Source of the DNA: Lachnospiraceae bacterium
GTDB taxonomy: Bacteria; Bacillota; Clostridia; Lachnospirales; Lachnospiraceae
Reading direction: 5' to 3'
Assembly (NCBI GenBank): GCA_030523275.1
Contig: JAUNIX010000011.1
Coordinates: 1-64,000 of the forward strand
DNA length: 64,000 nt
Within the stretch, counting starts at the first letter, position 1. Each line of letters starts with the position of its first letter. Positions 1 through 64,000 of this stretch are shown here, piece by piece. Position numbers and translations under genes: made by a program. The notes under the pieces are model-generated. The model did not search any database. It was not told where the DNA came from and worked only from the letters and a program-made list of their open reading frames with translations.

Positions 1-57
1 AAAAATAATATAAAATAATAAATAACAATAATAACAGCACTAGGAAAGGAGTAATAC

Positions 58-2415
58 ATGGAACAGTTATTTCAAACAGACCGTATCACCTATTTAAAAA
101 ATAAAATGTTAGCAGAACCGAGATATGCATCCATTGAGCAGGCACTGATTATTACTAACACATATAAACAGAATGAAGCGAAACCAAGAATTATCCAGAG
201 AGCACTGGCGTTGAAAGCGGCCTTAGAACAAATAAAGATCGCAGTAGAGCCAGAAGAATTAATTGTTGGTAACCGTACTGCTGGTGTGCGCTATGGAGTC
301 GTATTTCCAGAGAGTGGAAGTACATGGGTAGACCGTGAATTTGAGACACTTCCAACAAGACCACAAGATCGTTTCAATGTTCATGAAGAAGACATTAATA
401 CTTTTCGTGAAGTAATTAAACCATATTGGGAAGGAAAATCGTTAGAAGATGTTTTGAATCAGAGATATGGAAAAGAAATCAATGAGATTGGCAAGGTTGT
501 TAAGATTAATCAGAAGGACCATGCACAGGGGCATATCTGTCCAAATTGTGTGGAATGGTTAGAGCTTGGACCAGCGGGCTATCGTAAAATGGCAGAAGAA
601 AAAATTCAGACAGCAACAGAAGAATCACAAAAATTATTCTATCAGTCAGTTTCTCTGGTTATGGAAGGTGCACAAAACTTTATGATGCGCTATCATGATT
701 TGATGATGGAAAAGGCAGATTCTGAGACAAATTCAGACAAAAAGGCTTCTATGATCAAAGTAGCAAAAAACTGTAAAAATTTAAGTAAGCGTCCGGCAAA
801 ATCATTTCACGAAGCAGTTCAGGCAACGTGGTTTTTATTCGTAATCTTACAGATGGAATCCAATGCATCTTCTTTTTCACCGGGACGTTTGGATCGTCAT
901 CTGATTTCTTATTATGAAAAAGACATTGCTGATGGAACATTAACAAAACAGGATGCATTGGAAATCATTGAGAATATGTGGTTGAAATTCAATGAGATTG
1001 TCTATATGAGAAATTCCGGCGGAGCAAAGTATTTTGCAGGATTTCCAATCGGATTTAACATCGCTGTCGGAGGACAGGATGAGGCGGGAAATGATTACGC
1101 GAATGATTTATCTTTTTTATTCTTAAAAGCACAGCAGCATATCGGTCTTCCGCAACCAAACCTATCTGTACGCTTGCATGAAGGCACAGGGGAAGAACTA
1201 TTAGCAGAAGCAGTACGTACGGTCTCGCTTGGAAGTGGTATGCCGCAGTTTTTCAATGATAAAGCGGTCATTCCATCCATTATGGAGCTTGGAATTGAAG
1301 AAGCAGATGCTCGAGATTATGCAATCGTTGGTTGTGTGGAACTGACAACACAGGGTAATAATCTTGGTTGGAGTGATTCGGCGATGTTTAACTTAAACAA
1401 AGCGTTAGAAGTTACGTTAACGGGCGGAACCTGTTTGCTAAATGGGGATAAAATTGCACCGGATTATGGTAATCTCACGGATTATGAGACATTTGAAGAG
1501 TTAGAAGCATCATTCCAAAAGCAGATTGACTATTTTGTTGATAAAATGATCTTGGCCTGTGAACAGGTAGAACAGGCACATATTGATTTACTGCCATCTC
1601 CGTTCTTATCGGCAACGATTGATGATTGCATGGAAAAGGGTATGGATGTGACTGCTGGAGGAGCAAAATATAATCTGTCTGGTATCCAGATGATCCAGGT
1701 GGCTAACCTTGCGGATAGTCTGGCAGCAATCAAACAACTTGTATATGAAGAAAAAAGATTTACACAGGAAGAAGTGTTAAATGCCTTAAAGAATAATTTT
1801 GAAGGCTATGAATATATGAGACAGGTTATGTTAAACAAGGTTCCGAAATACGGAAATGACATTAGTTATGTCGATGAACTTGGAACCAAATGGGCAACGT
1901 ACTTTAAAGATAAACTACGGACTTATACGAATTATCGAGGAGGTCCATATCATACGGGAATGTATACCGTATCAGCACATGTACCAATGGGTGAGAATGT
2001 CGGTGCAACACCGGATGGACGTTTTGCAAAAGATCCATTGGCAGATGGTGGAATGTCACCGGTATATGGAAGAGATGTCAAAGGACCAACAGCAGTATTA
2101 AAATCAGTTTCCAAATTGGATAAGAATCTGACAACCAATGGTGGACTTTTAAATATGAAATTTTTACCAGAATTTTTCAACAATGAGGTTGGAATTCAGA
2201 AATTTGCAAATTTCCTAAGAAGTTTTGTTGATTTGGAAATTCCTCATATCCAGTTTAATGTAGTTAGAAAAGAAGATTTGATTGCGGCGAAAAAACATCC
2301 AGAACAATATCGTGGATTGACAGTGCGTGTCGCTGGTTATACGGCATATTTTACAGAACTTGCGGATGAACTTCAAAATGAGATTATTGCCAGAACAAGC
2401 TATGGAGACATCTAA
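58..2415 (+). CDS. Glycyl-radical enzyme, PflD/YbiW-like (candidate 1,5-anhydrohexitol-6-phosphate lyase)
   Basis: This is a 785-residue glycyl-radical enzyme. The active-site loop carries GCVE (Cys426, Glu428), the Cys-x-Glu form of dehydratase/eliminase-type enzymes; pyruvate formate-lyase has a Cys-Cys pair instead. The C-terminal radical loop VRVAGYTAYF places the glycyl radical on Gly760. An AAAGGAG ribosome site precedes the ATG. The activase follows after one base, and a PTS regulator, a fructose-family PTS and a GldA-type dehydrogenase lie downstream. E. coli PflD and YbiW, found in similar settings, open the ring of 1,5-anhydromannitol- or anhydroglucitol-6-phosphate to 1-deoxyfructose-6-phosphate. 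That substrate is inferred from context. Another dehydratase-type reaction is possible. Confidence 0.8.
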   Translation: MEQLFQTDRITYLKNKMLAEPRYASIEQALIITNTYKQNEAKPRIIQRALALKAALEQIKIAVEPEELIVGNRTAGVRYGVVFPESGSTWVDREFETLPTRPQDRFNVHEEDINTFREVIKPYWEGKSLEDVLNQRYGKEINEIGKVVKINQKDHAQGHICPNCVEWLELGPAGYRKMAEEKIQTATEESQKLFYQSVSLVMEGAQNFMMRYHDLMMEKADSETNSDKKASMIKVAKNCKNLSKRPAKSFHEAVQATWFLFVILQMESNASSFSPGRLDRHLISYYEKDIADGTLTKQDALEIIENMWLKFNEIVYMRNSGGAKYFAGFPIGFNIAVGGQDEAGNDYANDLSFLFLKAQQHIGLPQPNLSVRLHEGTGEELLAEAVRTVSLGSGMPQFFNDKAVIPSIMELGIEEADARDYAIVGCVELTTQGNNLGWSDSAMFNLNKALEVTLTGGTCLLNGDKIAPDYGNLTDYETFEELEASFQKQIDYFVDKMILACEQVEQAHIDLLPSPFLSATIDDCMEKGMDVTAGGAKYNLSGIQMIQVANLADSLAAIKQLVYEEKRFTQEEVLNALKNNFEGYEYMRQVMLNKVPKYGNDISYVDELGTKWATYFKDKLRTYTNYRGGPYHTGMYTVSAHVPMGENVGATPDGRFAKDPLADGGMSPVYGRDVKGPTAVLKSVSKLDKNLTTNGGLLNMKFLPEFFNNEVGIQKFANFLRSFVDLEIPHIQFNVVRKEDLIAAKKHPEQYRGLTVRVAGYTAYFTELADELQNEIIARTSYGDI

Positions 2416-2416
2416 A

Positions 2417-3328
2417 ATGGAAGGAACTATTTTTGATATTCGTCGCTTTTCTACTCACGATGGAGATGGAATACGAACAACTGTATTTTTAAAGGGGTGT
2501 CCGCTTTCTTGTGTATGGTGTCAAAATCCAGAAGGAATTTCGACAAGACGAAGACCGTTGTACTTTGAAAATCGTTGTATTCATTGTGGAACTTGTCTAA
2601 AAATCTGCAAAAATGGTGGCTTCAAAATAGAAAATGGACAGATTGTATTAAATCCTAATGTAAAAGAAGACTGGGAACAATTAATCTACAATTGTCCGAC
2701 CGGAGCCATTGAGATGGATTCCAAAACGGTGAGCGTAGAAGAAATTATGCAGGAAATCCGCAAAGATAAAGTCTTTTACAAGCATGGCGGAGGCATGACC
2801 TTATCTGGAGGCGAACCTTTACTGCAATGGCAGTTTGCAAGGGAAATTTTAAAACAGTGTCAAAGAGAGGAAATTCATACAGCGATTGAGACAGCACTTT
2901 ATGTGCAAACAAAAGCATTAGAATCTGTAATACCTTATCTGAACATGGCATTTGCAGACTTAAAATTGATTGATGAAAATTTACACCCCAAATATGTCGG
3001 TGTATCCAATGAATTGATAAAAAAGAATATTGAGTTTCTCCTAACTTCTAGAATCAAAGATCAGGTCATTATTAGAACCCCAATGATTCCGGGAATTACG
3101 ACAACAAAAGAAAATATTCAGGGAATTGCAGCATTTATTCATTCTATTTATGCAGATGTTTCTTATGAAATTTTAAACTATAACCCGCTTGCCGAAGCAA
3201 AATATCATCTGATTGGTAGAGAGTATTGTTTTAAGGAAAATCCCAAACTATATTCAAAAGAACAGATGCAGGAATTTGGTGACTGGGCAAGACAGGCGGG
3301 TGTTAAGAATGTGATTATTGAATCATAA
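2417..3328 (+). CDS. Glycyl-radical enzyme activating enzyme (radical SAM, PflC/YbiY-like)
   Basis: This radical SAM activase of 303 residues installs the glycyl radical on the adjacent enzyme by reductive cleavage of S-adenosylmethionine. The SAM cluster motif CPLSCVWC gives Cys28, Cys32 and Cys35. It is followed by a ferredoxin-like insert (Cys54, 57, 60, 64 and a later CPTG) expected to carry one or more auxiliary [4Fe-4S] clusters, as in many non-PFL activases. The open frame extends upstream into the previous gene, but GGAGA eight bases before the ATG at 2417 supports that start, one base after the upstream stop. A strong hairpin terminator follows. Confidence 0.9.
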   Translation: MEGTIFDIRRFSTHDGDGIRTTVFLKGCPLSCVWCQNPEGISTRRRPLYFENRCIHCGTCLKICKNGGFKIENGQIVLNPNVKEDWEQLIYNCPTGAIEMDSKTVSVEEIMQEIRKDKVFYKHGGGMTLSGGEPLLQWQFAREILKQCQREEIHTAIETALYVQTKALESVIPYLNMAFADLKLIDENLHPKYVGVSNELIKKNIEFLLTSRIKDQVIIRTPMIPGITTTKENIQGIAAFIHSIYADVSYEILNYNPLAEAKYHLIGREYCFKENPKLYSKEQMQEFGDWARQAGVKNVIIES

Positions 3329-3331
3329 ATA

Positions 3332-3365
3332 AAAAGGGTACATAAATGATTTTGTGTACCCTTTT
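3332..3365 (+). terminator. Rho-independent terminator after activase
   Basis: A perfect 11-bp stem (AAAAGGGTACA with TGTACCCTTTT) around a 12-base loop lies 3 bases after the activase stop. It should end the enzyme/activase transcript before the regulator gene. Confidence 0.85.
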
Positions 3366-3420
3366 GTTAACTTTTTGAGAGAAAGAAATAATGATAATTC
3401 ATTACGAAGAAGGGTATAAT

Positions 3421-5391
3421 ATGCTTTCAAAACATGCGGAAGACATTATGAGAATTCTGGTTCATCAGAATGAATCATTTATAACAAATAAGAAAATAGC
3501 AAAAATGCTGGGTATATCAGAACGAAGTGTGAACAATTATATGAAGGAAGTGTCAGACTATTGCAAAGAACAGGGATATATATTGCTACGTAAACGAGGG
3601 AAAGGAATTTGTCTGGAACTAGGTTTGTATGAAGAAGAATTGAAAAAAATTTTTTCACAGGAACAGATGTCCTATGAGAATCGTAATACCAGAATTAACT
3701 ATATTGTGCGCACTCTAATTGAAAGTGGGGAGCCTTATACATCGGCTTTGTTTGCAGATGAACTTTTTGTATCGCGTGCGATGATTCGCACAGATATTGA
3801 TCATGCGAATCGACAATGTAAAAGAGATCATTTAGAAATACATCAAGTTGTGGGAAAAGGAATTGAAATAAAAGGAAGTGAATTTTGGAAGAGAAAAGTT
3901 CTTGTCTGTAGAAACCAAAAAGTGTCTGTAAATGAATATAAATTACGTGATTATACAGCAGATTTAAGAATGGAAAAAGCTGTTTACTCAAGAATGGCAA
4001 CGCAGTATCGGGAACGTACGTTGAACGGGGTGATAACTTGTATTCAACAATTGGAAAAGGAAATCGGATATCAGTTTAACGATTATACATTTTGTATGAT
4101 TGCAGAATATACAAGCTGTCAGATCAATCGCATTAAAACAGATCGATGTTTAGAAGAATCCATGATGAATCGATTAACGCTCGTGGAAGAAATTGCCGAT
4201 TGGGCAGATCGTTTTACCAGTTTATTAAATAGAAAATTTTATTTAAATATCGATCCAAGGGAGGGATTATATCTTTATATTTTGCTGTTAGGATCGGAAG
4301 TGCAGAACAGCAGCAGAATTGTAAATAAAAAGTTTTTAATTGAGAAAGAAGTTAGTATTGAAGATGCAACGGATCAGATGCTTGCATATCTCTCTGCAAT
4401 CATAGGGTTAGACTTTAGCGCGGATACGTTACTTAAGATTAGTCTTCAACTTTTTTTAAACAGTTCATTGGTAAGAGTGAAATATGGATTTGAGATTAAG
4501 AATCCTTTTTTAGAAGAAGTAAAGAAAACTTATTCTGCTATTTTTTCTGCATGTATGACAGCGAGCAAAGAGTATGAAGATTTGGTGGGGGTATTACCCA
4601 CAGAAGATGAAATTTCTTATATGGCAATCTTATTTGGCAGTTCTCTAATTCAGAATCAGAAGAAACTTAATGCAGCAGTTATTGGAAGTGGGGGAATTGG
4701 AATTACACAGATCATTGCCCATAAGATAGAGGCAAAGATACCAGAAATTAATGTAATTACTGTACTTCCATCAAATGCTGCTTTGTCTATTAAAGAAAAT
4801 CAGTATGATTTAGTAATTACCACAATTCCTACTTTAAAAATCAAACATCCGAATATTGTTTATACTACATTGTTAGTTGGAGAACAGGATGTTTATCGCA
4901 TGAGAAAAATTTGTCATGAAATACAAGCAAAGGAGTTAAACAGACCATCACAGATTACGATTCAGCATTTATTAAGGGATGATTTTATTCTATTGGAACA
5001 TAAGGCAATGACAAAGGAAGCGCTGTTGAAGAAAGCCTGTAATTTGTTGTTAGAACAGGGCTATGTAAAAGAAGGCTTTTTCGAAAGTGTTATGCATCGG
5101 GAAGGTATCAGTGCATCCGTTCTTGGTGGAGGAATGGCAGTACCACATGGGATATCAAGATTTGTAAAGCGCCCGGTAGTTATGATAATCAAAACGGATG
5201 ATAAAGTGGAATGGGGAGAGGGTGCTGTGGATGTTATTTTTCTTCTTGCACTCAATTTTGAAGATATCGAAACGACAAGGGCTTTTTTTGCAGTATTTTA
5301 CGAAATGACAATGCAGAAAGATTCAGCAAAGCTAATTCGAAAGGCATCCACAAGGGAGGAAATTAAACAAATCGTTATATACAATTCTTAA
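3421..5391 (+). CDS. PRD-containing PTS regulator (MtlR/LicR-type transcriptional activator)
   Basis: The protein starts with a helix-turn-helix region (about residues 1-80, NKKIAKMLGISERSVNNYM), then has a second HTH, two PRD domains, an EIIB-like domain and a C-terminal fructose/mannitol-type EIIA domain with the VPHG phospho-histidine motif. The DNA-binding domains, in place of an RNA-binding CAT domain, point to a promoter activator. It probably controls the flanking PTS and glycyl-radical genes. At the four positions where PRD domains normally carry phosphorylatable histidine I read Tyr, Leu, Phe and Leu, and the EIIB-like loop has no cysteine. Start 3421 (656 aa) follows GAAGAAGGG by six bases. 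An ATG at 3391 is the alternative. Confidence 0.85.
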   Translation: MLSKHAEDIMRILVHQNESFITNKKIAKMLGISERSVNNYMKEVSDYCKEQGYILLRKRGKGICLELGLYEEELKKIFSQEQMSYENRNTRINYIVRTLIESGEPYTSALFADELFVSRAMIRTDIDHANRQCKRDHLEIHQVVGKGIEIKGSEFWKRKVLVCRNQKVSVNEYKLRDYTADLRMEKAVYSRMATQYRERTLNGVITCIQQLEKEIGYQFNDYTFCMIAEYTSCQINRIKTDRCLEESMMNRLTLVEEIADWADRFTSLLNRKFYLNIDPREGLYLYILLLGSEVQNSSRIVNKKFLIEKEVSIEDATDQMLAYLSAIIGLDFSADTLLKISLQLFLNSSLVRVKYGFEIKNPFLEEVKKTYSAIFSACMTASKEYEDLVGVLPTEDEISYMAILFGSSLIQNQKKLNAAVIGSGGIGITQIIAHKIEAKIPEINVITVLPSNAALSIKENQYDLVITTIPTLKIKHPNIVYTTLLVGEQDVYRMRKICHEIQAKELNRPSQITIQHLLRDDFILLEHKAMTKEALLKKACNLLLEQGYVKEGFFESVMHREGISASVLGGGMAVPHGISRFVKRPVVMIIKTDDKVEWGEGAVDVIFLLALNFEDIETTRAFFAVFYEMTMQKDSAKLIRKASTREEIKQIVIYNS

Positions 5392-5394
5392 TGA

Positions 5395-5426
5395 ATAATA
5401 GGAAAGTTTTCACTTTTCCATATTAT
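5395..5426 (+). terminator. Hairpin after PTS regulator gene
   Basis: An imperfect inverted repeat (ATAATA-GGAAAGT against ACTTTTCC-ATATTAT) begins 3 bases after the regulator stop. It is a probable terminator, although the T-run is weak. Confidence 0.5.
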
Positions 5427-5433
5427 GTCTTCT

Positions 5434-5533
5434 GGTTTGTTCTGATTTTGCGGTTAAACAAATGCAAGATTATTAAGTTTCAAGATTTGAAAGCATATTT
5501 TGCAGGAAGGTAACCGCAAAAACAGAACAAACC
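5434..5533. repeat. 22-bp inverted repeat with 56-bp spacer upstream of the fructose-type PTS operon
   Basis: Arms 5434-5455 and 5512-5533 pair over 22 positions with one mismatch. The spacer holds smaller nested inverted repeats (TGCAA/TTGCA and TTTCAA/TTGAAA). It lies about 90 bp before the EIIA start, in the 231-bp gap after the regulator gene. It could be a double operator for the MtlR/LicR-type activator, an RNA leader structure or a tiny MITE. The sequence does not decide between these. Confidence 0.6.
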
Positions 5534-5622
5534 CCACCTTGCAAATCAATAATAAACAATATAAAATATAATCAATAAAAGAAAAACAATATAAAATAAT
5601 AAAACAATGAAAGGAGATACTT

Positions 5623-6063
5623 ATGGATGCGGAGTTAATTAATAACAAAATTGTATTGTTTGATGTCGAAGCGGTAAATAAAGAGGAAGTCATTCGCCTG
5701 ATTGCAGAAGCGATGGATAAGGATGGACGTTTGATTGATCAGGAGGGATATATTGAGGATGTTTTAAAAAGAGAAGCAACTTCTTCAACAGCAATTGGAT
5801 TTTCAACTGCGACCCCTCATGCAAAATCAGTATCGGTGAAAGAACCGTCACTGGCATTTGTACGGTTAAAAAATCCAATGAAATGGGATGATGAGGAAGT
5901 GACAATGATCTTTCAGATTGCAGTGCCGTCTCCGGGACAGGGAGATCGTCACCTAGAAATTCTGGCTCAGTTATTCCGAAATCTTGTCTATGATGAGTTC
6001 AGAGATAAATTACGTGCAGCGAAAAATCAACAGGAAGTGGTTGATTTATTAAAAGGATTCTGA
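5623..6063 (+). CDS. PTS fructose-family EIIA component
   Basis: This is a 146-residue single-domain EIIA of the fructose/mannitol family. It accepts phosphate from HPr on His66 (context ATPHAKS) and passes it to the EIIB encoded at 7612. A second conserved histidine (GDRHLEIL) fits the family. GAAAGGAG precedes the ATG. It is the first gene of a split EIIA-EIIC-EIIB operon. The likely substrate is the sugar or anhydrohexitol processed by the upstream glycyl-radical enzyme. Specificity cannot be read from EIIA itself. Confidence 0.92.
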   Translation: MDAELINNKIVLFDVEAVNKEEVIRLIAEAMDKDGRLIDQEGYIEDVLKREATSSTAIGFSTATPHAKSVSVKEPSLAFVRLKNPMKWDDEEVTMIFQIAVPSPGQGDRHLEILAQLFRNLVYDEFRDKLRAAKNQQEVVDLLKGF

Positions 6064-6170
6064 TGTTTTGTATCACTATACAGTTTCTATAGAAGAAAAA
6101 TTAAAATTGTATAGAGAGAAAAGACTATATAGAATAAATTAACTTATTTTTAACGAAAGGAAAAGAACTT

Positions 6171-7271
6171 ATGAAACATGAAAGCGAAGTAATCTCAATT
6201 TTGAAAAATCTGAGACAACATTTAATGGGTGGTGTATCTTACATGATTCCGGTTGTTGTAACTGGAGGTATCTTGTATGCAATTGCAACAATGCTATCAA
6301 TGAATTCCGTAACAACTTCTGGATCTGTAGAAGCAAGTAATCTCTTTATTGACGTGTTAAGCCAAATTGGTGGTGTTGGTCTTGGTATGATGGTTCCAGT
6401 ATTAGCAGCATTTATTGCAATGAGCATTGCTGACCGTCCAGGTATTGCACCGGGTCTGATCTGTGGACAGTTGGCGGTTAATGTTGGTTCTGGATTTATC
6501 GGTGGTGTCATTGCGGGTCTCCTGTGCGGTATCGTGGCACAGTACTTAAAAAGAGTACCGCTTCCAAAATCTATGCAGTCATTAAAATCGATTATGATTG
6601 TACCAATTTTTACATCTGTGATCGTTGGAACCATTACAATCTGTGTGGTTGGATCTCCTTGTGCATGGCTTTTAAAATCATTAACGGCATGGTTGACAAG
6701 TATGAGTGGTGCAAGTGCAATTCTAGTTGGTGCGATTACAGGAGCAATGATCGGATCAGATTTAGGTGGTCCAATTAATAAAGTAGCTTATTCTACTGGA
6801 GTTGCAGTTGTTGGCACAACGGTGTTGGCTGGTGAAAACTGTGCATTCATGGGACCTATTTCATTAGCAATTTGTGTTCCACCACTTGCATTGGGAATTG
6901 AAACATTTATTTTAAAGAAAAAATTTACTCAGGAAGAAAAAGATGCCGGTGTTGGTGCGATTGCAATGGGTATTTGTGGAATCTCAGAAGGAGCTATTTC
7001 TTATACAACTGCATCCCCAATTTTGATTCCAATTAACATGATTGCATGTGCAGTTGGTGGAGCGGTTGCCGGGGCACTTGGAACATACAGCAATGCAGGA
7101 TGGGGAGGACTTGTAGTTCTTCCGGTAACCTCCGGTCTTACATATTTATTTAGTATTATAGTTGGTATAGCAGTTCATGCAGCATTAGTTATGGTTATAA
7201 AGAAAGATGCAGTAGAAGAAGTTGTAGATGACAGTGAAGATGCGGATGTTGATCTCGATATTGAATTTTAA
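6171..7271 (+). CDS. PTS fructose-family EIIC permease (FrwC-like)
   Basis: This polytopic membrane permease of 366 residues is the EIIC of a fructose-family PTS. Diagnostic stretches are SIADRPGIAPG, GSDLGGPINKVAYSTG and GISEGAISY, which form the substrate-binding region in the family. It is a stand-alone EIIC, with EIIA upstream and EIIB downstream as separate genes, like the E. coli Frw system. The C-terminal tail is acidic (about 20 residues rich in Asp/Glu). A 340-bp gap with a structured repeat separates it from EIIB, which is unusual inside a PTS operon. Confidence 0.93.
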   Translation: MKHESEVISILKNLRQHLMGGVSYMIPVVVTGGILYAIATMLSMNSVTTSGSVEASNLFIDVLSQIGGVGLGMMVPVLAAFIAMSIADRPGIAPGLICGQLAVNVGSGFIGGVIAGLLCGIVAQYLKRVPLPKSMQSLKSIMIVPIFTSVIVGTITICVVGSPCAWLLKSLTAWLTSMSGASAILVGAITGAMIGSDLGGPINKVAYSTGVAVVGTTVLAGENCAFMGPISLAICVPPLALGIETFILKKKFTQEEKDAGVGAIAMGICGISEGAISYTTASPILIPINMIACAVGGAVAGALGTYSNAGWGGLVVLPVTSGLTYLFSIIVGIAVHAALVMVIKKDAVEEVVDDSEDADVDLDIEF

Positions 7272-7392
7272 GAGTTGCCAAGCTGTGTATGGAAATTTGA
7301 AACAGTCATGTGCAAGGATACCAACCAGCAAAATGTTTCGAATTTTCATATGTGCTTTGCAAAAGTAATCACACAGCCAGACAATCTCTGGT

Positions 7393-7566
7393 TATATCAG
7401 ATGTGAGATGACTCCCGCCTCTACAGGTGGTGAGTAACAAGATTTTATCAGTGGGAGTTCACTCTCCCATCTGATATACGCTCCGCGAGGATGCGCAAGG
7501 ATTCGGATATGTATTATGTCAGTGAAAACTGACCCGAATCCTGCGCCAAGACTCGCGAGTCTTGAA
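7393..7566 (+). repeat. Structured intergenic repeat, copy A (174 bp)
   Basis: This GC-rich element in the 340-bp gap between EIIC and EIIB starts TATATCAGATG and ends with the palindrome AAGACTCGCGAGTCTT plus GAA. It folds into a 5' hairpin region closed by TATATCAGATG/CATCTGATATA, a long arm GCGC-A-AGGATTCGG/CCGAATCCT-GCGC capped by GTCAGT-GAAA-ACTGAC, and the terminal palindrome. Copy C (38938-39111) has the same length, and copy B (17037-17162, minus strand) is a shorter version. The remaining bases of the gap, 7272-7392 and 7567-7611, show no gene. Confidence 0.85.
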
Positions 7567-7611
7567 TGTAGCAGAAAATAGTCATGAAGTTAAGATAAGG
7601 AGAAGAAGATT

Positions 7612-7929
7612 ATGAAATTTTTAGCAGTTACAGCGTGTCCATCAGGAGTAGCTCATACGTATATGGCCGCAGAAGCTTTGGCAAAAGCATGTAAAGACAA
7701 AGGAATTGAGTGTAAAGTAGAGACACAGGGTTCTATTGGTATTGAAAATGAAATCACAGCCGAGGATGTTGCAAATGCAGATTGCATTATTCTTACAAAA
7801 GATATGCCGATCAAGAACGAGCAGCGTTTTACAAACATTCCGAAAGTTAGAATTGCTATCAGTGATGCAGTTAAAAAAGCGCCAGCTATTATTAACAAAG
7901 TTGAAAAAGCAATGTTAGCCAAAAAGTAA
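7612..7929 (+). CDS. PTS fructose-family EIIB component (FrwB-like)
   Basis: This 105-residue EIIB has the phosphocysteine at Cys9 in the family motif TACPSGVAHTYMAAEAL. It takes phosphate from the EIIA at 5623 and gives it to the sugar bound by the EIIC at 6171. It is preceded by AAGGAGAAGAAG and by structured repeat copy A, which begins about 220 bp upstream within the presumed operon. The single-domain form matches E. coli FrwB. A long-stem hairpin follows and probably ends the PTS transcript. Confidence 0.93.
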   Translation: MKFLAVTACPSGVAHTYMAAEALAKACKDKGIECKVETQGSIGIENEITAEDVANADCIILTKDMPIKNEQRFTNIPKVRIAISDAVKKAPAIINKVEKAMLAKK

Positions 7930-7987
7930 TTAATAAATCCTTTAATAATACGAAGATATAATAAATTCTTTCATAAATATCTACAAA

Positions 7988-8060
7988 AATGCCTACTTTT
8001 CTATTGGTGAATATTTTCCGTTAATCAATTCCTCTGTAATTATAGATAAAAGTAGGCATT
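7988..8060 (+). terminator. Long-loop hairpin between EIIB and gldA
   Basis: A perfect 13-bp stem (AATGCCTACTTTT with AAAAGTAGGCATT) encloses a 47-base loop and is followed by CATTTT. It probably terminates the PTS transcript. The loop is unusually long for a simple terminator and could hold an alternative fold. Confidence 0.6.
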
Positions 8061-8130
8061 CATTTTGATAGATAGTACAAGAAATGGTATACTATATTTA
8101 TAATCATATCGTAGAAGGAGGAAATTTCAC

Positions 8131-9228
8131 ATGGCAAAAATTTTAATTAGCCCTTCAAAATATGTGCAGGGTGCGGGAGAAATGAAAAAGTTAGGAACAT
8201 ATGCACAGGCATATGGCAAAAAAGCTTTGATCTTAATCAGTAAAGGTGGATATAAACGTATCGGAGAATTAATTGAGGAAAGTTTCAAAGAAACAGATTG
8301 TGAGATTATGTTTGACTATTTTAATGGCGAGTGTAGTAAGAACGAAATTAATCGTTTGAACACAATCATGCAGGAAAAAAATTGTGATTTGGTGATTGGT
8401 ATCGGTGGCGGTAAGATTTTTGATACAGCAAAGGCAGTTGCTTATTATGGAAAATCACCTGTCATCATTTGTCCTACGATCGCATCGACAGATGCACCTT
8501 GTAGTGCTTTATCTGTTATCTATACAGATGAGGGTGTATTTGAAGAATATCTTTTCTTACCAGCAAATCCAAATATGGTTTTGATGGATACAGACATTAT
8601 CACAAAATCACCGGTACGTCTGAGCGTAGCTGGTATGGGAGACGCGTTAGCGACTTATTTTGAAGCAAGAGCCTGTAAAAGAAGTGGTGCGATTTCCTGT
8701 GCTGGAGGCAAAACGACAGAAGCTGCGTTGGCATTGGCAAAATTATGTTTTGATACTTTAATGGAAGAGGGAATCAAGGCAAAAACGGCGCTCGAAGTTG
8801 GTGCTTGTACAGAGGCAGTAGAAAAAATCATAGAAGCCAATACCTTACTTTCTGGAATTGGTTTTGAAAGTGCTGGCCTTGCCGGAGCACATGCTATTCA
8901 CAATGGTATGACTGTGCTTCCAGAATGTCATCATATGTATCACGGCGAAAAAGTAGCGTTTGGTACCATTACACAGCTTGTTTTAGAAAATGTGTCAGTA
9001 GATGATTTAGAAGAAGTGATCCTATTCTGTATTGAAGTTGGATTGCCTGTTACATGGAAAGAACTTGGTGTAGATGAAATTACAGATGAGAAAATTATGG
9101 CTGTAGCCAAAGCGGCTTGTGCTGAAGATGACACCCTTCATAATATGCCATTTGAAGTGACTGCCGAAACAGTAGCAGCAGCATTAAAAGCAGCGGATGC
9201 ATATGGTCGTTATTATTTAGGTGAATAA
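8131..9228 (+). CDS. gldA: Glycerol dehydrogenase (GldA family, NAD-dependent)
   Basis: This 365-residue iron-containing-alcohol-dehydrogenase-fold enzyme is close to E. coli GldA throughout. It has the NAD-binding GIGGGK loop and the stretch PTIASTDAPCSALSVIYTDEG. The Zn ligands Asp171, His254 and His271 fall at the same numbering as in E. coli. GldA interconverts glycerol with dihydroxyacetone and reduces hydroxyacetone to 1,2-propanediol. Next to a PflD/YbiW-like enzyme, the hydroxyacetone-reducing role is the likely one and would recycle NADH. GAAGGAGG lies upstream of the ATG. No FSA-type aldolase, needed to produce hydroxyacetone, is visible in the window. Confidence 0.93.
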   Translation: MAKILISPSKYVQGAGEMKKLGTYAQAYGKKALILISKGGYKRIGELIEESFKETDCEIMFDYFNGECSKNEINRLNTIMQEKNCDLVIGIGGGKIFDTAKAVAYYGKSPVIICPTIASTDAPCSALSVIYTDEGVFEEYLFLPANPNMVLMDTDIITKSPVRLSVAGMGDALATYFEARACKRSGAISCAGGKTTEAALALAKLCFDTLMEEGIKAKTALEVGACTEAVEKIIEANTLLSGIGFESAGLAGAHAIHNGMTVLPECHHMYHGEKVAFGTITQLVLENVSVDDLEEVILFCIEVGLPVTWKELGVDEITDEKIMAVAKAACAEDDTLHNMPFEVTAETVAAALKAADAYGRYYLGE

Positions 9229-9271
9229 AAGGGCAATCACATAAGATAGAGCGTTAAGAAAGGAAAGAATA

Positions 9272-10261
9272 ATGGAAAAAGAAAGCAGACAGTTAAACTG
9301 GGCAGTATTAGGAACCGGAGTGATTGCAAATCAGATGGCTTCTGCCCTTCAAGACATGGGTAAAAAGTTATATGCTGTCGGAAACCGTACGTATGCCAAA
9401 GGAGTTGCATTTGCCGAAAAATATGGTATCGAAAAGGTATATGACCATTATGAAGATATTTTTACAGATCCAGAGGTAGATGTAATCTATCTGACAACGC
9501 CTCACAATACGCATTATGAATTTATGAAAAAGGCATTGGAAAATGGCAAGCACCTTTTTGTCGAAAAATCGATTACATTAAATAGCGATGAATTGGAAGA
9601 AATGTTGGCACTTGCTGATGAGAAGAAGTTGATCGTGGCAGAGGCAATGACAATCTGGCATATGCCATTATATAAAAAATTATGGGAAATTGTAAAAAGT
9701 GGTGAGATTGGAAAAGTTCAGATGATTACGATGAATTTTGGAAGCTATAAAGAATACGATATGAACAATAGATTTTTCAATCGTAATCTTGCCGGTGGCG
9801 CTATGCTTGATATAGGTGTTTATGCACTAAGTATTGTCAGAAGTTTTATGTCTAGTATGCCAGATCAGATTGTCAGTCAATGGCTGCCGGCACCAACTGG
9901 AGTGGATGAACAGGCAACGATTTTATTGAAAAATCCAGATGGCCAGATGGCGACCGTTGCTCTTAGTTTACATTCCAAACAGCCAAAACGTGCTATGATC
10001 AGTTGTGAGAAAGCTTACATCGAAATTATGGAATATCCACGAGCAGATAAAGCGTTTATTATAGATGCTGAAACTGGCGAAAAAACAGAGGTGACTGCTG
10101 GTGAGACAGCACGTGCTCTAGAATATGAGATGAGAGATATGGAAGCCGCCATTCTGGATGGTGAGATTGATGTGATGCGTCTGTCTGACAGTCGCGATGT
10201 AATGAGGATTATGACCCAGTTGCGACGCGAATGGGGCATGACCTATCCAGAAGAAGAATAA
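9272..10261 (+). CDS. Gfo/Idh/MocA-family oxidoreductase
   Basis: This 329-residue NAD(P)-dependent sugar oxidoreductase has an N-terminal Rossmann fold (LGTGVIANQMASAL), an EKSITLN segment at the usual EKP position and a C-terminal GGAMLDIGVYAL segment. The family oxidises or reduces many sugars, and one member, 1,5-anhydrofructose reductase, makes 1,5-anhydromannitol. Its place after gldA in an anhydrohexitol-like locus makes a related role attractive, but specificity is not readable from sequence. It lies 43 bp after gldA and before a terminator, so it is probably cotranscribed with gldA. Confidence 0.85.
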   Translation: MEKESRQLNWAVLGTGVIANQMASALQDMGKKLYAVGNRTYAKGVAFAEKYGIEKVYDHYEDIFTDPEVDVIYLTTPHNTHYEFMKKALENGKHLFVEKSITLNSDELEEMLALADEKKLIVAEAMTIWHMPLYKKLWEIVKSGEIGKVQMITMNFGSYKEYDMNNRFFNRNLAGGAMLDIGVYALSIVRSFMSSMPDQIVSQWLPAPTGVDEQATILLKNPDGQMATVALSLHSKQPKRAMISCEKAYIEIMEYPRADKAFIIDAETGEKTEVTAGETARALEYEMRDMEAAILDGEIDVMRLSDSRDVMRIMTQLRREWGMTYPEEE

Positions 10262-10275
10262 GAATATAAAGTGAG

Positions 10276-10324
10276 AAATGCCTGCTAGGCTGATTGGATA
10301 GAACAATTGGCTTGGTGGGCATTT
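10276..10324 (+). terminator. Terminator after Gfo/Idh gene
   Basis: A 15-bp stem containing several G-T pairs (AAATGCCTGCTAGGC against GCTTGGTGGGCATTT) ends in a short T-run 15 bases after the stop. It closes the gldA/oxidoreductase unit. Confidence 0.75.
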
Positions 10325-10349
10325 TGTTCTCCAATTTTATACTCAGGTA

Positions 10350-10358
10350 TGCTATAAT
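10350..10358 (+). promoter_or_regulatory. Extended -10 promoter for ridA/permease
   Basis: TGCTATAAT matches an extended -10 element, about 30 bp before the ridA start and just after a terminator. No good -35 is visible, as is common for extended -10 promoters. Confidence 0.55.
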
Positions 10359-10388
10359 GAAAAAGAAAATATTGAATGAAAGGATATT

Positions 10389-10769
10389 ATGAGAATGAAA
10401 AAAATAGCAACAAACAATGCACCTGGTGCAATTGGACCATATTCACAGGCAGTTGTACATGGAGGAATTTTATATACATCTGGACAAATCTGTATTAATC
10501 CTGCAACACAGGATATTGTAGAAGGTGGTATTAAAGAGCAGACTCACAGGGTATGCCAAAACCTTGGAGCTGTTTTAGAAGCAGCAGGAACAGATTTTGA
10601 TCACGTGATCAAGACAACTTGCTTTTTGACCGATATGAATGATTTTGCTACGTTTAATGAAGTGTATGGTGAGTATTTTACATCAAAACCAGCAAGATCT
10701 TGTGTGGCTGTAAAATCATTGCCAAAGGGTGTTTTATGTGAAGTTGAGGTAATCGCAGCGGTTGACTAA
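10389..10769 (+). CDS. ridA: RidA family enamine/imine deaminase
   Basis: This 126-residue RidA/YjgF/UK114 protein forms trimers that hydrolyse reactive enamine/imine intermediates such as 2-aminoacrylate. It has the family's N-terminal APGAIGPYSQAV and the C-terminal CEVEVIAAV region, with the conserved arginine in ARSCVAVKSLP. The start may be the second ATG at 10395 (124 aa), which has better spacing from AAAGGA. A purine permease gene follows after 15 bases and is probably cotranscribed. Confidence 0.93.
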   Translation: MRMKKIATNNAPGAIGPYSQAVVHGGILYTSGQICINPATQDIVEGGIKEQTHRVCQNLGAVLEAAGTDFDHVIKTTCFLTDMNDFATFNEVYGEYFTSKPARSCVAVKSLPKGVLCEVEVIAAVD

Positions 10770-10784
10770 GAGGAGCGTGCTCAT

Positions 10785-12101
10785 ATGGAGCAGTTATTTC
10801 GATTAAAGCAAAGAAGAACAAATATAAAGACGGAAATTGCAGCTGGTGTTGCCACTTATTTTTCCTTGCTCTATATTATCAGTGTTATTGTAGCGATGAT
10901 GACAGAAGCAGGTATAAAGGAGGAAGCTGCATTTTCCTCTGTTGTATTTTCATCTGGAATTGGATGTATTATTATGGGGCTGCTGGCAAACTATCCGGTA
11001 GCGTTAGCGCCAAGTCTTGGAGTGACAGCTTTATTTTCCTCCACTATTTGTGGCAGAATGGGATATAGTTGGCAGGCTGGACTGGCGGCTGTTTTTGTGG
11101 AAGGTATATTATTTTTATTAATCGCGTTGACTGGGGTTAGAAAAGAGATTATGTTGTCGATTCCTTCTCACCTGAAAAATGCCATCAGTGCGGGAATTGG
11201 ATTTTTCCTCGCTTTTATTGGTTTAAAAAACTGTGGAATTATTGTAAGCGACGAGCATAATTTTGTGGCACTTGGCAAAATATTCGATGCGGAAGTTATG
11301 GTCTCAATCTTGGGAATTGTTATTTTACTGTTGTTGATCATCCGCAAAATCAAATTTCCGATTATCAAAGGAATGGCAGCGACGGCAGTCATTGGATTGA
11401 TTGTCAGCTTTTTTTCTGATAGTGCACACTTGCCAAGGATTCCACACGGAAACTTTTTTCTCCAATTAACAGATGCCAATTTTGGTGCGTATACAACTGG
11501 ATTTTTCGAATTGTTTTCTTCTCTGAATGTTGTTACGATCGTAATCTCGATTTTATTTGTAGATTTTTTTGATACTACTGGAACCCTGATTGCAGTCATC
11601 AGTCGATCAAAGTTGCCAACGGTAAATGGAGAACCGGAAAATCTTGATCGTGCCCTTATGTCTGATGCTCTGGGAACGATGGTAGGTGCAGTTTTAGGAG
11701 CAACTTCGGTTAGTTCTTACGTTGAATCTGAGGCAGGAATTGAAAGTGGAGGCAGGACAGGACTGACGGCAGTTACGACAGGTATATTATTTTTGTTTTC
11801 TATCTTTTTATATCCAATTTTCAGCCTGATGACAGTTTGTGTTACTTCCCCGGTGTTAGTGATCGTCGGTAGTTTGATGGTACATCAATTTGCTAAAATT
11901 GACTGGGGAAATTATACAGAGGCTGTTTCTAGTTTTGCGACTGTGATCATGATGTTGCTAACGTATTCGATTGCCGATGGCATTGCGTTTGGCTTTATTA
12001 TATATGGTCTGGCATCATTGTTTCACGGACGCTATAAAGATGTATCGCCGTTGATGTGGGTGATGATCGGGTTGTTTGCAATTTATTTCCTCTTAATATA
12101 A
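10785..12101 (+). CDS. AzgA-type NCS2 purine permease
   Basis: This 438-residue polytopic membrane protein belongs to the AzgA branch (adenine, guanine, hypoxanthine) of the nucleobase-cation symporters. Diagnostic segments are NYPVALAPSLGV, DFFDTTGTLIAV and YVESEAGIESGGRTGLTAV, which build the substrate and proton-coupling site. It likely takes up purine bases with protons. It lies 15 bp downstream of ridA and 15 bp upstream of an unknown gene, so the three may form one operon. No purine riboswitch is visible upstream. Confidence 0.9.
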   Translation: MEQLFRLKQRRTNIKTEIAAGVATYFSLLYIISVIVAMMTEAGIKEEAAFSSVVFSSGIGCIIMGLLANYPVALAPSLGVTALFSSTICGRMGYSWQAGLAAVFVEGILFLLIALTGVRKEIMLSIPSHLKNAISAGIGFFLAFIGLKNCGIIVSDEHNFVALGKIFDAEVMVSILGIVILLLLIIRKIKFPIIKGMAATAVIGLIVSFFSDSAHLPRIPHGNFFLQLTDANFGAYTTGFFELFSSLNVVTIVISILFVDFFDTTGTLIAVISRSKLPTVNGEPENLDRALMSDALGTMVGAVLGATSVSSYVESEAGIESGGRTGLTAVTTGILFLFSIFLYPIFSLMTVCVTSPVLVIVGSLMVHQFAKIDWGNYTEAVSSFATVIMMLLTYSIADGIAFGFIIYGLASLFHGRYKDVSPLMWVMIGLFAIYFLLI

Positions 12102-12116
12102 GGTAGGAGAATTTAC

Positions 12117-13157
12117 ATGACAATAATGGTACAAAATTCCAGTGATACATCATGGGAGCGAATGCTTAAAAATACATCATCAGAATCTTTGTTGTTATTA
12201 TGTCAGAGATTACAGTTGGAAGAAGAATGGAGAGATTCTATGCAGGAACCCTCTGTTTTCTTAGAAGCATATTTTTTGGAGCATCCGGAAAGTTTTCTAA
12301 TTTTATTATCGAAAGAAGACTATGAATTACTGATACGAATTTGGGAAGAAAACAATTTTCTTTCGAATGAATATATAAATCAACAAAATATTGTACCATT
12401 GGAGAAACTTGGATTGATACAATACCGACATAAAAAACGAGAAATACTTGTCTGTGAAGAAGCAAAAAATAATTTTTATTTTTATTTAAAAAGTCGTTCC
12501 TCCAGACAATGGGTCGATCAATACCAGAAACTGGAATATGCAGTAAAAGGTATGTTATATCAATGTGGAATCATAGAATTAACACAATTTTATGATATAA
12601 TAATAAACGAGAAAGATTCAAGTATATCGACTCTTTCTCAGTTCAGACAGTTTTTGATCGGTCGAATAGAACTTTGGAGTTTTTTAGGTGTATTAAAGAA
12701 CTATAGTAATGGGGATTACTATATTATATCGCATGAAGTAAAAGACCGAGATCAGGTTTTTTGGGGATGGGTGCAACAGGAAATAGACTCTTTTCATAAA
12801 TTATCGTTTGATGAGGCAATTTTTCTCGGAAAGATGAGTGGAATTGGCAATTGGCAAGGAACCAAAGCATTATTGTCATACTGTTTACAAACTATTTATG
12901 ACGATATGATAGCTGCTACTGTTTTTGTAAAAACGGTCTTATTGTATATACAAAATGGCGATTCGATAGAAACCATTTTCGAAAAATTAGAGTCAAAAAT
13001 AGAAATGTTCACTGAGGAAGAAACAGAAACGATACATAAATATATTGATCAGATGTATTGGAATACACCGATTTACAACTTGAAAGGTTATAGTCGTCAG
13101 GAAATGATAGAGAAAGAACGCAATTTTTCTGTAGTAAAAGGTGGCAAAAAAGATTGA
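12117..13157 (+). CDS. Uncharacterised protein, linked to VanRS-like two-component genes
   Basis: I do not recognise a characterised family. The protein is 346 residues, soluble-looking and mostly helical, rich in Glu, Ile and aromatic residues, with no signal peptide or membrane segment. Near the C-terminus, YWNTPIYNLKGYSRQEM resembles the short linker seen before SEC-C-type metal-binding domains, but no such Cys-rich domain follows. It has a GGTAGGAG ribosome site 15 bp after the permease gene, and the response regulator starts 35 bp after its stop. The operon position suggests either regulation by, or modulation of, that two-component system. This is inference only. Confidence 0.6.
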   Translation: MTIMVQNSSDTSWERMLKNTSSESLLLLCQRLQLEEEWRDSMQEPSVFLEAYFLEHPESFLILLSKEDYELLIRIWEENNFLSNEYINQQNIVPLEKLGLIQYRHKKREILVCEEAKNNFYFYLKSRSSRQWVDQYQKLEYAVKGMLYQCGIIELTQFYDIIINEKDSSISTLSQFRQFLIGRIELWSFLGVLKNYSNGDYYIISHEVKDRDQVFWGWVQQEIDSFHKLSFDEAIFLGKMSGIGNWQGTKALLSYCLQTIYDDMIAATVFVKTVLLYIQNGDSIETIFEKLESKIEMFTEEETETIHKYIDQMYWNTPIYNLKGYSRQEMIEKERNFSVVKGGKKD

Positions 13158-13192
13158 TGGAAGATAAAGAATTCTGTGAGTGGGAGGTAAAG

Positions 13193-13894
13193 ATGGGCAC
13201 AAAAATATTAGTTGTAGATGATGAAAAAGAGATTGCAGATTTTGTAGAATTATATTTGAGAAATGAATCTTTTGAAGTCTATAAATTTTATAGTGGAAAA
13301 GATGCCTTAAAAGCGGTCCATGAAAATCATATCGATCTGGCTCTCTTAGATGTGATGATGCCTGACATGGATGGATTTACACTTTTGAACGAAATAAGAA
13401 AATCTTATAATTTCCCAGTTGTGATGTTAACTGCTAAGACTGGTTCTATGGATAAAATCAACGGATTGACATTAGGAGCAGATGATTATATTGAAAAGCC
13501 ATTTGAACCATTAGAGTTAATGGCACGAGTGAAAGCGCAACTTCGAAGATATACTCGTTATAATGATGCAGGAACAAGGGAAGAACAGGATACGTTAGAA
13601 ATTGCAGGACTGGCATTAAATAAAAATACGCATCGTTGCATGTATGGAGATGAAGAAATTACATTAACACCAATTGAATTTAATATACTTTGGATTTTAA
13701 TTTCCCAGAAGGGCAAGGTAATTAGTTCAGAAAATCTATTTGAACAAGTTTGGAAAGAAAAATATTTTAAGAATAATAATAACACCGTGATGGTTCACAT
13801 CCGACATCTGCGTGAGAAGCTCGGTGCAGTGATGGGACATCGTGAATTGATCAAAACTGTATGGGGAGTAGGATATAAGATTGAAGAATCATAA
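13193..13894 (+). CDS. VanR-like response regulator (OmpR family)
   Basis: This is a 233-residue OmpR/PhoB-family regulator. The receiver domain has Asp9/Asp10, phospho-acceptor Asp53 and Lys102. The C-terminal winged helix includes EKYFKNNNNTVMVHIRHL, a stretch very like VanR of vancomycin-resistance operons. The longer frame starting at 13154 is unlikely, because GGGAGGT sits four bases before the ATG at 13193. It overlaps the kinase gene by 14 bases. No vanHAX, vanG or D-Ala ligase gene is nearby, so its target is unknown. A role in cell-wall or antibiotic response is plausible by family only. Confidence 0.9.
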   Translation: MGTKILVVDDEKEIADFVELYLRNESFEVYKFYSGKDALKAVHENHIDLALLDVMMPDMDGFTLLNEIRKSYNFPVVMLTAKTGSMDKINGLTLGADDYIEKPFEPLELMARVKAQLRRYTRYNDAGTREEQDTLEIAGLALNKNTHRCMYGDEEITLTPIEFNILWILISQKGKVISSENLFEQVWKEKYFKNNNNTVMVHIRHLREKLGAVMGHRELIKTVWGVGYKIEES

Positions 13895-15008
13895 ATATCG
13901 TTCTTTAAAATTAAAAATAATGTTGCAGACGATAGGAATTACTGCTGTCGTTGCTTTAATGGGATATTGCATCTATTTTGTATTGATTGACGGGATTTTC
14001 CAGGAACCATTTGCGAATATTATGGTTTCCATTTTCCAGAGACTAAATATGGATGAAGAAAGTGCGATTTTAGTATATCGTACGATTTTCTGGAAAAATA
14101 AAACAATGATTTTAACTTTAGGTTTCATTGTTTTGTATTTATTTAGTTTTTATTTGGGAATGTCAAGATTTACAGACTATTTGGATGAAATAAGGATTGG
14201 GATCGATATGATCGTTCAGGAATCCGCAGAACTCATTGATTTGTCCGATGAACTTCAGCCGCTGGAAGTGCAAATGAATAAAATCAAAAATAATTTACGA
14301 GACAGGCAGTATCGGGCTTTACAAAGTGAGCAACGAAAAAATGATCTTGTTGTTTATTTGGCACATGACCTAAAAACACCGTTGACCTCGATTATTGCCT
14401 ATTTAAGTCTGCTCGACGAGGCACCAGATATGCCGCTTGAACAGCGTGCAAAGTATACAGGCATTTCTTTGGAAAAAGCAAAACGCCTCGGGGATTTAAT
14501 CAATGAATTTTTTGAGATTACACGCTATAATCTTCAAAATATTACATTGGAAAAACAAAATATTTCGCTTAATATGTTGCTTGAGCAGCTTAGCGACGAG
14601 TTTTATCCTGTTTTTCAGAAAAAGAATGTTTCCTGCCATATTAATATGGAGGATGACATTGATCTCTTTGTCGATGCAGAACGCATGGCAAGAGTATTTG
14701 ACAATTTATTTAGGAATGCAATATCGTACAGTTATGAAGGAACTCCGATTGACGTAATAGTCGAAAAATTGGAAGATACTGTGCGTATTACAGTACGCAA
14801 TCAAGGAAAACAGATTGCGGAACATAAATTAAATCATTTATTTGAAAAATTTTATCGTCTGGATGAAGCACGTTCTACAAACACAGGGGGCGCAGGTTTA
14901 GGTCTTGCGATTGCAAAAGAAATTGTAGAATTGCATGATGGTACCATTCGGGCGGAAAGTAATGAAAAGTATACGCAGTTCATTGTAACTTTGCCGTATA
15001 CCGCATAA
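13881..15008 (+). CDS. VanS-like sensor histidine kinase
   Basis: This 375-residue membrane kinase has two N-terminal transmembrane segments (about residues 12-36 and 75-94) around a short extracytoplasmic loop, then a dimerisation domain with phospho-acceptor His162 (AHDLKTPLTS) and a C-terminal ATPase domain (TGGAGLGLAIAKEI). The segment LLDEAPDMPLEQRAKY and the NEFFEITRYNLQ region are VanS-like. It partners the overlapping response regulator. The extracytoplasmic loop of about 35-40 residues suggests ligand or membrane sensing, with no large sensor domain. The signal is unknown. Confidence 0.9.
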   Translation: MKNHKYRSLKLKIMLQTIGITAVVALMGYCIYFVLIDGIFQEPFANIMVSIFQRLNMDEESAILVYRTIFWKNKTMILTLGFIVLYLFSFYLGMSRFTDYLDEIRIGIDMIVQESAELIDLSDELQPLEVQMNKIKNNLRDRQYRALQSEQRKNDLVVYLAHDLKTPLTSIIAYLSLLDEAPDMPLEQRAKYTGISLEKAKRLGDLINEFFEITRYNLQNITLEKQNISLNMLLEQLSDEFYPVFQKKNVSCHINMEDDIDLFVDAERMARVFDNLFRNAISYSYEGTPIDVIVEKLEDTVRITVRNQGKQIAEHKLNHLFEKFYRLDEARSTNTGGAGLGLAIAKEIVELHDGTIRAESNEKYTQFIVTLPYTA

Positions 15009-15059
15009 TCTCAATGAGAATATGCTATTTGTAAACAAAAAGAAGGAGTGACAAAAAAC

Positions 15060-16709
15060 ATGAAAAGTACCTACATTGTCGGACATAAGAATCCGGATAC
15101 TGATTCGATTTGTTCTGCATTAGCTTACACAAATCTGAAAAATACAATCAGTAAAGACAAACATTACAAAGCAAAACGTTTGGGTGATGTTAGCCCTGAA
15201 ACCAGATTTGTTCTGGATTATTTTGGAGTAGAAGAACCAGAACTTTTAACTGATATCTATCCAAGAATGACGGATATTTCACTGCATACCGTGCCAGCAA
15301 TTACGGGTAAGACATCCCTGAAAAAAGCATGGGATACTATGCGTCAGGAAAAAATTGTAACACTTCCTATTTTAAAGGAAGATAGAAAACTAGATGGAAT
15401 CATTACTGCTAGTGATATTACGTATTCTGATATGGATGTTTATGATAATAAGGTATTATCAAAAGCAAAAACACCATATAAGAATATTGTAGAGACATTA
15501 GATGGTGAATTGCTTGTTGGTGATATGGAGAGCTGTGTAGAATCAGGTAAGGTCATTGTATCAGCAGCAAATCCAGATTTAATGGAAAAGTTCATTGATG
15601 AAGGCGATGTTGTGATCATTGGTAATCGTTATGATGCCCAGTTCTGTGCTGTAGAAGCAGGTGCAAGTTTATTGATCGTATGTATGGGTGCAGAAGTATC
15701 CAAAACTATTCAGTCATTAGCAGCAGAAAAGGGATGTGATGTTATCACAACTCCTCATGATACATTTATTGCCAGCCGTTTGATCAGTCACAGTCTTCCA
15801 TGTGAATATTTCATGACTCCAGAAGAAAAGATTAGCTGTATTTATCAGTCAGAATTGATTGAAAATGTACAGGAAATCATGACTAAGAGTCGTTTCCGTT
15901 ATTATCCGGTTTTAAATACAAATAACCAATTTGAAGGATTTGCTTCTCGTCGTCGTCTGTTAGACTTCAGTCGCAGAGAAATCATCCTTGTTGACCATAA
16001 TGAGCCATCTCAGGCCGTTGACGGTATTGAAGAAGGAAATGTAATTGAAGTAATCGATCATCATAAGATTGGTGATCTGGAAACGATGGGACCAATCTAT
16101 TTCCGTAACCAGCCAGTTGGATGTACGGCAACTATCGTTACCCAGATGTATCGTGAGCAAGGTGTAGAAATTGAAAAAACAATTGCCGGTTTATTAGTTT
16201 CTGCAATTTTATCTGACACTTTGATGTTCCGTTCTCCAACTTGTACCCCACTTGACAAGGCAACAGCAGAAGAATTGGCAAAAATTGCAGAAATCGATAT
16301 TGAACAATATGCAACTGATATGTTTACAGCTGGAAGTGATTTAAAAGGAAAATCTGCTAGCGAAATTTGTTTCCAAGATTTCAAGAAATTTAATGCTGGA
16401 GATGTGAAATTTGGTGTTGGACAGCTTAATTCCATGAGTACGGATGAGTTAGAAGAAATCAAAGATACAATTCTTCCATATTTGCCAACTTTAATCGAAG
16501 AACAGGGACTTGATATGGTATTTATCATGTTGACAAATATTATCGAAGAAAGCACAAGTTTAGTGATGGCTGGAACAGATAGTGATGATGTTGTGACGAC
16601 TGCATTTGCAACGGAAGTAAATGACAGTGAGGCATATTTGCCAGGTGTTGTATCACGTAAGAAACAGTTAGTTCCAAATCTTCTGACAGCATTTCAGAAA
16701 TTAGCATAG
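15060..16709 (+). CDS. ppaC: CBS/DRTGG-containing Mn-dependent inorganic pyrophosphatase (family II)
   Basis: This 549-residue cytosolic DHH-family pyrophosphatase hydrolyses PPi to phosphate. The catalytic DHH part shows GHKNPDTDS at the N-terminus and DHNE and DHHKIGD further on. Two CBS halves with a DRTGG-like domain between them are inserted at roughly residues 65-300, as in Clostridium CBS-PPases regulated by adenine nucleotides and diadenosine polyphosphates. The start at 15060 gives the canonical N-terminus MKSTYIVGHKNPD. A GTG 12 bases upstream overlaps the AAGGAG ribosome site and is unlikely. A perfect hairpin terminator follows. Confidence 0.93.
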   Translation: MKSTYIVGHKNPDTDSICSALAYTNLKNTISKDKHYKAKRLGDVSPETRFVLDYFGVEEPELLTDIYPRMTDISLHTVPAITGKTSLKKAWDTMRQEKIVTLPILKEDRKLDGIITASDITYSDMDVYDNKVLSKAKTPYKNIVETLDGELLVGDMESCVESGKVIVSAANPDLMEKFIDEGDVVIIGNRYDAQFCAVEAGASLLIVCMGAEVSKTIQSLAAEKGCDVITTPHDTFIASRLISHSLPCEYFMTPEEKISCIYQSELIENVQEIMTKSRFRYYPVLNTNNQFEGFASRRRLLDFSRREIILVDHNEPSQAVDGIEEGNVIEVIDHHKIGDLETMGPIYFRNQPVGCTATIVTQMYREQGVEIEKTIAGLLVSAILSDTLMFRSPTCTPLDKATAEELAKIAEIDIEQYATDMFTAGSDLKGKSASEICFQDFKKFNAGDVKFGVGQLNSMSTDELEEIKDTILPYLPTLIEEQGLDMVFIMLTNIIEESTSLVMAGTDSDDVVTTAFATEVNDSEAYLPGVVSRKKQLVPNLLTAFQKLA

Positions 16710-16734
16710 TTGTTAATTTTATAGGCATAATGAT

Positions 16735-16761
16735 GAAGTCACCTCACATTGGGGTGACTTC
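16735..16761 (+). terminator. Terminator after pyrophosphatase gene
   Basis: A perfect 9-bp stem (GAAGTCACC with GGTGACTTC) has a 9-base loop. The Rpn pseudogene ends just downstream on the opposite strand, so it may work in both directions. Confidence 0.75.
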
Positions 16762-16769
16762 TATTAATG

Positions 16770-17803
16770 TTATTCTTTTTTAGTTGTATTTTTAATATTC
16801 TCTATATATTTTTTTGCTTTTTCAGGTTTCAAATCAAATTTATTTTCTATTTTTTGTAGAATTTTTTCTTTGCTAATACCTTCTTCTAAAGCAAATTCTA
16901 TGAAAATGCGAATACATTCTTCACGTTCATCTTCTCTACCATCTTCATAGCTCCAACGTTTTTCATTTGCGATGTGTGCCTGTTCGTCATATTCGGTTAA
17001 AATCATATCTAACACCTCACCGCTGTGTTTTTTTATTCAAGACTCGTTCTCGAGTCTTGGCACGGGATTCGGGTCAGCCTTCGCTGACATAATACATATC
17101 CGAATCCCTGTGCATCCTTGCGGAGCATAATCAGATGGGAGATTGAACTCCCATCTGATATATCTGACAGAACATTTTGTTTAATACATTCATCAATTGC
17201 TTGCTTAATGGACTCTTCCAAATTATTATTTTGGGCCACGTAATATCGCACTTGATCAATAAAGATGGAATAATCATTTAATCTTTTACAACGTTGCATA
17301 ATCGTTTTGTTTTGCCCATAGTTTACGTTTAACACAATGGTTTGAAATTCCAGCCCCTTTTCCTTTAGTTTTGTATTAAATGAATCAGATAATTTCAATA
17401 TGCTTCTTTCTGGAAGATTCTTTTGTCCGTTATAAAAAACAATCGATTGTGGTGTCGGAAGCTTTATTTGTCGGCTTCCATAGACATCCAGATGTTGTTG
17501 AGCGACATATCCTTTTAAAAGTTCCACAGTATAGATTAGATTGCGATAAGGCATATTCGGAGACCAGGTGGATTGGTGTTCATATAGATTTAAAACACCA
17601 GAAACTAAAAAGGAAATATCATTCTTCATCGTCATATATATGACATTATCAATCGTATTAATGGTTACTTCTTCTGGATTTTTATAATTGGTTCCATTGA
17701 TAGCATTGTATAAATCTAACAATTCTTTCTTATCATTGAGAATAAATCGGAATAAACGGTCTTTATAGCTGCGATTGACTCTGATTTGTTCTGTCATATT
17801 CAT
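16770..17803 (-). pseudogene. Rpn-family recombination-promoting nuclease, interrupted by structured repeat
   Basis: The 5' part (17803 down to about 17163) encodes the nuclease domain of an Rpn/PD-(D/E)XK protein, with MKNDISFLVSG and NLYEHQST as the active-site region, and begins with a good AAAGGAGG start. After NVLSD the frame runs into repeat copy B and ends in about 40 repeat-encoded residues. The 3' part (about 17034 to 16770) resumes as KKHSGEVLDMILTEYDEQ and ends in the family's usual charged helical tail. The two halves fit one Rpn protein of about 300 residues, so the gene was broken by the repeat. A truncated nuclease lacking the tail might still be made. Confidence 0.85.
17037..17162 (-). 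repeat. Structured repeat, copy B (126 bp), inserted in the Rpn gene
   Basis: On the minus strand it has the same start (TATATCAGATG) and end (GTCTTGAA) as copies A and C, but a shortened 5' hairpin (GATGGGAG/CTCCCATC). The long arm is kept with paired changes: GCAC/GTGC where A has GCGC/GCGC, GGGATT/AATCCC where A has AGGATT/AATCCT, and tip GTCAGC-GAAG-GCTGAC where A has GTCAGT-GAAA-ACTGAC. The terminal stem is AAGACTCG-AGAA-CGAGTCTT. Confidence 0.85.
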
Positions 17804-17820
17804 AGCTTGTTCCTCCTTTT

Positions 17821-17885
17821 ATTATAATTGTTCTTTAAAGTGCTTGCAACAATTTGTAGTAATTACATAAATTTACAATTATAAT
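17821..17885. promoter_or_regulatory. Divergent control region with 11-bp inverted repeat
   Basis: ATTATAATTGT (17821-17831) and ACAATTATAAT (17875-17885) form a perfect inverted repeat between the divergent Rpn and recombinase genes. Each arm includes a TATAAT-like sequence. It may hold overlapping promoters or an operator or recombination site. None of these is proven. Confidence 0.4.
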
Positions 17886-18000
17886 AACATACAATATTAT
17901 GAATAACAACCATAATTTTACAGTCATAAAAACAATAATGGCTAATTATTGCCTATTTTTTAATATGCTGTTTAATTTAGTATATAAAAGGAGGCAAAAC

Positions 18001-18615
18001 ATGAAAAAATATGGTTATATTCGAGTATCATCAAAAGACCAAAATCCAGAACGTCAATATGCAGCATTAGAATCGTATGGAATATTAAAGAAAAATATTT
18101 ATATGGATCAAATTTCTGGAAAAAATTTTAAACGTCCTGCATATCGGTATTTGCTAGGCAAGATGAAGCACGGAGATGTGCTTGTTATTAAAAGTATCGA
18201 CAGACTAGGTAGAAACTATCAGGAGATTTTAGAACAATGGAGAAAAATTACAAAAGAAATAGGAGTGGATATTCAAGTAATTGATATGCCATTATTAAAT
18301 ACGAATTCTATGAATGCAGATTTAACGGGTGTATTTATTGCAGATTTGGTACTTCAGATTTTGGCTTATGTGGCGGAAACAGAAAGAGTATTCATGAAAC
18401 AAAGACAAGCAGAAGGAATAGCAGTAGCCAAACAAAAGGGTGTTCAATTTGGACCTAAAAAAATAGAAATGCCAAAAGAATTTGATTTTTATTATGAGAA
18501 ATGGAAAAATGGCGAGATTTCCAGTCGCAAAGGAGCAGAATATTTAAATATAAGTCATTCCACTTTTTATCGTCGTTGTAAAGAAAAAAATAAGAAAAAT
18601 TGTAACAAAAAGTAG
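18001..18615 (+). CDS. Small serine recombinase (resolvase/invertase family)
   Basis: This 204-residue serine recombinase has a catalytic domain YGYIRVSSKDQN with probable nucleophile Ser10, the motif SIDRLGRNYQEI and a long helix rich in Glu/Arg. A C-terminal helix-turn-helix (GAEYLNISHSTFYRR) binds DNA. The open frame extends upstream to 17899, but AAGGAGG eight bases before the ATG at 18001 and the family N-terminus fix the start. Its substrate site is unknown. It lies at the left edge of the small accessory island and could be the mover of that island or a remnant of a mobile element. Confidence 0.9.
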   Translation: MKKYGYIRVSSKDQNPERQYAALESYGILKKNIYMDQISGKNFKRPAYRYLLGKMKHGDVLVIKSIDRLGRNYQEILEQWRKITKEIGVDIQVIDMPLLNTNSMNADLTGVFIADLVLQILAYVAETERVFMKQRQAEGIAVAKQKGVQFGPKKIEMPKEFDFYYEKWKNGEISSRKGAEYLNISHSTFYRRCKEKNKKNCNKK

Positions 18616-18754
18616 ACAATAAGAAACAACTTGAATATTACCCTTCTTTTGCCTTTCTTTTATAAAAAATATTAATTTGTTGCACTAAAACTATTATATC
18701 AAAATTGTTTCATAAAGTCTGCTTTATGAATTAAATAGAAAGGGGAGTAATTGA

Positions 18755-18838
18755 ATGAGTCATTGGTGTAGAACATGTGGTGGTAAAGGTGTTCAAGTTT
18801 GTCCAGTGTGTAAAGGTGAGAAGTATATTAAGGATTAA
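18755..18838 (+). CDS. Tiny DnaJ-type zinc-finger peptide (27 aa)
   Basis: A 27-codon frame follows AAAGGGGAG. It encodes two Cys-x-x-Cys pairs in the form CRTCGGKG and CPVCKGEK, the CxxCxGxG pattern of DnaJ cysteine-rich repeats, enough to bind one zinc. Nothing else is present in the peptide. It lies between the recombinase and the unknown 146-residue protein. The strong ribosome site and the fitting motif support a real gene, although it is very short. Confidence 0.7.
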   Translation: MSHWCRTCGGKGVQVCPVCKGEKYIKD

Positions 18839-18894
18839 AACTATTGGTCAATATATTTATTGAAGAATATGAATGTTAAGGAGGAAAATATAAG

Positions 18895-19335
18895 ATGGCA
18901 TTTAATTTAAAGAACAATTGTGGTATGATATGTGATCCTATTTCATTTAGAGATACCTCAAATCTTAATGCTGAATATATTGCTGAACTTATGAAGGCAA
19001 CGGCTGATCGAATGGGAGTACCAATGAATGTTGGAATTGATACCGTAAAAGAGGGAGGTTTATTTGGAAAAACATATCCATGTGTTGTTATTACACATCC
19101 AAATCCACCTCAGCAGTACTTTACAGATGTGCTTATTATTAATGGAGCTTCAATAAATTTTTATTTTTTTGGAAATTCAAAAGCTAATTATGCAACAAAC
19201 AAAGCCAATCAAAGAAAAGGTACAATTACTGGTTCAATTTTAAATGCAATTTCTGGTACAGATGAAATGGCATATCAGCAGGAAATGTTATGGCATCGAC
19301 AAGTAATTGATACGTTTGAATCAAATATGAAATAA
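18895..19335 (+). CDS. Uncharacterised 146-residue protein of the JAMM/zinc-ribbon island
   Basis: I do not recognise this protein. It is 146 residues, soluble, with an N-terminal helical part (AEYIAELMKATADRMG), a probable beta-rich centre (YPCVVITHPNPPQQYF, then ASINFYFFGNS) and a C-terminal helical part. AAGGAGG precedes its ATG. It sits among three very small zinc-binding peptides and upstream of a JAMM-like protein, all on one strand with short gaps, so it is probably part of the same operon. Its role could be substrate or adaptor for the JAMM protein, which is speculative. Confidence 0.65.
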   Translation: MAFNLKNNCGMICDPISFRDTSNLNAEYIAELMKATADRMGVPMNVGIDTVKEGGLFGKTYPCVVITHPNPPQQYFTDVLIINGASINFYFFGNSKANYATNKANQRKGTITGSILNAISGTDEMAYQQEMLWHRQVIDTFESNMK

Positions 19336-19347
19336 TAGGTGATAAAT

Positions 19348-19461
19348 ATGGGAAGTGTGAAAATTATTATTTGTCCAAATTGTGGAAAAGAGATAGTAGT
19401 TATTTATGAAGCTCCTCAATATGAATGTCCCCACTGTGGTCAACGATTTGGACTTAGATAA
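19348..19461 (+). CDS. Zinc-ribbon peptide (37 aa)
   Basis: A 37-codon frame starting with GTGATAAAT-ATG encodes one zinc ribbon: CPNCGKE, a short beta hairpin, then CPHCGQRF. It starts 12 bases after the previous stop. The two CPxCG knuckles are typical of rubredoxin-like or zinc-ribbon folds. No further domain is present. It is likely a structural or adaptor peptide of the island. Confidence 0.7.
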   Translation: MGSVKIIICPNCGKEIVVIYEAPQYECPHCGQRFGLR

Positions 19462-19484
19462 AAAATCTTTAGGAGGATTTATTT

Positions 19485-19664
19485 ATGAAAGAAATAAAAA
19501 TTAGAATTGATTCTGTAGAGAAAAAAGAATACAAAAAAATTCCTATGGTGAAATTTGAAAGCGATTATTTTAAATGTAGAAGTTGTGGATATACAGTACG
19601 CATGCGCGTGTTAGGAAATACTGCTACTTGTAGCCAATGTGGTGGGACAATGGATCGTTGTTAA
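19485..19664 (+). CDS. Zinc-ribbon protein (59 aa)
   Basis: A 59-codon frame preceded by AGGAGG has a charged N-terminal strand/helix (KEIKIRIDSVEKKEYKK) followed by a zinc ribbon CRSCGY and CSQCGG and the C-terminal MDRC. It overlaps the start of the JAMM-like gene by up to 28 bases, which implies translational coupling. This is the third small zinc-binding gene within a kilobase. Confidence 0.72.
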   Translation: MKEIKIRIDSVEKKEYKKIPMVKFESDYFKCRSCGYTVRMRVLGNTATCSQCGGTMDRC

Positions 19665-20155
19665 ACACGAATATTTTTATTAGTAATAGGGCATTTTCTT
19701 TAATGATGACTGATATTAGTAGATATCCTAATGTTGAAGCAGGAGGTCTGATTTTAGGAATAAAAGAAGACAATATCTACTATGTTATTGAAGCTATTGA
19801 AGCCGGGGACGATGCGAGTAGAAGTGCTGGAACATTATTATGTGACGAGAAAAACATGATACATATGATTTCTACTTTGGTCAATATCTATGATCCCCAA
19901 ATAGATGTCATTGGAGTTTGGCACAAACATAATAACTGTAATAATCCACCTTTTTCTGATACTGATATGGAACTCCATAAGAAAATTCAAGGTTGGATTA
20001 ATTCTGATGTCATATCTATTTTATTCCAAAAAATAGATGATAGTGAATATAAAATGAAAGTATTTTTTATTGATAAACAGGGCAGTATCATCGAAAAAGA
20101 TTTCCTTATTATGGATATTAATAATATAGTGAAATATCGATTTGGACATTATTAA
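19637..20155 (+). CDS. JAMM/MPN-domain protein (prokaryotic JAB-type peptidase-like)
   Basis: The protein of up to 172 residues carries a JAMM-like metalloprotease signature: glutamate in VEAGGLILG, then WHKHNN followed by PPFSDTDM, giving H-x-H and a downstream S-x-x-D as zinc ligands and catalytic residues. Prokaryotic JAB proteins cleave isopeptide or peptide bonds, often removing ubiquitin-like proteins or releasing sulfur-carrier tails. The start is uncertain: ATG 19637 has no clear ribosome site, TTG 19658 follows GGTGGGA, and ATG 19703 is possible. No E1 or E2 gene is next to it. Confidence 0.75.
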   Translation: MWWDNGSLLNTNIFISNRAFSLMMTDISRYPNVEAGGLILGIKEDNIYYVIEAIEAGDDASRSAGTLLCDEKNMIHMISTLVNIYDPQIDVIGVWHKHNNCNNPPFSDTDMELHKKIQGWINSDVISILFQKIDDSEYKMKVFFIDKQGSIIEKDFLIMDINNIVKYRFGHY

Positions 20156-20169
20156 AGGAAAGTGATTAC

Positions 20170-20634
20170 ATGAGTTGTTCCTACTATGAATTTAGAGAAG
20201 GTAGCTATTATTGCTTGAAAAAGCATGATTATATTAATTCGGATGTTTATGAGCGATATTGTAGATCATATAATTATGATGAATGTCCGATTTATTTAGA
20301 TCATGATTCATCTGGAGGGTGTTATATAACTTCGGCTTGTATCTATGCTAAAGGTCTGCAAGATAATTGTTATGAATTAGAGACTCTTAGGGAATATAGA
20401 GATGACTGGCTATCGAAACAACCTGGCGGAAAAGATTTAATTAAAAATTATTATGCAATAGCACCTAAAATTGTATCATGTATTAACGAAAGAGAGAATA
20501 AAAATAGAATTTACAATGCGATATATGATCATATGGTTAAGCCATGTGTAGAATTGATAGAGCAGAAAAAATATACAGAAGCGAAAGAACTCTATAAAAA
20601 TATGACAGAGCAATTAAAAAAACAATATATTTAA
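20170..20634 (+). CDS. CFI-box-CTERM domain protein
   Basis: This 154-residue cysteine-rich protein has an N-terminal putative zinc site with four spaced cysteines (Cys3, Cys15, then YCRSYNYDECP). The C-terminal domain has GGCYITSACIYAKG followed by CYELETLREYRDDWL and a tail YYAIAPKIV, which matches my knowledge of the CFI-box C-terminal domain, here with CYI for CFI. The function of that domain is unknown. It starts 14 bp after the JAMM-like gene and is followed by a strong terminator, so it is the last gene of the island operon. Confidence 0.72.
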   Translation: MSCSYYEFREGSYYCLKKHDYINSDVYERYCRSYNYDECPIYLDHDSSGGCYITSACIYAKGLQDNCYELETLREYRDDWLSKQPGGKDLIKNYYAIAPKIVSCINERENKNRIYNAIYDHMVKPCVELIEQKKYTEAKELYKNMTEQLKKQYI

Positions 20635-20640
20635 CAATTG

Positions 20641-20666
20641 AGACACTTAGATGATTCTAGGTGTCT
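20641..20666 (+). terminator. Terminator of the JAMM/CFI-box operon
   Basis: An 11-bp stem (AGACACTTAGA with TCTAGGTGTCT, one G-T pair) has a 4-base loop and is followed by TTTGTTT. It begins 6 bases after the CFI-box stop. Confidence 0.85.
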
Positions 20667-20673
20667 TTTGTTT

Positions 20674-20797
20674 ACGCGAAGGCATAAGGCAAGCGGAAAC
20701 GACCCAGGTCGCCCTCTCTTACCGCAAGCGATAATTCTCCTTGTGCTTGCATTTCCATTTGCCGCCGCACGCGAACCGATGAAACTCGCAGAGCGTG
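20674..20797 (-). repeat. Structured GC-rich element, looser relative (copy E)
   Basis: Read on the minus strand it begins ACGCTCTGCGAG, close to the ACGCTCCGCGAG core of copies A, C and D. It then forms long stems: GGCAAATGGAAA against TTTCCGCTTGCC, with GCAAGC/GCTTGC and CGACC/GGTCG hairpins inside. It is a GC-rich island in AT-rich surroundings in the 364-bp gap before the helicase gene. The small open frame that crosses it is not credible as a gene. Confidence 0.5.
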
Positions 20798-20880
20798 TTT
20801 TATTCGGTTTGTTACAATTTTTACTTGTCTCATCAAATATAAATGTTTCATGATTCTAAAATTAATTTACAACAACCTTC

Positions 20881-20958
20881 TACGGAATTCTTGAAATCTC
20901 TGACATATGAAGTATGCTTAGTGTATGGAACCTAGTCAGAGATTTCAAGAACTTCGTA
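20881..20958. repeat. 24-bp inverted repeat upstream of the helicase gene
   Basis: Arms 20881-20904 and 20935-20958 pair over 24 positions, of which 22 are Watson-Crick (TTCTTGAAATCTCTGAC is perfect), around a 30-base loop. The right arm reaches a plausible -10 (TACAAT near 20966) for the helicase gene. It could be an operator, an RNA leader hairpin or the right border of the accessory island. Confidence 0.55.
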
Positions 20959-20998
20959 TTTATGATACAATAGTCCTATCAAACTAAAGGATTTTATT

Positions 20999-23368
20999 AT
21001 GATTTTACAGTTAAAGGACAATCAGATAAAAATATCCGTCAGGCACTTAGTAGAGTTTATTTTTCGCAGTGGAGATCTGACTACTGGAGGACGTGGAAAG
21101 TCTGCATTAGACGCGATGCAGGCAGGTAGCCGGATTCACAAGAAGATTCAACGCTCTATGGGTGTGGATTATAAAGAGGAAGTGTCGCTAAAGAAGACGT
21201 TTTATCATAGAGATTATGAGGTTTTGTTAGAAGGTCGCACAGATGGTATTTTTCCGAAAAAAGATGTGACAGTGATTGATGAAATCAAAGGCACATACCA
21301 AAATTTAGCACTAATGGAACAGGCAATCTGGGTGCATCAGGCACAGGCAATGTGTTATGGATACATCTATGGGCTGGAACACCATTTAGAACAGATTGGA
21401 ATTCAGATGACCTATTGCCATTTGGAGAGTGAAGAAATCAAACGTTTTTATGAACAATATTCGATGGCAGAATTGGAAGCGTGGATGGATGATTTGATGA
21501 CAAGCTTTTTTGTCTGGAGTGATTACGTCTATGGGGCAAAAAAGAAACGAAATATCTCAATTCGTGAACAGAAATTTCCGTTTCGATACCGAAAAGGACA
21601 AAAAAAGCTGACTGCTTCTGTTTATCAATCTCTGAAAAATAAGGAAATATTATTTGTGCAGGCACCAACGGGAATCGGGAAGACAATCTCAACGATTTAT
21701 CCGACCATCAAAAGGATGGAAGAAGCAGATGCGGATAAAATGTTTTATTTGACGGCAAAGACGATCACGAGAACTGCGGCAGAAGAAACGTTTCAGATTT
21801 TAAGAAAGCAAGGATTGCAATTTTCTACGGTGACGTTAACCGCAAAAGAAAAGATTTGTTTTCAAAAGGAGACGGATTGTGATGCAGAAAAATGCCCGTA
21901 TGCTAAAGGGCATTATGATAGAGTGAATCAGGCGTTATATGAGCTGGTTACAAATGAGACTGTCTTTACGAGAACTGTGATTGAAGAATATGCGAAACGA
22001 TATCAAGTTTGCCCTTATGAGCTGAGTCTTGATGTTTGCGATTTTGCGGATGGTATTATTTGTGATTATAATTATGTCTTTGATCCGAAAGTACAGTTAA
22101 AACGTTTTTTTGGTGAGGGAAAGCTACTTGACTTTTATTATCTTGTGGATGAGGCACATAATCTCGTTGATCGGGCAAGGACGATGTATAGTGCTGTATT
22201 GTGTAAAGAAGATTTTCTGGAAGTACGTCGTAGTATGCCAGAGTATGCAAAACGGCTCCGAAATGCTTTAAATCGATGCAACAAAGAAATGTTAGATTTG
22301 AAAAAGAATTGGGGAAGCAAAGCGGTGATCGCGGAGACGGATAAGTTGGTATATGCATTACTTCGCCTAGTTACAGAAGCAGATTTATTTTTGGAGGAAG
22401 AAGAAAATCCAGAAGTAAGAAATCGATTGTTAGAATTATATTTTCAAGTTCAACATTATTTAAATATGTATGACTTGATGGATGAGGGATATGAGATTTA
22501 TGTCTTAGCGTCAGAAAAAAGATATTACTGTAAGTTATTTTGTATCAATCCAGCGAATCAGTTGAAAAATTGTTTTGCATATGGCAAAGCCACAATATTG
22601 TTTTCAGCGACGTTGTTGCCAGTGAATTATTATAAAAATCTACTTACAGGTAATCCAGACGAAAAAGCGGTTTATGTTCCATCGCCATTTGATGATAAAA
22701 AAAGAGTTGTTTTGATCGCAGAGGATGTCACGAGCAAATATACGAGAAGAAATCAAATGGAATACGAAAAGATATTCTGGTATTTAGAAGCCCTTTTAAA
22801 TGGAAGAGAAGGAAATTATTTGATTTTTTTCCCGTCTTATGAAATGTTAGAAGCAGTTGCAGATTGTCTATATGAACACGGTATAGACATTAAGGCAGAC
22901 ATTTTGATACAAAAACAGGAGATGCACGAAGAAGAGAGAGAAATCTTTTTACAGGAATTTACGAGAAAACGGAAGAAATCTTTGATCGCGCTTTGTGTAC
23001 TGGGAGGCATTTTTTCAGAAGGAATTGATTTGACAAAGGACGCACTCATTGGTACGATGGTTGTCGGTACAGGATTGCCGGGGGTTTCTTTTGAACAAAA
23101 TCTCTTGAAAGATTATTTTGATCAGAAAATCGGCTCTGGATTTGATTACGCCTATCGATATCCGGGGATGAACAAAGTATTACAGGCTGCTGGCAGAGTG
23201 ATTCGTACCAAAGAAGATGAAGGCGTAATTTTATTGTTGGATGAAAGATTATTGGGATATGAATATCAGGGGCTATTTCCTATGGAATGGCAGGATCGAA
23301 AGCGCACATCACTTATGCGAATAGCATCTGATATCAACAAATTTTGGAAAGGAAGAGAACAAATATGA
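20999..23368 (+). CDS. DinG/Rad3-type Fe-S helicase with N-terminal Cas4-like nuclease domain
   Basis: This 789-residue superfamily 2 DNA helicase has Walker A APTGIGKT (about residue 221), the DEAH box VDEAHN (about residue 383) and cysteines [16 protein letters not shown] plus a later VCPYE, placed to bind the XPD-type [4Fe-4S] cluster. The N-terminal 180 residues, with [11 protein letters not shown] and VIDEIKG, match a Cas4/RecB-like PD-(D/E)XK nuclease core. Such fused proteins are usual in Lachnospiraceae and probably act in DNA repair. Its stop overlaps the queF start (ATGA). An inverted repeat lies just upstream. Confidence 0.9.
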
Positions 23369-23862
23369 GTGGAAGAAACAAAGAAGAATTAGATGGAGTT
23401 ACATTGTTAGGAAATCAAAAAACAAAATATGCTGACGATTATGCGCCGGAAGTGTTAGAGACATTTCCAAATAAACATCCGGAAAATGATTATTTTGTCA
23501 AATTTAACTGTCCAGAATTTACGAGTCTTTGTCCGATGACAGGACAACCAGATTTTGCAACGATTTACATTTCTTATGTGCCAGGCGAGCGTATGGTAGA
23601 AAGTAAATCTTTAAAATTATATTTATTTAGTTTTCGTAATCATGGAGATTTTCATGAGGATTGTGTAAATATTATTATGAAAGATCTGATCAAACTGATG
23701 GACCCTAAATATATCGAAGTCTGGGGAAAATTTACACCACGTGGAGGAATCTCCATTGACCCATATTGTAATTATGGAAAAGAGGGTACGGTTTGGCAGC
23801 AGGTTGCTTTTGATCGATTGACACATCATGATATGTATCCAGAAAAAGTTGACAATCGTTAG
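23365..23862 (+). CDS. queF: NADPH-dependent 7-cyano-7-deazaguanine reductase (preQ0 reductase)
   Basis: This 165-residue type I QueF reduces preQ0 to preQ1 for queuosine in tRNA. The thioimide-forming cysteine is Cys56 in [17 protein letters not shown], and the QueF motif ([16 protein letters not shown], then HEDC) is intact. The start at 23365 overlaps the helicase stop by four bases. A longer in-frame ATG at 23344 lies inside the helicase gene and is unlikely. No queC, queD or queE genes are present here, so the precursor must come from elsewhere. A tRNA-dihydrouridine synthase gene follows after 10 bp. Confidence 0.95.
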
Positions 23863-23872
23863 GGATTGAAAG

Positions 23873-24856
23873 ATGAAATTATATTTTGCACCCATGGAAG
23901 GGATTACGAGCTATATTTTTCGGAATGCTCATCAAAAATATTTTGGCGGAATTGATAAATATTTTACACCATTTATCGCACCGAATCAGGCGCATTGTTT
24001 TAGCACAAGAGAGAAAAGAGATATTTTGCCTGAACATAACGAAGGAATCACAGTTATACCGCAGATTTTAACGAATAAAGCAGAACATTTTATAAAAACT
24101 GCGAGAGAACTAAAAAAAATGGGATATGAAGAAATTAATTTAAATCTTGGCTGTCCTTCTGGAACCGTGACAGCGAAAAAAAGAGGAGCGGGATTTCTCT
24201 CAGAATTAGAGCAATTGGACTGTTTTTTAGATCAGATATTTACGGATCTTGATATGAAAATATCAGTCAAAACGCGACTAGGGGTCAATGATCCGGAAGA
24301 GTTTGAGGCATTGTTAGAGATTTATAATGATTATCCTCTGGAAGAATTGATCATTCATCCAAGAATCCAGAAAGACTTTTATAAAGGATTGCCGAGGGAT
24401 GCTTGGTACCAATTGGCAGTGCAGGAGAGCAAAAATCCTCTCTGTTATAATGGAAATATATTTTCTGCACAACAATATCAAAAATGGAAACAGAAATTTC
24501 CAGATACGAAAATGCTTATGATTGGTCGCGGAGCAATCGCGAATCCGGCACTTCCGCTTTCAATTCAAAATGCGGATAAAGATGATTCTACAGGTAGATT
24601 AGATATCGATACATTTTGTTCTTTTCATCAGGAAATTTGTGATGGATATTTGCAATGGCATAATGGAGAGAAAAATGTACTCTTTAAAATGAAAGAATTA
24701 TGGTTTTATTTTGGCAGTCTATATCCAGATGCGAATAAATTGTTGAAAAAAATCAAAAAAGCACAAAAATTAAATGATTATTATGCGGCTGTTGACAATC
24801 TGTTCCAATCCTATACACCAGAGGATGAAATAGGATTTGTAGATCTGTGTAAATAG
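23873..24856 (+). CDS. tRNA-dihydrouridine synthase family protein
   Basis: This 327-residue FMN-dependent TIM-barrel enzyme reduces uridines in tRNA to dihydrouridine. It begins KLYFAPMEGIT, has the catalytic cysteine in NLGCPSG, and the FMN-phosphate region MIGRGAIANPAL. It is a divergent Dus outside the DusB group that usually neighbours nifR3, so the target uridine is not assigned. It sits 10 bp after queF, giving a two-gene tRNA-modification unit downstream of the helicase. Two terminators lie in the following gap. Confidence 0.88.
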   Translation: MKLYFAPMEGITSYIFRNAHQKYFGGIDKYFTPFIAPNQAHCFSTREKRDILPEHNEGITVIPQILTNKAEHFIKTARELKKMGYEEINLNLGCPSGTVTAKKRGAGFLSELEQLDCFLDQIFTDLDMKISVKTRLGVNDPEEFEALLEIYNDYPLEELIIHPRIQKDFYKGLPRDAWYQLAVQESKNPLCYNGNIFSAQQYQKWKQKFPDTKMLMIGRGAIANPALPLSIQNADKDDSTGRLDIDTFCSFHQEICDGYLQWHNGEKNVLFKMKELWFYFGSLYPDANKLLKKIKKAQKLNDYYAAVDNLFQSYTPEDEIGFVDLCK

Positions 24857-25013
24857 GCATATTTACGTTATCATTTCATACAGAGGAATATTTCATAAAG
24901 TTTATACTTTATTTAGAAAAGTTCATTCTTTTTATATTGATTCAAAAATGGAATCTGATATACTTTAATTAAAGTTTTTCATATATATTTTTAATCCTCT
25001 CTTTTCAACAAAG

Positions 25014-25038
25014 GCAAGTCCTGACAGGACTTGCTTTT
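25014..25038 (+). terminator. Terminator 1 after dus
   Basis: A perfect 10-bp stem GCAAGTCCTG/CAGGACTTGC with a one-base centre is followed by TTTTG. It lies in the 316-bp gap 24857-25172, whose first 150 bases are AT-rich with no feature I can support. Confidence 0.8.
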
Positions 25039-25055
25039 GCATTGTATATATAATT

Positions 25056-25088
25056 TCCCCTGTTTTTATGATGAACAGGGGATTTTTT
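25056..25088 (+). terminator. Terminator 2 before two-component genes
   Basis: Stem TCCCCTGTT/AACAGGGGA with a 9-base loop is followed by a run of seven T. This second terminator in tandem insulates the two-component operon. Confidence 0.85.
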
Positions 25089-25160
25089 TAACACATTTTT
25101 AATGTTTTTACTGCATACTAAAAGATTCATTGAGATATTTTAAAGAGAAAGCTTTTTTCT

Positions 25161-25169
25161 TGTTATAAT
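25161..25169 (+). promoter_or_regulatory. Extended -10 promoter of the two-component operon
   Basis: TGTTATAAT is a perfect extended -10. Transcription should begin near 25176, after the first in-frame ATG at 25173, which supports ATG 25188 as the response-regulator start. Confidence 0.65.
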
Positions 25170-25187
25170 AAAATGGGTGGTGATAAG

Positions 25188-25862
25188 ATGCATATTTTAA
25201 TTGCAGAAGATGAACAAGATTTAAATCGAATCTTAAAACGTAAATTAGAAGAAGAACATTATGTGGTGGATTCGTGTTTTGATGGAAAAAGTGCATTAGA
25301 ATATTTATTATTGGCGGAATATGATGGTGCAATCTTAGATATTATGTTACCAGAGATGAATGGATTTGATATATTAAAGGAAATTCGAAAAAATGGTGTG
25401 CAGACACCGGTAATGTTTTTGACGGCACTGTCTGATACAAAAGATATTGTACGTGGATTGGATGAAGGGGCAGATGATTACATGGTAAAACCATTTGAAT
25501 TTTCGGAATTGTTAGCCCGACTTCGAGTACTTCTTAGAAAACATAATACAATAAATGAAAATATTTATCGTTGCGGTGATCTTGAAGTAGATGTCAATAA
25601 ACAATTAGTGAAGCGTGGCGGCAAAGTGATTGAAGTATCGCCGAAAGAATTTTCAGTACTATTATATTTAATACGCAACCAGAATATTGTTGTCAGCAGG
25701 CAGCAGATTGAGTCAAACGTGTGGAATATTGATCATGATATTTCGTCCAATGTGGTAGATGTTTATATTCGATTCTTAAGAAGAAAGATTGATGAGGGAT
25801 TTGAAGATAAGATTATACAGACGATACGAGGGGTAGGATACGTATTAAAATGCGAAAAATAA
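25188..25862 (+). CDS. Response regulator (OmpR/PhoB family)
   Basis: This 224-residue regulator has a receiver domain (MHILIAEDEQD, phospho-acceptor Asp51 in ILDIMLPEMNGFD, Lys in VKPFEFSELL) and a winged-helix DNA-binding domain (VVDVYIRFLRRKID). The start at 25188 follows GGTGGTG and fits the promoter position. It overlaps its kinase gene by 13 bases. The overall type resembles CusR/ArlR regulators. No target gene such as an efflux pump lies next to it, so its regulon is unknown. Confidence 0.92.
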   Translation: MHILIAEDEQDLNRILKRKLEEEHYVVDSCFDGKSALEYLLLAEYDGAILDIMLPEMNGFDILKEIRKNGVQTPVMFLTALSDTKDIVRGLDEGADDYMVKPFEFSELLARLRVLLRKHNTINENIYRCGDLEVDVNKQLVKRGGKVIEVSPKEFSVLLYLIRNQNIVVSRQQIESNVWNIDHDISSNVVDVYIRFLRRKIDEGFEDKIIQTIRGVGYVLKCEK

Positions 25863-27220
25863 AAAATAAGATATCGATTGTTCAATATGTAGTATTATTT
25901 TTTTCCGTCACATTTCTCTTAGTTATGATTTTTCTGTTGGTCTTTATTCAAGTTATGACAAGAAAGGCAGAATGGGAGACGGTAAAAAATGATCTAAGAA
26001 CTCAGATTGTGAAATCTTCAAAATACATTGAAGAGTCTGATGGTAAAATACAATTTTCAGAGCATTTTGAAAATGATAATAAAGAGTATTTTTTTATTAT
26101 ATTAGATAAAGATGGTAATTATCTATGTGGACAATATCCTTCTGGATATGATATAAGCAGAAATTTAACGTTTCAAGATATGGATTGTGTCCGAATGGAT
26201 GGTAAAAGTTTTTATGTTATGGATAGAAAGACGATTCTTTCTGTACGTGGTGTTGGTACAAAGGGAGAATATATTATACGTGGTATCATCAAAAAAGAGG
26301 ATGTTCCAATGATTTTTCGAACCATCCAACGTTTTTCTTATGGATTGATTCTGGTTACGGTTGTAGGTTTGACAGGTTGTATCTATATTTTACATCGCAG
26401 ACTTTCCAAACCGTTAATTCAAATGTGTGAAGCAGCCGATCAGATTAGTGAGGAGTTGGATTTTTCTGAAAAGATAGAGTACGATGGTTATTTTTATGAA
26501 GTGGATACTCTGCTAAAGGCATATAACCGGTTGCTTACAAGAATGGATATGGTTGTTTCCAGACAGGAACAATTTAACTCTGATATTTCACATGAATTGC
26601 GCACTCCGATTGCGGTAATCCGTGCACAGTGCCAGTTGTCGAAAGAACATGCACAAAAAAAGCAGGATTTGGAACTTTTAGAAGCAATCGAGGTGATTGA
26701 ACGACAATCGGATAAAATGAACCATATGGTACAACAACTGTTAAAATTGTCGCGTTTGGAACAAAACAAGATGAAATTAGAGTTGGAGAAAGTTGATTTG
26801 ATTGCAATTGTGGAATCAGTCTGTGAAGATGAAGATTATCTCTCAGGGGAGCAATATCAATTTATTTATGATTTAAAGCCTTGTGTGTCCTGGGTGGATA
26901 TTAATCTGATTACAGTAGCGATAAGAAATTTAGTTTCAAATGCAGTAAAATATAGTTCACCAAGTTCTGAAATAAGGGTTTCTTGTGGGAAAGAAAAAGA
27001 ATCTATATTTGTGTCAATTCAGGATTTTGGATGTGGAATCGAAAAAGAAGATCAAAAGCGAATTTTTGAATCCTTTTATCGTTCGGAAGAAGCAAGAAAT
27101 TCAGAAGGAATTGGTCTTGGTTTGACGTTAGCAATGAAAATCGCAAAATGTCATGGAGGTACGATTAGAGTCGAAAGCGAAGTGGGAAAAGGGAGTATTT
27201 TTACTCTTGTTTTACCATAA
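25850..27220 (+). CDS. Sensor histidine kinase (ArlS/CusS-like)
   Basis: This 456-residue membrane kinase has transmembrane segments at about residues 12-35 and 161-180 flanking an extracytoplasmic sensor region of about 125 residues. A HAMP domain follows, then the phospho-acceptor His248 in SHELRTPIAV and the ATPase domain (NLVSNAVKYSS, GIGLGLTLAMKI). It partners the overlapping response regulator. The signal is not deducible from the sensor region. A strong hairpin ends the operon and faces the convergent HAD gene. Confidence 0.92.
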   Translation: MRKIKNKISIVQYVVLFFSVTFLLVMIFLLVFIQVMTRKAEWETVKNDLRTQIVKSSKYIEESDGKIQFSEHFENDNKEYFFIILDKDGNYLCGQYPSGYDISRNLTFQDMDCVRMDGKSFYVMDRKTILSVRGVGTKGEYIIRGIIKKEDVPMIFRTIQRFSYGLILVTVVGLTGCIYILHRRLSKPLIQMCEAADQISEELDFSEKIEYDGYFYEVDTLLKAYNRLLTRMDMVVSRQEQFNSDISHELRTPIAVIRAQCQLSKEHAQKKQDLELLEAIEVIERQSDKMNHMVQQLLKLSRLEQNKMKLELEKVDLIAIVESVCEDEDYLSGEQYQFIYDLKPCVSWVDINLITVAIRNLVSNAVKYSSPSSEIRVSCGKEKESIFVSIQDFGCGIEKEDQKRIFESFYRSEEARNSEGIGLGLTLAMKIAKCHGGTIRVESEVGKGSIFTLVLP

Positions 27221-27231
27221 AAAGAGAAATA

Positions 27232-27276
27232 AAAACTGTAGACAACGGATTTTAAAATTGTTGTCTACAGTTTTTT
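27232..27276. terminator. Bidirectional terminator between kinase and HAD genes
   Basis: A perfect 15-bp stem (AAAACTGTAGACAAC with GTTGTCTACAGTTTT) has a 13-base loop and A/T runs on both sides. It serves the convergent genes on each side. Confidence 0.9.
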
Positions 27277-27301
27277 ATCATATGTATAAATTTGAACCTT
27301 T

Positions 27302-28108
27302 TTATAAGAATTTTTTAAGTGCATGAGCAATTCCGTCATTATCGTTAGATAATGTAACGTAATCAGCAGCTTTCTTTAATTCATCACGACCATTTTCCAT
27401 GCAAACGCCAAGTCCTGCAAACTGAAGCATGGACATATCGTTCATACCGTCGCCAAATGCGATTAAATCAGAATGTTCCATACCGAGATGTTTTAATAAA
27501 TGGAATAAACTATGTCCTTTGTCAATTCCTTTTGGTGTAATTTCTAGGAAATAAGGGGCAGATGTAAAACATTCACAGTAATCCTCGAGTACTGGTTTAA
27601 TGTAGTTTTGTATTCTTACCAGGTGATGCTCGTCCTCTAACATGATAAATTTAGGAACATCAAAAGTTTTGATTGTGTCTTCATAATTATCTGGTTGAAC
27701 GGTCGTCATATCATTGATTTTTGCTTCAATATCTGCGTACATATCATATTTTTCCAGACAAAGAAGATTTTCCTCTTTATAAGTTACTAGATTTGCATAA
27801 AAAATTCTTGCCAGAGCAACGATTCTTTGAGCCACGTCTGCAGGAATTGTTTTGGAGTAAAGGATTTTACCAGTTGCACATTCGACGATCTGGCCTCCAT
27901 TATATGGAAGAATGTATCCACCGTATTTTTTTAGTTCCAATTCTTTTTCTAGTTTATAGATACCCCTATTAGGACGACCAGAGGCAAGTACTACTTTTAT
28001 TCCCTGTTTTTGTGCCTCCATTAATATTTCTTTTGTCTTTGGGGTAATGATTTTGTCGGAATTTGTCAGTGTTCCATCCAAATCCATTGCAATAATTTTA
28101 TAATTCAT
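27302..28108 (-). CDS. Cof-type HAD phosphatase
   Basis: This 268-residue haloacid-dehalogenase hydrolase of the Cof/YidA subfamily has motif I MDLDGTLTNSD, motif II SGRPNRG, and motif III/IV lysine followed by FGDGMNDMSML, with a type IIB cap in between. Members dephosphorylate sugar phosphates, FMN or other small phosphates. Specificity is not visible. It is transcribed alone from a promoter facing uvrC, and converges with the two-component operon. Confidence 0.9.
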   Translation of the reverse strand: MNYKIIAMDLDGTLTNSDKIITPKTKEILMEAQKQGIKVVLASGRPNRGIYKLEKELELKKYGGYILPYNGGQIVECATGKILYSKTIPADVAQRIVALARIFYANLVTYKEENLLCLEKYDMYADIEAKINDMTTVQPDNYEDTIKTFDVPKFIMLEDEHHLVRIQNYIKPVLEDYCECFTSAPYFLEITPKGIDKGHSLFHLLKHLGMEHSDLIAFGDGMNDMSMLQFAGLGVCMENGRDELKKAADYVTLSNDNDGIAHALKKFL

Positions 28109-28188
28109 TTATAAGCTCCTCTCATTTTGGTTCTAGTTTTTCCTATTATAGCATAGATATTTTCTGGTGAAAATGATAGAATGAAAAC

Positions 28189-30051
28189 ATGTTTAATATA
28201 AAAGAAGAATTAAAGAAACTTCCGGATAAACCGGGAGTTTACTTAATGCATGATGAAAAAGATGAAATTATATATGTTGGGAAGGCAATTGTCCTTAAAA
28301 ATCGTGTACGCCAGTATTTTCAGAGCAGCCGTAATTTAAGTCCGAAGATTCAGCAGATGGTTTCTCATGTCCGATATTTTGAGTACATTATTACAGACTC
28401 TGAGTTAGAAGCATTGGTTTTAGAGTGTAATCTGATCAAAGAACATAATCCAAAATATAACACGATGTTAAAGGATGATAAGAGTTATCCCTATATCAAA
28501 GTGACAACGCAGGAAGCATATCCACGAGTCATGTTTGCACGAAGAATGAAACGGGACAAAAATAAATATTTTGGTCCCTATACCAGTGCTGGAGCTGTCA
28601 AAGATACAATCGATCTGTTGCAAAAAATTTATCAGATTCGTACCTGTAAACGAAGTCTGCCACGTGACATTGGAAAAGAGAGACCGTGTCTTTATTATCA
28701 GATGAAGCAGTGTAAAGCTCCATGTCAGGGATATATCTCTAAAGAAGATTATCAGAAATCCATTGAGGATGTCATGAAGTTTTTGAATGGAGATTATAAA
28801 CAAGTTTTACAGTATTTAGAGAGCAAAATGCAAGAATCAGCTGCGGAGTTAGAATTTGAACAGGCAGCGTCCTATCGTGATCTGATAAAAAGTGTTGAGC
28901 ACATTTCGAATAAACAAAAGATTAACAGTGCCGGACGGGAGGACCGTGACATTATTGCTCTAGCGAAAGCACAGACAGAAAGTGTTGTTGCACTGTTTTT
29001 TGTTCGAGATGGCAAATTACTTGGACGGGAACATTTTCATATGAAACATTCTCTGGAAACTTCACGTACAGAGATCATGACAGAATTTGTGAAACAGTTT
29101 TATGCGGGAACGCCGTATTTGCCAAGGGAAATTTTACTGGAATATAAGATTGATGAAAAAGAAATTGTCGAAGAATGGCTTTCTGCGAAAAAAGGTATAA
29201 AAGTAAAAATTTTGGTTCCTCAGCGTGGACAAAAGGCACAACTTGTCGATATGGCACGGAGAAATGCAGTCAATATTTTAAAACTTGATAGTGAGAAAAT
29301 CCGTATGGAAGAGAAACGGACAATTGGTGCGGTTAAAGAAATTGAGCAATTGATCGGAATTTCGGGTTTAAAGCGTATGGAAGCATTTGATATTTCTAAT
29401 ATCAGCGGTTTTCAAACAGTTGCCTCAATGGTTGTATATGAGAACGGAAAACCGAAAAGGAGGGATTACCGTAAATTTAAAATACAATCAGTGTCGGGAC
29501 CGGACGATTATAAAAGTATGGAAGAAGTGCTGACAAGGAGATTTCGTCATGGACAGCAGGAAAAAAAGCAGATGGAAGAAAAAAATTTGGATGTAGCCTT
29601 TGGAAGTTTTACGAAATTTCCGGATCTGCTTTTGATGGATGGTGGAAAAGGTCAGGTGAATGTTGCTCAGAGAGTGTTAGATGAACTTCATTTAGATATC
29701 CCAATTTGTGGTATGGTAAAAGATGATAATCATCGCACAAGAGGGTTATACTATCAAAACGAAGAGATTATTTTTCCACCAAAAAGTGAAGCCTTTCATT
29801 TGATTACGAGAATTCAGGATGAAGCACATCGTTTTGCAATTGAATATCACAGAGAGTTGCGCGGCAAAGCAAGTGTGCATTCTGTTTTAGATGATATTCC
29901 GGGAATAGGACCAAAGAGACGAAAAGTCTTAATGAAACATTTTAAGGATATCAGTAAAATAAAAGAAGCATCGCTGGAAGAATTAGAACAAGTTGAGGGA
30001 ATTCCAAAACGGACAGCAGAAGAAATATACCATTTCTTTCATACGTCATAG
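28189..30051 (+). CDS. uvrC: Excinuclease ABC subunit C
   Basis: UvrC of 620 residues, usual length, makes both incisions around DNA lesions recognised by UvrAB. It has the N-terminal GIY-YIG nuclease ([20 protein letters not shown]), a cysteine-containing stretch [15 protein letters not shown], the UvrB-interacting UVR region ([13 protein letters not shown]), the RNase H-like second nuclease (DGGKGQVN) and C-terminal helix-hairpin-helix motifs ([17 protein letters not shown]). It stands at the head of the conserved Firmicutes block that continues with hprK. Confidence 0.97.
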
Positions 30052-30066
30052 AAAATCGACGTTTCC

Positions 30067-30095
30067 CTGACCGCGAATGTATGATACACTATAAT
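30067..30095 (+). promoter_or_regulatory. Promoter of the hprK operon
   Basis: CTGACC and TATAAT (30090-30095) are separated by 17 bases, about 40 bp before hprK. The -35 match is moderate and the -10 is perfect. Confidence 0.55.
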
Positions 30096-30134
30096 AGAAA
30101 GAAAAAGCCTTCAGGCATAAGGAGGAAAGAATGA

Positions 30135-31076
30135 ATGGAACATGGATATGAAGTAGCATTAGAAAAATTGATAGAAAAGATGGAATTAGTAAACTATACA
30201 CCTGATATTGATGTTTCAGGAATATCAATCCATCAGGCCGAAATCAATCGACCGGCATTACAGCTATCAGGATTTTTTGAACGATTTGCCCAGAATCGGG
30301 TACAGATCATCGGCCGGGTAGAAGAATCCTATATACAGATTTTAGAAAAAGATCGGATTCGTATGCTGGATATTTATGAACAGTTCTTTAACTCCAGTAT
30401 TCCATGCGTGGTATTTGCTCGAGGCTTAAAGCCATCCAAGGCTATTCTTTATATTGCTGATAAGTATCATGTGCCAATTTTAGGAACCAATCTTGGAACC
30501 TCCGAATTTATGGCGGAGATTATCCGTTGGTTAAATGAAGAACTTGCACCTAGAATTTCGATACATGGCGTTTTAGTTGACGTATTTGGTGAAGGTGTCC
30601 TGATCATGGGTGAAAGTGGTATTGGTAAAAGTGAGGCAGCATTAGAATTAATTAAGAGGGGGCATCGTTTGGTTTCAGATGATGTCGTGGAAATAAAGCG
30701 AATCAGTAAGGAGACGCTTGTTGGTTCAGCTCCGGAAATCACAAGGCATTTCATTGAACTTCGAGGCATCGGAATTATTGATGTGAAAACTTTATTTGGT
30801 ATTGAAAGTGTTAAGATGACACAAACAATAGATATGGTCATTCAGTTGGATGAATGGGATAAAGGAACGGATTATGATCGTTTAGGGTTGGAAGAGAAAT
30901 ACACAGAATTTCTTGGAAATAAAGTTGTTTCCCACCAAATTCCAATTCGTCCAGGACGAAATCTGGCTATTATCGTAGAATCTGCGGCGATTAACCACAG
31001 ACAAAAGAAAATGGGTTATAATGCGGCGAAAGAATTATATAACCGCGTAACAGGTCAATTTGAAAAAGAAAATTAA
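30135..31076 (+). CDS. hprK: HPr kinase/phosphorylase
   Basis: HprK of 313 residues phosphorylates and dephosphorylates Ser46 of HPr and Crh in response to ATP, fructose-1,6-bisphosphate and phosphate, the central sensor of carbon catabolite repression in Firmicutes. Walker A is GESGIGKS (residues 159-166), and the family signature lies around HFIELRGIGIIDVKTLFG. GGAGG precedes the ATG by nine bases. It heads hprK-glcK-murB-rapZ-whiA-crh. Its likely partner, a Crh-like protein, is encoded at the end of the same block. Confidence 0.96.
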   Translation: MEHGYEVALEKLIEKMELVNYTPDIDVSGISIHQAEINRPALQLSGFFERFAQNRVQIIGRVEESYIQILEKDRIRMLDIYEQFFNSSIPCVVFARGLKPSKAILYIADKYHVPILGTNLGTSEFMAEIIRWLNEELAPRISIHGVLVDVFGEGVLIMGESGIGKSEAALELIKRGHRLVSDDVVEIKRISKETLVGSAPEITRHFIELRGIGIIDVKTLFGIESVKMTQTIDMVIQLDEWDKGTDYDRLGLEEKYTEFLGNKVVSHQIPIRPGRNLAIIVESAAINHRQKKMGYNAAKELYNRVTGQFEKEN

Positions 31077-31089
31077 GGAGGAGTTTTTG

Positions 31090-32025
31090 ATGGAGAAATA
31101 TGTTGTTGGTGTTGATGTTGGTGGAACAACTGTAAAGATGGGAATCTTTACAATTGATGGTGAGCTTCTTTCTAAATGGGAAATTCCGACAAGAACAGAA
31201 GAAAACGGAAAATACATTTTGGGAGATATTGCAGATTCAGTAGAAAATGTATGTAAAGAAAAAGAGATCGCAAAAGATGAAATAAAAGGAATTGGTGTTG
31301 GTGTGCCTGGTCCGGTAAATCGAGACGGTGTTGTAACAGTATGCGTAAATCTTGGCTGGGGATACACAGAAATCGAGAAAGATTTACAGGCATTGACCGG
31401 ATTAAACGTAAAGGCAGGGAATGATGCTAACGTCGCAGCACTTGGTGAAGTATGGCGTGGAGCGGCTCAGGGTGCTCAGGATGCCGTTATGGTAACACTT
31501 GGAACTGGAGTTGGCGGAGGAATTGTCATTGGTGGCAAGATTGTAGCCGGTGCGAAAGGTTTTGCTGGTGAAATTGGTCATCTAGGAGTCAATCCGCATG
31601 AAAAGGAAAGTTGTAACTGTGGTAAAAAAGGCTGTTTAGAGCAGTATGCGTCTGCGACTGGAATTGTTCGTATGACAAAACAATATTTATCAGATGACAG
31701 TATTGAATCTTCTTTGAGACAATTGGAAAATGTGACAGCAAAAGATATTTTTGATGCAGCCAAAGCAGGAGATGAAGCAGCGTCCGTAATGGTTGATAAG
31801 CTTTGTAAGATTTTAGCTTCTGCACTTGGAAAAATTGCTCTGATCGTAGATCCGGAAGTATTTATCATTGGCGGTGGTGTATCAAGAGCAGGAAAGATTT
31901 TAATCGATGGAATTGCAACCGAATTTCCAAATCATGTATTTGGTGCGGCCAAAGAAAATAATTTTGTATTGGCAACACTTGGAAATGATGCAGGAATTTA
32001 TGGCGCAGCAAAATTAGTTGTATAA
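31090..32025 (+). CDS. glcK: ROK-family glucokinase
   Basis: This 311-residue ROK kinase phosphorylates glucose at C6 with ATP. It has the N-terminal phosphate loop GVDVGGTTVKMG, catalytic-base region AGNDANVAALGE, the GTGVGGGIV loop, the sugar-binding EIGHLGVNP and the zinc-binding CNCGKKGCLEQ. Position 31090 is the right start: AGGAGGAG lies upstream, and the longer frame from 31060 overlaps hprK. This gene sits between hprK and murB in many Clostridia. Confidence 0.93.
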   Translation: MEKYVVGVDVGGTTVKMGIFTIDGELLSKWEIPTRTEENGKYILGDIADSVENVCKEKEIAKDEIKGIGVGVPGPVNRDGVVTVCVNLGWGYTEIEKDLQALTGLNVKAGNDANVAALGEVWRGAAQGAQDAVMVTLGTGVGGGIVIGGKIVAGAKGFAGEIGHLGVNPHEKESCNCGKKGCLEQYASATGIVRMTKQYLSDDSIESSLRQLENVTAKDIFDAAKAGDEAASVMVDKLCKILASALGKIALIVDPEVFIIGGGVSRAGKILIDGIATEFPNHVFGAAKENNFVLATLGNDAGIYGAAKLVV

Positions 32026-32061
32026 ATATAAAATAATTAGTAATACAAATATGGAGGCAAA

Positions 32062-32973
32062 ATGGAATCATTTTTAGATAGATTACAGGATATAGTAAGA
32101 GAAGAACAAATTCTACTAAAAGAGCCTATGAAAAAGCACACAACTTTTAAAGTAGGTGGTCCGGCAGACATTTTTGTAAAACCAGAGACAATTGGACAAT
32201 TGCAAAATATTCTTTCTCTTGCAAATCAAGAACAGATGCCGGTGTATATTATCGGAAATGGAAGTAATCTTCTTGTCGGTGATCTTGGTTACCGGGGGAT
32301 GATGATTCAGATTTATAAGAATATGAATCAGATTACGGTAGAAGGAAATAAGATCAAGGCACAGGCTGGAGCTTTGTTGAGTACGATTGCAAAACGTGCT
32401 CTTGAACACGGATTAGGGGGTTTTGAATTTGCCTCCGGTATTCCGGGTACCTTAGGCGGAGCTGTGACGATGAATGCTGGAGCTTATGGTGGTGAGATGA
32501 AACAGGTCATTAAAGAAGCCTTGGTTTTAACCAGAGATGGCGAATTAAAGACATTGGCGGTAGATGATTTAAAACTTGGATATAGAAAAAGTATTATTAT
32601 TGACGAAGATTACATTGTACTAGAGGCTACATTAGAATTTGAGCCTGATCAACCAGAGAATATTCAGAGTAAAATGAATGAATATGCACAGGCAAGAAAG
32701 ACCAAACAGCCTTTGGAATATCCGAGTGCAGGAAGTACTTTTAAACGTCCAGAAGGTTATTTTGCAGGAAAATTGATTGATGATACCGGATTGCGCGGCT
32801 ATACATATGGCGGTGCACAGGTGTCAGAAAAACATTGTGGATTTGTCATTAATAAGGACAATGCGACAGCAGAAGATATCGTTTCCCTGATGCATCAGGT
32901 AAATGAAAAGGTGACGGCCAAATTTGGAGTTTCGTTAGAGCCCGAAGTTAAAATGATAGGAGAGTTTAAATAA
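32062..32973 (+). CDS. murB: UDP-N-acetylenolpyruvoylglucosamine reductase
   Basis: MurB of 303 residues, type II length, reduces UDP-GlcNAc-enolpyruvate to UDP-MurNAc with FAD and NADPH in peptidoglycan synthesis. FAD-binding segments YIIGNGSNLLV and GIPGTLGGAVTMNAGAYG and the catalytic-serine region PSAGSTFKRP are present. It overlaps nothing and is followed after one base by rapZ, an arrangement conserved in Firmicutes. Confidence 0.96.
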   Translation: MESFLDRLQDIVREEQILLKEPMKKHTTFKVGGPADIFVKPETIGQLQNILSLANQEQMPVYIIGNGSNLLVGDLGYRGMMIQIYKNMNQITVEGNKIKAQAGALLSTIAKRALEHGLGGFEFASGIPGTLGGAVTMNAGAYGGEMKQVIKEALVLTRDGELKTLAVDDLKLGYRKSIIIDEDYIVLEATLEFEPDQPENIQSKMNEYAQARKTKQPLEYPSAGSTFKRPEGYFAGKLIDDTGLRGYTYGGAQVSEKHCGFVINKDNATAEDIVSLMHQVNEKVTAKFGVSLEPEVKMIGEFK

Positions 32974-32974
32974 C

Positions 32975-33832
32975 ATGAGATTTGTAATTGTAACTGGAAT
33001 GTCAGGCTCTGGAAAAAGTACAGTATCGAAAATGTTAGAGGATGAGGGATATTTTTGTGTTGATAATCTACCGATTCAGCTTTTAGGTAAATTTGCCGAA
33101 ATTGCACTGGACGATGAGACCGGTGTCAATAATGTTGCGGTTGGCATTGACATTCGAAATGGAGAAACTTTTCAATATCTAGAGGAAGAGTTGGTTAAGA
33201 TCCGTAAAATGGGTGTTATTTATGAAATCCTGTTTTTAGATGCGGATAATGAGACATTGATCAAACGTTATAAGGAAACAAGGAGAGATCATCCCTTATC
33301 CCGTGGCGGAAGAATTGAAGATGGCATTTTAAAAGAACGCAAAATAATTGCGTTCCTTAGAGAAGATGCAACCTATATCATTGATACTAGTCATCTTTTA
33401 ACCAGAGAACTGAGAAAAATAATCGTAAAACGATTTGTGGAAGAAACAGAGGCATATCCATTTAATATTATGATTTTGTCCTTTGGATTCAAATATGGTA
33501 TTCCAACAGATGCAGATCTTGTTTTTGATGTTCGATTCCTTCCAAATCCTTATTATGATCTGTCATTGAGAAATTTGACAGGGAATGATGCCCCAATTCA
33601 GGACTTTGTGATGAAATATAGTCAGTCTCAGGAATTTCTTGATAAATTAGAAGATATGTTGAAATTTCTGATTCCACACTATATAGATGAGGGCAAAATG
33701 GGATTAGTAATCGGCATTGGCTGTACAGGTGGAAAACATCGTTCTGTTACGATTGCCAACAAGATTTATGAGCGGATGCAAAAGGATCTGCCATATAAAG
33801 TTCATTGTGAACATAAAGATATTACAAAATAG
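32975..33832 (+). CDS. rapZ: RapZ/YvcJ-family RNase adapter/nucleotide-binding protein
   Basis: This 285-residue P-loop protein has Walker A GMSGSGKS at the N-terminus and a C-terminal domain ending in GCTGGKHRSVTIANKIYE, typical of RapZ/YvcJ. In E. coli RapZ controls GlcN6P synthase mRNA turnover. In Firmicutes YvcJ binds GTP/ATP and affects competence and cell-wall metabolism. It lies between murB and whiA as in most Firmicutes. Confidence 0.95.
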   Translation: MRFVIVTGMSGSGKSTVSKMLEDEGYFCVDNLPIQLLGKFAEIALDDETGVNNVAVGIDIRNGETFQYLEEELVKIRKMGVIYEILFLDADNETLIKRYKETRRDHPLSRGGRIEDGILKERKIIAFLREDATYIIDTSHLLTRELRKIIVKRFVEETEAYPFNIMILSFGFKYGIPTDADLVFDVRFLPNPYYDLSLRNLTGNDAPIQDFVMKYSQSQEFLDKLEDMLKFLIPHYIDEGKMGLVIGIGCTGGKHRSVTIANKIYERMQKDLPYKVHCEHKDITK

Positions 33833-33844
33833 AAAGGGATTGTT

Positions 33845-34795
33845 ATGTCGTTTTCAGGTGAGGTCAAAGAAGAGTTGTCAAAGAATATGAATATGGCGCG
33901 CCATTGCCGAATTGCCGAGCTTGCAGCACTGATTAGTTTCTGTGGCAATGTCAAAGTAGATGAAGATAATCACTACTTTCTTTATCTTCATACGGAAAAT
34001 ACGCTTGTTGCTAAGCGGTGTTTTACATTATTAAAAGCGACATTTCATGTTCAACCGGTATTGACGATCCGCCAGAACATGACTCTTAAGAAGAACCGAA
34101 ATTATGAAATTGTAGTTGACAATCATAAGGATTGTGTATTAATATTACAAGCAATAAAACTTCTAGATTCTTATGGGAATTTGGAAGAAAAAAATAATAT
34201 GATCAATCATATTATTTTACAAAACACTTGCTGTAAAAGAGCGTTTATTCGAGGAGCATTCTTGGCTTCTGGTTCTATCAGTGACCCAGATAAGAATTAT
34301 CATTTTGAAATTGTATGTCAAGATTTTGATAAAGCGAAACAGCTCATGGGCGTTTTAAACAGCTTTGAATTGGATTCTAAAATTGTACACAGAAAGAAGT
34401 ACTATGTAGTCTACATAAAGGAAGGTTCTCAGATTGTAGATGTCCTGAATATTATGGAGGCTCATGTAGCTCTGATGAAGTTGGAAAATGTCCGAATTCT
34501 TAAGGACATGAGAAATCGTGTCAACAGGCGAGTGAATTGTGAAGCAGCAAATATTCAAAAGACAGTTGTGGCTGCGGTAAGACAGCGTGAAGACATTGAA
34601 TTTTTAATGGAACAGAAGGTTTTAAAGAATCTTCCGCAAAATTTACAAGATATTGCGTATCTGAGACTAGAATATCCAGAAGCATCATTAAAAAAGCTTG
34701 GGGATATGCTAGATCCACCAGTTGGGAAATCAGGTGTAAACCACCGACTGCGAAAGATAAGCAATTTAGCTCAAGATTTACGAGACAGCATGTGA
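33845..34795 (+). CDS. whiA: WhiA family DNA-binding regulator
   Basis: WhiA of 316 residues combines an N-terminal LAGLIDADG-like fold (FSGEVKEELSKN, AFIRGAFLASGSISDP) that has lost nuclease function with a C-terminal helix-turn-helix (YPEASLKKLGDML, GVNHRLRKI). In Firmicutes it affects chromosome segregation and cell division, and in actinomycetes sporulation genes. It follows rapZ by 12 bp. Confidence 0.95.
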   Translation: MSFSGEVKEELSKNMNMARHCRIAELAALISFCGNVKVDEDNHYFLYLHTENTLVAKRCFTLLKATFHVQPVLTIRQNMTLKKNRNYEIVVDNHKDCVLILQAIKLLDSYGNLEEKNNMINHIILQNTCCKRAFIRGAFLASGSISDPDKNYHFEIVCQDFDKAKQLMGVLNSFELDSKIVHRKKYYVVYIKEGSQIVDVLNIMEAHVALMKLENVRILKDMRNRVNRRVNCEAANIQKTVVAAVRQREDIEFLMEQKVLKNLPQNLQDIAYLRLEYPEASLKKLGDMLDPPVGKSGVNHRLRKISNLAQDLRDSM

Positions 34796-34816
34796 TGCAA
34801 AATAGGGAGGAAAAAG

Positions 34817-35071
34817 ATGATATCTAGAAATATGACAATCAAGATTCCATCAGGATTGGAAGCAAGACCTGTTGCATTATTGGTACAGGTTGCCAGTCAG
34901 TATGAAAGTAAGATTCAGGTTGTTGCTGGTGACAAAAAAATTAATGCAAAGAGTATTATGGGCATGATGAGTTTAGGTTTAGCGGAAGGTGAGGATTTGA
35001 CTGTCATTGCCGATGGTGATGATGAGCAAACAGCAATCGATCATATCGAAAGATATTTAAGTACAAAATAG
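34817..35071 (+). CDS. crh: Crh-like HPr paralogue without the PTS histidine
   Basis: This 84-residue HPr-fold protein has Glu15 (SGLEARPVALL) where HPr has the phosphocarrier His15, while Ser46 (NAKSIMGMMSLG), the HprK target, is exactly in place. It therefore cannot carry PTS phosphate but can be serine-phosphorylated, as with Bacillus Crh, a CcpA corepressor. Its location at the end of the hprK block agrees. A true HPr must be encoded elsewhere. Crh is best known from bacilli, so the name is by features and not by proven orthology. Confidence 0.85.
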   Translation: MISRNMTIKIPSGLEARPVALLVQVASQYESKIQVVAGDKKINAKSIMGMMSLGLAEGEDLTVIADGDDEQTAIDHIERYLSTK

Positions 35072-35104
35072 AAAAAATCATACTATGTTTTATGACATGA
35101 CAAT

Positions 35105-35147
35105 GCAGTGAAATATGCTTTTCGCATATTTCCTGCTTGATTTTTTT
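35105..35147 (+). terminator. Terminator of the hprK-crh block
   Basis: A long hairpin (GCAG-GAAATATGC against GCATATTTC-TGC, one mismatch) is followed, after a short spacer, by a run of seven T. Confidence 0.85.
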
Positions 35148-35189
35148 ACAAAAACATTGTAAAATGTAGCTGTTGTAATTAAGTTATAT

Positions 35190-35262
35190 GCTTCGATGGC
35201 TCAGATGGTAGAGCAACGCATTCGTAATGCGTGGGTCGTGGGTTCGAGTCCCATTCGAAGCT
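35190..35262 (+). tRNA. tRNA-Thr (anticodon CGT)
   Basis: The cloverleaf is complete: acceptor GCTTCGA/TCGAAGC, D arm GCTC-GAGC, anticodon arm ACGCA-TTCGTAA-TGCGT with anticodon CGT reading ACG, and T arm GTGGG-TTCGAGT-CCCAT, with discriminator T. No CCA is encoded. A terminator follows closely. Confidence 0.95.
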
Positions 35263-35268
35263 TACAGA

Positions 35269-35295
35269 GGGAGCATACATGGTATGCTCCCTTTT
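35269..35295 (+). terminator. Terminator after tRNA-Thr
   Basis: A perfect 10-bp stem GGGAGCATAC/GTATGCTCCC has a three-base loop and is followed by TTTTAT. Confidence 0.9.
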
Positions 35296-35340
35296 ATGTT
35301 ACGAAAATAAAGGATATAGGTAAGAGGAAAGGGATATGGA

Positions 35341-35883
35341 ATGAAGATACTATTTGAACTGTATTGGTCTTTTTTTCAAGTGGGCATTATGACATTTGGC
35401 GGAGGATATGCAATGTTACCAATGCTCCAAAGAGTTGTTGTCGATGATAAAAAATGGGCAACAGAAGAAGAAATTATGGACTATTATGCCATTGGACAGG
35501 TGACTCCTGGTGTTATTGCTGTCAATACAGCAACCTTTATCGGGTATAAGCAAAAGAAAATCTTAGGTGGAATTTGTGCGACTGCTGGGGTTGTATCGCC
35601 ATCTTTGATTATTATTATGTTATTAGCCAGTATCATTGGTCAGTTTTCGGATATGGTCGTTGTCCAACATGCATTTAATGGAATTAGAATTGTTGTCTGT
35701 GCTCTGGTTGCTCAGGCGGTCATTAAAATGTTGAAAAAAGGTGTGAAGGATATTCTGACTTTGATTATTTGTATTGCATCGTTTATAGCAGTTGGAATCT
35801 TTCGTTTATCGCCGATTCCATTGGTTGTTATCTGTTGCTTCCTTGGAATCTTTTCGAAAGGAGGAGAGAAAAAATCATGTTAG
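35341..35883 (+). CDS. Chromate-family (CHR) transporter, first half-size subunit
   Basis: This 180-residue half-size CHR protein has five to six hydrophobic segments and the family motifs FGGGYAMLPML near the N-terminus and GQVTPGVIAVNTATFIGY. Short CHR proteins occur as adjacent pairs that together equal one full-length ChrA. They are named for chromate efflux, but in anaerobes the natural anion is unknown. AGGAAAGGG precedes the start, and the second subunit overlaps by seven bases. Confidence 0.88.
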   Translation: MKILFELYWSFFQVGIMTFGGGYAMLPMLQRVVVDDKKWATEEEIMDYYAIGQVTPGVIAVNTATFIGYKQKKILGGICATAGVVSPSLIIIMLLASIIGQFSDMVVVQHAFNGIRIVVCALVAQAVIKMLKKGVKDILTLIICIASFIAVGIFRLSPIPLVVICCFLGIFSKGGEKKSC

Positions 35884-36440
35884 AATACGTTATTATATTT
35901 TTTGAGTTTTTTAAGGCTGGATTGTTCGCAATCGGTGGTGGGTTAGCGACATTACCATTTTTAAAAGCAATGATTGGTAAGTATCCGTGGTTTACAGCCG
36001 CAGAACTGACAAATATGATCGCGATTTCGGAATCTACACCGGGACCAATGGGGGTAAACATGGCTACTTATGCCGGATTCCATGCAGGAGGTATTTTAGG
36101 AGCCTTAATCGCAACGGCCGGACTAGTTGCACCCTCTGTTGTGATTATCATTTTTGTATCCAAAATTCTTGACAAATTTCGCAAAAGCAAGATGGTTCAA
36201 AATGCATTTTATGGTTTGCGTCCGGCATCTGCAGGATTGATTATTGGTGCCATGTTTGATGTATTTTTGATGGCAATGTTTCGTGTGAAATACTGGAATG
36301 TTGATTTCGTTCGTTTTTTTAATATTCCGGCAATTTTGGTGTTTGTGGCAGCTTGTTTTTGTATTTGGAAATGGAATAAACTGCACCCGATTATTTTTAT
36401 CATCGCTGGTGCTGTGATAGGAATTGTATTTGCGTTATAA
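35877..36440 (+). CDS. Chromate-family (CHR) transporter, second half-size subunit
   Basis: This is the partner of the preceding half-size CHR protein (187 residues), with its own copy of the motifs: AIGGGLATLPFLKAM and SESTPGPMGVNMATYAGF. An AAAGGAGGAG ribosome site inside the first gene fixes the start at 35877. The longer frame from 35769 is a reading artefact. The pair presumably folds as an antiparallel heterodimer in the membrane. The substrate is not deducible. Confidence 0.88.
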   Translation: MLEYVIIFFEFFKAGLFAIGGGLATLPFLKAMIGKYPWFTAAELTNMIAISESTPGPMGVNMATYAGFHAGGILGALIATAGLVAPSVVIIIFVSKILDKFRKSKMVQNAFYGLRPASAGLIIGAMFDVFLMAMFRVKYWNVDFVRFFNIPAILVFVAACFCIWKWNKLHPIIFIIAGAVIGIVFAL

Positions 36441-36455
36441 ACAGAAGAAATGTGA

Positions 36456-36486
36456 GTTGTCCACGTTTTAATGTGGACAACTTTTT
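36456..36486 (+). terminator. Terminator after CHR transporter pair
   Basis: A perfect 9-bp stem GTTGTCCAC/GTGGACAAC has an 8-base loop and is followed by five T. Confidence 0.88.
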
Positions 36487-36564
36487 AATTTAAGTGGATA
36501 CTATGTGAATTATGTGTGCATGATATGTGGACATAATTTTTTTTACCCTTTTACATAGAACTTC

Positions 36565-36593
36565 TTGCAATCCTCATAGATATGACGTATAAT
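36565..36593 (+). promoter_or_regulatory. nrdD promoter
   Basis: TTGCAA and TATAAT are separated by exactly 17 bases. Transcription should start near 36600, inside the first NrdR-like box. Confidence 0.75.
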
Positions 36594-36596
36594 AAG

Positions 36597-36644
36597 ACAC
36601 AAGATATTGTGGAGAAAAAGTGAGGGAAACACAATATATACAAG
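36597..36644 (+). promoter_or_regulatory. Tandem NrdR-box-like operators
   Basis: Box 1, ACACAAGATATTGTGG (36597-36612), closely matches the palindromic NrdR consensus ACACWATATATWGTGT. Box 2, ACACAATATATACAAG (36629-36644), matches its left three-quarters. They are 32 bp apart, about three helical turns, as is usual for paired NrdR sites. They cover the transcription start, which fits repression of the reductase operon when dATP/ATP-bound NrdR is active. Confidence 0.7.
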
Positions 36645-36664
36645 AAGGAAGGGCATTGAGTGAG

Positions 36665-38926
36665 ATGAAGCAAATTCAGAAGAGGAACGGAGATACAGTG
36701 CCGTTTGATTCAGTTAAGATTTTAAATGCAATGAGCCAGGCAAACAAGGCGGTAGATGGGGAGAATATGACACCTACTGACTTGTTATTTTTAACAGAAA
36801 AGGTATGTGATTGTATTCCTGGTGATATCTGCAATGTAGAAGAAGTGCAGGATTATGTAGAGCAGACATTGATTCGTTATGGCTATGGGAAGACGGCAAA
36901 AGCCTATATCTTGTATCGCGCAGAGCATACAAAGATTCGAAATACGGAATCTGATTTGATGGATATCTATGGCCGTCTGACCTACTCTCATGCGAAAGAT
37001 GAAGATATTAAGAGAGAAAATGCGAATATTGATGCAGATACAGCAATGGGGACCATGTTAAAATATGGTTCTGAAGGTTCAAAATATTTTATTGATAACT
37101 ATGTGTTGCCAAAAGATATTGCTGCTGCACATATAAACGGAGAAATCCATATTCATGACAAAGATTTTTATATGCTGACAGAAACTTGTTGTCAGATTGA
37201 TTTGATTAAATTATTTAAAAACGGATTTTCTACCGGTCATGGAAATTTGAGAGAGCCAAACTCGATTCAGAGTTATTCCGCATTGGCATGTATCGCAATC
37301 CAGGCAAATCAAAATGAGATGCATGGTGGACAGAGTGTTCCAAATTTTGACTACGCGATGGCAGATGGAGTCCGGAAAACATATAAAAAGAAATATCGTC
37401 ATATTATGAAACAGTATTTACAGATTCGTTATGATATGAACGAGGAAGCTGCGTTAGAGACGGCACTTGCATTTGAACAGCAACTCAGTGTTCCGGTAGC
37501 GATGGGAAACGTAGGACAGATTTCAGAAGAGATAAAAGAAATCGAGTTAATTGGTTTGACAACAGAACAATTAGAAGCTTTGCATCAGTATACACAAAAA
37601 GAGGCACTGCGTATTACAAATAGAGAAACCTATCAGGCGATGGAAGCTTTTGTGCATAACTTAAATACGATGAATTCGAGAGCAGGAGCTCAGGTGCCAT
37701 TTAGTTCGATCAACTATGGTACTGATACTTCACCGGAAGCAAGAATGGTCATAAAAAATCTATTAGATGCAACAGAACAGGGATTAGGCGGTGGTGAGAC
37801 ACCAATTTTCCCGGTACAGATTTTTAAAGTAAAGGAAGGCGTAAATTATAATCCGGGTGATCCGAATTATGATTTATTTAAACAGGCATTAAAGACATCT
37901 GCGAAACGTCTATTCCCGAATTTCAGTTTTATTGATGCGCCATTTAATTTACAATATTATAAACAAGGTGATTATAACACAGAAGTAGCCTATATGGGTT
38001 GTCGTACCCGTGTACTGGGAAATCATTATGATAAGACAAAAGAGATAACCTGTGGACGCGGAAATTTAAGTTTTACATCCATTAATCTGCCGCGTTTGGC
38101 GTTGGAAGCCAATGGGGATTTGGAGAAATTTTATAACCTATTAGACGAAAGAATGACTTTAGTGATTCGTCAATTGTTACATCGTTTTAAGGTACAGTGT
38201 ACAAAGAAAGTACGCAATTATCCATTTTTAATGGGACAGGGAATCTGGATCGATTCAGAGAAACTAGATTATGATGATGATATTTCAGAGGTATTAAAAA
38301 ATGGAACACTGAGTATCGGTTTTATCGGTCTTGCAGAAACATTAAAAGCTTTGATCGGAAAGCATCATGGTGAAAGTAAAGAGGCACAGAAACTTGGGTT
38401 AGAGATTATTAGTTATATGCGCCAGAGAATGGATTTAGAATCGACAAAGACCGGTCTTAATTTTACTCTTCTTGCCACACCGGCAGAGGGACTTAGTGGA
38501 CGTTTTGTGAAGATTGACCAACAAAAATATGGTAAGATCGAAGGGGTCACCGATAGAGAGTACTATACGAACTCTTTTCATGTTCCGGTTTATTATTCAA
38601 TTCGAGCATTTGAAAAGATTCAGATTGAGGCACCATATCATGCGTTAACAAATGCAGGACATATCAGCTATGTTGAATTAGATGGAGATACCTGTAAAAA
38701 CTTGGAAGCGTTTGAGTCAGTCATTCGTTTTATGAAGGAGCAGGGAATCGGATATGGTTCGGTCAATCATCCAGTAGACCGAGATCCAATTTGCGGTTAT
38801 ACAGGTGTGATCGATGATGTTTGTCCACGTTGTGGAAGACGTGAAGGAGAAGGAGTCAGCATCGAAAAATTAAATGAACTTCGTAAAAAATATCCGGATG
38901 TACCAATTCCGGCATGTTGCAGATAA
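36665..38926 (+). CDS. nrdD: Anaerobic (class III) ribonucleoside-triphosphate reductase, lacking its glycyl-radical tail
   Basis: The NrdD body of 753 residues begins with an ATP-cone (MKQIQKRNGDTVPFDSVKI) and continues with the ten-stranded barrel of class III reductases. It ends with a zinc-site region (CGYTGVIDDVCPRCGRREG) and stops at PIPACCR. The RxxGY glycyl-radical segment that should follow is absent and is encoded by the separate ORF at 39131. The start at ATG 36665 is preferred, because the longer GTG frame from 36620 runs through the NrdR-like operator. Structured repeat copy C begins 11 bases after the stop. Confidence 0.92.
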   Translation: MKQIQKRNGDTVPFDSVKILNAMSQANKAVDGENMTPTDLLFLTEKVCDCIPGDICNVEEVQDYVEQTLIRYGYGKTAKAYILYRAEHTKIRNTESDLMDIYGRLTYSHAKDEDIKRENANIDADTAMGTMLKYGSEGSKYFIDNYVLPKDIAAAHINGEIHIHDKDFYMLTETCCQIDLIKLFKNGFSTGHGNLREPNSIQSYSALACIAIQANQNEMHGGQSVPNFDYAMADGVRKTYKKKYRHIMKQYLQIRYDMNEEAALETALAFEQQLSVPVAMGNVGQISEEIKEIELIGLTTEQLEALHQYTQKEALRITNRETYQAMEAFVHNLNTMNSRAGAQVPFSSINYGTDTSPEARMVIKNLLDATEQGLGGGETPIFPVQIFKVKEGVNYNPGDPNYDLFKQALKTSAKRLFPNFSFIDAPFNLQYYKQGDYNTEVAYMGCRTRVLGNHYDKTKEITCGRGNLSFTSINLPRLALEANGDLEKFYNLLDERMTLVIRQLLHRFKVQCTKKVRNYPFLMGQGIWIDSEKLDYDDDISEVLKNGTLSIGFIGLAETLKALIGKHHGESKEAQKLGLEIISYMRQRMDLESTKTGLNFTLLATPAEGLSGRFVKIDQQKYGKIEGVTDREYYTNSFHVPVYYSIRAFEKIQIEAPYHALTNAGHISYVELDGDTCKNLEAFESVIRFMKEQGIGYGSVNHPVDRDPICGYTGVIDDVCPRCGRREGEGVSIEKLNELRKKYPDVPIPACCR

Positions 38927-38937
38927 TCAAAGGTATG

Positions 38938-39111
38938 TATATCAGATGTGAGATGACTCCCACCTCTACAAGTGGTGAGTAACAAGATTTTATCAGTGGG
39001 AGTTCAATCTCCCATCTGATATACGCTCCGCGAGGATGCGCAGGGATTCGGATATGTATTATGTCAGTGAAAACTGACCCAAATCCCGCGCCAAGACTCG
39101 CGAGTCTTGAA
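38938..39111 (+). repeat. Structured repeat, copy C (174 bp), between the two parts of NrdD
   Basis: It is the same length as copy A and nearly identical to it, from TATATCAGATG to the palindrome AAGACTCGCGAGTCTT plus GAA. The long arm reads GCGC-A-GGGATTCGG against CCAAATCCC-GCGC with tip GTCAGT-GAAA-ACTGAC. It fills almost all of the gap between the nrdD stop (38926) and the AGGAGG site (39117) of the radical-domain ORF. Confidence 0.88.
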
Positions 39112-39130
39112 CAGATAGGAGGAAATAGAT

Positions 39131-39283
39131 ATGAGTCAAAAAGAAATGAAAGTAAAAGAAGTAGGACAGGAAGTTGGATTTGATAGAATCCGCAGAATTA
39201 CAGGATATTTAGTTGGAACAACAGATCGTTTCAACAATGCAAAAAGAGCAGAAGAAAGAGATCGTGTAAAACATGGCCTCTAA
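39131..39283 (+). CDS. Separate glycyl-radical domain of anaerobic ribonucleotide reductase (50 aa)
   Basis: A 50-codon ORF with an excellent AGGAGG site eight bases before its ATG encodes the C-terminal radical segment normally fused to NrdD: GFDRIRRITGYLVGTTDRF, with the radical on Gly25, followed by NNAKRAEERDRVKHGL. The first 15 residues (MSQKEMKVKEVGQEV) look like a linker. It overlaps the activase gene nrdG by 11 bases, so translation is coupled. It may act in trans on the NrdD body, as the small glycyl-radical protein YfiD/GrcA does for pyruvate formate-lyase, or may be the relic of a broken gene. Confidence 0.88.
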   Translation: MSQKEMKVKEVGQEVGFDRIRRITGYLVGTTDRFNNAKRAEERDRVKHGL

Positions 39284-39737
39284 AATTCGTGTAAGCGGCA
39301 TTGTAGAAGAGTCCATTGTTGATGGACCAGGATTTCGCTATGTTGTATTTACGCAAGGGTGTCCACATCACTGTAAAGGATGCCATAATCCACAGACGCA
39401 CCCATTTGAAGGGGGACAATGGATGGACGTTAATGATATATTTCAGGCATTTTGCGAAAATCCATTGCTGTCTGGTATTACTTTCTCAGGAGGAGAACCA
39501 TTTTGTCAACCCAAACCTCTGTATGAACTAGCGATGAAAGTCAAAAAATATGGAAAGACGGTGATGACATATTCCGGATATACTTTGGAAGAGTTAGAAA
39601 AAATGGATGATATCTGGGTGAAGAAATTGTTATTGGCCACAGACATTTTAGTGGATGGTCCCTATATAGAGGAACAACGCGATTTGACATTGCAATACCG
39701 AGGAAGTGCAAATCAGAGAGTTTTGTATTTGAGCTAG
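39273..39737 (+). CDS. nrdG: Anaerobic ribonucleotide reductase activating protein
   Basis: This 154-residue radical SAM activase has the motif CPHHCKGC (Cys30, Cys34, Cys37) and SGGEPF. It generates the glycyl radical on NrdD, in this genome presumably on the separately encoded 50-residue domain whose gene it overlaps. The length is usual for NrdG. A hairpin terminator follows. Confidence 0.95.
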   Translation: MASKIRVSGIVEESIVDGPGFRYVVFTQGCPHHCKGCHNPQTHPFEGGQWMDVNDIFQAFCENPLLSGITFSGGEPFCQPKPLYELAMKVKKYGKTVMTYSGYTLEELEKMDDIWVKKLLLATDILVDGPYIEEQRDLTLQYRGSANQRVLYLS

Positions 39738-39769
39738 CAGATACTTGGTCATGCATAGACAGAATTGCA

Positions 39770-39818
39770 AAAAAATCAAGAAGTTTAACAGTAACATGAT
39801 ACTTTTTATTGATTTTTT
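39770..39818 (+). terminator. Terminator after nrdG
   Basis: AAAAAATCAA and TTGATTTTTT pair perfectly around a 29-base loop that can pair further. The T-run is part of the stem. Confidence 0.6.
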
Positions 39819-39860
39819 CATCGTTGATCAAAATATTATCTCGAAAACAGGTTTATAAAT

Positions 39861-39889
39861 TTGCTTATTTTGACCGTGTAGGATATAAT
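39861..39889 (+). promoter_or_regulatory. Promoter of the Mrp-like antiporter operon
   Basis: TTGCTT and TATAAT (39884-39889) are separated by 17 bases, about 50 bp before the first antiporter gene. Confidence 0.65.
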
Positions 39890-39936
39890 ATTTTATAACG
39901 AAATAAGAAAATCACGAATTAGAATTGATAGGTATT

Positions 39937-40413
39937 ATGTTACTGTTATTTTTTATATGCTGGATTATTTTTGCGGGAGATTTTACGATTGAGATTATGC
40001 TGTTTGGAATTGGAGTATCAGCAGCTGTTTTTTGGTTTCAGTGTAAATTCCTGGATTATTCCATTGAAAAAGAAAAAAATTTATATCGAAATATCAAGTG
40101 GGGAATCGTTTACGCAGTCATTCTTATATTAGAGATATTAAAGGCTAATATTGGGGTGATGCATTTAATTCTTTCGCCCAAATATGAAGTGGAACCAAAA
40201 CTGGTGCGTTTTCGTACGGATCTTAAGACAGATATTGCACGTGTGATTCTGGCTAATTCGATTACTTTGACACCAGGAACGATTACGGTCACCTTAGAAG
40301 GGGACGAGTATGTCGTTCATTGTTTGGACGCTTCCATGGCAGAGGGGATAGACGATTCTATTTTTGTGCAATTATTACATCAGCTTGAGCGGAAAGAAGG
40401 CGGGAAAGAATGA
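39937..40413 (+). CDS. mrpE: Na+/H+ antiporter subunit MrpE-like
   Basis: This subunit of about 158 residues is the MrpE/MnhE component of a multisubunit cation/proton antiporter. It has two or three N-terminal membrane helices, then the soluble domain with VRFRTDLKTDIARVILANSI and TPGTITVTLEGDEYVVH, which is the family signature. The start is ATG 39937, or TTG 39925 four codons earlier; neither has a strong ribosome site. It is the first of ten genes with overlapping or near-overlapping ends. Confidence 0.9.
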   Translation: MLLLFFICWIIFAGDFTIEIMLFGIGVSAAVFWFQCKFLDYSIEKEKNLYRNIKWGIVYAVILILEILKANIGVMHLILSPKYEVEPKLVRFRTDLKTDIARVILANSITLTPGTITVTLEGDEYVVHCLDASMAEGIDDSIFVQLLHQLERKEGGKE

Positions 40414-40736
40414 AGTCGGAATTACTAATCCAGGTTGAGGATATATTTTTTATGGTGTGTGTATTTTTTATGGCAATTTTACTTTTTTTATGCCTCATCC
40501 GTGCGATTCGGGGACCACGTCTTACCGATCGTATCATCAGTGCGAATATGATCGGAACAATGACGATCATATCGATTGCTCTATTATCAGTGCTTCTAAA
40601 AGAAAGTTATTTATTAGATGTCTGTTTGATTTATGCAATGGTTAGTTTTATTGGAGTCGTGATTTTAACAAAAGTTTATATGGGTGTGTATCGAGAACAT
40701 AAAAATAAGCATCGGAAAGGGGAAAAATATGATTGA
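40410..40736 (+). CDS. mrpF: Na+/H+ antiporter subunit MrpF-like
   Basis: This 108-residue protein has three transmembrane helices and the MrpF/MnhF family segment RAIRGPRLTDRIISANMIGT. It overlaps mrpE by four bases and mrpG by eight, so it is translationally coupled on both sides. The highly charged C-terminus (KNKHRKGEKYD) is cytoplasmic by the positive-inside rule. Confidence 0.9.
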   Translation: MKSELLIQVEDIFFMVCVFFMAILLFLCLIRAIRGPRLTDRIISANMIGTMTIISIALLSVLLKESYLLDVCLIYAMVSFIGVVILTKVYMGVYREHKNKHRKGEKYD

Positions 40737-41052
40737 ATGGATTCGTTTTTTAATTGGAGCATTTTTTATTATTGTTGGGATTGTGACTGCGGCGATTGCA
40801 ACATTTGGTATGTATCGTTTCTCGTATGTTTTGAATCGAATGCATTCGGCTGCTATGTGTGATACGCTGGCACTAGCCTCTGTTATGATTGGTTTGATTG
40901 TAATTTATGGCATTTCTTTTGCATCTCTTAAGTTAGTATTGATTATTTTATTTCTTTGGTTTGCAAGTCCGGTATCTAGTCATTTAGTATCCAGATTGGA
41001 AGTAACGATCAATGAGCATTTAGAAGAAGAATGTGAGGTGCCGGAGAAATGA
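40729..41052 (+). CDS. mrpG: Na+/H+ antiporter subunit MrpG-like
   Basis: This 107-residue protein has three helices and the MrpG/MnhG motif FGMYRFSYVLNRMHSAAMCDT followed by ASPVSSHLVSR. The start is at ATG 40729 after GGGGAAAAAT; the longer frame from 40684 overlaps mrpF more deeply and lacks a ribosome site. It overlaps the next gene by four bases. Confidence 0.9.
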   Translation: MIEWIRFLIGAFFIIVGIVTAAIATFGMYRFSYVLNRMHSAAMCDTLALASVMIGLIVIYGISFASLKLVLIILFLWFASPVSSHLVSRLEVTINEHLEEECEVPEK

Positions 41053-41324
41053 AGATCATAGAATTAATTTTACTGGTGTTTTTGATCGTATGTGCAATTG
41101 CAACTTGTTTATCGAAAAATTTGTTAACTTCTGTCGTAATTTTTATGTCTTATAGTCTGATCATGGCAATTATCTGGTTTTTACTGCAATCTCCGGATCT
41201 TGCGATTACGGAAGCAGCAGTTGGAGCAGGTGTTACCAGTATTTTATTTTTTGTCACTCTGAAAAAAATTGGTGTCATGAGAGGAACGGAGGAAGACGAT
41301 GAGCAAGATACGAAAGGATTATGA
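41049..41324 (+). CDS. MbhD/MrpA C-terminal-like antiporter subunit
   Basis: This 91-residue membrane protein with three helices matches the MbhD-type domain, which in Bacillus MrpA is fused to the C-terminus of the large subunit: SPDLAITEAAVGAGVTSILFFV is the signature. Here it is a separate small subunit. It overlaps the next gene by 26 bases. No full-length MrpA is encoded in the operon, which makes the complex more like the membrane arm of archaeal Mbh/Mrp-type complexes. Confidence 0.87.
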   Translation: MKIIELILLVFLIVCAIATCLSKNLLTSVVIFMSYSLIMAIIWFLLQSPDLAITEAAVGAGVTSILFFVTLKKIGVMRGTEEDDEQDTKGL

Positions 41325-42291
41325 TCAGTCAAAATGGAATCTATTTGCAAAATGGTTGAATGGAGAAATGCCGGTTGAGTATAAATCTTCCCCAGAATGG
41401 CATTTGACAGATGAAGAATTAAAACAAAAATATGAAGAAGATATGAAACGGGCAGAAAATGTGCATGAAAAAGAAGCTCGTCTTTATGAACGGTATCGTT
41501 ATTGGCCGGAGGAAAAAGGCATTAAGATTTATGAACGTATGTATCATTTGTTGGCAGTTATCATTTGCTTAGTCATTATTGGCAGTCTCTTGGTTACAGT
41601 GTCTTATCTTCCGAAATTTGGAAGCCCATCAAATCCAATCAATAATGAAGTTTCAAAACGTTATATTGAGAAAGGAATCCAGGAGACAGGAGCAGTCAAT
41701 ATTGTGACTGGTATGATTTTGGATTACCGTGCTTTTGATACGTTTGGAGAATCGCATGTATTATTTATCGCGGTCACTTGTGTTTTTATCATCTTACGTC
41801 TGGGAATCGGTAAAGAGAAAAATATTGAAGATGAAAAGGCAAAGGAAGCGGAGAATGATCGTGTATTTGAGCCTAAAAATGATAAGATTTTGCAAAAAGC
41901 AGCATTTTTCTTAGTGCCGATTATTTTTATTTTTGGTATTTATATTATTTTGTTTGGACATTTATCACCAGGTGGAGGATTTTCCGGTGGTGCCATCATA
42001 GGTGCAGGTTTAATATTATATTTGGATGCCTATGGATTTGAGAAAGCAGAACGATTTTTTACACTTCGAACATTCCGGATTATATCATTATCTGGTTTGC
42101 TCACATATGCGGTGGCAAAAAGTTATTCGTTTTTTACCGGAGCTAATCACATAAAAAGTGTGATTCCGTTAGGAATTCCTGGACATATTTTAAGCAGTGG
42201 ACTTATTTTAATATTAAACATTTGTGTAGGTGCAGTCGTTGCATGTACGATGTATGCATTTTACGTTTTATTTCGAAAAGGAGATTTCTAA
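41299..42291 (+). CDS. MbhE-MrpB fusion antiporter subunit with charged N-terminal extension
   Basis: The protein is 330 residues in three parts. Residues 1-80 are a charged, Glu/Lys/Arg/Tyr-rich cytoplasmic extension. Residues about 85-170 are MbhE-like, with SNPINNEVSKRYIEKG and GAVNIVTGMILDYRAFDT. Residues about 195-330 are MrpB/MnhB, with HLSPGGGFSGGAIIGAG and the following helices. In other systems MbhE is part of MrpA and MrpB is a separate protein. The N-terminal extension has no family match known to me. Confidence 0.87.
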   Translation: MSKIRKDYDQSKWNLFAKWLNGEMPVEYKSSPEWHLTDEELKQKYEEDMKRAENVHEKEARLYERYRYWPEEKGIKIYERMYHLLAVIICLVIIGSLLVTVSYLPKFGSPSNPINNEVSKRYIEKGIQETGAVNIVTGMILDYRAFDTFGESHVLFIAVTCVFIILRLGIGKEKNIEDEKAKEAENDRVFEPKNDKILQKAAFFLVPIIFIFGIYIILFGHLSPGGGFSGGAIIGAGLILYLDAYGFEKAERFFTLRTFRIISLSGLLTYAVAKSYSFFTGANHIKSVIPLGIPGHILSSGLILILNICVGAVVACTMYAFYVLFRKGDF

Positions 42292-42293
42292 GG

Positions 42294-42668
42294 ATGGGTG
42301 CAAATTTGTTTCACAATTATTTTGAGACAGTAGCCGTGATATTATTTGGAATAGGATTTACAACGCTGCTGTTACATCGAAATATGATCAAAAAAATTAT
42401 CGGATTAAATATTATGGATACAGCGGTGTATTTATTTTTGGCAGCGAAAGGCTATATAGAAGGCAGAAAAGCACCAATTGTAGTTGACGGGATTCAGGAT
42501 GTAAAAGCCTATATCAATCCGATTCCAAGTGGATTGGTATTGACGGGAATTGTAGTATCTGTAAGTGTTACAGCGGTTATGTTGTCGCTTACCATTCGTC
42601 TGTATCGAAGATATGGATCTTTAGATCTGGATGAAATATCGATGAGGGCCAAAAAGGAGGAATTCTAA
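42294..42668 (+). CDS. mrpC: Na+/H+ antiporter subunit MrpC-like (NuoK family)
   Basis: This 124-residue NuoK/MrpC homologue has three helices: HRNMIKKIIGLNIMDTAVYLFL carries the conserved membrane residues, and INPIPSGLVLTGIVVSVSVTAV is the MrpC signature. The start at 42294 lies three bases after the previous stop. A longer frame from 42222 runs inside the upstream gene and is not likely. Confidence 0.9.
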   Translation: MGANLFHNYFETVAVILFGIGFTTLLLHRNMIKKIIGLNIMDTAVYLFLAAKGYIEGRKAPIVVDGIQDVKAYINPIPSGLVLTGIVVSVSVTAVMLSLTIRLYRRYGSLDLDEISMRAKKEEF

Positions 42669-44165
42669 ATGGAATTTGTGAGAAACTTTCCTTTTATCGG
42701 CATCTTTCTTTGTATGTCGACCGGAGTGATCAATTCGATTCTGGTTGGTAAATGGGCAAAAAGAGTATCCTTTACTGTGATCACAGGAAATTTGTTGATG
42801 TCGATAGCGGTCCTGATCTATGTATGCCAAACGAATCAAAGCTATGTGTATGTGATGGGACACCATCCGGCACCATGGGGAAATGAGATTCGCTTGGGAA
42901 TTTTAGAAGCGGCATTTGCGACGTTTTTTTGTTTGATTATGTTGCTGTCTGTTTTGGGTGGTGTCAAAAGGTTAGAAGAGGATATTTCCGAAAAGCGATC
43001 AAATTTATTTTATGTAATGGTAAATTTATTGATGGCGGCAATCTTAGCTCTGACTTATACAAATGATTTGTTTACGGCTTACGTGTTTGTAGAAATTATG
43101 ACGATTGGAGCTTGCGGAATTATTGTCATTCGTGGCGAAGGGCGTTCCTTGCTGGCTTCTGTAAAATATATGATTATGAGTTTGTTGGGGTCTGGTTTGA
43201 TTTTGATTGGTCTTACTTTGATCTATGATCTTACCGGGCATTTACTGATGTCGAATATTCAGCAGGCTGCAGCGGAGTTGGTAAAGAATGGACAGTATCA
43301 GGTGCCGTTTACATCCGCAATTGCTCTGATTTCTGTTGGACTTGCCATGAAAAGCGCATTATTTCCGTTTCACTCCTGGTTACCAGATGCGTATACTTAT
43401 GCAACTTCTACATCAAGTGCGATTTTATCGAGTTTAGTGTCAAAAGCTTACATATTTTTATTAATTAAAATTTATTACCGAGTCATTGGATTGGAAATCA
43501 TATTTCAAAATAAAATATTAAATGTTCTCTTTTTCTTTGGTATTTTGGGGATGATCATCGGATCATTAAGCGCGATCATGCAGGATGATTTAAAAAAGAT
43601 GATCGCGTATTCAAGCGTGGCGCAGATTGGTTATATTTATATGGGTATCGGATTAGGAACAGAGGCTGGGATGTTGGCAGCCGTGTTTCATATCATGTCT
43701 CATGCTGCATCAAAATCAATGATGTTTATATCGGCATCTGGGTTATCTCAGGTATCGGGCCGCAGTTGCCGATTCCAGAAATTGATCGGTGCAGCACATC
43801 GAAACAAAATTGCCGGGTTTGCATTTTTATTTGGAGCGTTTTCGATGGTGGGCATTCCGATGACGGCGGGATATATTTCAAAAGTCTATTTCTCGCAGGC
43901 CGCGATTCAGACTCCTTCCCAAATGAAGATGATTGTGACGGTCGTAACCCTTGGAATCAGTACCATTTTAAATGCAGTATATTTTATCCGTGCTGTGATT
44001 GTTATTTACAGACCAACAGAGGAAACAAAGAATACGCACAGATTTCGCACAGATTTTCGAATGTCGGCAGTCTTACTCTGTTTTGTTGCTACCAATCTAT
44101 TTTTGGGAATGCATTCAGACGCAGTGATCGATTTATTAAGAACTGGATTAGGTATGTTTGATTAG
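42669..44165 (+). CDS. MrpD/NuoN-like proton-translocating antiporter subunit 1
   Basis: This 498-residue protein with about 14 helices is a NuoL/M/N-type subunit. It keeps the key buried charges: glutamate in FVEIMTIGACG, lysine in MKSALFPFHSWLPDAYTYA and the second lysine in SSLVSKAYIFLL. It begins directly after the mrpC stop. It should form one ion channel of the complex. Confidence 0.9.
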   Translation: MEFVRNFPFIGIFLCMSTGVINSILVGKWAKRVSFTVITGNLLMSIAVLIYVCQTNQSYVYVMGHHPAPWGNEIRLGILEAAFATFFCLIMLLSVLGGVKRLEEDISEKRSNLFYVMVNLLMAAILALTYTNDLFTAYVFVEIMTIGACGIIVIRGEGRSLLASVKYMIMSLLGSGLILIGLTLIYDLTGHLLMSNIQQAAAELVKNGQYQVPFTSAIALISVGLAMKSALFPFHSWLPDAYTYATSTSSAILSSLVSKAYIFLLIKIYYRVIGLEIIFQNKILNVLFFFGILGMIIGSLSAIMQDDLKKMIAYSSVAQIGYIYMGIGLGTEAGMLAAVFHIMSHAASKSMMFISASGLSQVSGRSCRFQKLIGAAHRNKIAGFAFLFGAFSMVGIPMTAGYISKVYFSQAAIQTPSQMKMIVTVVTLGISTILNAVYFIRAVIVIYRPTEETKNTHRFRTDFRMSAVLLCFVATNLFLGMHSDAVIDLLRTGLGMFD

Positions 44166-44177
44166 GAGGGAAGTACT

Positions 44178-45650
44178 ATGAACAATTGGATAATTCTGAC
44201 ACCTATATTACTTCCTATACTGGCGGGAATGATAATATCAGTGATCCCGATATTTCAAAAAAGAACAATCAGGGATGCCTGTATGATGCTGGGTTTGATC
44301 ATTGAATGTGTGATAGTTTTTATTTGTACAAGTAAAACAGGATACAATCTTACACTGTTTACTTTGGTAGACCAGATTCCAGTTTGTTTTCAAATTGATG
44401 AATTATCGGTACTCTTCAGTATGCTGATTGCTGTGATATGGCTATTGGCTGGTTTATTTTCATTAGAATACATGAAACATGAGGGAGATGAGCGGCGTTA
44501 TGATACCTTTTATCTGATCGCAGAAGGCGTATTGGTAGGATTGAGCTATGCTGGTAATTTGCTCACATTATATCTATGTTTTGAGTGTATGACATTGTTA
44601 ACAATGCCGTTAGTACTTCATTCAAAAACAAAAGAAGCGGTAAGGGCAGCAAGAAAATATATGTTTTATTCTATTTTTGGTGCTTCAGCTTCGTTAGGAG
44701 GCATTTGTATTTTAGCAGTTTATGCGCCTTCGATTACCTTTACTGCGGGAGGAGTTTTTACGGCAGAAACGTTTTACGTACATGAATCGCTGTATCTGAT
44801 TGCGGCGGCAATCATGATTGTGGGATTTTGTGGAAAGGCAGGAATCTTCCCATTACACGGGTGGTTGCCAACGGCTCACCCACAGGCTCCATCACCGGCA
44901 AGTGCGGTGATGTCGGGTGTCATCACCAAAATGGGTGTTTTATCCAGTATGCGAACAGCATTTTATATTTTCGGTGCGGAGTTTTTACGAGGAACCTGGG
45001 TACAAACTTTATGGATGTCTTTGGCTTTGATCACGATATTTTTAGGTTCTATGATGGCGTACAAAGAGCCATTAATGAAGCGAAGATTTGCTTATTCAAC
45101 GGTCAGTCAGGTATCTTATATTTTATTGGGATTATCGACGATGACGGTCGAAGGAATGACAGGAGGTCTGCTCCACATTGTGTTCCATGCTGTCTGTAAA
45201 ACGACATTATTCCTGATGTCTGGTGCGGTGATTTATTATTCTGGAAAAACAAAGGTAATAGAATTGGAAGGGATAGGAAAGCAAATGCCGTCAGTTATGA
45301 TCTGTTATACGTTAGCTTCTGTGGCGTTGGTTGGTATTCCGCCAACGAGTGCTTTTGTCAGTAAAGAGCTTTTGGCACATGGGGTGATGGAAACGGGAAT
45401 GAACGTATTCTTTTGGCTAGGACCAGTTGTTTTGCTGATCAGTGCGGTTTTGACTGCAGGGTATCTGCTTACGATAGCAATTGATGGATTTTATCCGCAA
45501 AATATCAATGCACAATCATTAAAACGCTATCAGGTAAATTGGAAGATTCGTCTGCCAATGTGGATACTTGCGGCATTGTCGATATTAACTGGTGTATGGC
45601 CAAAACCATTGATCGAGCTTGCTGGTCAGATTTCCAGTATGCTACTATGA
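44178..45650 (+). CDS. MrpD/NuoM-like proton-translocating antiporter subunit 2
   Basis: This 490-residue NuoL/M/N-type subunit has glutamate in LYLCFECMTLLT, the first lysine in CGKAGIFPLHGWLPTAHPQAP and the second in VITKMGVLSSMR, so the ion-conducting residues are intact. AGGAGGGAAG precedes the start. It is the second of four tandem subunits of this class, related to but clearly diverged from its neighbours. Confidence 0.9.
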   Translation: MNNWIILTPILLPILAGMIISVIPIFQKRTIRDACMMLGLIIECVIVFICTSKTGYNLTLFTLVDQIPVCFQIDELSVLFSMLIAVIWLLAGLFSLEYMKHEGDERRYDTFYLIAEGVLVGLSYAGNLLTLYLCFECMTLLTMPLVLHSKTKEAVRAARKYMFYSIFGASASLGGICILAVYAPSITFTAGGVFTAETFYVHESLYLIAAAIMIVGFCGKAGIFPLHGWLPTAHPQAPSPASAVMSGVITKMGVLSSMRTAFYIFGAEFLRGTWVQTLWMSLALITIFLGSMMAYKEPLMKRRFAYSTVSQVSYILLGLSTMTVEGMTGGLLHIVFHAVCKTTLFLMSGAVIYYSGKTKVIELEGIGKQMPSVMICYTLASVALVGIPPTSAFVSKELLAHGVMETGMNVFFWLGPVVLLISAVLTAGYLLTIAIDGFYPQNINAQSLKRYQVNWKIRLPMWILAALSILTGVWPKPLIELAGQISSMLL

Positions 45651-45678
45651 GGCCCTGCGAAGCCGGAAAGGAGAAAAA

Positions 45679-47148
45679 ATGAATGCCTGGACATTATTAA
45701 TTCCAATTTTACTTCCGATCATTGGCGGTGGATGTCTGTACTTTTTCCCAGTTAAAAATGAAAAAGTTCAAAAAACGTATATTATGAGCCTTGTGATTCT
45801 GAACTCACTGATTGTGTATACAATGTTGATTTTAGGAGTGGAGGGTACTTGTCGTGCCCTTACCATGGCACATGATCTGACCATACATTTTCATATTGAT
45901 GGATTTTCAAAAGTATTTGCTGGCATCATCGCTGGATTGTGGCCCTTAGCAACTTTATATGCTTTTGAGTATATGAAACATGAAGAAAGGAACAAACTGT
46001 TTTTTTCTTTTTACACGATTACCTATGGGGTTTGTATCGGTATTGCATTTGCGGCAAACTTAATGACACTGTATATGTTTTATGAATTGTTGACATTGTC
46101 TACGCTTACTCTGGTCATCCATAAATTGGATCAGCCCTCTATTGTGGCAGCAAGGAAATATATGGTGTATTCCTTTGCGGGAGCAGCATTTGCATTTATT
46201 GGTTTTATGTTTCTTCTCCACTATGGAACAACGACAGACTTTGTTTATGGTGGAGTCCTGGATATGACAAAAGTATCTGGACAGGAAGATATATTATTGT
46301 TTATTTTTGTCATTGCAGTGCTCGGATTTGGAGTAAAAGCCGCTATTTTTCCATTTCATGGCTGGTTACCGACAGCGTCGGTGGCACCGACTCCGGTAAC
46401 AGCATTGCTTCATGCAGTCGCAGTGGTAAAAGCGGGGGCTTTTGCAATTATACGAATTACGTATTATAGTTTTGGAACAGATTTTTTAAGAGGAACTTGG
46501 GCGCAAACGACGATTATGTTTTTTGCGATTGTTACGATTTTATTTGCATCTTCAAGGGCGGTAAAAGAGATTCATTTAAAACGCAGGCTTGCTTATTCGA
46601 CGATCAGCAATTTATCTTATATTGTTTTTAGTGCTTCTATTATGACGCCATATGGTCTTGAAGGTAGTATGGCACATATGGTTACGCATGCAGTCATGAA
46701 GATTACATTATTTTTCTGTGCCGGGGCAATTATGCATCAGACAGGGAAAGAATATATTTATGAGTTAAAAGGAATTGGAAAATCTATGCCATTTATCATG
46801 ACATGTTTTACAATCGGCTCGGCAGCCGTTATGGGTGTGCCGATGCTTTGTGGTTTTGTGAGTAAATGGACAATTATAACGGCGGCTGTAAAAAGTCAGA
46901 ATCCATATGCTTTTATCGGAATTGCAGCAATTTTATTTTCTGCGTTTCTGACGGCTGTTTATTTATTCTCGATTGTGGTAAAGGCATTTTTCCGTACAGA
47001 AAAGTTACAAGATCCTGTGGAAAATCAAGATCCGAACTGGTATATGAAAGTACCTATTTGTCTGTTGACAGGTATACTTGTCGTAATCGGTGTTTATTCT
47101 GGTCCATTGATGAGATTTTTGGGAAATATTGCATTTGGAAGGATATAG
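45679..47148 (+). CDS. MrpD/NuoM-like proton-translocating antiporter subunit 3
   Basis: This 489-residue subunit has glutamate in MFYELLTLSTLT, lysine in GVKAAIFPFHGWLPTASVAPTP and the second lysine in AVVKAGAFAIIR, all intact. The start at 45679 follows AAAGGAG; the longer frame from 45619 overlaps the previous gene. It resembles subunit 2 more than subunit 1, consistent with tandem duplication. Confidence 0.9.
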   Translation: MNAWTLLIPILLPIIGGGCLYFFPVKNEKVQKTYIMSLVILNSLIVYTMLILGVEGTCRALTMAHDLTIHFHIDGFSKVFAGIIAGLWPLATLYAFEYMKHEERNKLFFSFYTITYGVCIGIAFAANLMTLYMFYELLTLSTLTLVIHKLDQPSIVAARKYMVYSFAGAAFAFIGFMFLLHYGTTTDFVYGGVLDMTKVSGQEDILLFIFVIAVLGFGVKAAIFPFHGWLPTASVAPTPVTALLHAVAVVKAGAFAIIRITYYSFGTDFLRGTWAQTTIMFFAIVTILFASSRAVKEIHLKRRLAYSTISNLSYIVFSASIMTPYGLEGSMAHMVTHAVMKITLFFCAGAIMHQTGKEYIYELKGIGKSMPFIMTCFTIGSAAVMGVPMLCGFVSKWTIITAAVKSQNPYAFIGIAAILFSAFLTAVYLFSIVVKAFFRTEKLQDPVENQDPNWYMKVPICLLTGILVVIGVYSGPLMRFLGNIAFGRI

Positions 47149-47161
47149 GGAGGTGAGAGAT

Positions 47162-48562
47162 ATGAATGTAACATGGAGTAGCATTTGTGGCGAAGGACTT
47201 TCGTTTTCCTTTGACTTTCCGGTGATCATTTTTTCATGTGTGATTCTGGCAGCAGGTGTCTGGCACATGCTTTATGCTCAAAAAAAGACAGTGACAAAAT
47301 TTGCAACAATCGGGATGATCCTTGCGAGTGTGGGTATTTACAGCGCAAAAGATTTATTTACATTTTATGTGTGTTTTGAACTGGCGGGATTTTTATCCTG
47401 GTTTTGTTTGGTGGATGAACAAGATGGCAAAGAAGCAGAAGTGGGCAAAAATTATCTTGGCTGGTTAGTCATTACAGGAATGATCATGACGCTGGGAATG
47501 TTTTTTCTTTCTCATTATGCAAATACGCTCGATTATGCAAAATTGTCATCTGGACATATTACCGAAGGAAGATGGATCTATGTTGTAGCAGGGTGCTATT
47601 TTGTCGGTTATGGATGTCGATGTGCACTTGCGCTTTTGCATCCATGGATCGATACTGTTTATGAAAAAGTATCGATTTCTTATGGATATTTCCTCTCTGT
47701 TTTGTTATTACCGGGAGGATTTTGGGGATTATATCGCTTGACCTCCTCTTTGTTTTATCATTATGAGCAGTGGGAGCAGGTTTTAATGCTTTTTGGGGGT
47801 TTGACAGTGGTACTCGGACTCGTAAAAAGTATGATGAATTCAGAGATAAAACTCGCCTTAGGATATGTTTCCATGGCAGAAATGGGCTGGCTGGTTTGGG
47901 TTTCTCTTTTCTTAGACGAGAAAATGTTAGTGATTGAAATGATGTTATATTTTCTATTCGTAGGGGCGATTTTTATTGCAATTTATCAGAAAAGTCAGAA
48001 CATTCTTAAAATGTCTGTGTTCGTGATGATTGTACAAATCTTATTGGCCCTATGGGTAGGCAGATGGTTTTGGAATTTGATCATGGGAGCTGCACTGATA
48101 GGTGTTGGTCTGCAGCTTTTGTGTACATTATCTGGCAAAGAAGGATGGGGAGCGAAGCTGGATATGAGGTGGTGTTCTTTGGAACGTCTGGTTTATATAC
48201 CTGTTCTATGTAAGGCATTTCCGTTTTTATTTGGTGTCATATTTCGTGTGCTCGATCAGTTTCCGGACGGAATTGTCGCCTTTTTGAGAAGGACGATTTA
48301 TCAAGATTCTAAACAAAGAGTCTGGGATAAGGTTGGAACGCCATTTACGTATGTACTGGGAGTTGTATTCGATGAGATTGCCCATATGTTGAATAAGACA
48401 CTTTTGCGAAGACATCCGATTCAAAAATCGTTCGTCAATGGAATTGCGGTTGCAAAAAAAGAAGGAATTTTAACGGTCAATATGATTATCAAAAGTTTGT
48501 CATTTGGTTTGATGTTATTCTGTATCGGACTTTGCATTACTTTGATTTATCTTATGTATTAA
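47162..48562 (+). CDS. Divergent NuoL/M/N-like subunit 4, key lysines lost
   Basis: This 466-residue polytopic protein has the NuoM-like layout, including FYVCFELAGFLSWF for the helix-5 glutamate. At the helix-7 lysine it reads GYGCRCALALLHPWID (Arg in place of Lys), and the helix-8 lysine region reads LSVLLLPGGFWGLYR with no lysine. It probably has a structural role or altered ion coupling. GGGAGGTGAG precedes ATG 47162. A strong terminator ends the operon. Confidence 0.8.
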   Translation: MNVTWSSICGEGLSFSFDFPVIIFSCVILAAGVWHMLYAQKKTVTKFATIGMILASVGIYSAKDLFTFYVCFELAGFLSWFCLVDEQDGKEAEVGKNYLGWLVITGMIMTLGMFFLSHYANTLDYAKLSSGHITEGRWIYVVAGCYFVGYGCRCALALLHPWIDTVYEKVSISYGYFLSVLLLPGGFWGLYRLTSSLFYHYEQWEQVLMLFGGLTVVLGLVKSMMNSEIKLALGYVSMAEMGWLVWVSLFLDEKMLVIEMMLYFLFVGAIFIAIYQKSQNILKMSVFVMIVQILLALWVGRWFWNLIMGAALIGVGLQLLCTLSGKEGWGAKLDMRWCSLERLVYIPVLCKAFPFLFGVIFRVLDQFPDGIVAFLRRTIYQDSKQRVWDKVGTPFTYVLGVVFDEIAHMLNKTLLRRHPIQKSFVNGIAVAKKEGILTVNMIIKSLSFGLMLFCIGLCITLIYLMY

Positions 48563-48563
48563 C

Positions 48564-48595
48564 AATGCGAGGGTGTTTGGAAGCTCCCTCGCATT
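48564..48595 (+). terminator. Terminator of the antiporter operon
   Basis: A perfect 10-bp stem AATGCGAGGG/CCCTCGCATT has a 12-base loop and starts one base after the last stop. Confidence 0.8.
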
Positions 48596-48641
48596 ATCTA
48601 CGCAAACCAACAAAACTAGCAAAGTATATTTTGTCGGATGC

Positions 48642-49385
48642 TTAATGTTGTTCTAATTTTTCAATGATCATCTTTTTGTAAGCAAGAAATTCTTTTGTCA
48701 GATTAAAATCTTTTCTCCGTGGTTTTGGCTCTTTGATAATAATTTCATCGGTAACCTGTCCCGGTGATCCGGTGAGCAGATAAATACGGTCAGAAAGTAA
48801 AATTGCTTCATCAATGTCATGAGTGATAAATAGAGTAGAAAGTTTGATTTCTTCCATGACTTCTAAATACCAACGATGGATTGCAGATTTTGTAATTGTA
48901 TCCAATGCACTAAAAGGTTCGTCTAATAAGGCAATGTCATTTGAGAACATGTAAGTACGCAAAAGGGCAGCGCGCTGGCGCATACCACCAGATAATTGAC
49001 TTGGATACTTTTTTTCTGTACCAGATAAGCCAAATTCCTTAAAATATGGGCGAACTTTTTCTCTTGCTTCCTTTTTCTTTGTTCCCTTGATGATCAAAGG
49101 AAGACTGACATTATCTTCTATCGTTCGATAAGGAAGCAAAAGGTCTTTTTGCAACATATAACTAATGTGTCCTGCCTGACCGGTAATATCCGTTCCATTT
49201 AATAGAATTTGTCCTTCTTCTGGTTTTAGCAGTCCGGAAATGACGTTAAACAATGTTGTTTTTCCAGAACCGCTGACACCTAAAAGGCTGACGATTTCGG
49301 TATCATGTAGCACGATAGAAATATCTTTTATGATTGTTCGCTGATCAAATTGTTTTGTAATGTGTTTTGTTCTTAATTTTGCCAT
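48642..49385 (-). CDS. thiZ: ABC transporter ATPase (ThiZ-like, SsuB/TauB family)
   Basis: This 247-residue ATPase has Walker A GVSGSGKTT, the signature LSGGMRQRAALLRT, Walker B ALLDEPFSALD and an H-loop ITHDIDEA. It powers the permease encoded at 50395. With the binding protein and permease it forms a ThiXYZ-type importer of the thiamine pyrimidine precursor (formylaminopyrimidine/HMP) under a TPP riboswitch. Its start overlaps the binding-protein stop by one base. It is the last gene of the unit. Confidence 0.9.
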   Translation of the reverse strand: MAKLRTKHITKQFDQRTIIKDISIVLHDTEIVSLLGVSGSGKTTLFNVISGLLKPEEGQILLNGTDITGQAGHISYMLQKDLLLPYRTIEDNVSLPLIIKGTKKKEAREKVRPYFKEFGLSGTEKKYPSQLSGGMRQRAALLRTYMFSNDIALLDEPFSALDTITKSAIHRWYLEVMEEIKLSTLFITHDIDEAILLSDRIYLLTGSPGQVTDEIIIKEPKPRRKDFNLTKEFLAYKKMIIEKLEQH

Positions 49386-50398
49386 TATTTTTGTTCCAGA
49401 TAATCGTTTGTGAATCCTACGTTTTCTTTTAAGGTTCCATCTACTAATTTCTTTTCATTTAACCAGTTGTAAAATTTATTCCAGCGTGCAGGATCAATGT
49501 ATCCCCAATTATCTGCATCTGCAATATACTGGTCTGCCATATATTTCTGACTTTCTTTCACTAATTTTTCATCCAATTCCGGTGCAGCTTTCAATAAGAT
49601 GTCAGCGGCTTTATCCGGATTTTTGATTGCATATTCATAGCCTTTTTTTGTTGCTGCAAGGAATGCTTTTGTTTCGTCTGGATGATCCTTTAAGAAGTCA
49701 TTATTTGCAACTAAAACAGGTGTATAATAGTCAAATGTGTCATTGATATCTCGAAAAGCAAAATAGTCATAGTCAAAATCGGCTACTTTTGCAGCAATAC
49801 CAGCCCAACCTTCATAAATCCAGATGGCATCAACGGATTTTGCTTTTAATGCACTAACTTCATCGGTAACGGTACTAGGGATCATCTTGATTTTTTCAGG
49901 ATTGCCACCGTCTGTTTTTACTACGTCTTTGATAATGGCTTTTTCAATATCCAAATCCCAAGTTGCATATTGTTTTCCTTCCATTCCTTTTGGACGATCG
50001 ATACCATCTCCTTTGCGGGAAATAATCCCGGAAGTGTTATGTTGTAAAATGGCAGCGACAGCGGTGATTGGCAAAGAATCTTCGCTGGCAAAGGTAGGGG
50101 CTAAACTATCCTGGAAAGATACACCAAACTGAGCTTTACCAGAACCGACCAGAGCTTCAGCACCATCATCTGGCGGCTGAACAATTTCTACATTAAAACC
50201 GGCTTCTTTATAATAACCATTTTCAATAGCGGTATAAAGCCCCGTATGATTGGTGTTCGGAGTCCAGTCTAATACAACAGTGATATCTGTCAATTGTTTG
50301 TTATCTGCTTCTTTTTTGGTATCAGAAGATCCGCCACAGGCAGTCAAACTAAAGATAAGAAGCAAAGTTAATATAATTGCGGTTACATTTTTTTTCAT
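49385..50398 (-). CDS. thiY: Pyrimidine-precursor-binding lipoprotein (ThiY-like, NMT1/THI5 family)
   Basis: This 337-residue extracytoplasmic lipoprotein has a signal peptide ending in the lipobox LTAC with lipidation at Cys21. The mature part starts with the NMT1/THI5-like VVLDWTPNTNHTGLY and includes GAEALVGSGKAQFGVSFQDSL, which line the pyrimidine pocket in the family. It delivers the HMP precursor to the permease. The start at 50398 overlaps the permease stop by four bases; an in-frame upstream start lies inside the permease gene and would misplace the signal peptide. Confidence 0.92.
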   Translation of the reverse strand: MKKNVTAIILTLLLIFSLTACGGSSDTKKEADNKQLTDITVVLDWTPNTNHTGLYTAIENGYYKEAGFNVEIVQPPDDGAEALVGSGKAQFGVSFQDSLAPTFASEDSLPITAVAAILQHNTSGIISRKGDGIDRPKGMEGKQYATWDLDIEKAIIKDVVKTDGGNPEKIKMIPSTVTDEVSALKAKSVDAIWIYEGWAGIAAKVADFDYDYFAFRDINDTFDYYTPVLVANNDFLKDHPDETKAFLAATKKGYEYAIKNPDKAADILLKAAPELDEKLVKESQKYMADQYIADADNWGYIDPARWNKFYNWLNEKKLVDGTLKENVGFTNDYLEQK

Positions 50399-51159
50399 TC
50401 TATATTCTCCCAAGGCATACATTTTTTTTGTAATACATCCACGATCCACATCAGGAATAAACTAATGGCGGAAATGAGGAAAATGACTGCAAACATTCGG
50501 TCAAAAGCAAATGCACTTTTAACCCTTGTCATGTAAACACCTAATCCGGAAAAACCTCCCAGCCATTCAGAGATAACTGCTCCGACAATAGAATAGGAAA
50601 CAGAAATTCTTAGGCTTGAAAAAAACTGGTTCATCGCACCAGGTAGTTTGATATGACAAAAAATTTGGATTTTTGTTGCTCCCATTGACCGCAACAAACG
50701 AATCATATCTGGATCGGCGGAGCGAAATCCTTCTAACAGGCCAATCGTAATTGGAAAGAAAGTAACAAGAATAATTAATACAATTTTAGGTGCCATTTCA
50801 TAACCAAGCCATAATACAAGTAATGGAGCAATGGCAACGGTTGGAATCGTCTGTGTAATGACAATCAATGGATACAAAGCCTTATAGATGGTTTCGAAAT
50901 GATCCATAAGTACAGCACAGAAAAATCCAATGATAACACCACTTAATAAGCCTAAAAATGCTTCCAAAATTGTTACTTTCGCATGATCTGCCAGTAAAGG
51001 AGCGTCTTTGATCAGTGCTCGTCCTACGGTAAGTGGGGATGGAAGCATAAAGCTTGGTACAAGTCCGACGGTAGAAACAATCTGCCATATAATAAGAATC
51101 AGGCAGATTGTAATGACAGAAGGAAGTTTACTGATGATGTTTTGTGACTTTCTTTTCAA
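50395..51159 (-). CDS. thiX: ABC transporter permease (ThiX-like)
   Basis: This 254-residue inner-membrane permease has about six helices and the EAA-type coupling loop (GFRSADPDMIRLLRSMGATK), which contacts the ATPase. Starting at a TTG codon, it overlaps the preceding thiamine-binding gene by 32 bases. Together with ThiY and ThiZ it imports the pyrimidine moiety of thiamine. The TTG has an imperfect ribosome site (GGAGATATA), so the exact start is tentative. Confidence 0.88.
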   Translation of the reverse strand: MKRKSQNIISKLPSVITICLILIIWQIVSTVGLVPSFMLPSPLTVGRALIKDAPLLADHAKVTILEAFLGLLSGVIIGFFCAVLMDHFETIYKALYPLIVITQTIPTVAIAPLLVLWLGYEMAPKIVLIILVTFFPITIGLLEGFRSADPDMIRLLRSMGATKIQIFCHIKLPGAMNQFFSSLRISVSYSIVGAVISEWLGGFSGLGVYMTRVKSAFAFDRMFAVIFLISAISLFLMWIVDVLQKKCMPWENIE

Positions 51160-51424
51160 TTGTTAATATATCTCCTTCCGGTTTATAGCTGACTTTTACA
51201 TAGGCGGCAACAGAAGGTGCGCCGGCTTTGATGGCAATATGCTGGCATTCTTTTACGATATCCATCAGTTCGTCATAGTCTCCCTCGATGGTTGTTTCAA
51301 ATGGTCCTACATAATAGTTATTTCCTGTGCTCTTAATATAAGCAATGACTTCATCAACGATACGTACTAATTCATCATCGTTTGGAGCTTCTGGTAATGT
51401 TTGAATTGCGACACTTGCGTTCAT
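51128..51424 (-). CDS. Thiamine-binding protein, YkoF/MTH1187 family
   Basis: This 98-residue single-domain protein of the thiamine-binding/MTH1187 family begins NASVAIQTLPEAPND and includes GPFETTIEGDYDELMDIVKEC. In Bacillus YkoF, two such domains bind thiamine or HMP. It is the first gene after the TPP riboswitch and probably a cytosolic pyrimidine or thiamine carrier or sensor. The start at 51424 follows AAAGGAG. Confidence 0.85.
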   Translation of the reverse strand: MNASVAIQTLPEAPNDDELVRIVDEVIAYIKSTGNNYYVGPFETTIEGDYDELMDIVKECQHIAIKAGAPSVAAYVKVSYKPEGDILTIEKKVTKHHQ

Positions 51425-51527
51425 AAATAATCTCCTTTCATTTTGCATCTAATGGTATCCGGTGCTGAGCGTTTATGCTGTGAAAAAAACTTTCGTGTAT
51501 TTGTATGGTGAGTTTTTTCCTATAACA

Positions 51528-51555
51528 TAAAACCCCTGCCATAGGCAGGGGCTTG
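51528..51555 (-). terminator. Expression-platform terminator of the TPP riboswitch
   Basis: On the minus strand, AAGCCCCTGCC and GGCAGGGGTT pair around TAT and are followed by TTATG. It lies directly after the aptamer and should end transcription when TPP is bound. Confidence 0.85.
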
Positions 51556-51572
51556 TGAAATACTTATCAATA

Positions 51573-51652
51573 TTCCCTACGCTGGCATTATCCAGATCAG
51601 GTTTAGGGTCTAAGGAAATACCTTACTCTCAGCCAAAATGGCTCCCCGTTAT
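51573..51652 (-). promoter_or_regulatory. TPP riboswitch (THI element)
   Basis: On the minus strand the conserved parts appear in order: ACGGGGAGCC, GGCTGAGA, GACCC, then AACCTGATCTGGATAATGCC and AGCGTAGGGA. This is a canonical thiamine-pyrophosphate aptamer that controls the ThiXYZ-type genes. The rest of the 345-bp gap 51449-51793 holds its terminator, its promoter and the HAD-gene terminator. Confidence 0.96.
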
Positions 51653-51659
51653 TATGTTA

Positions 51660-51688
51660 AGCATACTATCGAAGCGATACACTGTCAA
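51660..51688 (-). promoter_or_regulatory. Promoter of the TPP-riboswitch transcript
   Basis: On the minus strand TTGACA and TATGCT are separated by 17 bases, just upstream of the riboswitch. Confidence 0.75.
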
Positions 51689-51700
51689 GAGTATAATGAA

Positions 51701-51753
51701 AAAATGCCGGACGAAAAGCTTGGGGAACCCCAAAAGTTCGTACGACATTTTTC
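51701..51753 (-). terminator. Terminator after the HAD phosphatase gene
   Basis: A long imperfect hairpin centred on the palindrome TTGGGGAACCCCAA, with outer arms AAATG...CATTT, has a T-run on the minus strand. It lies 40 bp after the HAD gene. Confidence 0.7.
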
Positions 51754-51793
51754 TTTATGTGGTTTACATAAAGAGGAATACTATGGTAGTTTT

Positions 51794-52444
51794 TTAACAT
51801 TTAAGTTTATTTAAAATGAATTGTTTGATTTCATACATGTCATGACAGATAGTATCAGCATGGTCTTGTGAATATCCAAAACGTTTTTCTTCTTTTGCAA
51901 TAACAAATGTACCGGCATCTTTTCCGGCTGTAATACCTGGAGCGGAATCTTCAATGACAATGCAATCTTTAGGAGAAACTGATAAGGAATCAGCGGCCAG
52001 ATAATAAATTTCTGGATTAGGTTTTGCTTCCTTAACGTCATTTCCAGTAACAACAACATCAAAATATTCGAAAATGTCTAATTCTTTTAAAACATTAAGC
52101 ACACTTTTCTTTCGTCCGGAAGATGCAAGTCCTATTTTGATATTATGTTTTCTTAATGTCTGAAGTAATTCATAAATACCAGGGGCAGCAATGGATTGAT
52201 AATCTAAAGGATGCTGAATGATATAATCAGAATATTCCTGCCAAAGTGTTCCGCCGTCTGGCGAATCAATTAATTCCATCATCAGGGCTTTTCCTTTGGC
52301 GAGAGATAAACCGGAAAATTTCCATGAAGTCTCTTTGGAAATTGGAAATCCTTTTTTGTGCAAAAATTGATATATTCGGTTACAATAAAAAATTTCGCTA
52401 TCGATAATGACTCCGTCTAAATCAAATATAACTGCCTTGTGCAT
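51794..52444 (-). CDS. HAD-IA hydrolase (beta-phosphoglucomutase-like)
   Basis: This 216-residue HAD hydrolase has motif I FDLDGVIIDSE, motif II SSG, a motif III lysine in EAKPNPEIYYLAA and motif IV IEDSAPGITAGK. This is the profile of small sugar-phosphate phosphatases and beta-phosphoglucomutases. It sits 39 bp after the DeoR-family regulator gene on the same strand and divergent from mtlD, so hexitol phosphates are possible substrates. That is context only. Confidence 0.87.
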   Translation of the reverse strand: MHKAVIFDLDGVIIDSEIFYCNRIYQFLHKKGFPISKETSWKFSGLSLAKGKALMMELIDSPDGGTLWQEYSDYIIQHPLDYQSIAAPGIYELLQTLRKHNIKIGLASSGRKKSVLNVLKELDIFEYFDVVVTGNDVKEAKPNPEIYYLAADSLSVSPKDCIVIEDSAPGITAGKDAGTFVIAKEEKRFGYSQDHADTICHDMYEIKQFILNKLKC

Positions 52445-52483
52445 TGTTTTATTACCTCCAAAAGTTTAGTGTATATGAAAAAA

Positions 52484-53254
52484 TTATGGTAGATCAAGCA
52501 AGATTACTTCTGTTGATTTTTGAATCTGTGCAAGAACAGATTCTGGAATCTGATTGTCTGTGATCAGATAATCAATGTCCGACCAATTTGCATATTGTAC
52601 AAGTGCAGACGAAAATGCTTTAGAACTATCCGAGATGACAATATTACACTTTGAATTTGGAATGATCGAACTTTTAACCTGAGCATCTGAAAAATCAGTC
52701 ACTGCAGGACCATTATGCCGTTCAAATCCGTTTGTTCCCAAAAATGAGACGGAAACTTTTAGATGATCTATAAAATTGGTAGTCTGAAATCCTTCGACTG
52801 ACATATTCGAAGAATTTAATTGACCACCGGTAATGATAATCGTATTGTTGCTGTTAGCAAGTACATTGGCAACAGATAAAGAAGCAGTTACGATGGTGTA
52901 GTTTGATTTTGTTGCCAGTAACTTTGCCAGATGTGTAATCGTACTTCCGGCATCTAAAAAAATCACTTCATTTTCGGGAATGTATTCAAATGCTTTTTCG
53001 CAAAGTTTTGCTTTGATGTCTGCAGATTTATTGATACGATCTTCGGTTGGTATATTGCTGAATTCGTAGATGGAGGTCGCACCTCCATGACTTCGTTGAA
53101 TCAATCCCTGTTCATTTAAAAATATTAAATCTCTGCGGATGGTTTCTCTAGAAACTTGAAAGTGTTTAGCCAGAGAATTGATTTTGACACTTCCTTGCAT
53201 ATCAAGAAGACGTAGTATTTCTTTTTGGCGTTCAGCTGCGATTACTTTTTCCAT
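52484..53254 (-). CDS. DeoR-family transcriptional regulator
   Basis: This 256-residue repressor has an N-terminal DeoR helix-turn-helix (INSLAKHFQVSRETIRRDL, then QRSHGGA) and a C-terminal sugar-phosphate sensor domain (FLDAGSTITHLAKLL). It is divergent from mtlD and probably represses it, with a hexitol phosphate as inducer. The start at 53254 follows GGGGAG; the longer upstream frame extends into the control region. Repeated ACAAAAATAC-like sequences in the shared control region are candidate operators. Confidence 0.9.
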   Translation of the reverse strand: MEKVIAAERQKEILRLLDMQGSVKINSLAKHFQVSRETIRRDLIFLNEQGLIQRSHGGATSIYEFSNIPTEDRINKSADIKAKLCEKAFEYIPENEVIFLDAGSTITHLAKLLATKSNYTIVTASLSVANVLANSNNTIIITGGQLNSSNMSVEGFQTTNFIDHLKVSVSFLGTNGFERHNGPAVTDFSDAQVKSSIIPNSKCNIVISDSSKAFSSALVQYANWSDIDYLITDNQIPESVLAQIQKSTEVILLDLP

Positions 53255-53329
53255 ATCATAGACTCCCCTTTTTATCATTATAATATTGAAACAATTTGTA
53301 TTATACATAAAATGCACTCATAAGTCAAC

Positions 53330-53423
53330 AAAAAAACAAAAAAATACACACAGTATCTTGACAATCAGACGGAGGGAGACTAAAATTAAAACACAAAATA
53401 CAACAAAAAAACACAAAAATACT
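53330..53423. promoter_or_regulatory. mtlD control region: promoter and repeated operator-like motifs
   Basis: TTGACA (53358-53363) and TAAAAT (53381-53386) are separated by 17 bases and form a good plus-strand promoter. Around it are three direct copies of an ACAAAAATAC-like motif (near 53336, 53391 and 53412). Direct CAAAA-rich repeats are common DeoR-family operators, so the divergent regulator probably binds here. Confidence 0.6.
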
Positions 53424-53444
53424 ACTATGGCAAGGAGGAAGAAG

Positions 53445-54602
53445 ATGAAAGCATTACATTTTGGAGCTGGAAAAATTGGCAGAGGTTTTATAGGAGATCT
53501 GTTATATGAAAGTGGATATGAGACAACATTTGTGGATGTAAATCAAGTCTTAAATGATGAACTAAATCAATATCATAATTATTATTTATATGTAATCGAA
53601 GAACAATATAAAAGAAAAGAAATAAGACATGTATCGGCACTTTCTCCAGTCTCACAATCTGAAGAAGTAACAGTGGCGATGATGGAAGCCGATTTGGTTA
53701 CGACAGCGGTATTGGCAGATAATTTTCCAAAGATAGCAGTGAATCTTGCAAAAGGCTTAAGAGCAAGAAGAAAAGAGGGAAAGGAAAAAATCAATTTAAT
53801 TCCCTGTGAAAATGCGTTGCTATGTGGAGATTTATTAAAAACAGAAATCTTAAAAACAGGCATATTGACAGAGGAAGAGCTTGAAGAAGCAGCTTCTATT
53901 CCCAATACAGCGGTAGATCGTATGGTGTTTGGAACTACAAAAGATGGCAGAGATGGTATTGATATTGGAAAAGATTATGAGTTAGTTATCGAAAAAGATA
54001 AGTTAAGACAACCGAATGAAAAACCATTAAAAGGAGCCACTTATACGGATAATTTGCAAAAATATTTAGAACGTAAATTATATGTGATTAATGGCGGACA
54101 TGCATGGTCTGGTTATATAGCTCACAATATGGGATATGAAATTATTCAGGATTATTTTGCTGATCCCAAAAACATCCAAATGACAAAAGATGTTATGACT
54201 GAGATTGCAGCATTACTCGAGAAAAAACACGGATTTTCGCACACGGAAATGGCAGACTATATCGAATTTGCAGTTAATCGATTTTTAACGCCAGGTGTTG
54301 TTGATACGGTATCACGTATTTCTAGAGCACCAATTCGTAAGTTGGGAGCAAACGATCGATTAGTAGGGCCTGCAATGCAATGTGCAAAAGCAGGATTACC
54401 AAATAATATGATGTTAAAGGGCATTGCTGCCGCCTTTTTGTTTGATGTTAAAGAAGATGAGCAGTCCGTGGAATTGCTTGCTTATGTAAGGAAACATGGA
54501 ATTGAGGCAGCAATTACATACTATACAGCTATTCCATCAGATACAGATTCATTTGAGGAAATTTTAAATAATTATAGAGAGTTAAAAGAACTAAAACATT
54601 GA
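53445..54602 (+). CDS. mtlD: Mannitol-1-phosphate 5-dehydrogenase
   Basis: This 385-residue polyol dehydrogenase converts mannitol-1-phosphate and NAD to fructose-6-phosphate. It has the N-terminal MKALHFGAGKIGRGFIG nucleotide loop, NLIPCENAL in the middle, and the catalytic region KLYVINGGHAW with the conserved Lys, Asn and His. AAGGAGG precedes ATG 53445; the upstream frame crosses the promoter and is not coding. No mannitol PTS is adjacent, so the substrate must come from another transporter or the enzyme may work in the reverse direction. Confidence 0.95.
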   Translation: MKALHFGAGKIGRGFIGDLLYESGYETTFVDVNQVLNDELNQYHNYYLYVIEEQYKRKEIRHVSALSPVSQSEEVTVAMMEADLVTTAVLADNFPKIAVNLAKGLRARRKEGKEKINLIPCENALLCGDLLKTEILKTGILTEEELEEAASIPNTAVDRMVFGTTKDGRDGIDIGKDYELVIEKDKLRQPNEKPLKGATYTDNLQKYLERKLYVINGGHAWSGYIAHNMGYEIIQDYFADPKNIQMTKDVMTEIAALLEKKHGFSHTEMADYIEFAVNRFLTPGVVDTVSRISRAPIRKLGANDRLVGPAMQCAKAGLPNNMMLKGIAAAFLFDVKEDEQSVELLAYVRKHGIEAAITYYTAIPSDTDSFEEILNNYRELKELKH

Positions 54603-54610
54603 TGAAAGAA

Positions 54611-54664
54611 AAAGCAGGAGGAGCATGATAAAAATAGGGGATACAAAGGCTCCTTCTGCTTTTT
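54611..54664. terminator. Bidirectional terminator between mtlD and the GntR gene
   Basis: AAAGCAG-GAGGAGC pairs with GCTCC-TTCTGCTTT with a bulge and a long loop, followed by TT. It separates two convergent genes. Confidence 0.7.
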
Positions 54665-54665
54665 G

Positions 54666-55418
54666 TTAGCCGTTTCTTCTTGTGGCAATAATTTTGAAAT
54701 TAGAAAATGCATTTGTGTCTTTGGCAAGAGAAAATTCAATTGGTTGTCCACTTGTATCATAGGTAATTGTTTTTACAAATTGGATGGCAGTATTTTCTGG
54801 TATTTGTAATAAGTGTGCATCCTCAGCGGAAGCATTAATTGCCCAAAACATTTTTTCTGCATAAGAAGTTTCAATTCCACTTTCTTTTTTCATAATATCG
54901 AATAATGAATGTTCCTCAAGATCAAAATCCTGCAAATTTGGAATTAAGACTTTAGGTATATATGTAGTGACTAATTCGGCAGATTGCTGATTAATCGTAC
55001 GGAGTCTTTTAATTGAAAAAAAATCTTGTTCAGACGGTCCGAAGACTTCAGATAGAATTGAGTTATTTTGCACGATGTCAAAATGGAGTACCCTCGTAGA
55101 ATAAGTGCTACAATTGGTTCTTGCCTCTTCATTAAAATTCATTAAATCATTTAAATTACGAAATTCAAAAGGTTTTCCTTTGACGAGAGTACCAATGCCT
55201 CGTTTTTTTTCTAGATAATTTTCCTGACATAAATCTCGGATTGCTTGTCGGATAGTTGGTCTGCTGACACCGTATTCATCCATAAGCTTGAATTCGGATG
55301 GCAGGTAAGAATTTTTTGGATAATAGGAAGAAATGATTTTATCCTTGATGTCTTCTTTTACCTGAACATATAGAGGTAGGCTTTCAGAATGGTTTTTATA
55401 AGTACGTTTTTCGTTCAT
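54666..55418 (-). CDS. GntR/HutC-family transcriptional regulator
   Basis: This 250-residue regulator has an N-terminal winged helix (PLYVQVKEDIKDKI, SEFKLMDEYGVSRPTIRQAI) and a C-terminal UTRA ligand-binding domain. It is divergent from the SDR/mannose-PTS/Dha operon and probably controls it. A palindrome GACGT-N4-ACGTC at that operon's transcription start is the best operator candidate. The ligand is probably a sugar phosphate from the pathway, as for other HutC-type regulators. Confidence 0.9.
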   Translation of the reverse strand: MNEKRTYKNHSESLPLYVQVKEDIKDKIISSYYPKNSYLPSEFKLMDEYGVSRPTIRQAIRDLCQENYLEKKRGIGTLVKGKPFEFRNLNDLMNFNEEARTNCSTYSTRVLHFDIVQNNSILSEVFGPSEQDFFSIKRLRTINQQSAELVTTYIPKVLIPNLQDFDLEEHSLFDIMKKESGIETSYAEKMFWAINASAEDAHLLQIPENTAIQFVKTITYDTSGQPIEFSLAKDTNAFSNFKIIATRRNG

Positions 55419-55609
55419 AAATATCGTGTATCCTTTTCCGTGTTTAAAAATGAAGTAAATGTTACAAAATAATAATATCTAAGCATAAATTTTACCATAA
55501 ATGAAACTTGAAGTCTATTTCCTTTTGCATTTTGCATAAAAAATTTGCAAATTTATGTAAAAAACAAAAAATAATGTGGCAAAAGTTGTGAAAAAGTTGA
55601 AAAAAGCAG

Positions 55610-55638
55610 TTGCTTTTTTAGTGATATAGTGATATTAT
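55610..55638 (+). promoter_or_regulatory. Promoter of the SDR/mannose-PTS/Dha operon
   Basis: TTGCTT and TATTAT are separated by 17 bases. Transcription should begin near 55645, directly at the following palindrome. Confidence 0.7.
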
Positions 55639-55646
55639 ACAGACAA

Positions 55647-55660
55647 GACGTTAGGACGTC
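55647..55660 (+). promoter_or_regulatory. Candidate GntR operator
   Basis: GACGTTAGGACGTC has perfect 5-bp arms around TAGG. Its place at the predicted transcription start, in the region shared with the divergent GntR gene, suggests repression by that protein. Confidence 0.55.
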
Positions 55661-55702
55661 ATTACATTTAAAACATAAAAAGGCCAGAAGGAGGAAGAAA
55701 GA

Positions 55703-56506
55703 ATGGGTAAAAAATGGATGGATTTAGACGGCAAGGTCATCATTGTCACTGGAGGAAGTATGGGAATCGGAGCTCATATTGTGGATACTCTAGTGGCATG
55801 TAATGCAAAAGTCGCAATCGCAGATTTGTCACCATGTGATAAATATGAAGATAACGAAAATGTGATTTATGTTCCATGTAATGTAACGAAACTGGAAAGT
55901 GTTGAAGACATGGTAAAAACAGTGGTCGATACATTTGGAAGAGTGGATGGACTTGTAAATAATGCAGGCGTTAACAGACCGAGAATGCTTGTGGATTACT
56001 ACAATGGAAATCCATATTATGAAAACGATGAAGATGATTTTTATTTCATGGTCGATGTGAATATGAAAGGTGTTATGTTCTGTGCACAAGCAGTAGCGAG
56101 AGTGATGATTGAACAAAAAAGTGGTGTCATCGTAAATATGACTTCGGAAGCAGGAATGGAAGGTTCAAAATGTCAGAATATTTATTCAGCAACGAAAGGT
56201 GCTGTAAACTCCTTTACTTTATCTTGGGCAAAAGAGTTGGGACAATTTAATATTCGTGTCGTTGCAGTTGCTCCTGGAATCAATGAGCCAACACCGATGG
56301 GAAATCCAGAACATGTAAAAGAATTAGCATATACGCGTGGACAGGATGCAAATAATGTTGCAACAGATTACCAGAAAATTATTCCACTGGGAAGAGTTGG
56401 GTTGTTGGATGAAATTGCTGATCATGTGGCGTATCTCCTTTCTGACCACGCTTCTTATATCACAGGAACGATTAGTAATATTACAGGTGGTAAGTCCAGA
56501 GGATAA
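55703..56506 (+). CDS. Short-chain dehydrogenase, sorbitol-6-phosphate dehydrogenase-like (SorF-like)
   Basis: This 267-residue SDR has the NAD loop TGGSMGIG, the NNAGV motif, and catalytic Ser, Tyr and Lys in VNMTSEAGM and YSATKGAVNSF. It ends ITGGKSRG, which I associate with the sorbitol-6-phosphate 2-dehydrogenases of lactobacillus sorbose and sorbitol operons. It heads an operon with a mannose-family PTS, as SorF does. The likely reaction is hexitol-6-phosphate to ketohexose-6-phosphate. The exact polyol is uncertain. Confidence 0.85.
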   Translation: MGKKWMDLDGKVIIVTGGSMGIGAHIVDTLVACNAKVAIADLSPCDKYEDNENVIYVPCNVTKLESVEDMVKTVVDTFGRVDGLVNNAGVNRPRMLVDYYNGNPYYENDEDDFYFMVDVNMKGVMFCAQAVARVMIEQKSGVIVNMTSEAGMEGSKCQNIYSATKGAVNSFTLSWAKELGQFNIRVVAVAPGINEPTPMGNPEHVKELAYTRGQDANNVATDYQKIIPLGRVGLLDEIADHVAYLLSDHASYITGTISNITGGKSRG

Positions 56507-56526
56507 AGTATCAGGAGGATATGACA

Positions 56527-56946
56527 GTGAATCAGAAGCAATTACCGTGGATTATATTAATGACACATGGGGAAGCAGGAGTAGAGTTAAAACGTAGTGC
56601 AGAGATGATAGCCGGAGAATTACAAGATGTCTATTGTTTATCGTTAATGGAAGGAATGGATCCTTTTGACTATGCAAGAGAATTAGGGGATCTATTAGCT
56701 TCTGCACCAGATGATACGATTATTCTGACAGATTTATTCGGAGGAACACCATCAAATACTGCTGCTGCATTTGCAATAAAAAAGAATTATACAGTATTGT
56801 CAGGGTTAAATCTGGCAATGCTAATAGAAGCTGAAATGCAGAGAAATGTGATGACTGGTGAGGAACTGGCAGAAGATATTATATTAGCAGCAAGAGAAGG
56901 CATCAAAAATATCCGTACAATTATGGAGGAAAGGAAGAAAAAATGA
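56527..56946 (+). CDS. PTS mannose-family EIIA component
   Basis: This 139-residue EIIA of the mannose family has phospho-His14 in ILMTHGEAG and the family segment ILTDLFGGTPSN. The start is probably GTG 56527, eight bases after AGGAGG; ATG 56521 is only two bases from that site. It carries phosphate from HPr to the EIIB that follows. It lacks the features I would expect of a DhaM-type phosphodonor for the downstream DhaK/DhaL, though a dual role cannot be excluded. Confidence 0.9.
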   Translation: MNQKQLPWIILMTHGEAGVELKRSAEMIAGELQDVYCLSLMEGMDPFDYARELGDLLASAPDDTIILTDLFGGTPSNTAAAFAIKKNYTVLSGLNLAMLIEAEMQRNVMTGEELAEDIILAAREGIKNIRTIMEERKKK

Positions 56947-57437
56947 TGGAAGGTATTAAGTTAGTACGAATTGATTTTCGTCTCATCCATGGACAGGTTA
57001 TTACAAAATGGAGCAAATTAATTAATACAACTCGTATTGTCGTAGTAAATGATGCATTAGCAAAAGATGAATTTATGGCAGATATTTATGTTATGGCGGC
57101 ACCTTCAGGAGTGCAAGTAGATGTTATTTCCTTAGATGGTTTCGAAACGAATGCAAAGTCAGGGGAATATGATAAAGGAAATGTGCTGATATTATTCAGA
57201 GGGATTGAAGATGCAAAAGCAGCTGTCGATCGGGGACTGGCATTTAAACATGTTCAAATTGGTGGACTGGGAAGCGGAAATGGAAGAACCATGGTTGTAA
57301 AAGGAATTTCTATAGACGAAGCTGATATTCAGAATTTACAAGCAATTGAGGCGACAGGAGCAGAAGTTACATTTCAGGTGACTCCTGAAGAGAAAAAGTT
57401 AACTTTAGATGGAGCAATTAAGAAAGTGAGAGGATAA
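56943..57437 (+). CDS. PTS mannose-family EIIB component
   Basis: This 164-residue EIIB of the mannose/fructose/sorbose family has the phospho-histidine His16 in RIDFRLIHGQVITKW, the standard motif for these histidine-phosphorylated EIIBs. It overlaps the EIIA stop by four bases and is followed after three bases by EIIC. The alternative start at 56946 differs by one residue. Confidence 0.94.
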   Translation: MMEGIKLVRIDFRLIHGQVITKWSKLINTTRIVVVNDALAKDEFMADIYVMAAPSGVQVDVISLDGFETNAKSGEYDKGNVLILFRGIEDAKAAVDRGLAFKHVQIGGLGSGNGRTMVVKGISIDEADIQNLQAIEATGAEVTFQVTPEEKKLTLDGAIKKVRG

Positions 57438-57440
57438 AGT

Positions 57441-58184
57441 ATGTTAGGTGTAAGTATTTTTACAGGAATTTACTATTGGATTATGAAAACTGACGTTGGT
57501 TATGCATTTACTCATGCATTGCGTCAGCCATTGTTTGCTTCCTTATTCATTGGATTATTGATGGGGGATGTAAAACAGGCAATTATCATTGGTGCAGCAG
57601 TACAGATTTTGTACATTGGTTTGGTTGCAGCTGGTTCAAACTTACCAGCAGATGACTGTCTGGCAGGGTTGATTGCAGTGCCAATCGCATTAAATGCTGG
57701 ATTGACAACAGAGCAGGCAATTGCGTTGGCAGTACCAGTTGGTGTATTGGGTGTATTTTTAGATCAGATTAGAAAAACTGTGAATGTCGTTTTTGTTCAT
57801 ATGGGTGATAAATATGCAGATGATGGAAATGCACGTGGAATTGTTTTATGTAATGTTGTGTATCCAACAATTTTAAGTTTCTTTATGAGATTTCCGGTTC
57901 CATTTCTTGCGAATATGTACGGTGCAAGTGCAGTACAGAATTTTATGAATACGATTCCAGCATGGTTGACACAAGGATTCTCTGTAGCAGGTGGATTACT
58001 TCCAGCGTTAGGTTTTGCTTTAACTTTATTTGTAATTGGAAAGAAAGAGTTAATGCCTTTATTCTTTATTGGTTACTTCCTTGTGATCGTAAGTGGTATT
58101 ACAGTATTTGAATCAGCAATCTTTGCAATTTGTATTATTTTGTTAATTATGGTTTATGTTAATAAAACACAGGAGGAGGCATAA
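57441..58184 (+). CDS. PTS mannose-family EIIC permease
   Basis: This 247-residue membrane subunit of the mannose-family PTS has HALRQPLFASLFIGLLMGD, QILYIGLVAAGSNLPADD and the following helices typical of ManY/SorA. With EIID it forms the sugar channel. It sits in the standard order EIIA-EIIB-EIIC-EIID. The acidic PADD pair after helix 2 is family-typical. Confidence 0.94.
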   Translation: MLGVSIFTGIYYWIMKTDVGYAFTHALRQPLFASLFIGLLMGDVKQAIIIGAAVQILYIGLVAAGSNLPADDCLAGLIAVPIALNAGLTTEQAIALAVPVGVLGVFLDQIRKTVNVVFVHMGDKYADDGNARGIVLCNVVYPTILSFFMRFPVPFLANMYGASAVQNFMNTIPAWLTQGFSVAGGLLPALGFALTLFVIGKKELMPLFFIGYFLVIVSGITVFESAIFAICIILLIMVYVNKTQEEA

Positions 58185-58186
58185 TC

Positions 58187-59008
58187 ATGGCAGAAGAAAA
58201 GAGATTACTTACAGAAAAAGATGTCAAAAAAAGTTGGTTATTATATTATTTCTTTGCTGAAACAGGAATTAGTTATGAACGTTTGCAGGCTCTTGGTCTT
58301 ACAATGTCTCTAATTCCGATTCTTAAAAAATTATATCCTGATAAAAAGGATTTTGCAGCAGCATTAAAAAGGCATATGACATTTTATAATACAGAAGCCG
58401 TATTTGGTAGTGTGATTAATGGTATTACTATTGCAATGGAAGAACAAAAATCATTAGGAGCACCGATTGATGATGAAACGATTACGAGTATTAAATCAGG
58501 ATTAATGGGTCCGATGGCCGGTGTTGGTGATTCTCTTGATTGGGCAACATTTAAACCGATTATCTTTGCATTAGGTGCTACATTATCTGCATCAGGTAAT
58601 CCATTAGGTTGTTTTGTATTGTTATTATTACCAATTATCCAAGTTATTATTGGTACAAATTTATCTGCATTTGGATATCGTGCTGGACGTTCTTCTGTTA
58701 AAAGTCTTCTTGGTTCTGGTAAGATTCAGCAGTTATTAACAGCAGCAAGTGCATTAGGTATCTTCATGATGGGTGCATTGTCATCTACATATGTTAAGTT
58801 ATCGACACCATTAGAATTTACATTTGGTAAAGGCAATGATCCTTGGGTTGTCCAGAATATTTTAGATGGTATTGTACCAGGTATTTTACCGTTGGCAGCT
58901 GTATTAGGTGTTTACTGGTGGTTGACAAAGAAAAATCAAAATATGGTTGCAATTATGTTGATTATTCTTGCTATCTCATTAGTTGGAGCTTTTGTAGGAA
59001 TATTCTAA
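58187..59008 (+). CDS. PTS mannose-family EIID permease
   Basis: This 273-residue EIID begins with the usual cytosolic segment (LTEKDVKKSWLLYYFFAETG, then HMTFYNTEAVFGSVI). It has the signature LMGPMAGVGDSLDWATFKPI and membrane helices at the C-terminus. It completes the mannose-family transporter together with EIIC. The start lies two bases after EIIC with GGAGG. The substrate is not deducible but is probably a polyol or ketose, given the SDR in the operon. Confidence 0.94.
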   Translation: MAEEKRLLTEKDVKKSWLLYYFFAETGISYERLQALGLTMSLIPILKKLYPDKKDFAAALKRHMTFYNTEAVFGSVINGITIAMEEQKSLGAPIDDETITSIKSGLMGPMAGVGDSLDWATFKPIIFALGATLSASGNPLGCFVLLLLPIIQVIIGTNLSAFGYRAGRSSVKSLLGSGKIQQLLTAASALGIFMMGALSSTYVKLSTPLEFTFGKGNDPWVVQNILDGIVPGILPLAAVLGVYWWLTKKNQNMVAIMLIILAISLVGAFVGIF

Positions 59009-59027
59009 AATTGGAGGAAATCAGAAG

Positions 59028-59663
59028 ATGGAATTTACAAACTCAGAAGGCATTAAATTAGTAGAGCAAGTTATTTTGCGTATAAAAGAAAATCGAGATT
59101 ATCTAAGCTGTGTTGATGGAGAAGCCGGAGATGGAGATCATGGTATTAATATGAGTAAAGGAATGACATTTGCACAAGAAGAAATTACCAATAAAAATCA
59201 TGTAACGATGAGTGAGGGTTTTATGACCATCAGCAAAATACTAATTAGTAAAATCGGAGGTTCTATGGGACCTTTGTATGGAAGTTTTTTCCGTGGTTTG
59301 GGGATTGCTTCTAAAAAAGAAGATATAATCAACAAAGATGTTATGTCAAAGATGCTGAATAAAGCGTATTCCAATCTTACTGGTTTGACAGATGCAAAAC
59401 CGGGAGATAAGACCTTGATTGATGTCTTATCCCCGGCAATCGAGGCATATGATGCGAGTGAAGGTGATTTCAAAACAGCATTAGAAGATATGATAGCAGC
59501 TGGTGAGGCCGGTTTGCTCTCCACAAAAGATATGATTGCGAAAATCGGACGAAGCAGCCGTTTGGGAGAACGTTCTAGAGGGCATCAGGATGCTGGTGCA
59601 ACGTCTTGTTACATCATTTTAAAAGCAATCGCAGATGCATCTATAGAATTACTTGAGAACTGA
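59028..59663 (+). CDS. dhaL: DhaL-type dihydroxyacetone kinase subunit (ATP/ADP-binding)
   Basis: This 211-residue DhaL protein holds the nucleotide that phosphorylates dihydroxyacetone bound to DhaK. DGEAGDGDHGINMSKG carries the Mg-binding aspartates, followed by GGSMGPLYGSFFRG, and the C-terminal region has GRSSRLGERSRGHQDAGATS. In PEP-dependent systems DhaL is recharged by DhaM; no DhaM is present here. ADP-bound or ATP-exchanging forms cannot be told apart by eye. Confidence 0.92.
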   Translation: MEFTNSEGIKLVEQVILRIKENRDYLSCVDGEAGDGDHGINMSKGMTFAQEEITNKNHVTMSEGFMTISKILISKIGGSMGPLYGSFFRGLGIASKKEDIINKDVMSKMLNKAYSNLTGLTDAKPGDKTLIDVLSPAIEAYDASEGDFKTALEDMIAAGEAGLLSTKDMIAKIGRSSRLGERSRGHQDAGATSCYIILKAIADASIELLEN

Positions 59664-59674
59664 AAGGAGACATA

Positions 59675-60670
59675 ATGCAAAGATTTGTAAATAATGCAGA
59701 TTTTATCGTAGATGATATGCTGCAAGGGCTTGTGAAAGCAAATCCTGAAATTAAATTTTGTGATGAAAACGATCATGTTATTTCCAAAGCGGTCATGACA
59801 GAAAATAAAGTCGGCTTAGTGACTGGCGGAGGAAGTGGTCATGAACCAGCATTTGTAGGCTATATTGGTGATGGAATGTTGGACTCTGTTGCGATTGGTG
59901 AAGTCTTTGCGTCTCCACCTGCACAGGCATTTTATGACGCAATCATGGATGCGGATCAGGGGAAAGGTGTTGCTGTTTTATTTGGAAATTATGCCGGAGA
60001 TAATATGAATGTCAAAATGGCAGTACAGATGGCAGAAGACGAAGATATTGAAGTAAAATATCTTGTTGCCAATGATGATGTTGCATCTGCACCAAAAGAA
60101 GAAAAAGAAAGACGGCATGGAATTGCCGGTGGATTTTTCATGTGGAAAATTGGTGGGGCAAAAGCAGCTCTAGGTGCTGATATTGATGAGGTAATAGCAT
60201 CAGCAAAAAATGTAGTGGATAGAACAAGAAGTATCTGTGTTGGACTAGCTCCATGTACGATTCCTGCAGTCGGTCATACTAATTTTCAGATTGTGGATGG
60301 CACAATGGAATTTGGTGTTGGGCATCATGGAGAACAGGGAACAAAAGTAGAAGATTTAAAATCATCGAATGAGATTGCGTCTGAAATGACAGAAACAATC
60401 TTAGAAGATTTTGATTTTGAAGATTCACATGAATTGGCTGTGATGATATCAGGACTTGGGGCAACCCCATTGATGGAATTGTATGTACTATATAATCAGG
60501 TTGAAAATGTATTAAGTTCAAAGGGACACAAAATTCTAAAAGTTTATATTGGCGATTTTGTGACATCTCTTGACATGAATGGTGTATCTTTGACGCTTGT
60601 TGATTTAGATGATGAAATCAAAGAATTATTAGATCAACCGGCAAAACCAATTGGAATGAAAAATTATTAA
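59675..60670 (+). CDS. dhaK: DhaK-type dihydroxyacetone kinase subunit (substrate-binding)
   Basis: This 331-residue DhaK binds dihydroxyacetone as a hemiaminal on a histidine, here His218 in FGVGHHGEQG, with GGGSGHEPAFVGYIGDG at the N-terminal phosphate-site loop. It follows dhaL by 11 bp; the order L-K is reversed from the usual K-L-M. Relatives of DhaK phosphorylate other short ketoses such as erythrulose, so the true substrate may differ in this polyol operon. Confidence 0.92.
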   Translation: MQRFVNNADFIVDDMLQGLVKANPEIKFCDENDHVISKAVMTENKVGLVTGGGSGHEPAFVGYIGDGMLDSVAIGEVFASPPAQAFYDAIMDADQGKGVAVLFGNYAGDNMNVKMAVQMAEDEDIEVKYLVANDDVASAPKEEKERRHGIAGGFFMWKIGGAKAALGADIDEVIASAKNVVDRTRSICVGLAPCTIPAVGHTNFQIVDGTMEFGVGHHGEQGTKVEDLKSSNEIASEMTETILEDFDFEDSHELAVMISGLGATPLMELYVLYNQVENVLSSKGHKILKVYIGDFVTSLDMNGVSLTLVDLDDEIKELLDQPAKPIGMKNY

Positions 60671-60683
60671 TTAGGAGGCAAAA

Positions 60684-61310
60684 ATGAAATTACAATTAGC
60701 ATTGGATGAAATGAATTTAGTAGACGCACTGAGATTTACAGATAAAGTGGCAGAGTATATTGATATTATTGAAATCGGGACTCCTTTTGTCATGGATGAA
60801 GGAATGAGAGGTGTCCGTGAATTTAAAAGATTTTTTCCAGATAAAGAAGTGCTGGCAGATTTAAAAATTATGGATGGTGGATACTTAGAAGCAAGTTATG
60901 CGTTTGAAGCAGGTGCATCCTATGCAACCGTATGCGGCGCAGCAGATACTTTAACAATCCAAGGAGCAGTTAAAGCGGCCAATGATTATGGTAAAAAAGC
61001 AGTTGTCGATATGATTACAATTACAGATCTTCCAAAACGAGTGGCTGAAATGGAAGCGATCGGTGCACATATTTTAGCAGTACATACAGGCGCAGATGCA
61101 CAGCAGGTTGGCAGAGAACCAATTGAAGATTTAAGAGTGATGAAGGGTTGTGCAAAGACAGCACAGATTGCAGTTGCCGGAGGAATCAGTAGTCAGTCCA
61201 TTGATAAATATGTTGCTTTAAAACCAGAAATTGTAATTGTCGGTTCTGCTATTGGACATGCAAAAAATCCTGTGGCAGAAGCAAAAGCAATCAAGGAAGC
61301 ATTGTTATAG
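60684..61310 (+). CDS. hxlA: 3-Hexulose-6-phosphate synthase-like (HPS/KGPDC family)
   Basis: This 208-residue TIM-barrel protein of the OMP-decarboxylase superfamily has VLADLKIMDGG with Asp59, Lys61 and Asp64, the HPS/KGPDC catalytic set, and VDMITITDLP and AVHTGADAQ matching hexulose-phosphate synthase more closely than ketogulonate-phosphate decarboxylase. HPS joins ribulose-5-phosphate with formaldehyde, or cleaves hexulose-6-phosphate in reverse. The isomerase gene follows at once, as in the ribulose monophosphate pathway. Confidence 0.88.
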   Translation: MKLQLALDEMNLVDALRFTDKVAEYIDIIEIGTPFVMDEGMRGVREFKRFFPDKEVLADLKIMDGGYLEASYAFEAGASYATVCGAADTLTIQGAVKAANDYGKKAVVDMITITDLPKRVAEMEAIGAHILAVHTGADAQQVGREPIEDLRVMKGCAKTAQIAVAGGISSQSIDKYVALKPEIVIVGSAIGHAKNPVAEAKAIKEALL

Positions 61311-61326
61311 TCGGGGAGGTATGGAA

Positions 61327-61884
61327 ATGTCAGAATGTAAAAATATTTTTGCTATTCTGGGTGAACTGACAGAATATGCAAAGCAAATGGACAACGATGG
61401 TTTGGCAGCAGTAGAAAAGTTGATAACTGAGGCAAAAAGAATTTTTGTAGGTGGAGCAGGACGATCTGGATTTGCAGCAAGAGGATTTTCCAATCGTTTA
61501 ATGCATTTAGGTTATACGGTTTACTTTGTTGGTGAACCAACAACACCTTCTATCCAGGAAGGAGATTTGCTGATTATAGGATCTGGTTCTGGTAATACTG
61601 CCAGTCTTGTGTCTAATGCAAAAAAAGCAAAAGAACAGGGAGCAAAAGTGGCTACATTGACTATGTTCCCAGAAAATAAGATTGGTTCTATGGCAGATGC
61701 AGCTATTAAAATTCCTGGTGAAACAGAAAAAGTAAAGGGAAAAGGAACCGGTTCTGTTCAGGCATCGGGTTCCTCCTTTGAAGAAATGAGTTGGATTACA
61801 TATGATGCAATGGTTATGGATTTAATGAGAATAACAAATCAGACAAGTGAAGACCTGTTTGTAAGACATGCAAATATGGAATAA
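61327..61884 (+). CDS. hxlB: 6-Phospho-3-hexuloisomerase (SIS domain)
   Basis: This 185-residue SIS-domain isomerase interconverts 3-hexulose-6-phosphate and fructose-6-phosphate. The sugar-phosphate loops FVGGAGRSGFAARGFSNRL and IGSGSGNTASLV, and the catalytic C-terminal EEMSWITYDAMVMDL, match HxlB. The start at 61327 is best because GGGAGG is seven bases away; ATG 61321 is too close. A perfect hairpin after the stop probably ends the operon. Confidence 0.92.
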   Translation: MSECKNIFAILGELTEYAKQMDNDGLAAVEKLITEAKRIFVGGAGRSGFAARGFSNRLMHLGYTVYFVGEPTTPSIQEGDLLIIGSGSGNTASLVSNAKKAKEQGAKVATLTMFPENKIGSMADAAIKIPGETEKVKGKGTGSVQASGSSFEEMSWITYDAMVMDLMRITNQTSEDLFVRHANME

Positions 61885-61894
61885 GGAGCATAAA

Positions 61895-61920
61895 AGGAAT
61901 GGGTTGCCATTCCTTTTTTG
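61895..61920 (+). terminator. Terminator after hxlB
   Basis: AGGAATGG and CCATTCCT pair perfectly with a 4-base loop, followed by six T. Confidence 0.88.
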
Positions 61921-61961
61921 TTTCATAGGAAATTACGTTATAATTTCCATGAAACAAAAAA
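61914..61961. repeat. 20-bp inverted repeat between hxlB and structured repeat D
   Basis: TTTTTTGTTTCAT-GGAAATT and its reverse complement pair over 20 bp with one bulged A and a 7-base loop. It overlaps the T-run of the hxlB terminator and abuts the structured element. It could be a second terminator working on both strands, or one boundary of the inserted element. Confidence 0.65.
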
Positions 61962-62097
61962 CGCTCCGCGAGGATGCGACCAGATGCATAAGGTAATGTG
62001 ACTGCTTACAGCAGTCTGCATCTGGCGCACAAAGCGGAGCAAGTCCCTCAGGGACTGAGGGATTATAGGGAGTTCGAGGCGGACTTGTCCGCTTTTG
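61961..62097 (+). repeat. Structured GC-rich element, related copy D
   Basis: It begins ACGCTCCGCGAGGATGCG, identical over 18 bases to the core of copies A and C. The next stem is different: CCAGATGCA/TGCATCTGG holding hairpin GACTGC/GCAGTC, then GCTCCGC/GCGGAGC closing the arm, then AGTCCC/GGGACT, and finally GCGGAC-TT-GTCCGC before TTTTG. The common architecture with changed stems suggests a family of structured elements. Confidence 0.65.
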
Positions 62098-62157
62098 TTC
62101 TGTTATAGAAACTTCTGATACCAAAAAAACGGTTAATATGAGTAAAGGAAAAACATT

Positions 62158-63201
62158 ATGGAGAAAAAAAGTATGCGATTTGGTGTATTGCTTCAAAAAA
62201 GGCAAGCAGTTGTAAAAGAGCGCGAATTACCATTATTAGGACCACACCAAGTACTGGTACGGCAAAGAGCGTGTAATATATGCACAACAGATTATGGTCA
62301 ATGGCAGGGCCTGCGGGAACATCAGGGTTATCCGATGGCAGGTGGACATGAGTCGGCTGGCATCATTGAAGCGGTGGGAGCTGCTGTAAAGGATTTTGCA
62401 GTTGGAGACCATGTAGGATTGGCTTATGATGGATGTGGGGAGTGTCTTGCTTGCAGGAGTGGTGATTTTAATTTCTGTACTGGTATCAAAGAACGACGCA
62501 CCAAAGATGGTTATCTTGGCACCTTTGGCTTTGCAGATTACTGTGTAAGAAATACGCGTGCTATTGTAAAAATGAATCCAGATTTAGATTTTAGCGAAGC
62601 CGCATTTGTGGAACCATTGGCTACTGTTGTGAAGGGAATGGAAAAAATTCGTTTGCAGCCATTAGAAACGGTGTTAGTAATCGGAGGGGGTACAATGGGA
62701 TTATTAAATGCCTTGGCAGCAAAAGCAATGGGGGCAAGAGTAATTATAGCGGAAATAATGGAAAATAAACTAGAGACAGCAAAAGAAGCTGGTATCGAAG
62801 TGATTGATGCAGGCAACACTGATACAGTCCAAAAAGTGAAAGAGTTTACAGATGGAATGGGAGCGGATGTAGTAATCGTAGCAGTTGGCTCTTCGAAAGC
62901 AAATGAACAGGCGTTACAGGCAGTCAAACAATTAGATGGAAGGATTCTTTACTTTGCAGCAGGTTATCCTGTTCCGGAAATAAAGATTGATTCCAATGTC
63001 ATTCATTATCGAAGACTTGAGTTGATTGGAACTTATTTGGCAGAGGCAAGACATTTTCAATTTGCGGCAAAGCTATTAAATATGGGAGCAGTCGATGTTT
63101 CTTGTTTGATCGAAGAACGAAAATTTCAGTTAGATGATATACAGAATGCGTTCGCGTATGCTTCAATACCAGGGAAATATAGGGTAAGTGTTTTGTTATA
63201 A
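62158..63201 (+). CDS. Zinc-dependent medium-chain alcohol/polyol dehydrogenase
   Basis: This 347-residue MDR dehydrogenase has a catalytic zinc cysteine in ACNICTTDYGQW, GGHESAGIIEAVG, and the structural zinc region CGECLACRSGDFNFC (four cysteines). The NAD loop is VIGGGTMGLLNAL. The family includes sorbitol, threonine and L-sorbose-phosphate-type dehydrogenases. It lies beyond the hxlB terminator and element D, so it may be a separate unit with the following alcohol dehydrogenase. Its position next to the polyol operon suggests oxidation or reduction of a related polyol. Confidence 0.88.
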   Translation: MEKKSMRFGVLLQKRQAVVKERELPLLGPHQVLVRQRACNICTTDYGQWQGLREHQGYPMAGGHESAGIIEAVGAAVKDFAVGDHVGLAYDGCGECLACRSGDFNFCTGIKERRTKDGYLGTFGFADYCVRNTRAIVKMNPDLDFSEAAFVEPLATVVKGMEKIRLQPLETVLVIGGGTMGLLNALAAKAMGARVIIAEIMENKLETAKEAGIEVIDAGNTDTVQKVKEFTDGMGADVVIVAVGSSKANEQALQAVKQLDGRILYFAAGYPVPEIKIDSNVIHYRRLELIGTYLAEARHFQFAAKLLNMGAVDVSCLIEERKFQLDDIQNAFAYASIPGKYRVSVLL

Positions 63202-63218
63202 AATTGGAGGAAACAGAT

Positions 63219-64000
63219 ATGGATAATTTTAACTTTTTAAGTCCGACCAGATTAATTGTCGGCAAAAATGCGGAATTAGAGACAGGAAAATGGATAAAAG
63301 AATATGGAGGAACGACAGTACTCGTCCATCATGATAGTGGGTTTGTGAAACAAAATGGATTTGTTGATAAAATTATTTCTTTACTTCGTGAGGAAGGGTT
63401 AAAAGTAGTTGAACTAGGAGGAGTCGTACCAAATCCCCATTTATCAAAGGTATATGAGGGGATTGAACTTTGTAAAAAGGAACATGTGGATTTTCTTTTG
63501 GCGATTGGTGGAGGTAGTGTGATCGATTCTACAAAAGCGATTGCAATGGGACTTCCATATGAGGGTGATGTATGGGATTTCTTTGTGGAAGAAGATGGTA
63601 TTCCACACGATGTACCTGTAAAAAGTACACCATTGGGTGTTATTTTAACGATTGCCGCAACAGGAAGTGAAGCTTCTAATAGTTGTGTGATTACAAAAGC
63701 GGATGAAAATTTAAAGCGATTTTGCGACAATGATATTAACCGGGCCGTCTTTGCAATTGAAAATCCAGAATTGACAATGACGTTGCCGCCATTTCAGACT
63801 GCTTGTGGAATCATTGATATCATGTCACATTCCATGGAACGTTATTTTACGCCAGAAAAGGGAAATGATATTTTAACAGATTATTTATGTGAGGCAATCT
63901 TTCACACTTGTATGGATTGCGGAAGAATTTTGATGAAAGACCCAACAAATTATGAAGCAAGAGCAAGTATTATGGTGGCATCCACATTATCTCATAATGG
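63219..64000 (+). CDS. Iron-containing alcohol dehydrogenase (butanol dehydrogenase/YqhD-like), partial
   Basis: The N-terminal 260 residues of an iron-dependent alcohol dehydrogenase are present before the window ends. NFLSPTRLIVGK and the coenzyme loop AIGGGSVIDSTKAIA are clear, as is ATGSEASNSCVI, and the first metal ligands lie in CGIIDIMSHSMERYF. Such enzymes reduce short aldehydes, including formaldehyde-like and C3/C4 aldehydes, with NAD(P)H. It follows the zinc dehydrogenase by 17 bp with TTGGAGGAA. The C-terminal third lies outside the window. Confidence 0.9.
   Translation, partial: MDNFNFLSPTRLIVGKNAELETGKWIKEYGGTTVLVHHDSGFVKQNGFVDKIISLLREEGLKVVELGGVVPNPHLSKVYEGIELCKKEHVDFLLAIGGGSVIDSTKAIAMGLPYEGDVWDFFVEEDGIPHDVPVKSTPLGVILTIAATGSEASNSCVITKADENLKRFCDNDINRAVFAIENPELTMTLPPFQTACGIIDIMSHSMERYFTPEKGNDILTDYLCEAIFHTCMDCGRILMKDPTNYEARASIMVASTLSHN

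Follow-up and report, generated by a model that had tools for sequence, protein, structure and literature searches.

What is known of bacterial JAMM peptidases mostly concerns their partnership with ubiquitin-like or sulfur-carrier pathways. The closest described systems in which they occur are the E1-E2-JAB operons, represented by Bil/Bub, type II CBASS (Cap2-Cap3) and 6A-MBL. The six-gene operon from a gut-type Lachnospiraceae bacterium that is described here resembles these systems in encoding a JAMM protein with the same catalytic set, for which they provide the nearest profile matches, but the islet that carries it lacks E1, E2 and ubiquitin-like genes and holds instead zinc mini-proteins, a member of a 146-aa protein family and a CFI-box protein. 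The FtsK/WXG100 type VII-like loci of Clostridia, which occur with an E2-JAB-E1 set (loci L014 and L015) or with DnaK/DnaJ (locus L032), contain the closest JAMM relatives in Lachnospiraceae and one relative of the 146-aa protein, whereas a secretion ATPase, a WXG100 protein and an effector are all missing from the islet. CFI-box-CTERM proteins (NF041770) are represented by the last gene of the operon, which scores above the cut-off of the model and shares its layout, a Cys-rich domain followed by the CFI-box, with proteins of two other genomes (L068 and L069); in contrast, most members from Lachnospiraceae have other N-terminal regions, and others are found with dynamins or with VWA/PP2C genes. 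As in the cargo linked to recombinases in ICEs and defence islands, a small serine recombinase adjoins the genes, and a second example lies on an ICE-like element with a SIR2-HerA pair; unlike such cargo, the islet contains no known defence gene, and mobility and attachment sites are here putative. No PADLOC system fits the operon as a whole and no named system was found for it, in agreement with the initial annotation, which had not recognized a described system. The 146-aa family has no library entry and is found in the company of tiny cysteine proteins.

The window analyzed, a stretch of 64,000 nt, carries on its forward strand (18755-20634) six linked genes separated by short gaps and ended by a single terminator. 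This transcription-unit-like cluster is a real operon, and the compact one-strand arrangement claimed for it previously was confirmed at these positions. The first gene (18755-18838), preceded by the ribosome-binding site GGGGAG, encodes a 27-aa mini zinc finger of the DnaJ type (CxxCxGxG..CxxCxG), with weak matches to the DnaJ central domain. It is followed by the gene for the 146-aa protein (18895-19335) and by that for a 37-aa zinc ribbon with two CPxCG knuckles (19348-19461 from its ATG; an alternative GTG at 19339 would give 40 aa), which matches zinc-ribbon models at 1e-5 to 1e-3, below their cut-offs. The fourth gene (19485-19664), with AGGAGG as its ribosome-binding site, encodes a 59-aa zinc ribbon that likewise shows only weak ribbon matches. 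The JAMM/JAB peptidase (19658-20155) would have 165 aa from TTG 19658, a start that overlaps the stop of the 59-aa gene, or 172 aa from the alternative ATG 19637; the TTG is probably the true start, because the relatives start there. The last gene (20170-20634) encodes the 154-aa CFI-box protein, and the operon ends at a Rho-independent terminator-like hairpin (20640-20667) of 12 pairs with a T-rich tail. Ribosome-binding sites precede all the genes except that of the JAMM protein, which has no obvious one. Cysteine content is high in four of the six products, and the zinc-type nature attributed to the small proteins is borne out by their motifs together with the weak ribbon and DnaJ matches. 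The complete six-gene set was not found in any other genome searched, and is known from this one only.

The operon belongs to an inserted islet, a point absent from the initial annotation. This islet (16762-20998, ends approximate) has a length of ~4.2 kb and lies between ppaC, which ends at 16709, and dinG, which starts at 20999. In three genomes of the same genus (L024, L025, and L026), ppaC and dinG are adjacent, with a spacing of about 110-210 bp and without the islet, and it is relative to this empty site that the islet is inserted; in a fourth relative (G463), the ppaC/dinG region is arranged differently. The GC content is also low, with 0.314 for the islet and 0.307 for the operon versus 0.37-0.38 for the flanking genes. 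In addition to the operon, the islet contains an Rpn-like gene of the Transposase_31/PD-(D/E)XK type on the reverse strand (17033-17803; Pfam PF04754, 0.0017, below cut-off) and, on the forward strand, the gene for a small serine recombinase of the resolvase/invertase type (18001-18615; 204 aa), whose matches to PF00239 (1.1e-28) and to the DNA invertase family phrog_125 (2.3e-51) substantiate the serine recombinase reported next to the operon. In its 3' part, the Rpn-like gene is broken by one copy (17036-17160) of a dispersed repeat of ~126 bp, present in three copies that are 87-89% identical, the other two being located at 7446-7567 and 38991-39111. A 15-nt perfect inverted repeat flanks the operon on both sides (left arm 18595-18609, forward strand; right arm 20808-20822, reverse strand), and is a possible recombinase site, although only suggestive as a site of inversion or recombination because 11 of 200 shuffles hold a repeat of equal length. 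The cassette is probably the cargo of a mobile element, its mobility being putative.

The assignment of the fifth product to the JAMM proteins relies on matches to the PADLOC JAB models (7.7e-8) and on the match of its family profile to Rpn11-like structures (archaeal 6fju, 1.1e-6), since Pfam Prok-JAB (2.1e-4; 21.6 bits versus a cut-off of 25) falls below its curated threshold. The protein also matches the JAB end of the NCBIfam 6A-MBL cap2_3 model (3.5e-12), with a score well below the cut-off of that model. The initial annotation had called this product a JAMM protein, and it was tested whether its residues align with the catalytic set. In an alignment of five members (A5), E34, H96, H98, S107, and D110 (numbered from ATG 19637) are invariant, while the spacing after HxH, at eight residues, exceeds that of the four relatives by one. 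The active-site set is intact, and the nearest relatives are the JAB peptidases of E1/E2 systems.

Three other JAMM matches were obtained in a search of 299 genomes of the family. Two of them (L014 and L015) correspond to a JAB gene located beside an E2-like gene, a ThiF E1, a large FtsK ATPase, and WXG100-like genes, while the third (L016) is a JAB-ThiF fusion. No JAMM protein appeared in the viral contigs searched. Both L014 (6677-14478) and L015 (1-7630 and 7909-8457) place a ubiquitin-like set, composed of E2-like, JAB and ThiF E1 genes, within a type-VII-like locus that encodes a large FtsK, WXG100-like proteins and a papain/C39-like protein.

The kinship of the JAMM protein to peptidases of conjugation systems raises the question of whether the operon is what remains of a ubiquitin-like conjugation operon, or else a sulfur-carrier system, either of which would depend on an E1 taken from the host, one of the small proteins being the modifier. 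This would agree with the usual pairing of JAMM peptidases with ubiquitin-like or sulfur-carrier proteins, and with the presence in the genome of a ThiF-like E1 and of a MoeB-like E1 that has its own JAB. The link to such pathways, which had been raised in the initial annotation, was nevertheless not sustained. No E1 (ThiF), E2 or ubiquitin-like gene was detected in the operon or the islet with Pfam, PADLOC, and NCBIfam, so the earlier statement that no E1 or E2 is adjacent holds, and none of the operon products has a Gly-Gly C-terminus or matches a ubiquitin-like family. The clear ThiF matches of the genome are limited to a MoeB-like, a TcdA-like, and a ThiF-like protein (names given from reading the sequences), in addition to one sub-cut-off match, and these clear E1s look like housekeeping enzymes with partners of their own. 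The ThiF-like gene adjoins ThiS- and ThiG-like genes, and the MoeB-like gene, located among genes of sulfur metabolism, is directly followed by its JAB gene, with TusA-like and thioredoxin genes adjacent (L070, 1471-2702), in a sulfur-carrier set that is distinct from the islet JAMM; no second JAMM of the subfamily of the islet protein was found in the genome. The 146-aa protein shows no similarity to E2 enzymes either, in tests that are weak, as described below. A remnant of this kind is therefore considered improbable, although a CGG within the 59-aa protein leaves room for an unusual modifier that would be cleaved internally.

The same kinship, together with the mobile location and the lack of conjugating partners of its own, is also compatible with a role in counter-defense, in which an orphan JAMM encoded by a mobile element would strip the modifiers attached by rival E1/E2 systems (Bil/Bub, type II CBASS, or the 6A type). 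This proposal, however, leaves the five companion genes unexplained, and no ubiquitin-like system that could be counteracted was found in the genome itself, so we regard such deconjugation as quite unlikely.

The 146-aa protein has no match in Pfam, NCBIfam, PHROGs, or PADLOC (the best NCBIfam hit, with an E-value of 0.019, is noise). Whole-genome searches yielded four relatives (in G086, G677, G914, and G1386), and the alignment of the family reveals a KxGGLF motif, a central YF/YxK stretch, an FxxGxSK motif, and a C-terminal helix. No relatives were detected in plasmids and phages (tblastn), in viral contigs (queried both with individual sequences and with the A1 and A2 alignments), or in genome contigs (two scans). 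A 104-aa sequence (L039; E-value 4e-4) is a candidate relative. Four other weak hits (L004, L005, L031, and L034) were considered spurious, with a broken frame or lying on the opposite strand of conserved genes.

In G086, the gene for the relative is followed by those for a 40-aa CxxC..C..C..F protein and a 46-aa zinc ribbon, with a recombinase on the opposite strand that is 44% identical to that of the islet. The 46-aa protein is homologous to the 59-aa protein of the window (45% identity over 33 aa; phmmer about 4e-4). The contig encodes a large serine recombinase and a TrwB-type coupling protein, as in a conjugative-type, ICE-like element, and it also carries a SIR2-HerA defense pair (L003, 13614-16482) ~7 kb from the relative. 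In G1386, an 82-aa cysteine-rich gene lies directly upstream of the relative. The association was evaluated in 253 kb of comparison DNA, in which ORFs of 25-95 aa were counted if they encoded four or more Cys and a CxxC and were preceded by a ribosome-binding site. Six such ORFs were found, two in the operon, one beside the gene in G086, one beside that in G1386, and two elsewhere. A small cysteine ORF is thus adjacent in three of the five family loci, versus ~0.04 expected from the remaining two ORFs, in a comparison that is small but fair, as the loci other than the window were picked for holding the 146-aa family and not for cysteine proteins. The 146-aa family is therefore linked with tiny cysteine proteins, clearly above chance. 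Regarding the co-occurrence of homologues in other genomes, which the initial annotation had set as a test, the answer is half positive. In G086, the 146-aa relative has a related recombinase, the 40-aa cysteine protein and the homologue of the 59-aa protein as neighbors, and in G1386 it directly follows a cysteine-rich protein, but neither the JAMM nor the CFI-box protein was ever found beside these relatives.

The abundance of cysteine-rich products (four of six, including a DnaJ-type finger) could also indicate a stress-controlled operon for zinc or redox homeostasis, in which the small proteins would serve as a metal reservoir or as zinc-dependent chaperones. Such a function is of low probability, given that the distribution is sporadic and islet-borne, that a specific peptidase would not be expected, and that the islet has neither a metal transporter nor a regulator.

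A different context was observed for the relative in G677 (L032, 1-8460), which is encoded in an operon with DnaK, GrpE-like, FtsK, WXG-like, papain/C39-like, and DnaJ-TPR proteins, while the chromosomal relative in G914 stands alone, without such neighbors. At L032, chaperones are tied to a type-VII-like locus. The FtsK (6e-38) and papain/C39-like (1e-19) proteins of G677 have homologues in the corresponding proteins of the E2-JAB-E1 loci, which means that a single class of FtsK/WXG100 loci contains relatives both of the JAMM and of the 146-aa protein, though never at one locus. This homology is the main support for the idea that the operon is a detached accessory set of type-VII-like loci, in which the 146-aa protein would assist secretion as a chaperone, and exported proteins or immunity proteins would be matured by the JAMM peptidase. 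The occurrence of JAMM relatives in the E2-JAB-E1-FtsK-WXG-type loci (L014 and L015), and of a 146-aa relative in the DnaK/DnaJ-FtsK-WXG-type locus, argues in the same direction. Nevertheless, the ORFs of the islet include no WXG100 protein, no FtsK/EssC-type ATPase, and no exported toxin, and the 146-aa family and the JAMM occur together at no single locus other than the window.

Structural comparisons bear on this alternative as well. The single-sequence AlphaFold model of the 146-aa protein (pLDDT 54, pTM 0.54) predicts one helix, four strands, and C-terminal helices. Foldseek retrieved PsbP, DcrB, and the secretion chaperone EagT6 (best E-value 0.03), and VIA retrieved KA1 domains (Z about 8). 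The presence of EagT6 and PsbP among these weak matches would suit a secretion chaperone, but the matches are at chance level for a model of such pLDDT and are not significant, and no fold is claimed. Altogether, a detached secretion set appears unlikely. The initial annotation had also suggested examining the 146-aa protein for an E2 or ubiquitin-like fold, of which no sign was seen: hhalign gave a probability of 0.2% against the E2-like profile, and neither fold appeared in the Foldseek and VIA lists, which for a low-confidence model constitute a weak test and not an exclusion.

The CFI-box protein predicted for the last gene was verified with NF041770 (2.6e-15; 56 bits versus a cut-off of 40). 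It consists of an N-terminal Cys-rich domain (approximately residues 3-45) and the CFI-box domain (residues 51-123), and its model has a pLDDT of 56. The CFI-box domain is common, being present in 36 of 130 genomes of the family, mostly in proteins of ~250-340 aa, and the window's layout (a CxxC..C..C domain followed by the CFI-box) recurs in the two genomes mentioned above; no match was found in the viral contigs searched, nor did the term occur in the papers listed by a literature search. By eye, the N-terminal domain resembles the free-standing 40-aa protein of G086 and the 82-aa protein of G1386, a likeness that is a suggestion only, as phmmer did not join them. On an Escherichia coli plasmid (L012, 1-7315), a CFI-box protein is encoded with three dynamin-like genes, one of which matches PADLOC LeoBC, and on a Lysinibacillus plasmid (L010, 4820-9164), a kinase-like CFI-box protein is encoded with VWA and PP2C genes.

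The explanation that we tentatively prefer, while granting it somewhat less than an even chance, is that the operon is recombinase-associated mobile cargo encoding a cytosolic complex of adaptor, zinc proteins, and JAMM, a putative conflict or immunity module that would cut a client without a conjugation cascade of its own. In this complex, the 146-aa protein would serve as an adaptor or chaperone that binds or holds client polypeptides. The mini-proteins of the zinc-ribbon and DnaJ types would provide docking or client-binding subunits, the delivered client would be cut by the JAMM at a peptide or isopeptide bond, and the cysteine-rich CFI-box protein would be a further docking or output subunit. 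The client would be pre-existing, and the benefit would most likely lie in biological conflict, that is, in immunity against phages, other elements, or a toxin. The adaptor or chaperone role is proposed because the relative in G677 shares its operon with DnaK, GrpE-like, DnaJ-TPR, FtsK, and WXG-like proteins, a single genomic context that, with the low-confidence model, makes it a tentative assignment. The interpretation as mobile cargo follows from the recombinase islet, the empty site in three relatives, and the low GC content. The small cysteine proteins that accompany the relatives in G086 and G1386, the intact catalytic set of the JAMM, and the restriction of the clear ThiF matches of the genome to MoeB-like, TcdA-like, and ThiF-like proteins also speak for this explanation. 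The conflict function is supported by the G086 element with its SIR2-HerA pair, and by the frequent location of recombinases next to anti-phage genes in defense islands, as indicated in PMC12529663. Against it, a recombinase neighbor does not show defense, and the chief weakness is that the full set occurs in one genome, so that the JAMM and CFI-box genes, neither of which was seen to accompany a 146-aa relative in another genome, may represent a second cargo that is unrelated to an adjoining core formed by the 146-aa and zinc proteins. A bolder version, a putative mobile protein-editing immune system free of E1 and E2, in which the new adaptor family, together with zinc-ribbon mini-proteins that are interchangeable and perhaps themselves the removed tags, would guide the JAMM, must be considered highly improbable.

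An intact JAMM in a recombinase-linked cassette without ubiquitin-like or sulfur-carrier partners would point to another use for these peptidases. In turn, the 146-aa family, named by its GGLF motif, is a testable family whose members are easily searched for.

Two further features were observed between the operon and dinG. Directly upstream of dinG there is a long hairpin (20881-20958) with 24-nt arms that are 92% complementary and a 30-nt loop; the short stretches between ppaC and dinG in the relatives showed no such hairpin. Downstream of the operon, a GC-rich patch (20680-20820; 0.504) looks like another dispersed element of the genome, part of it being similar to sequence near L071.
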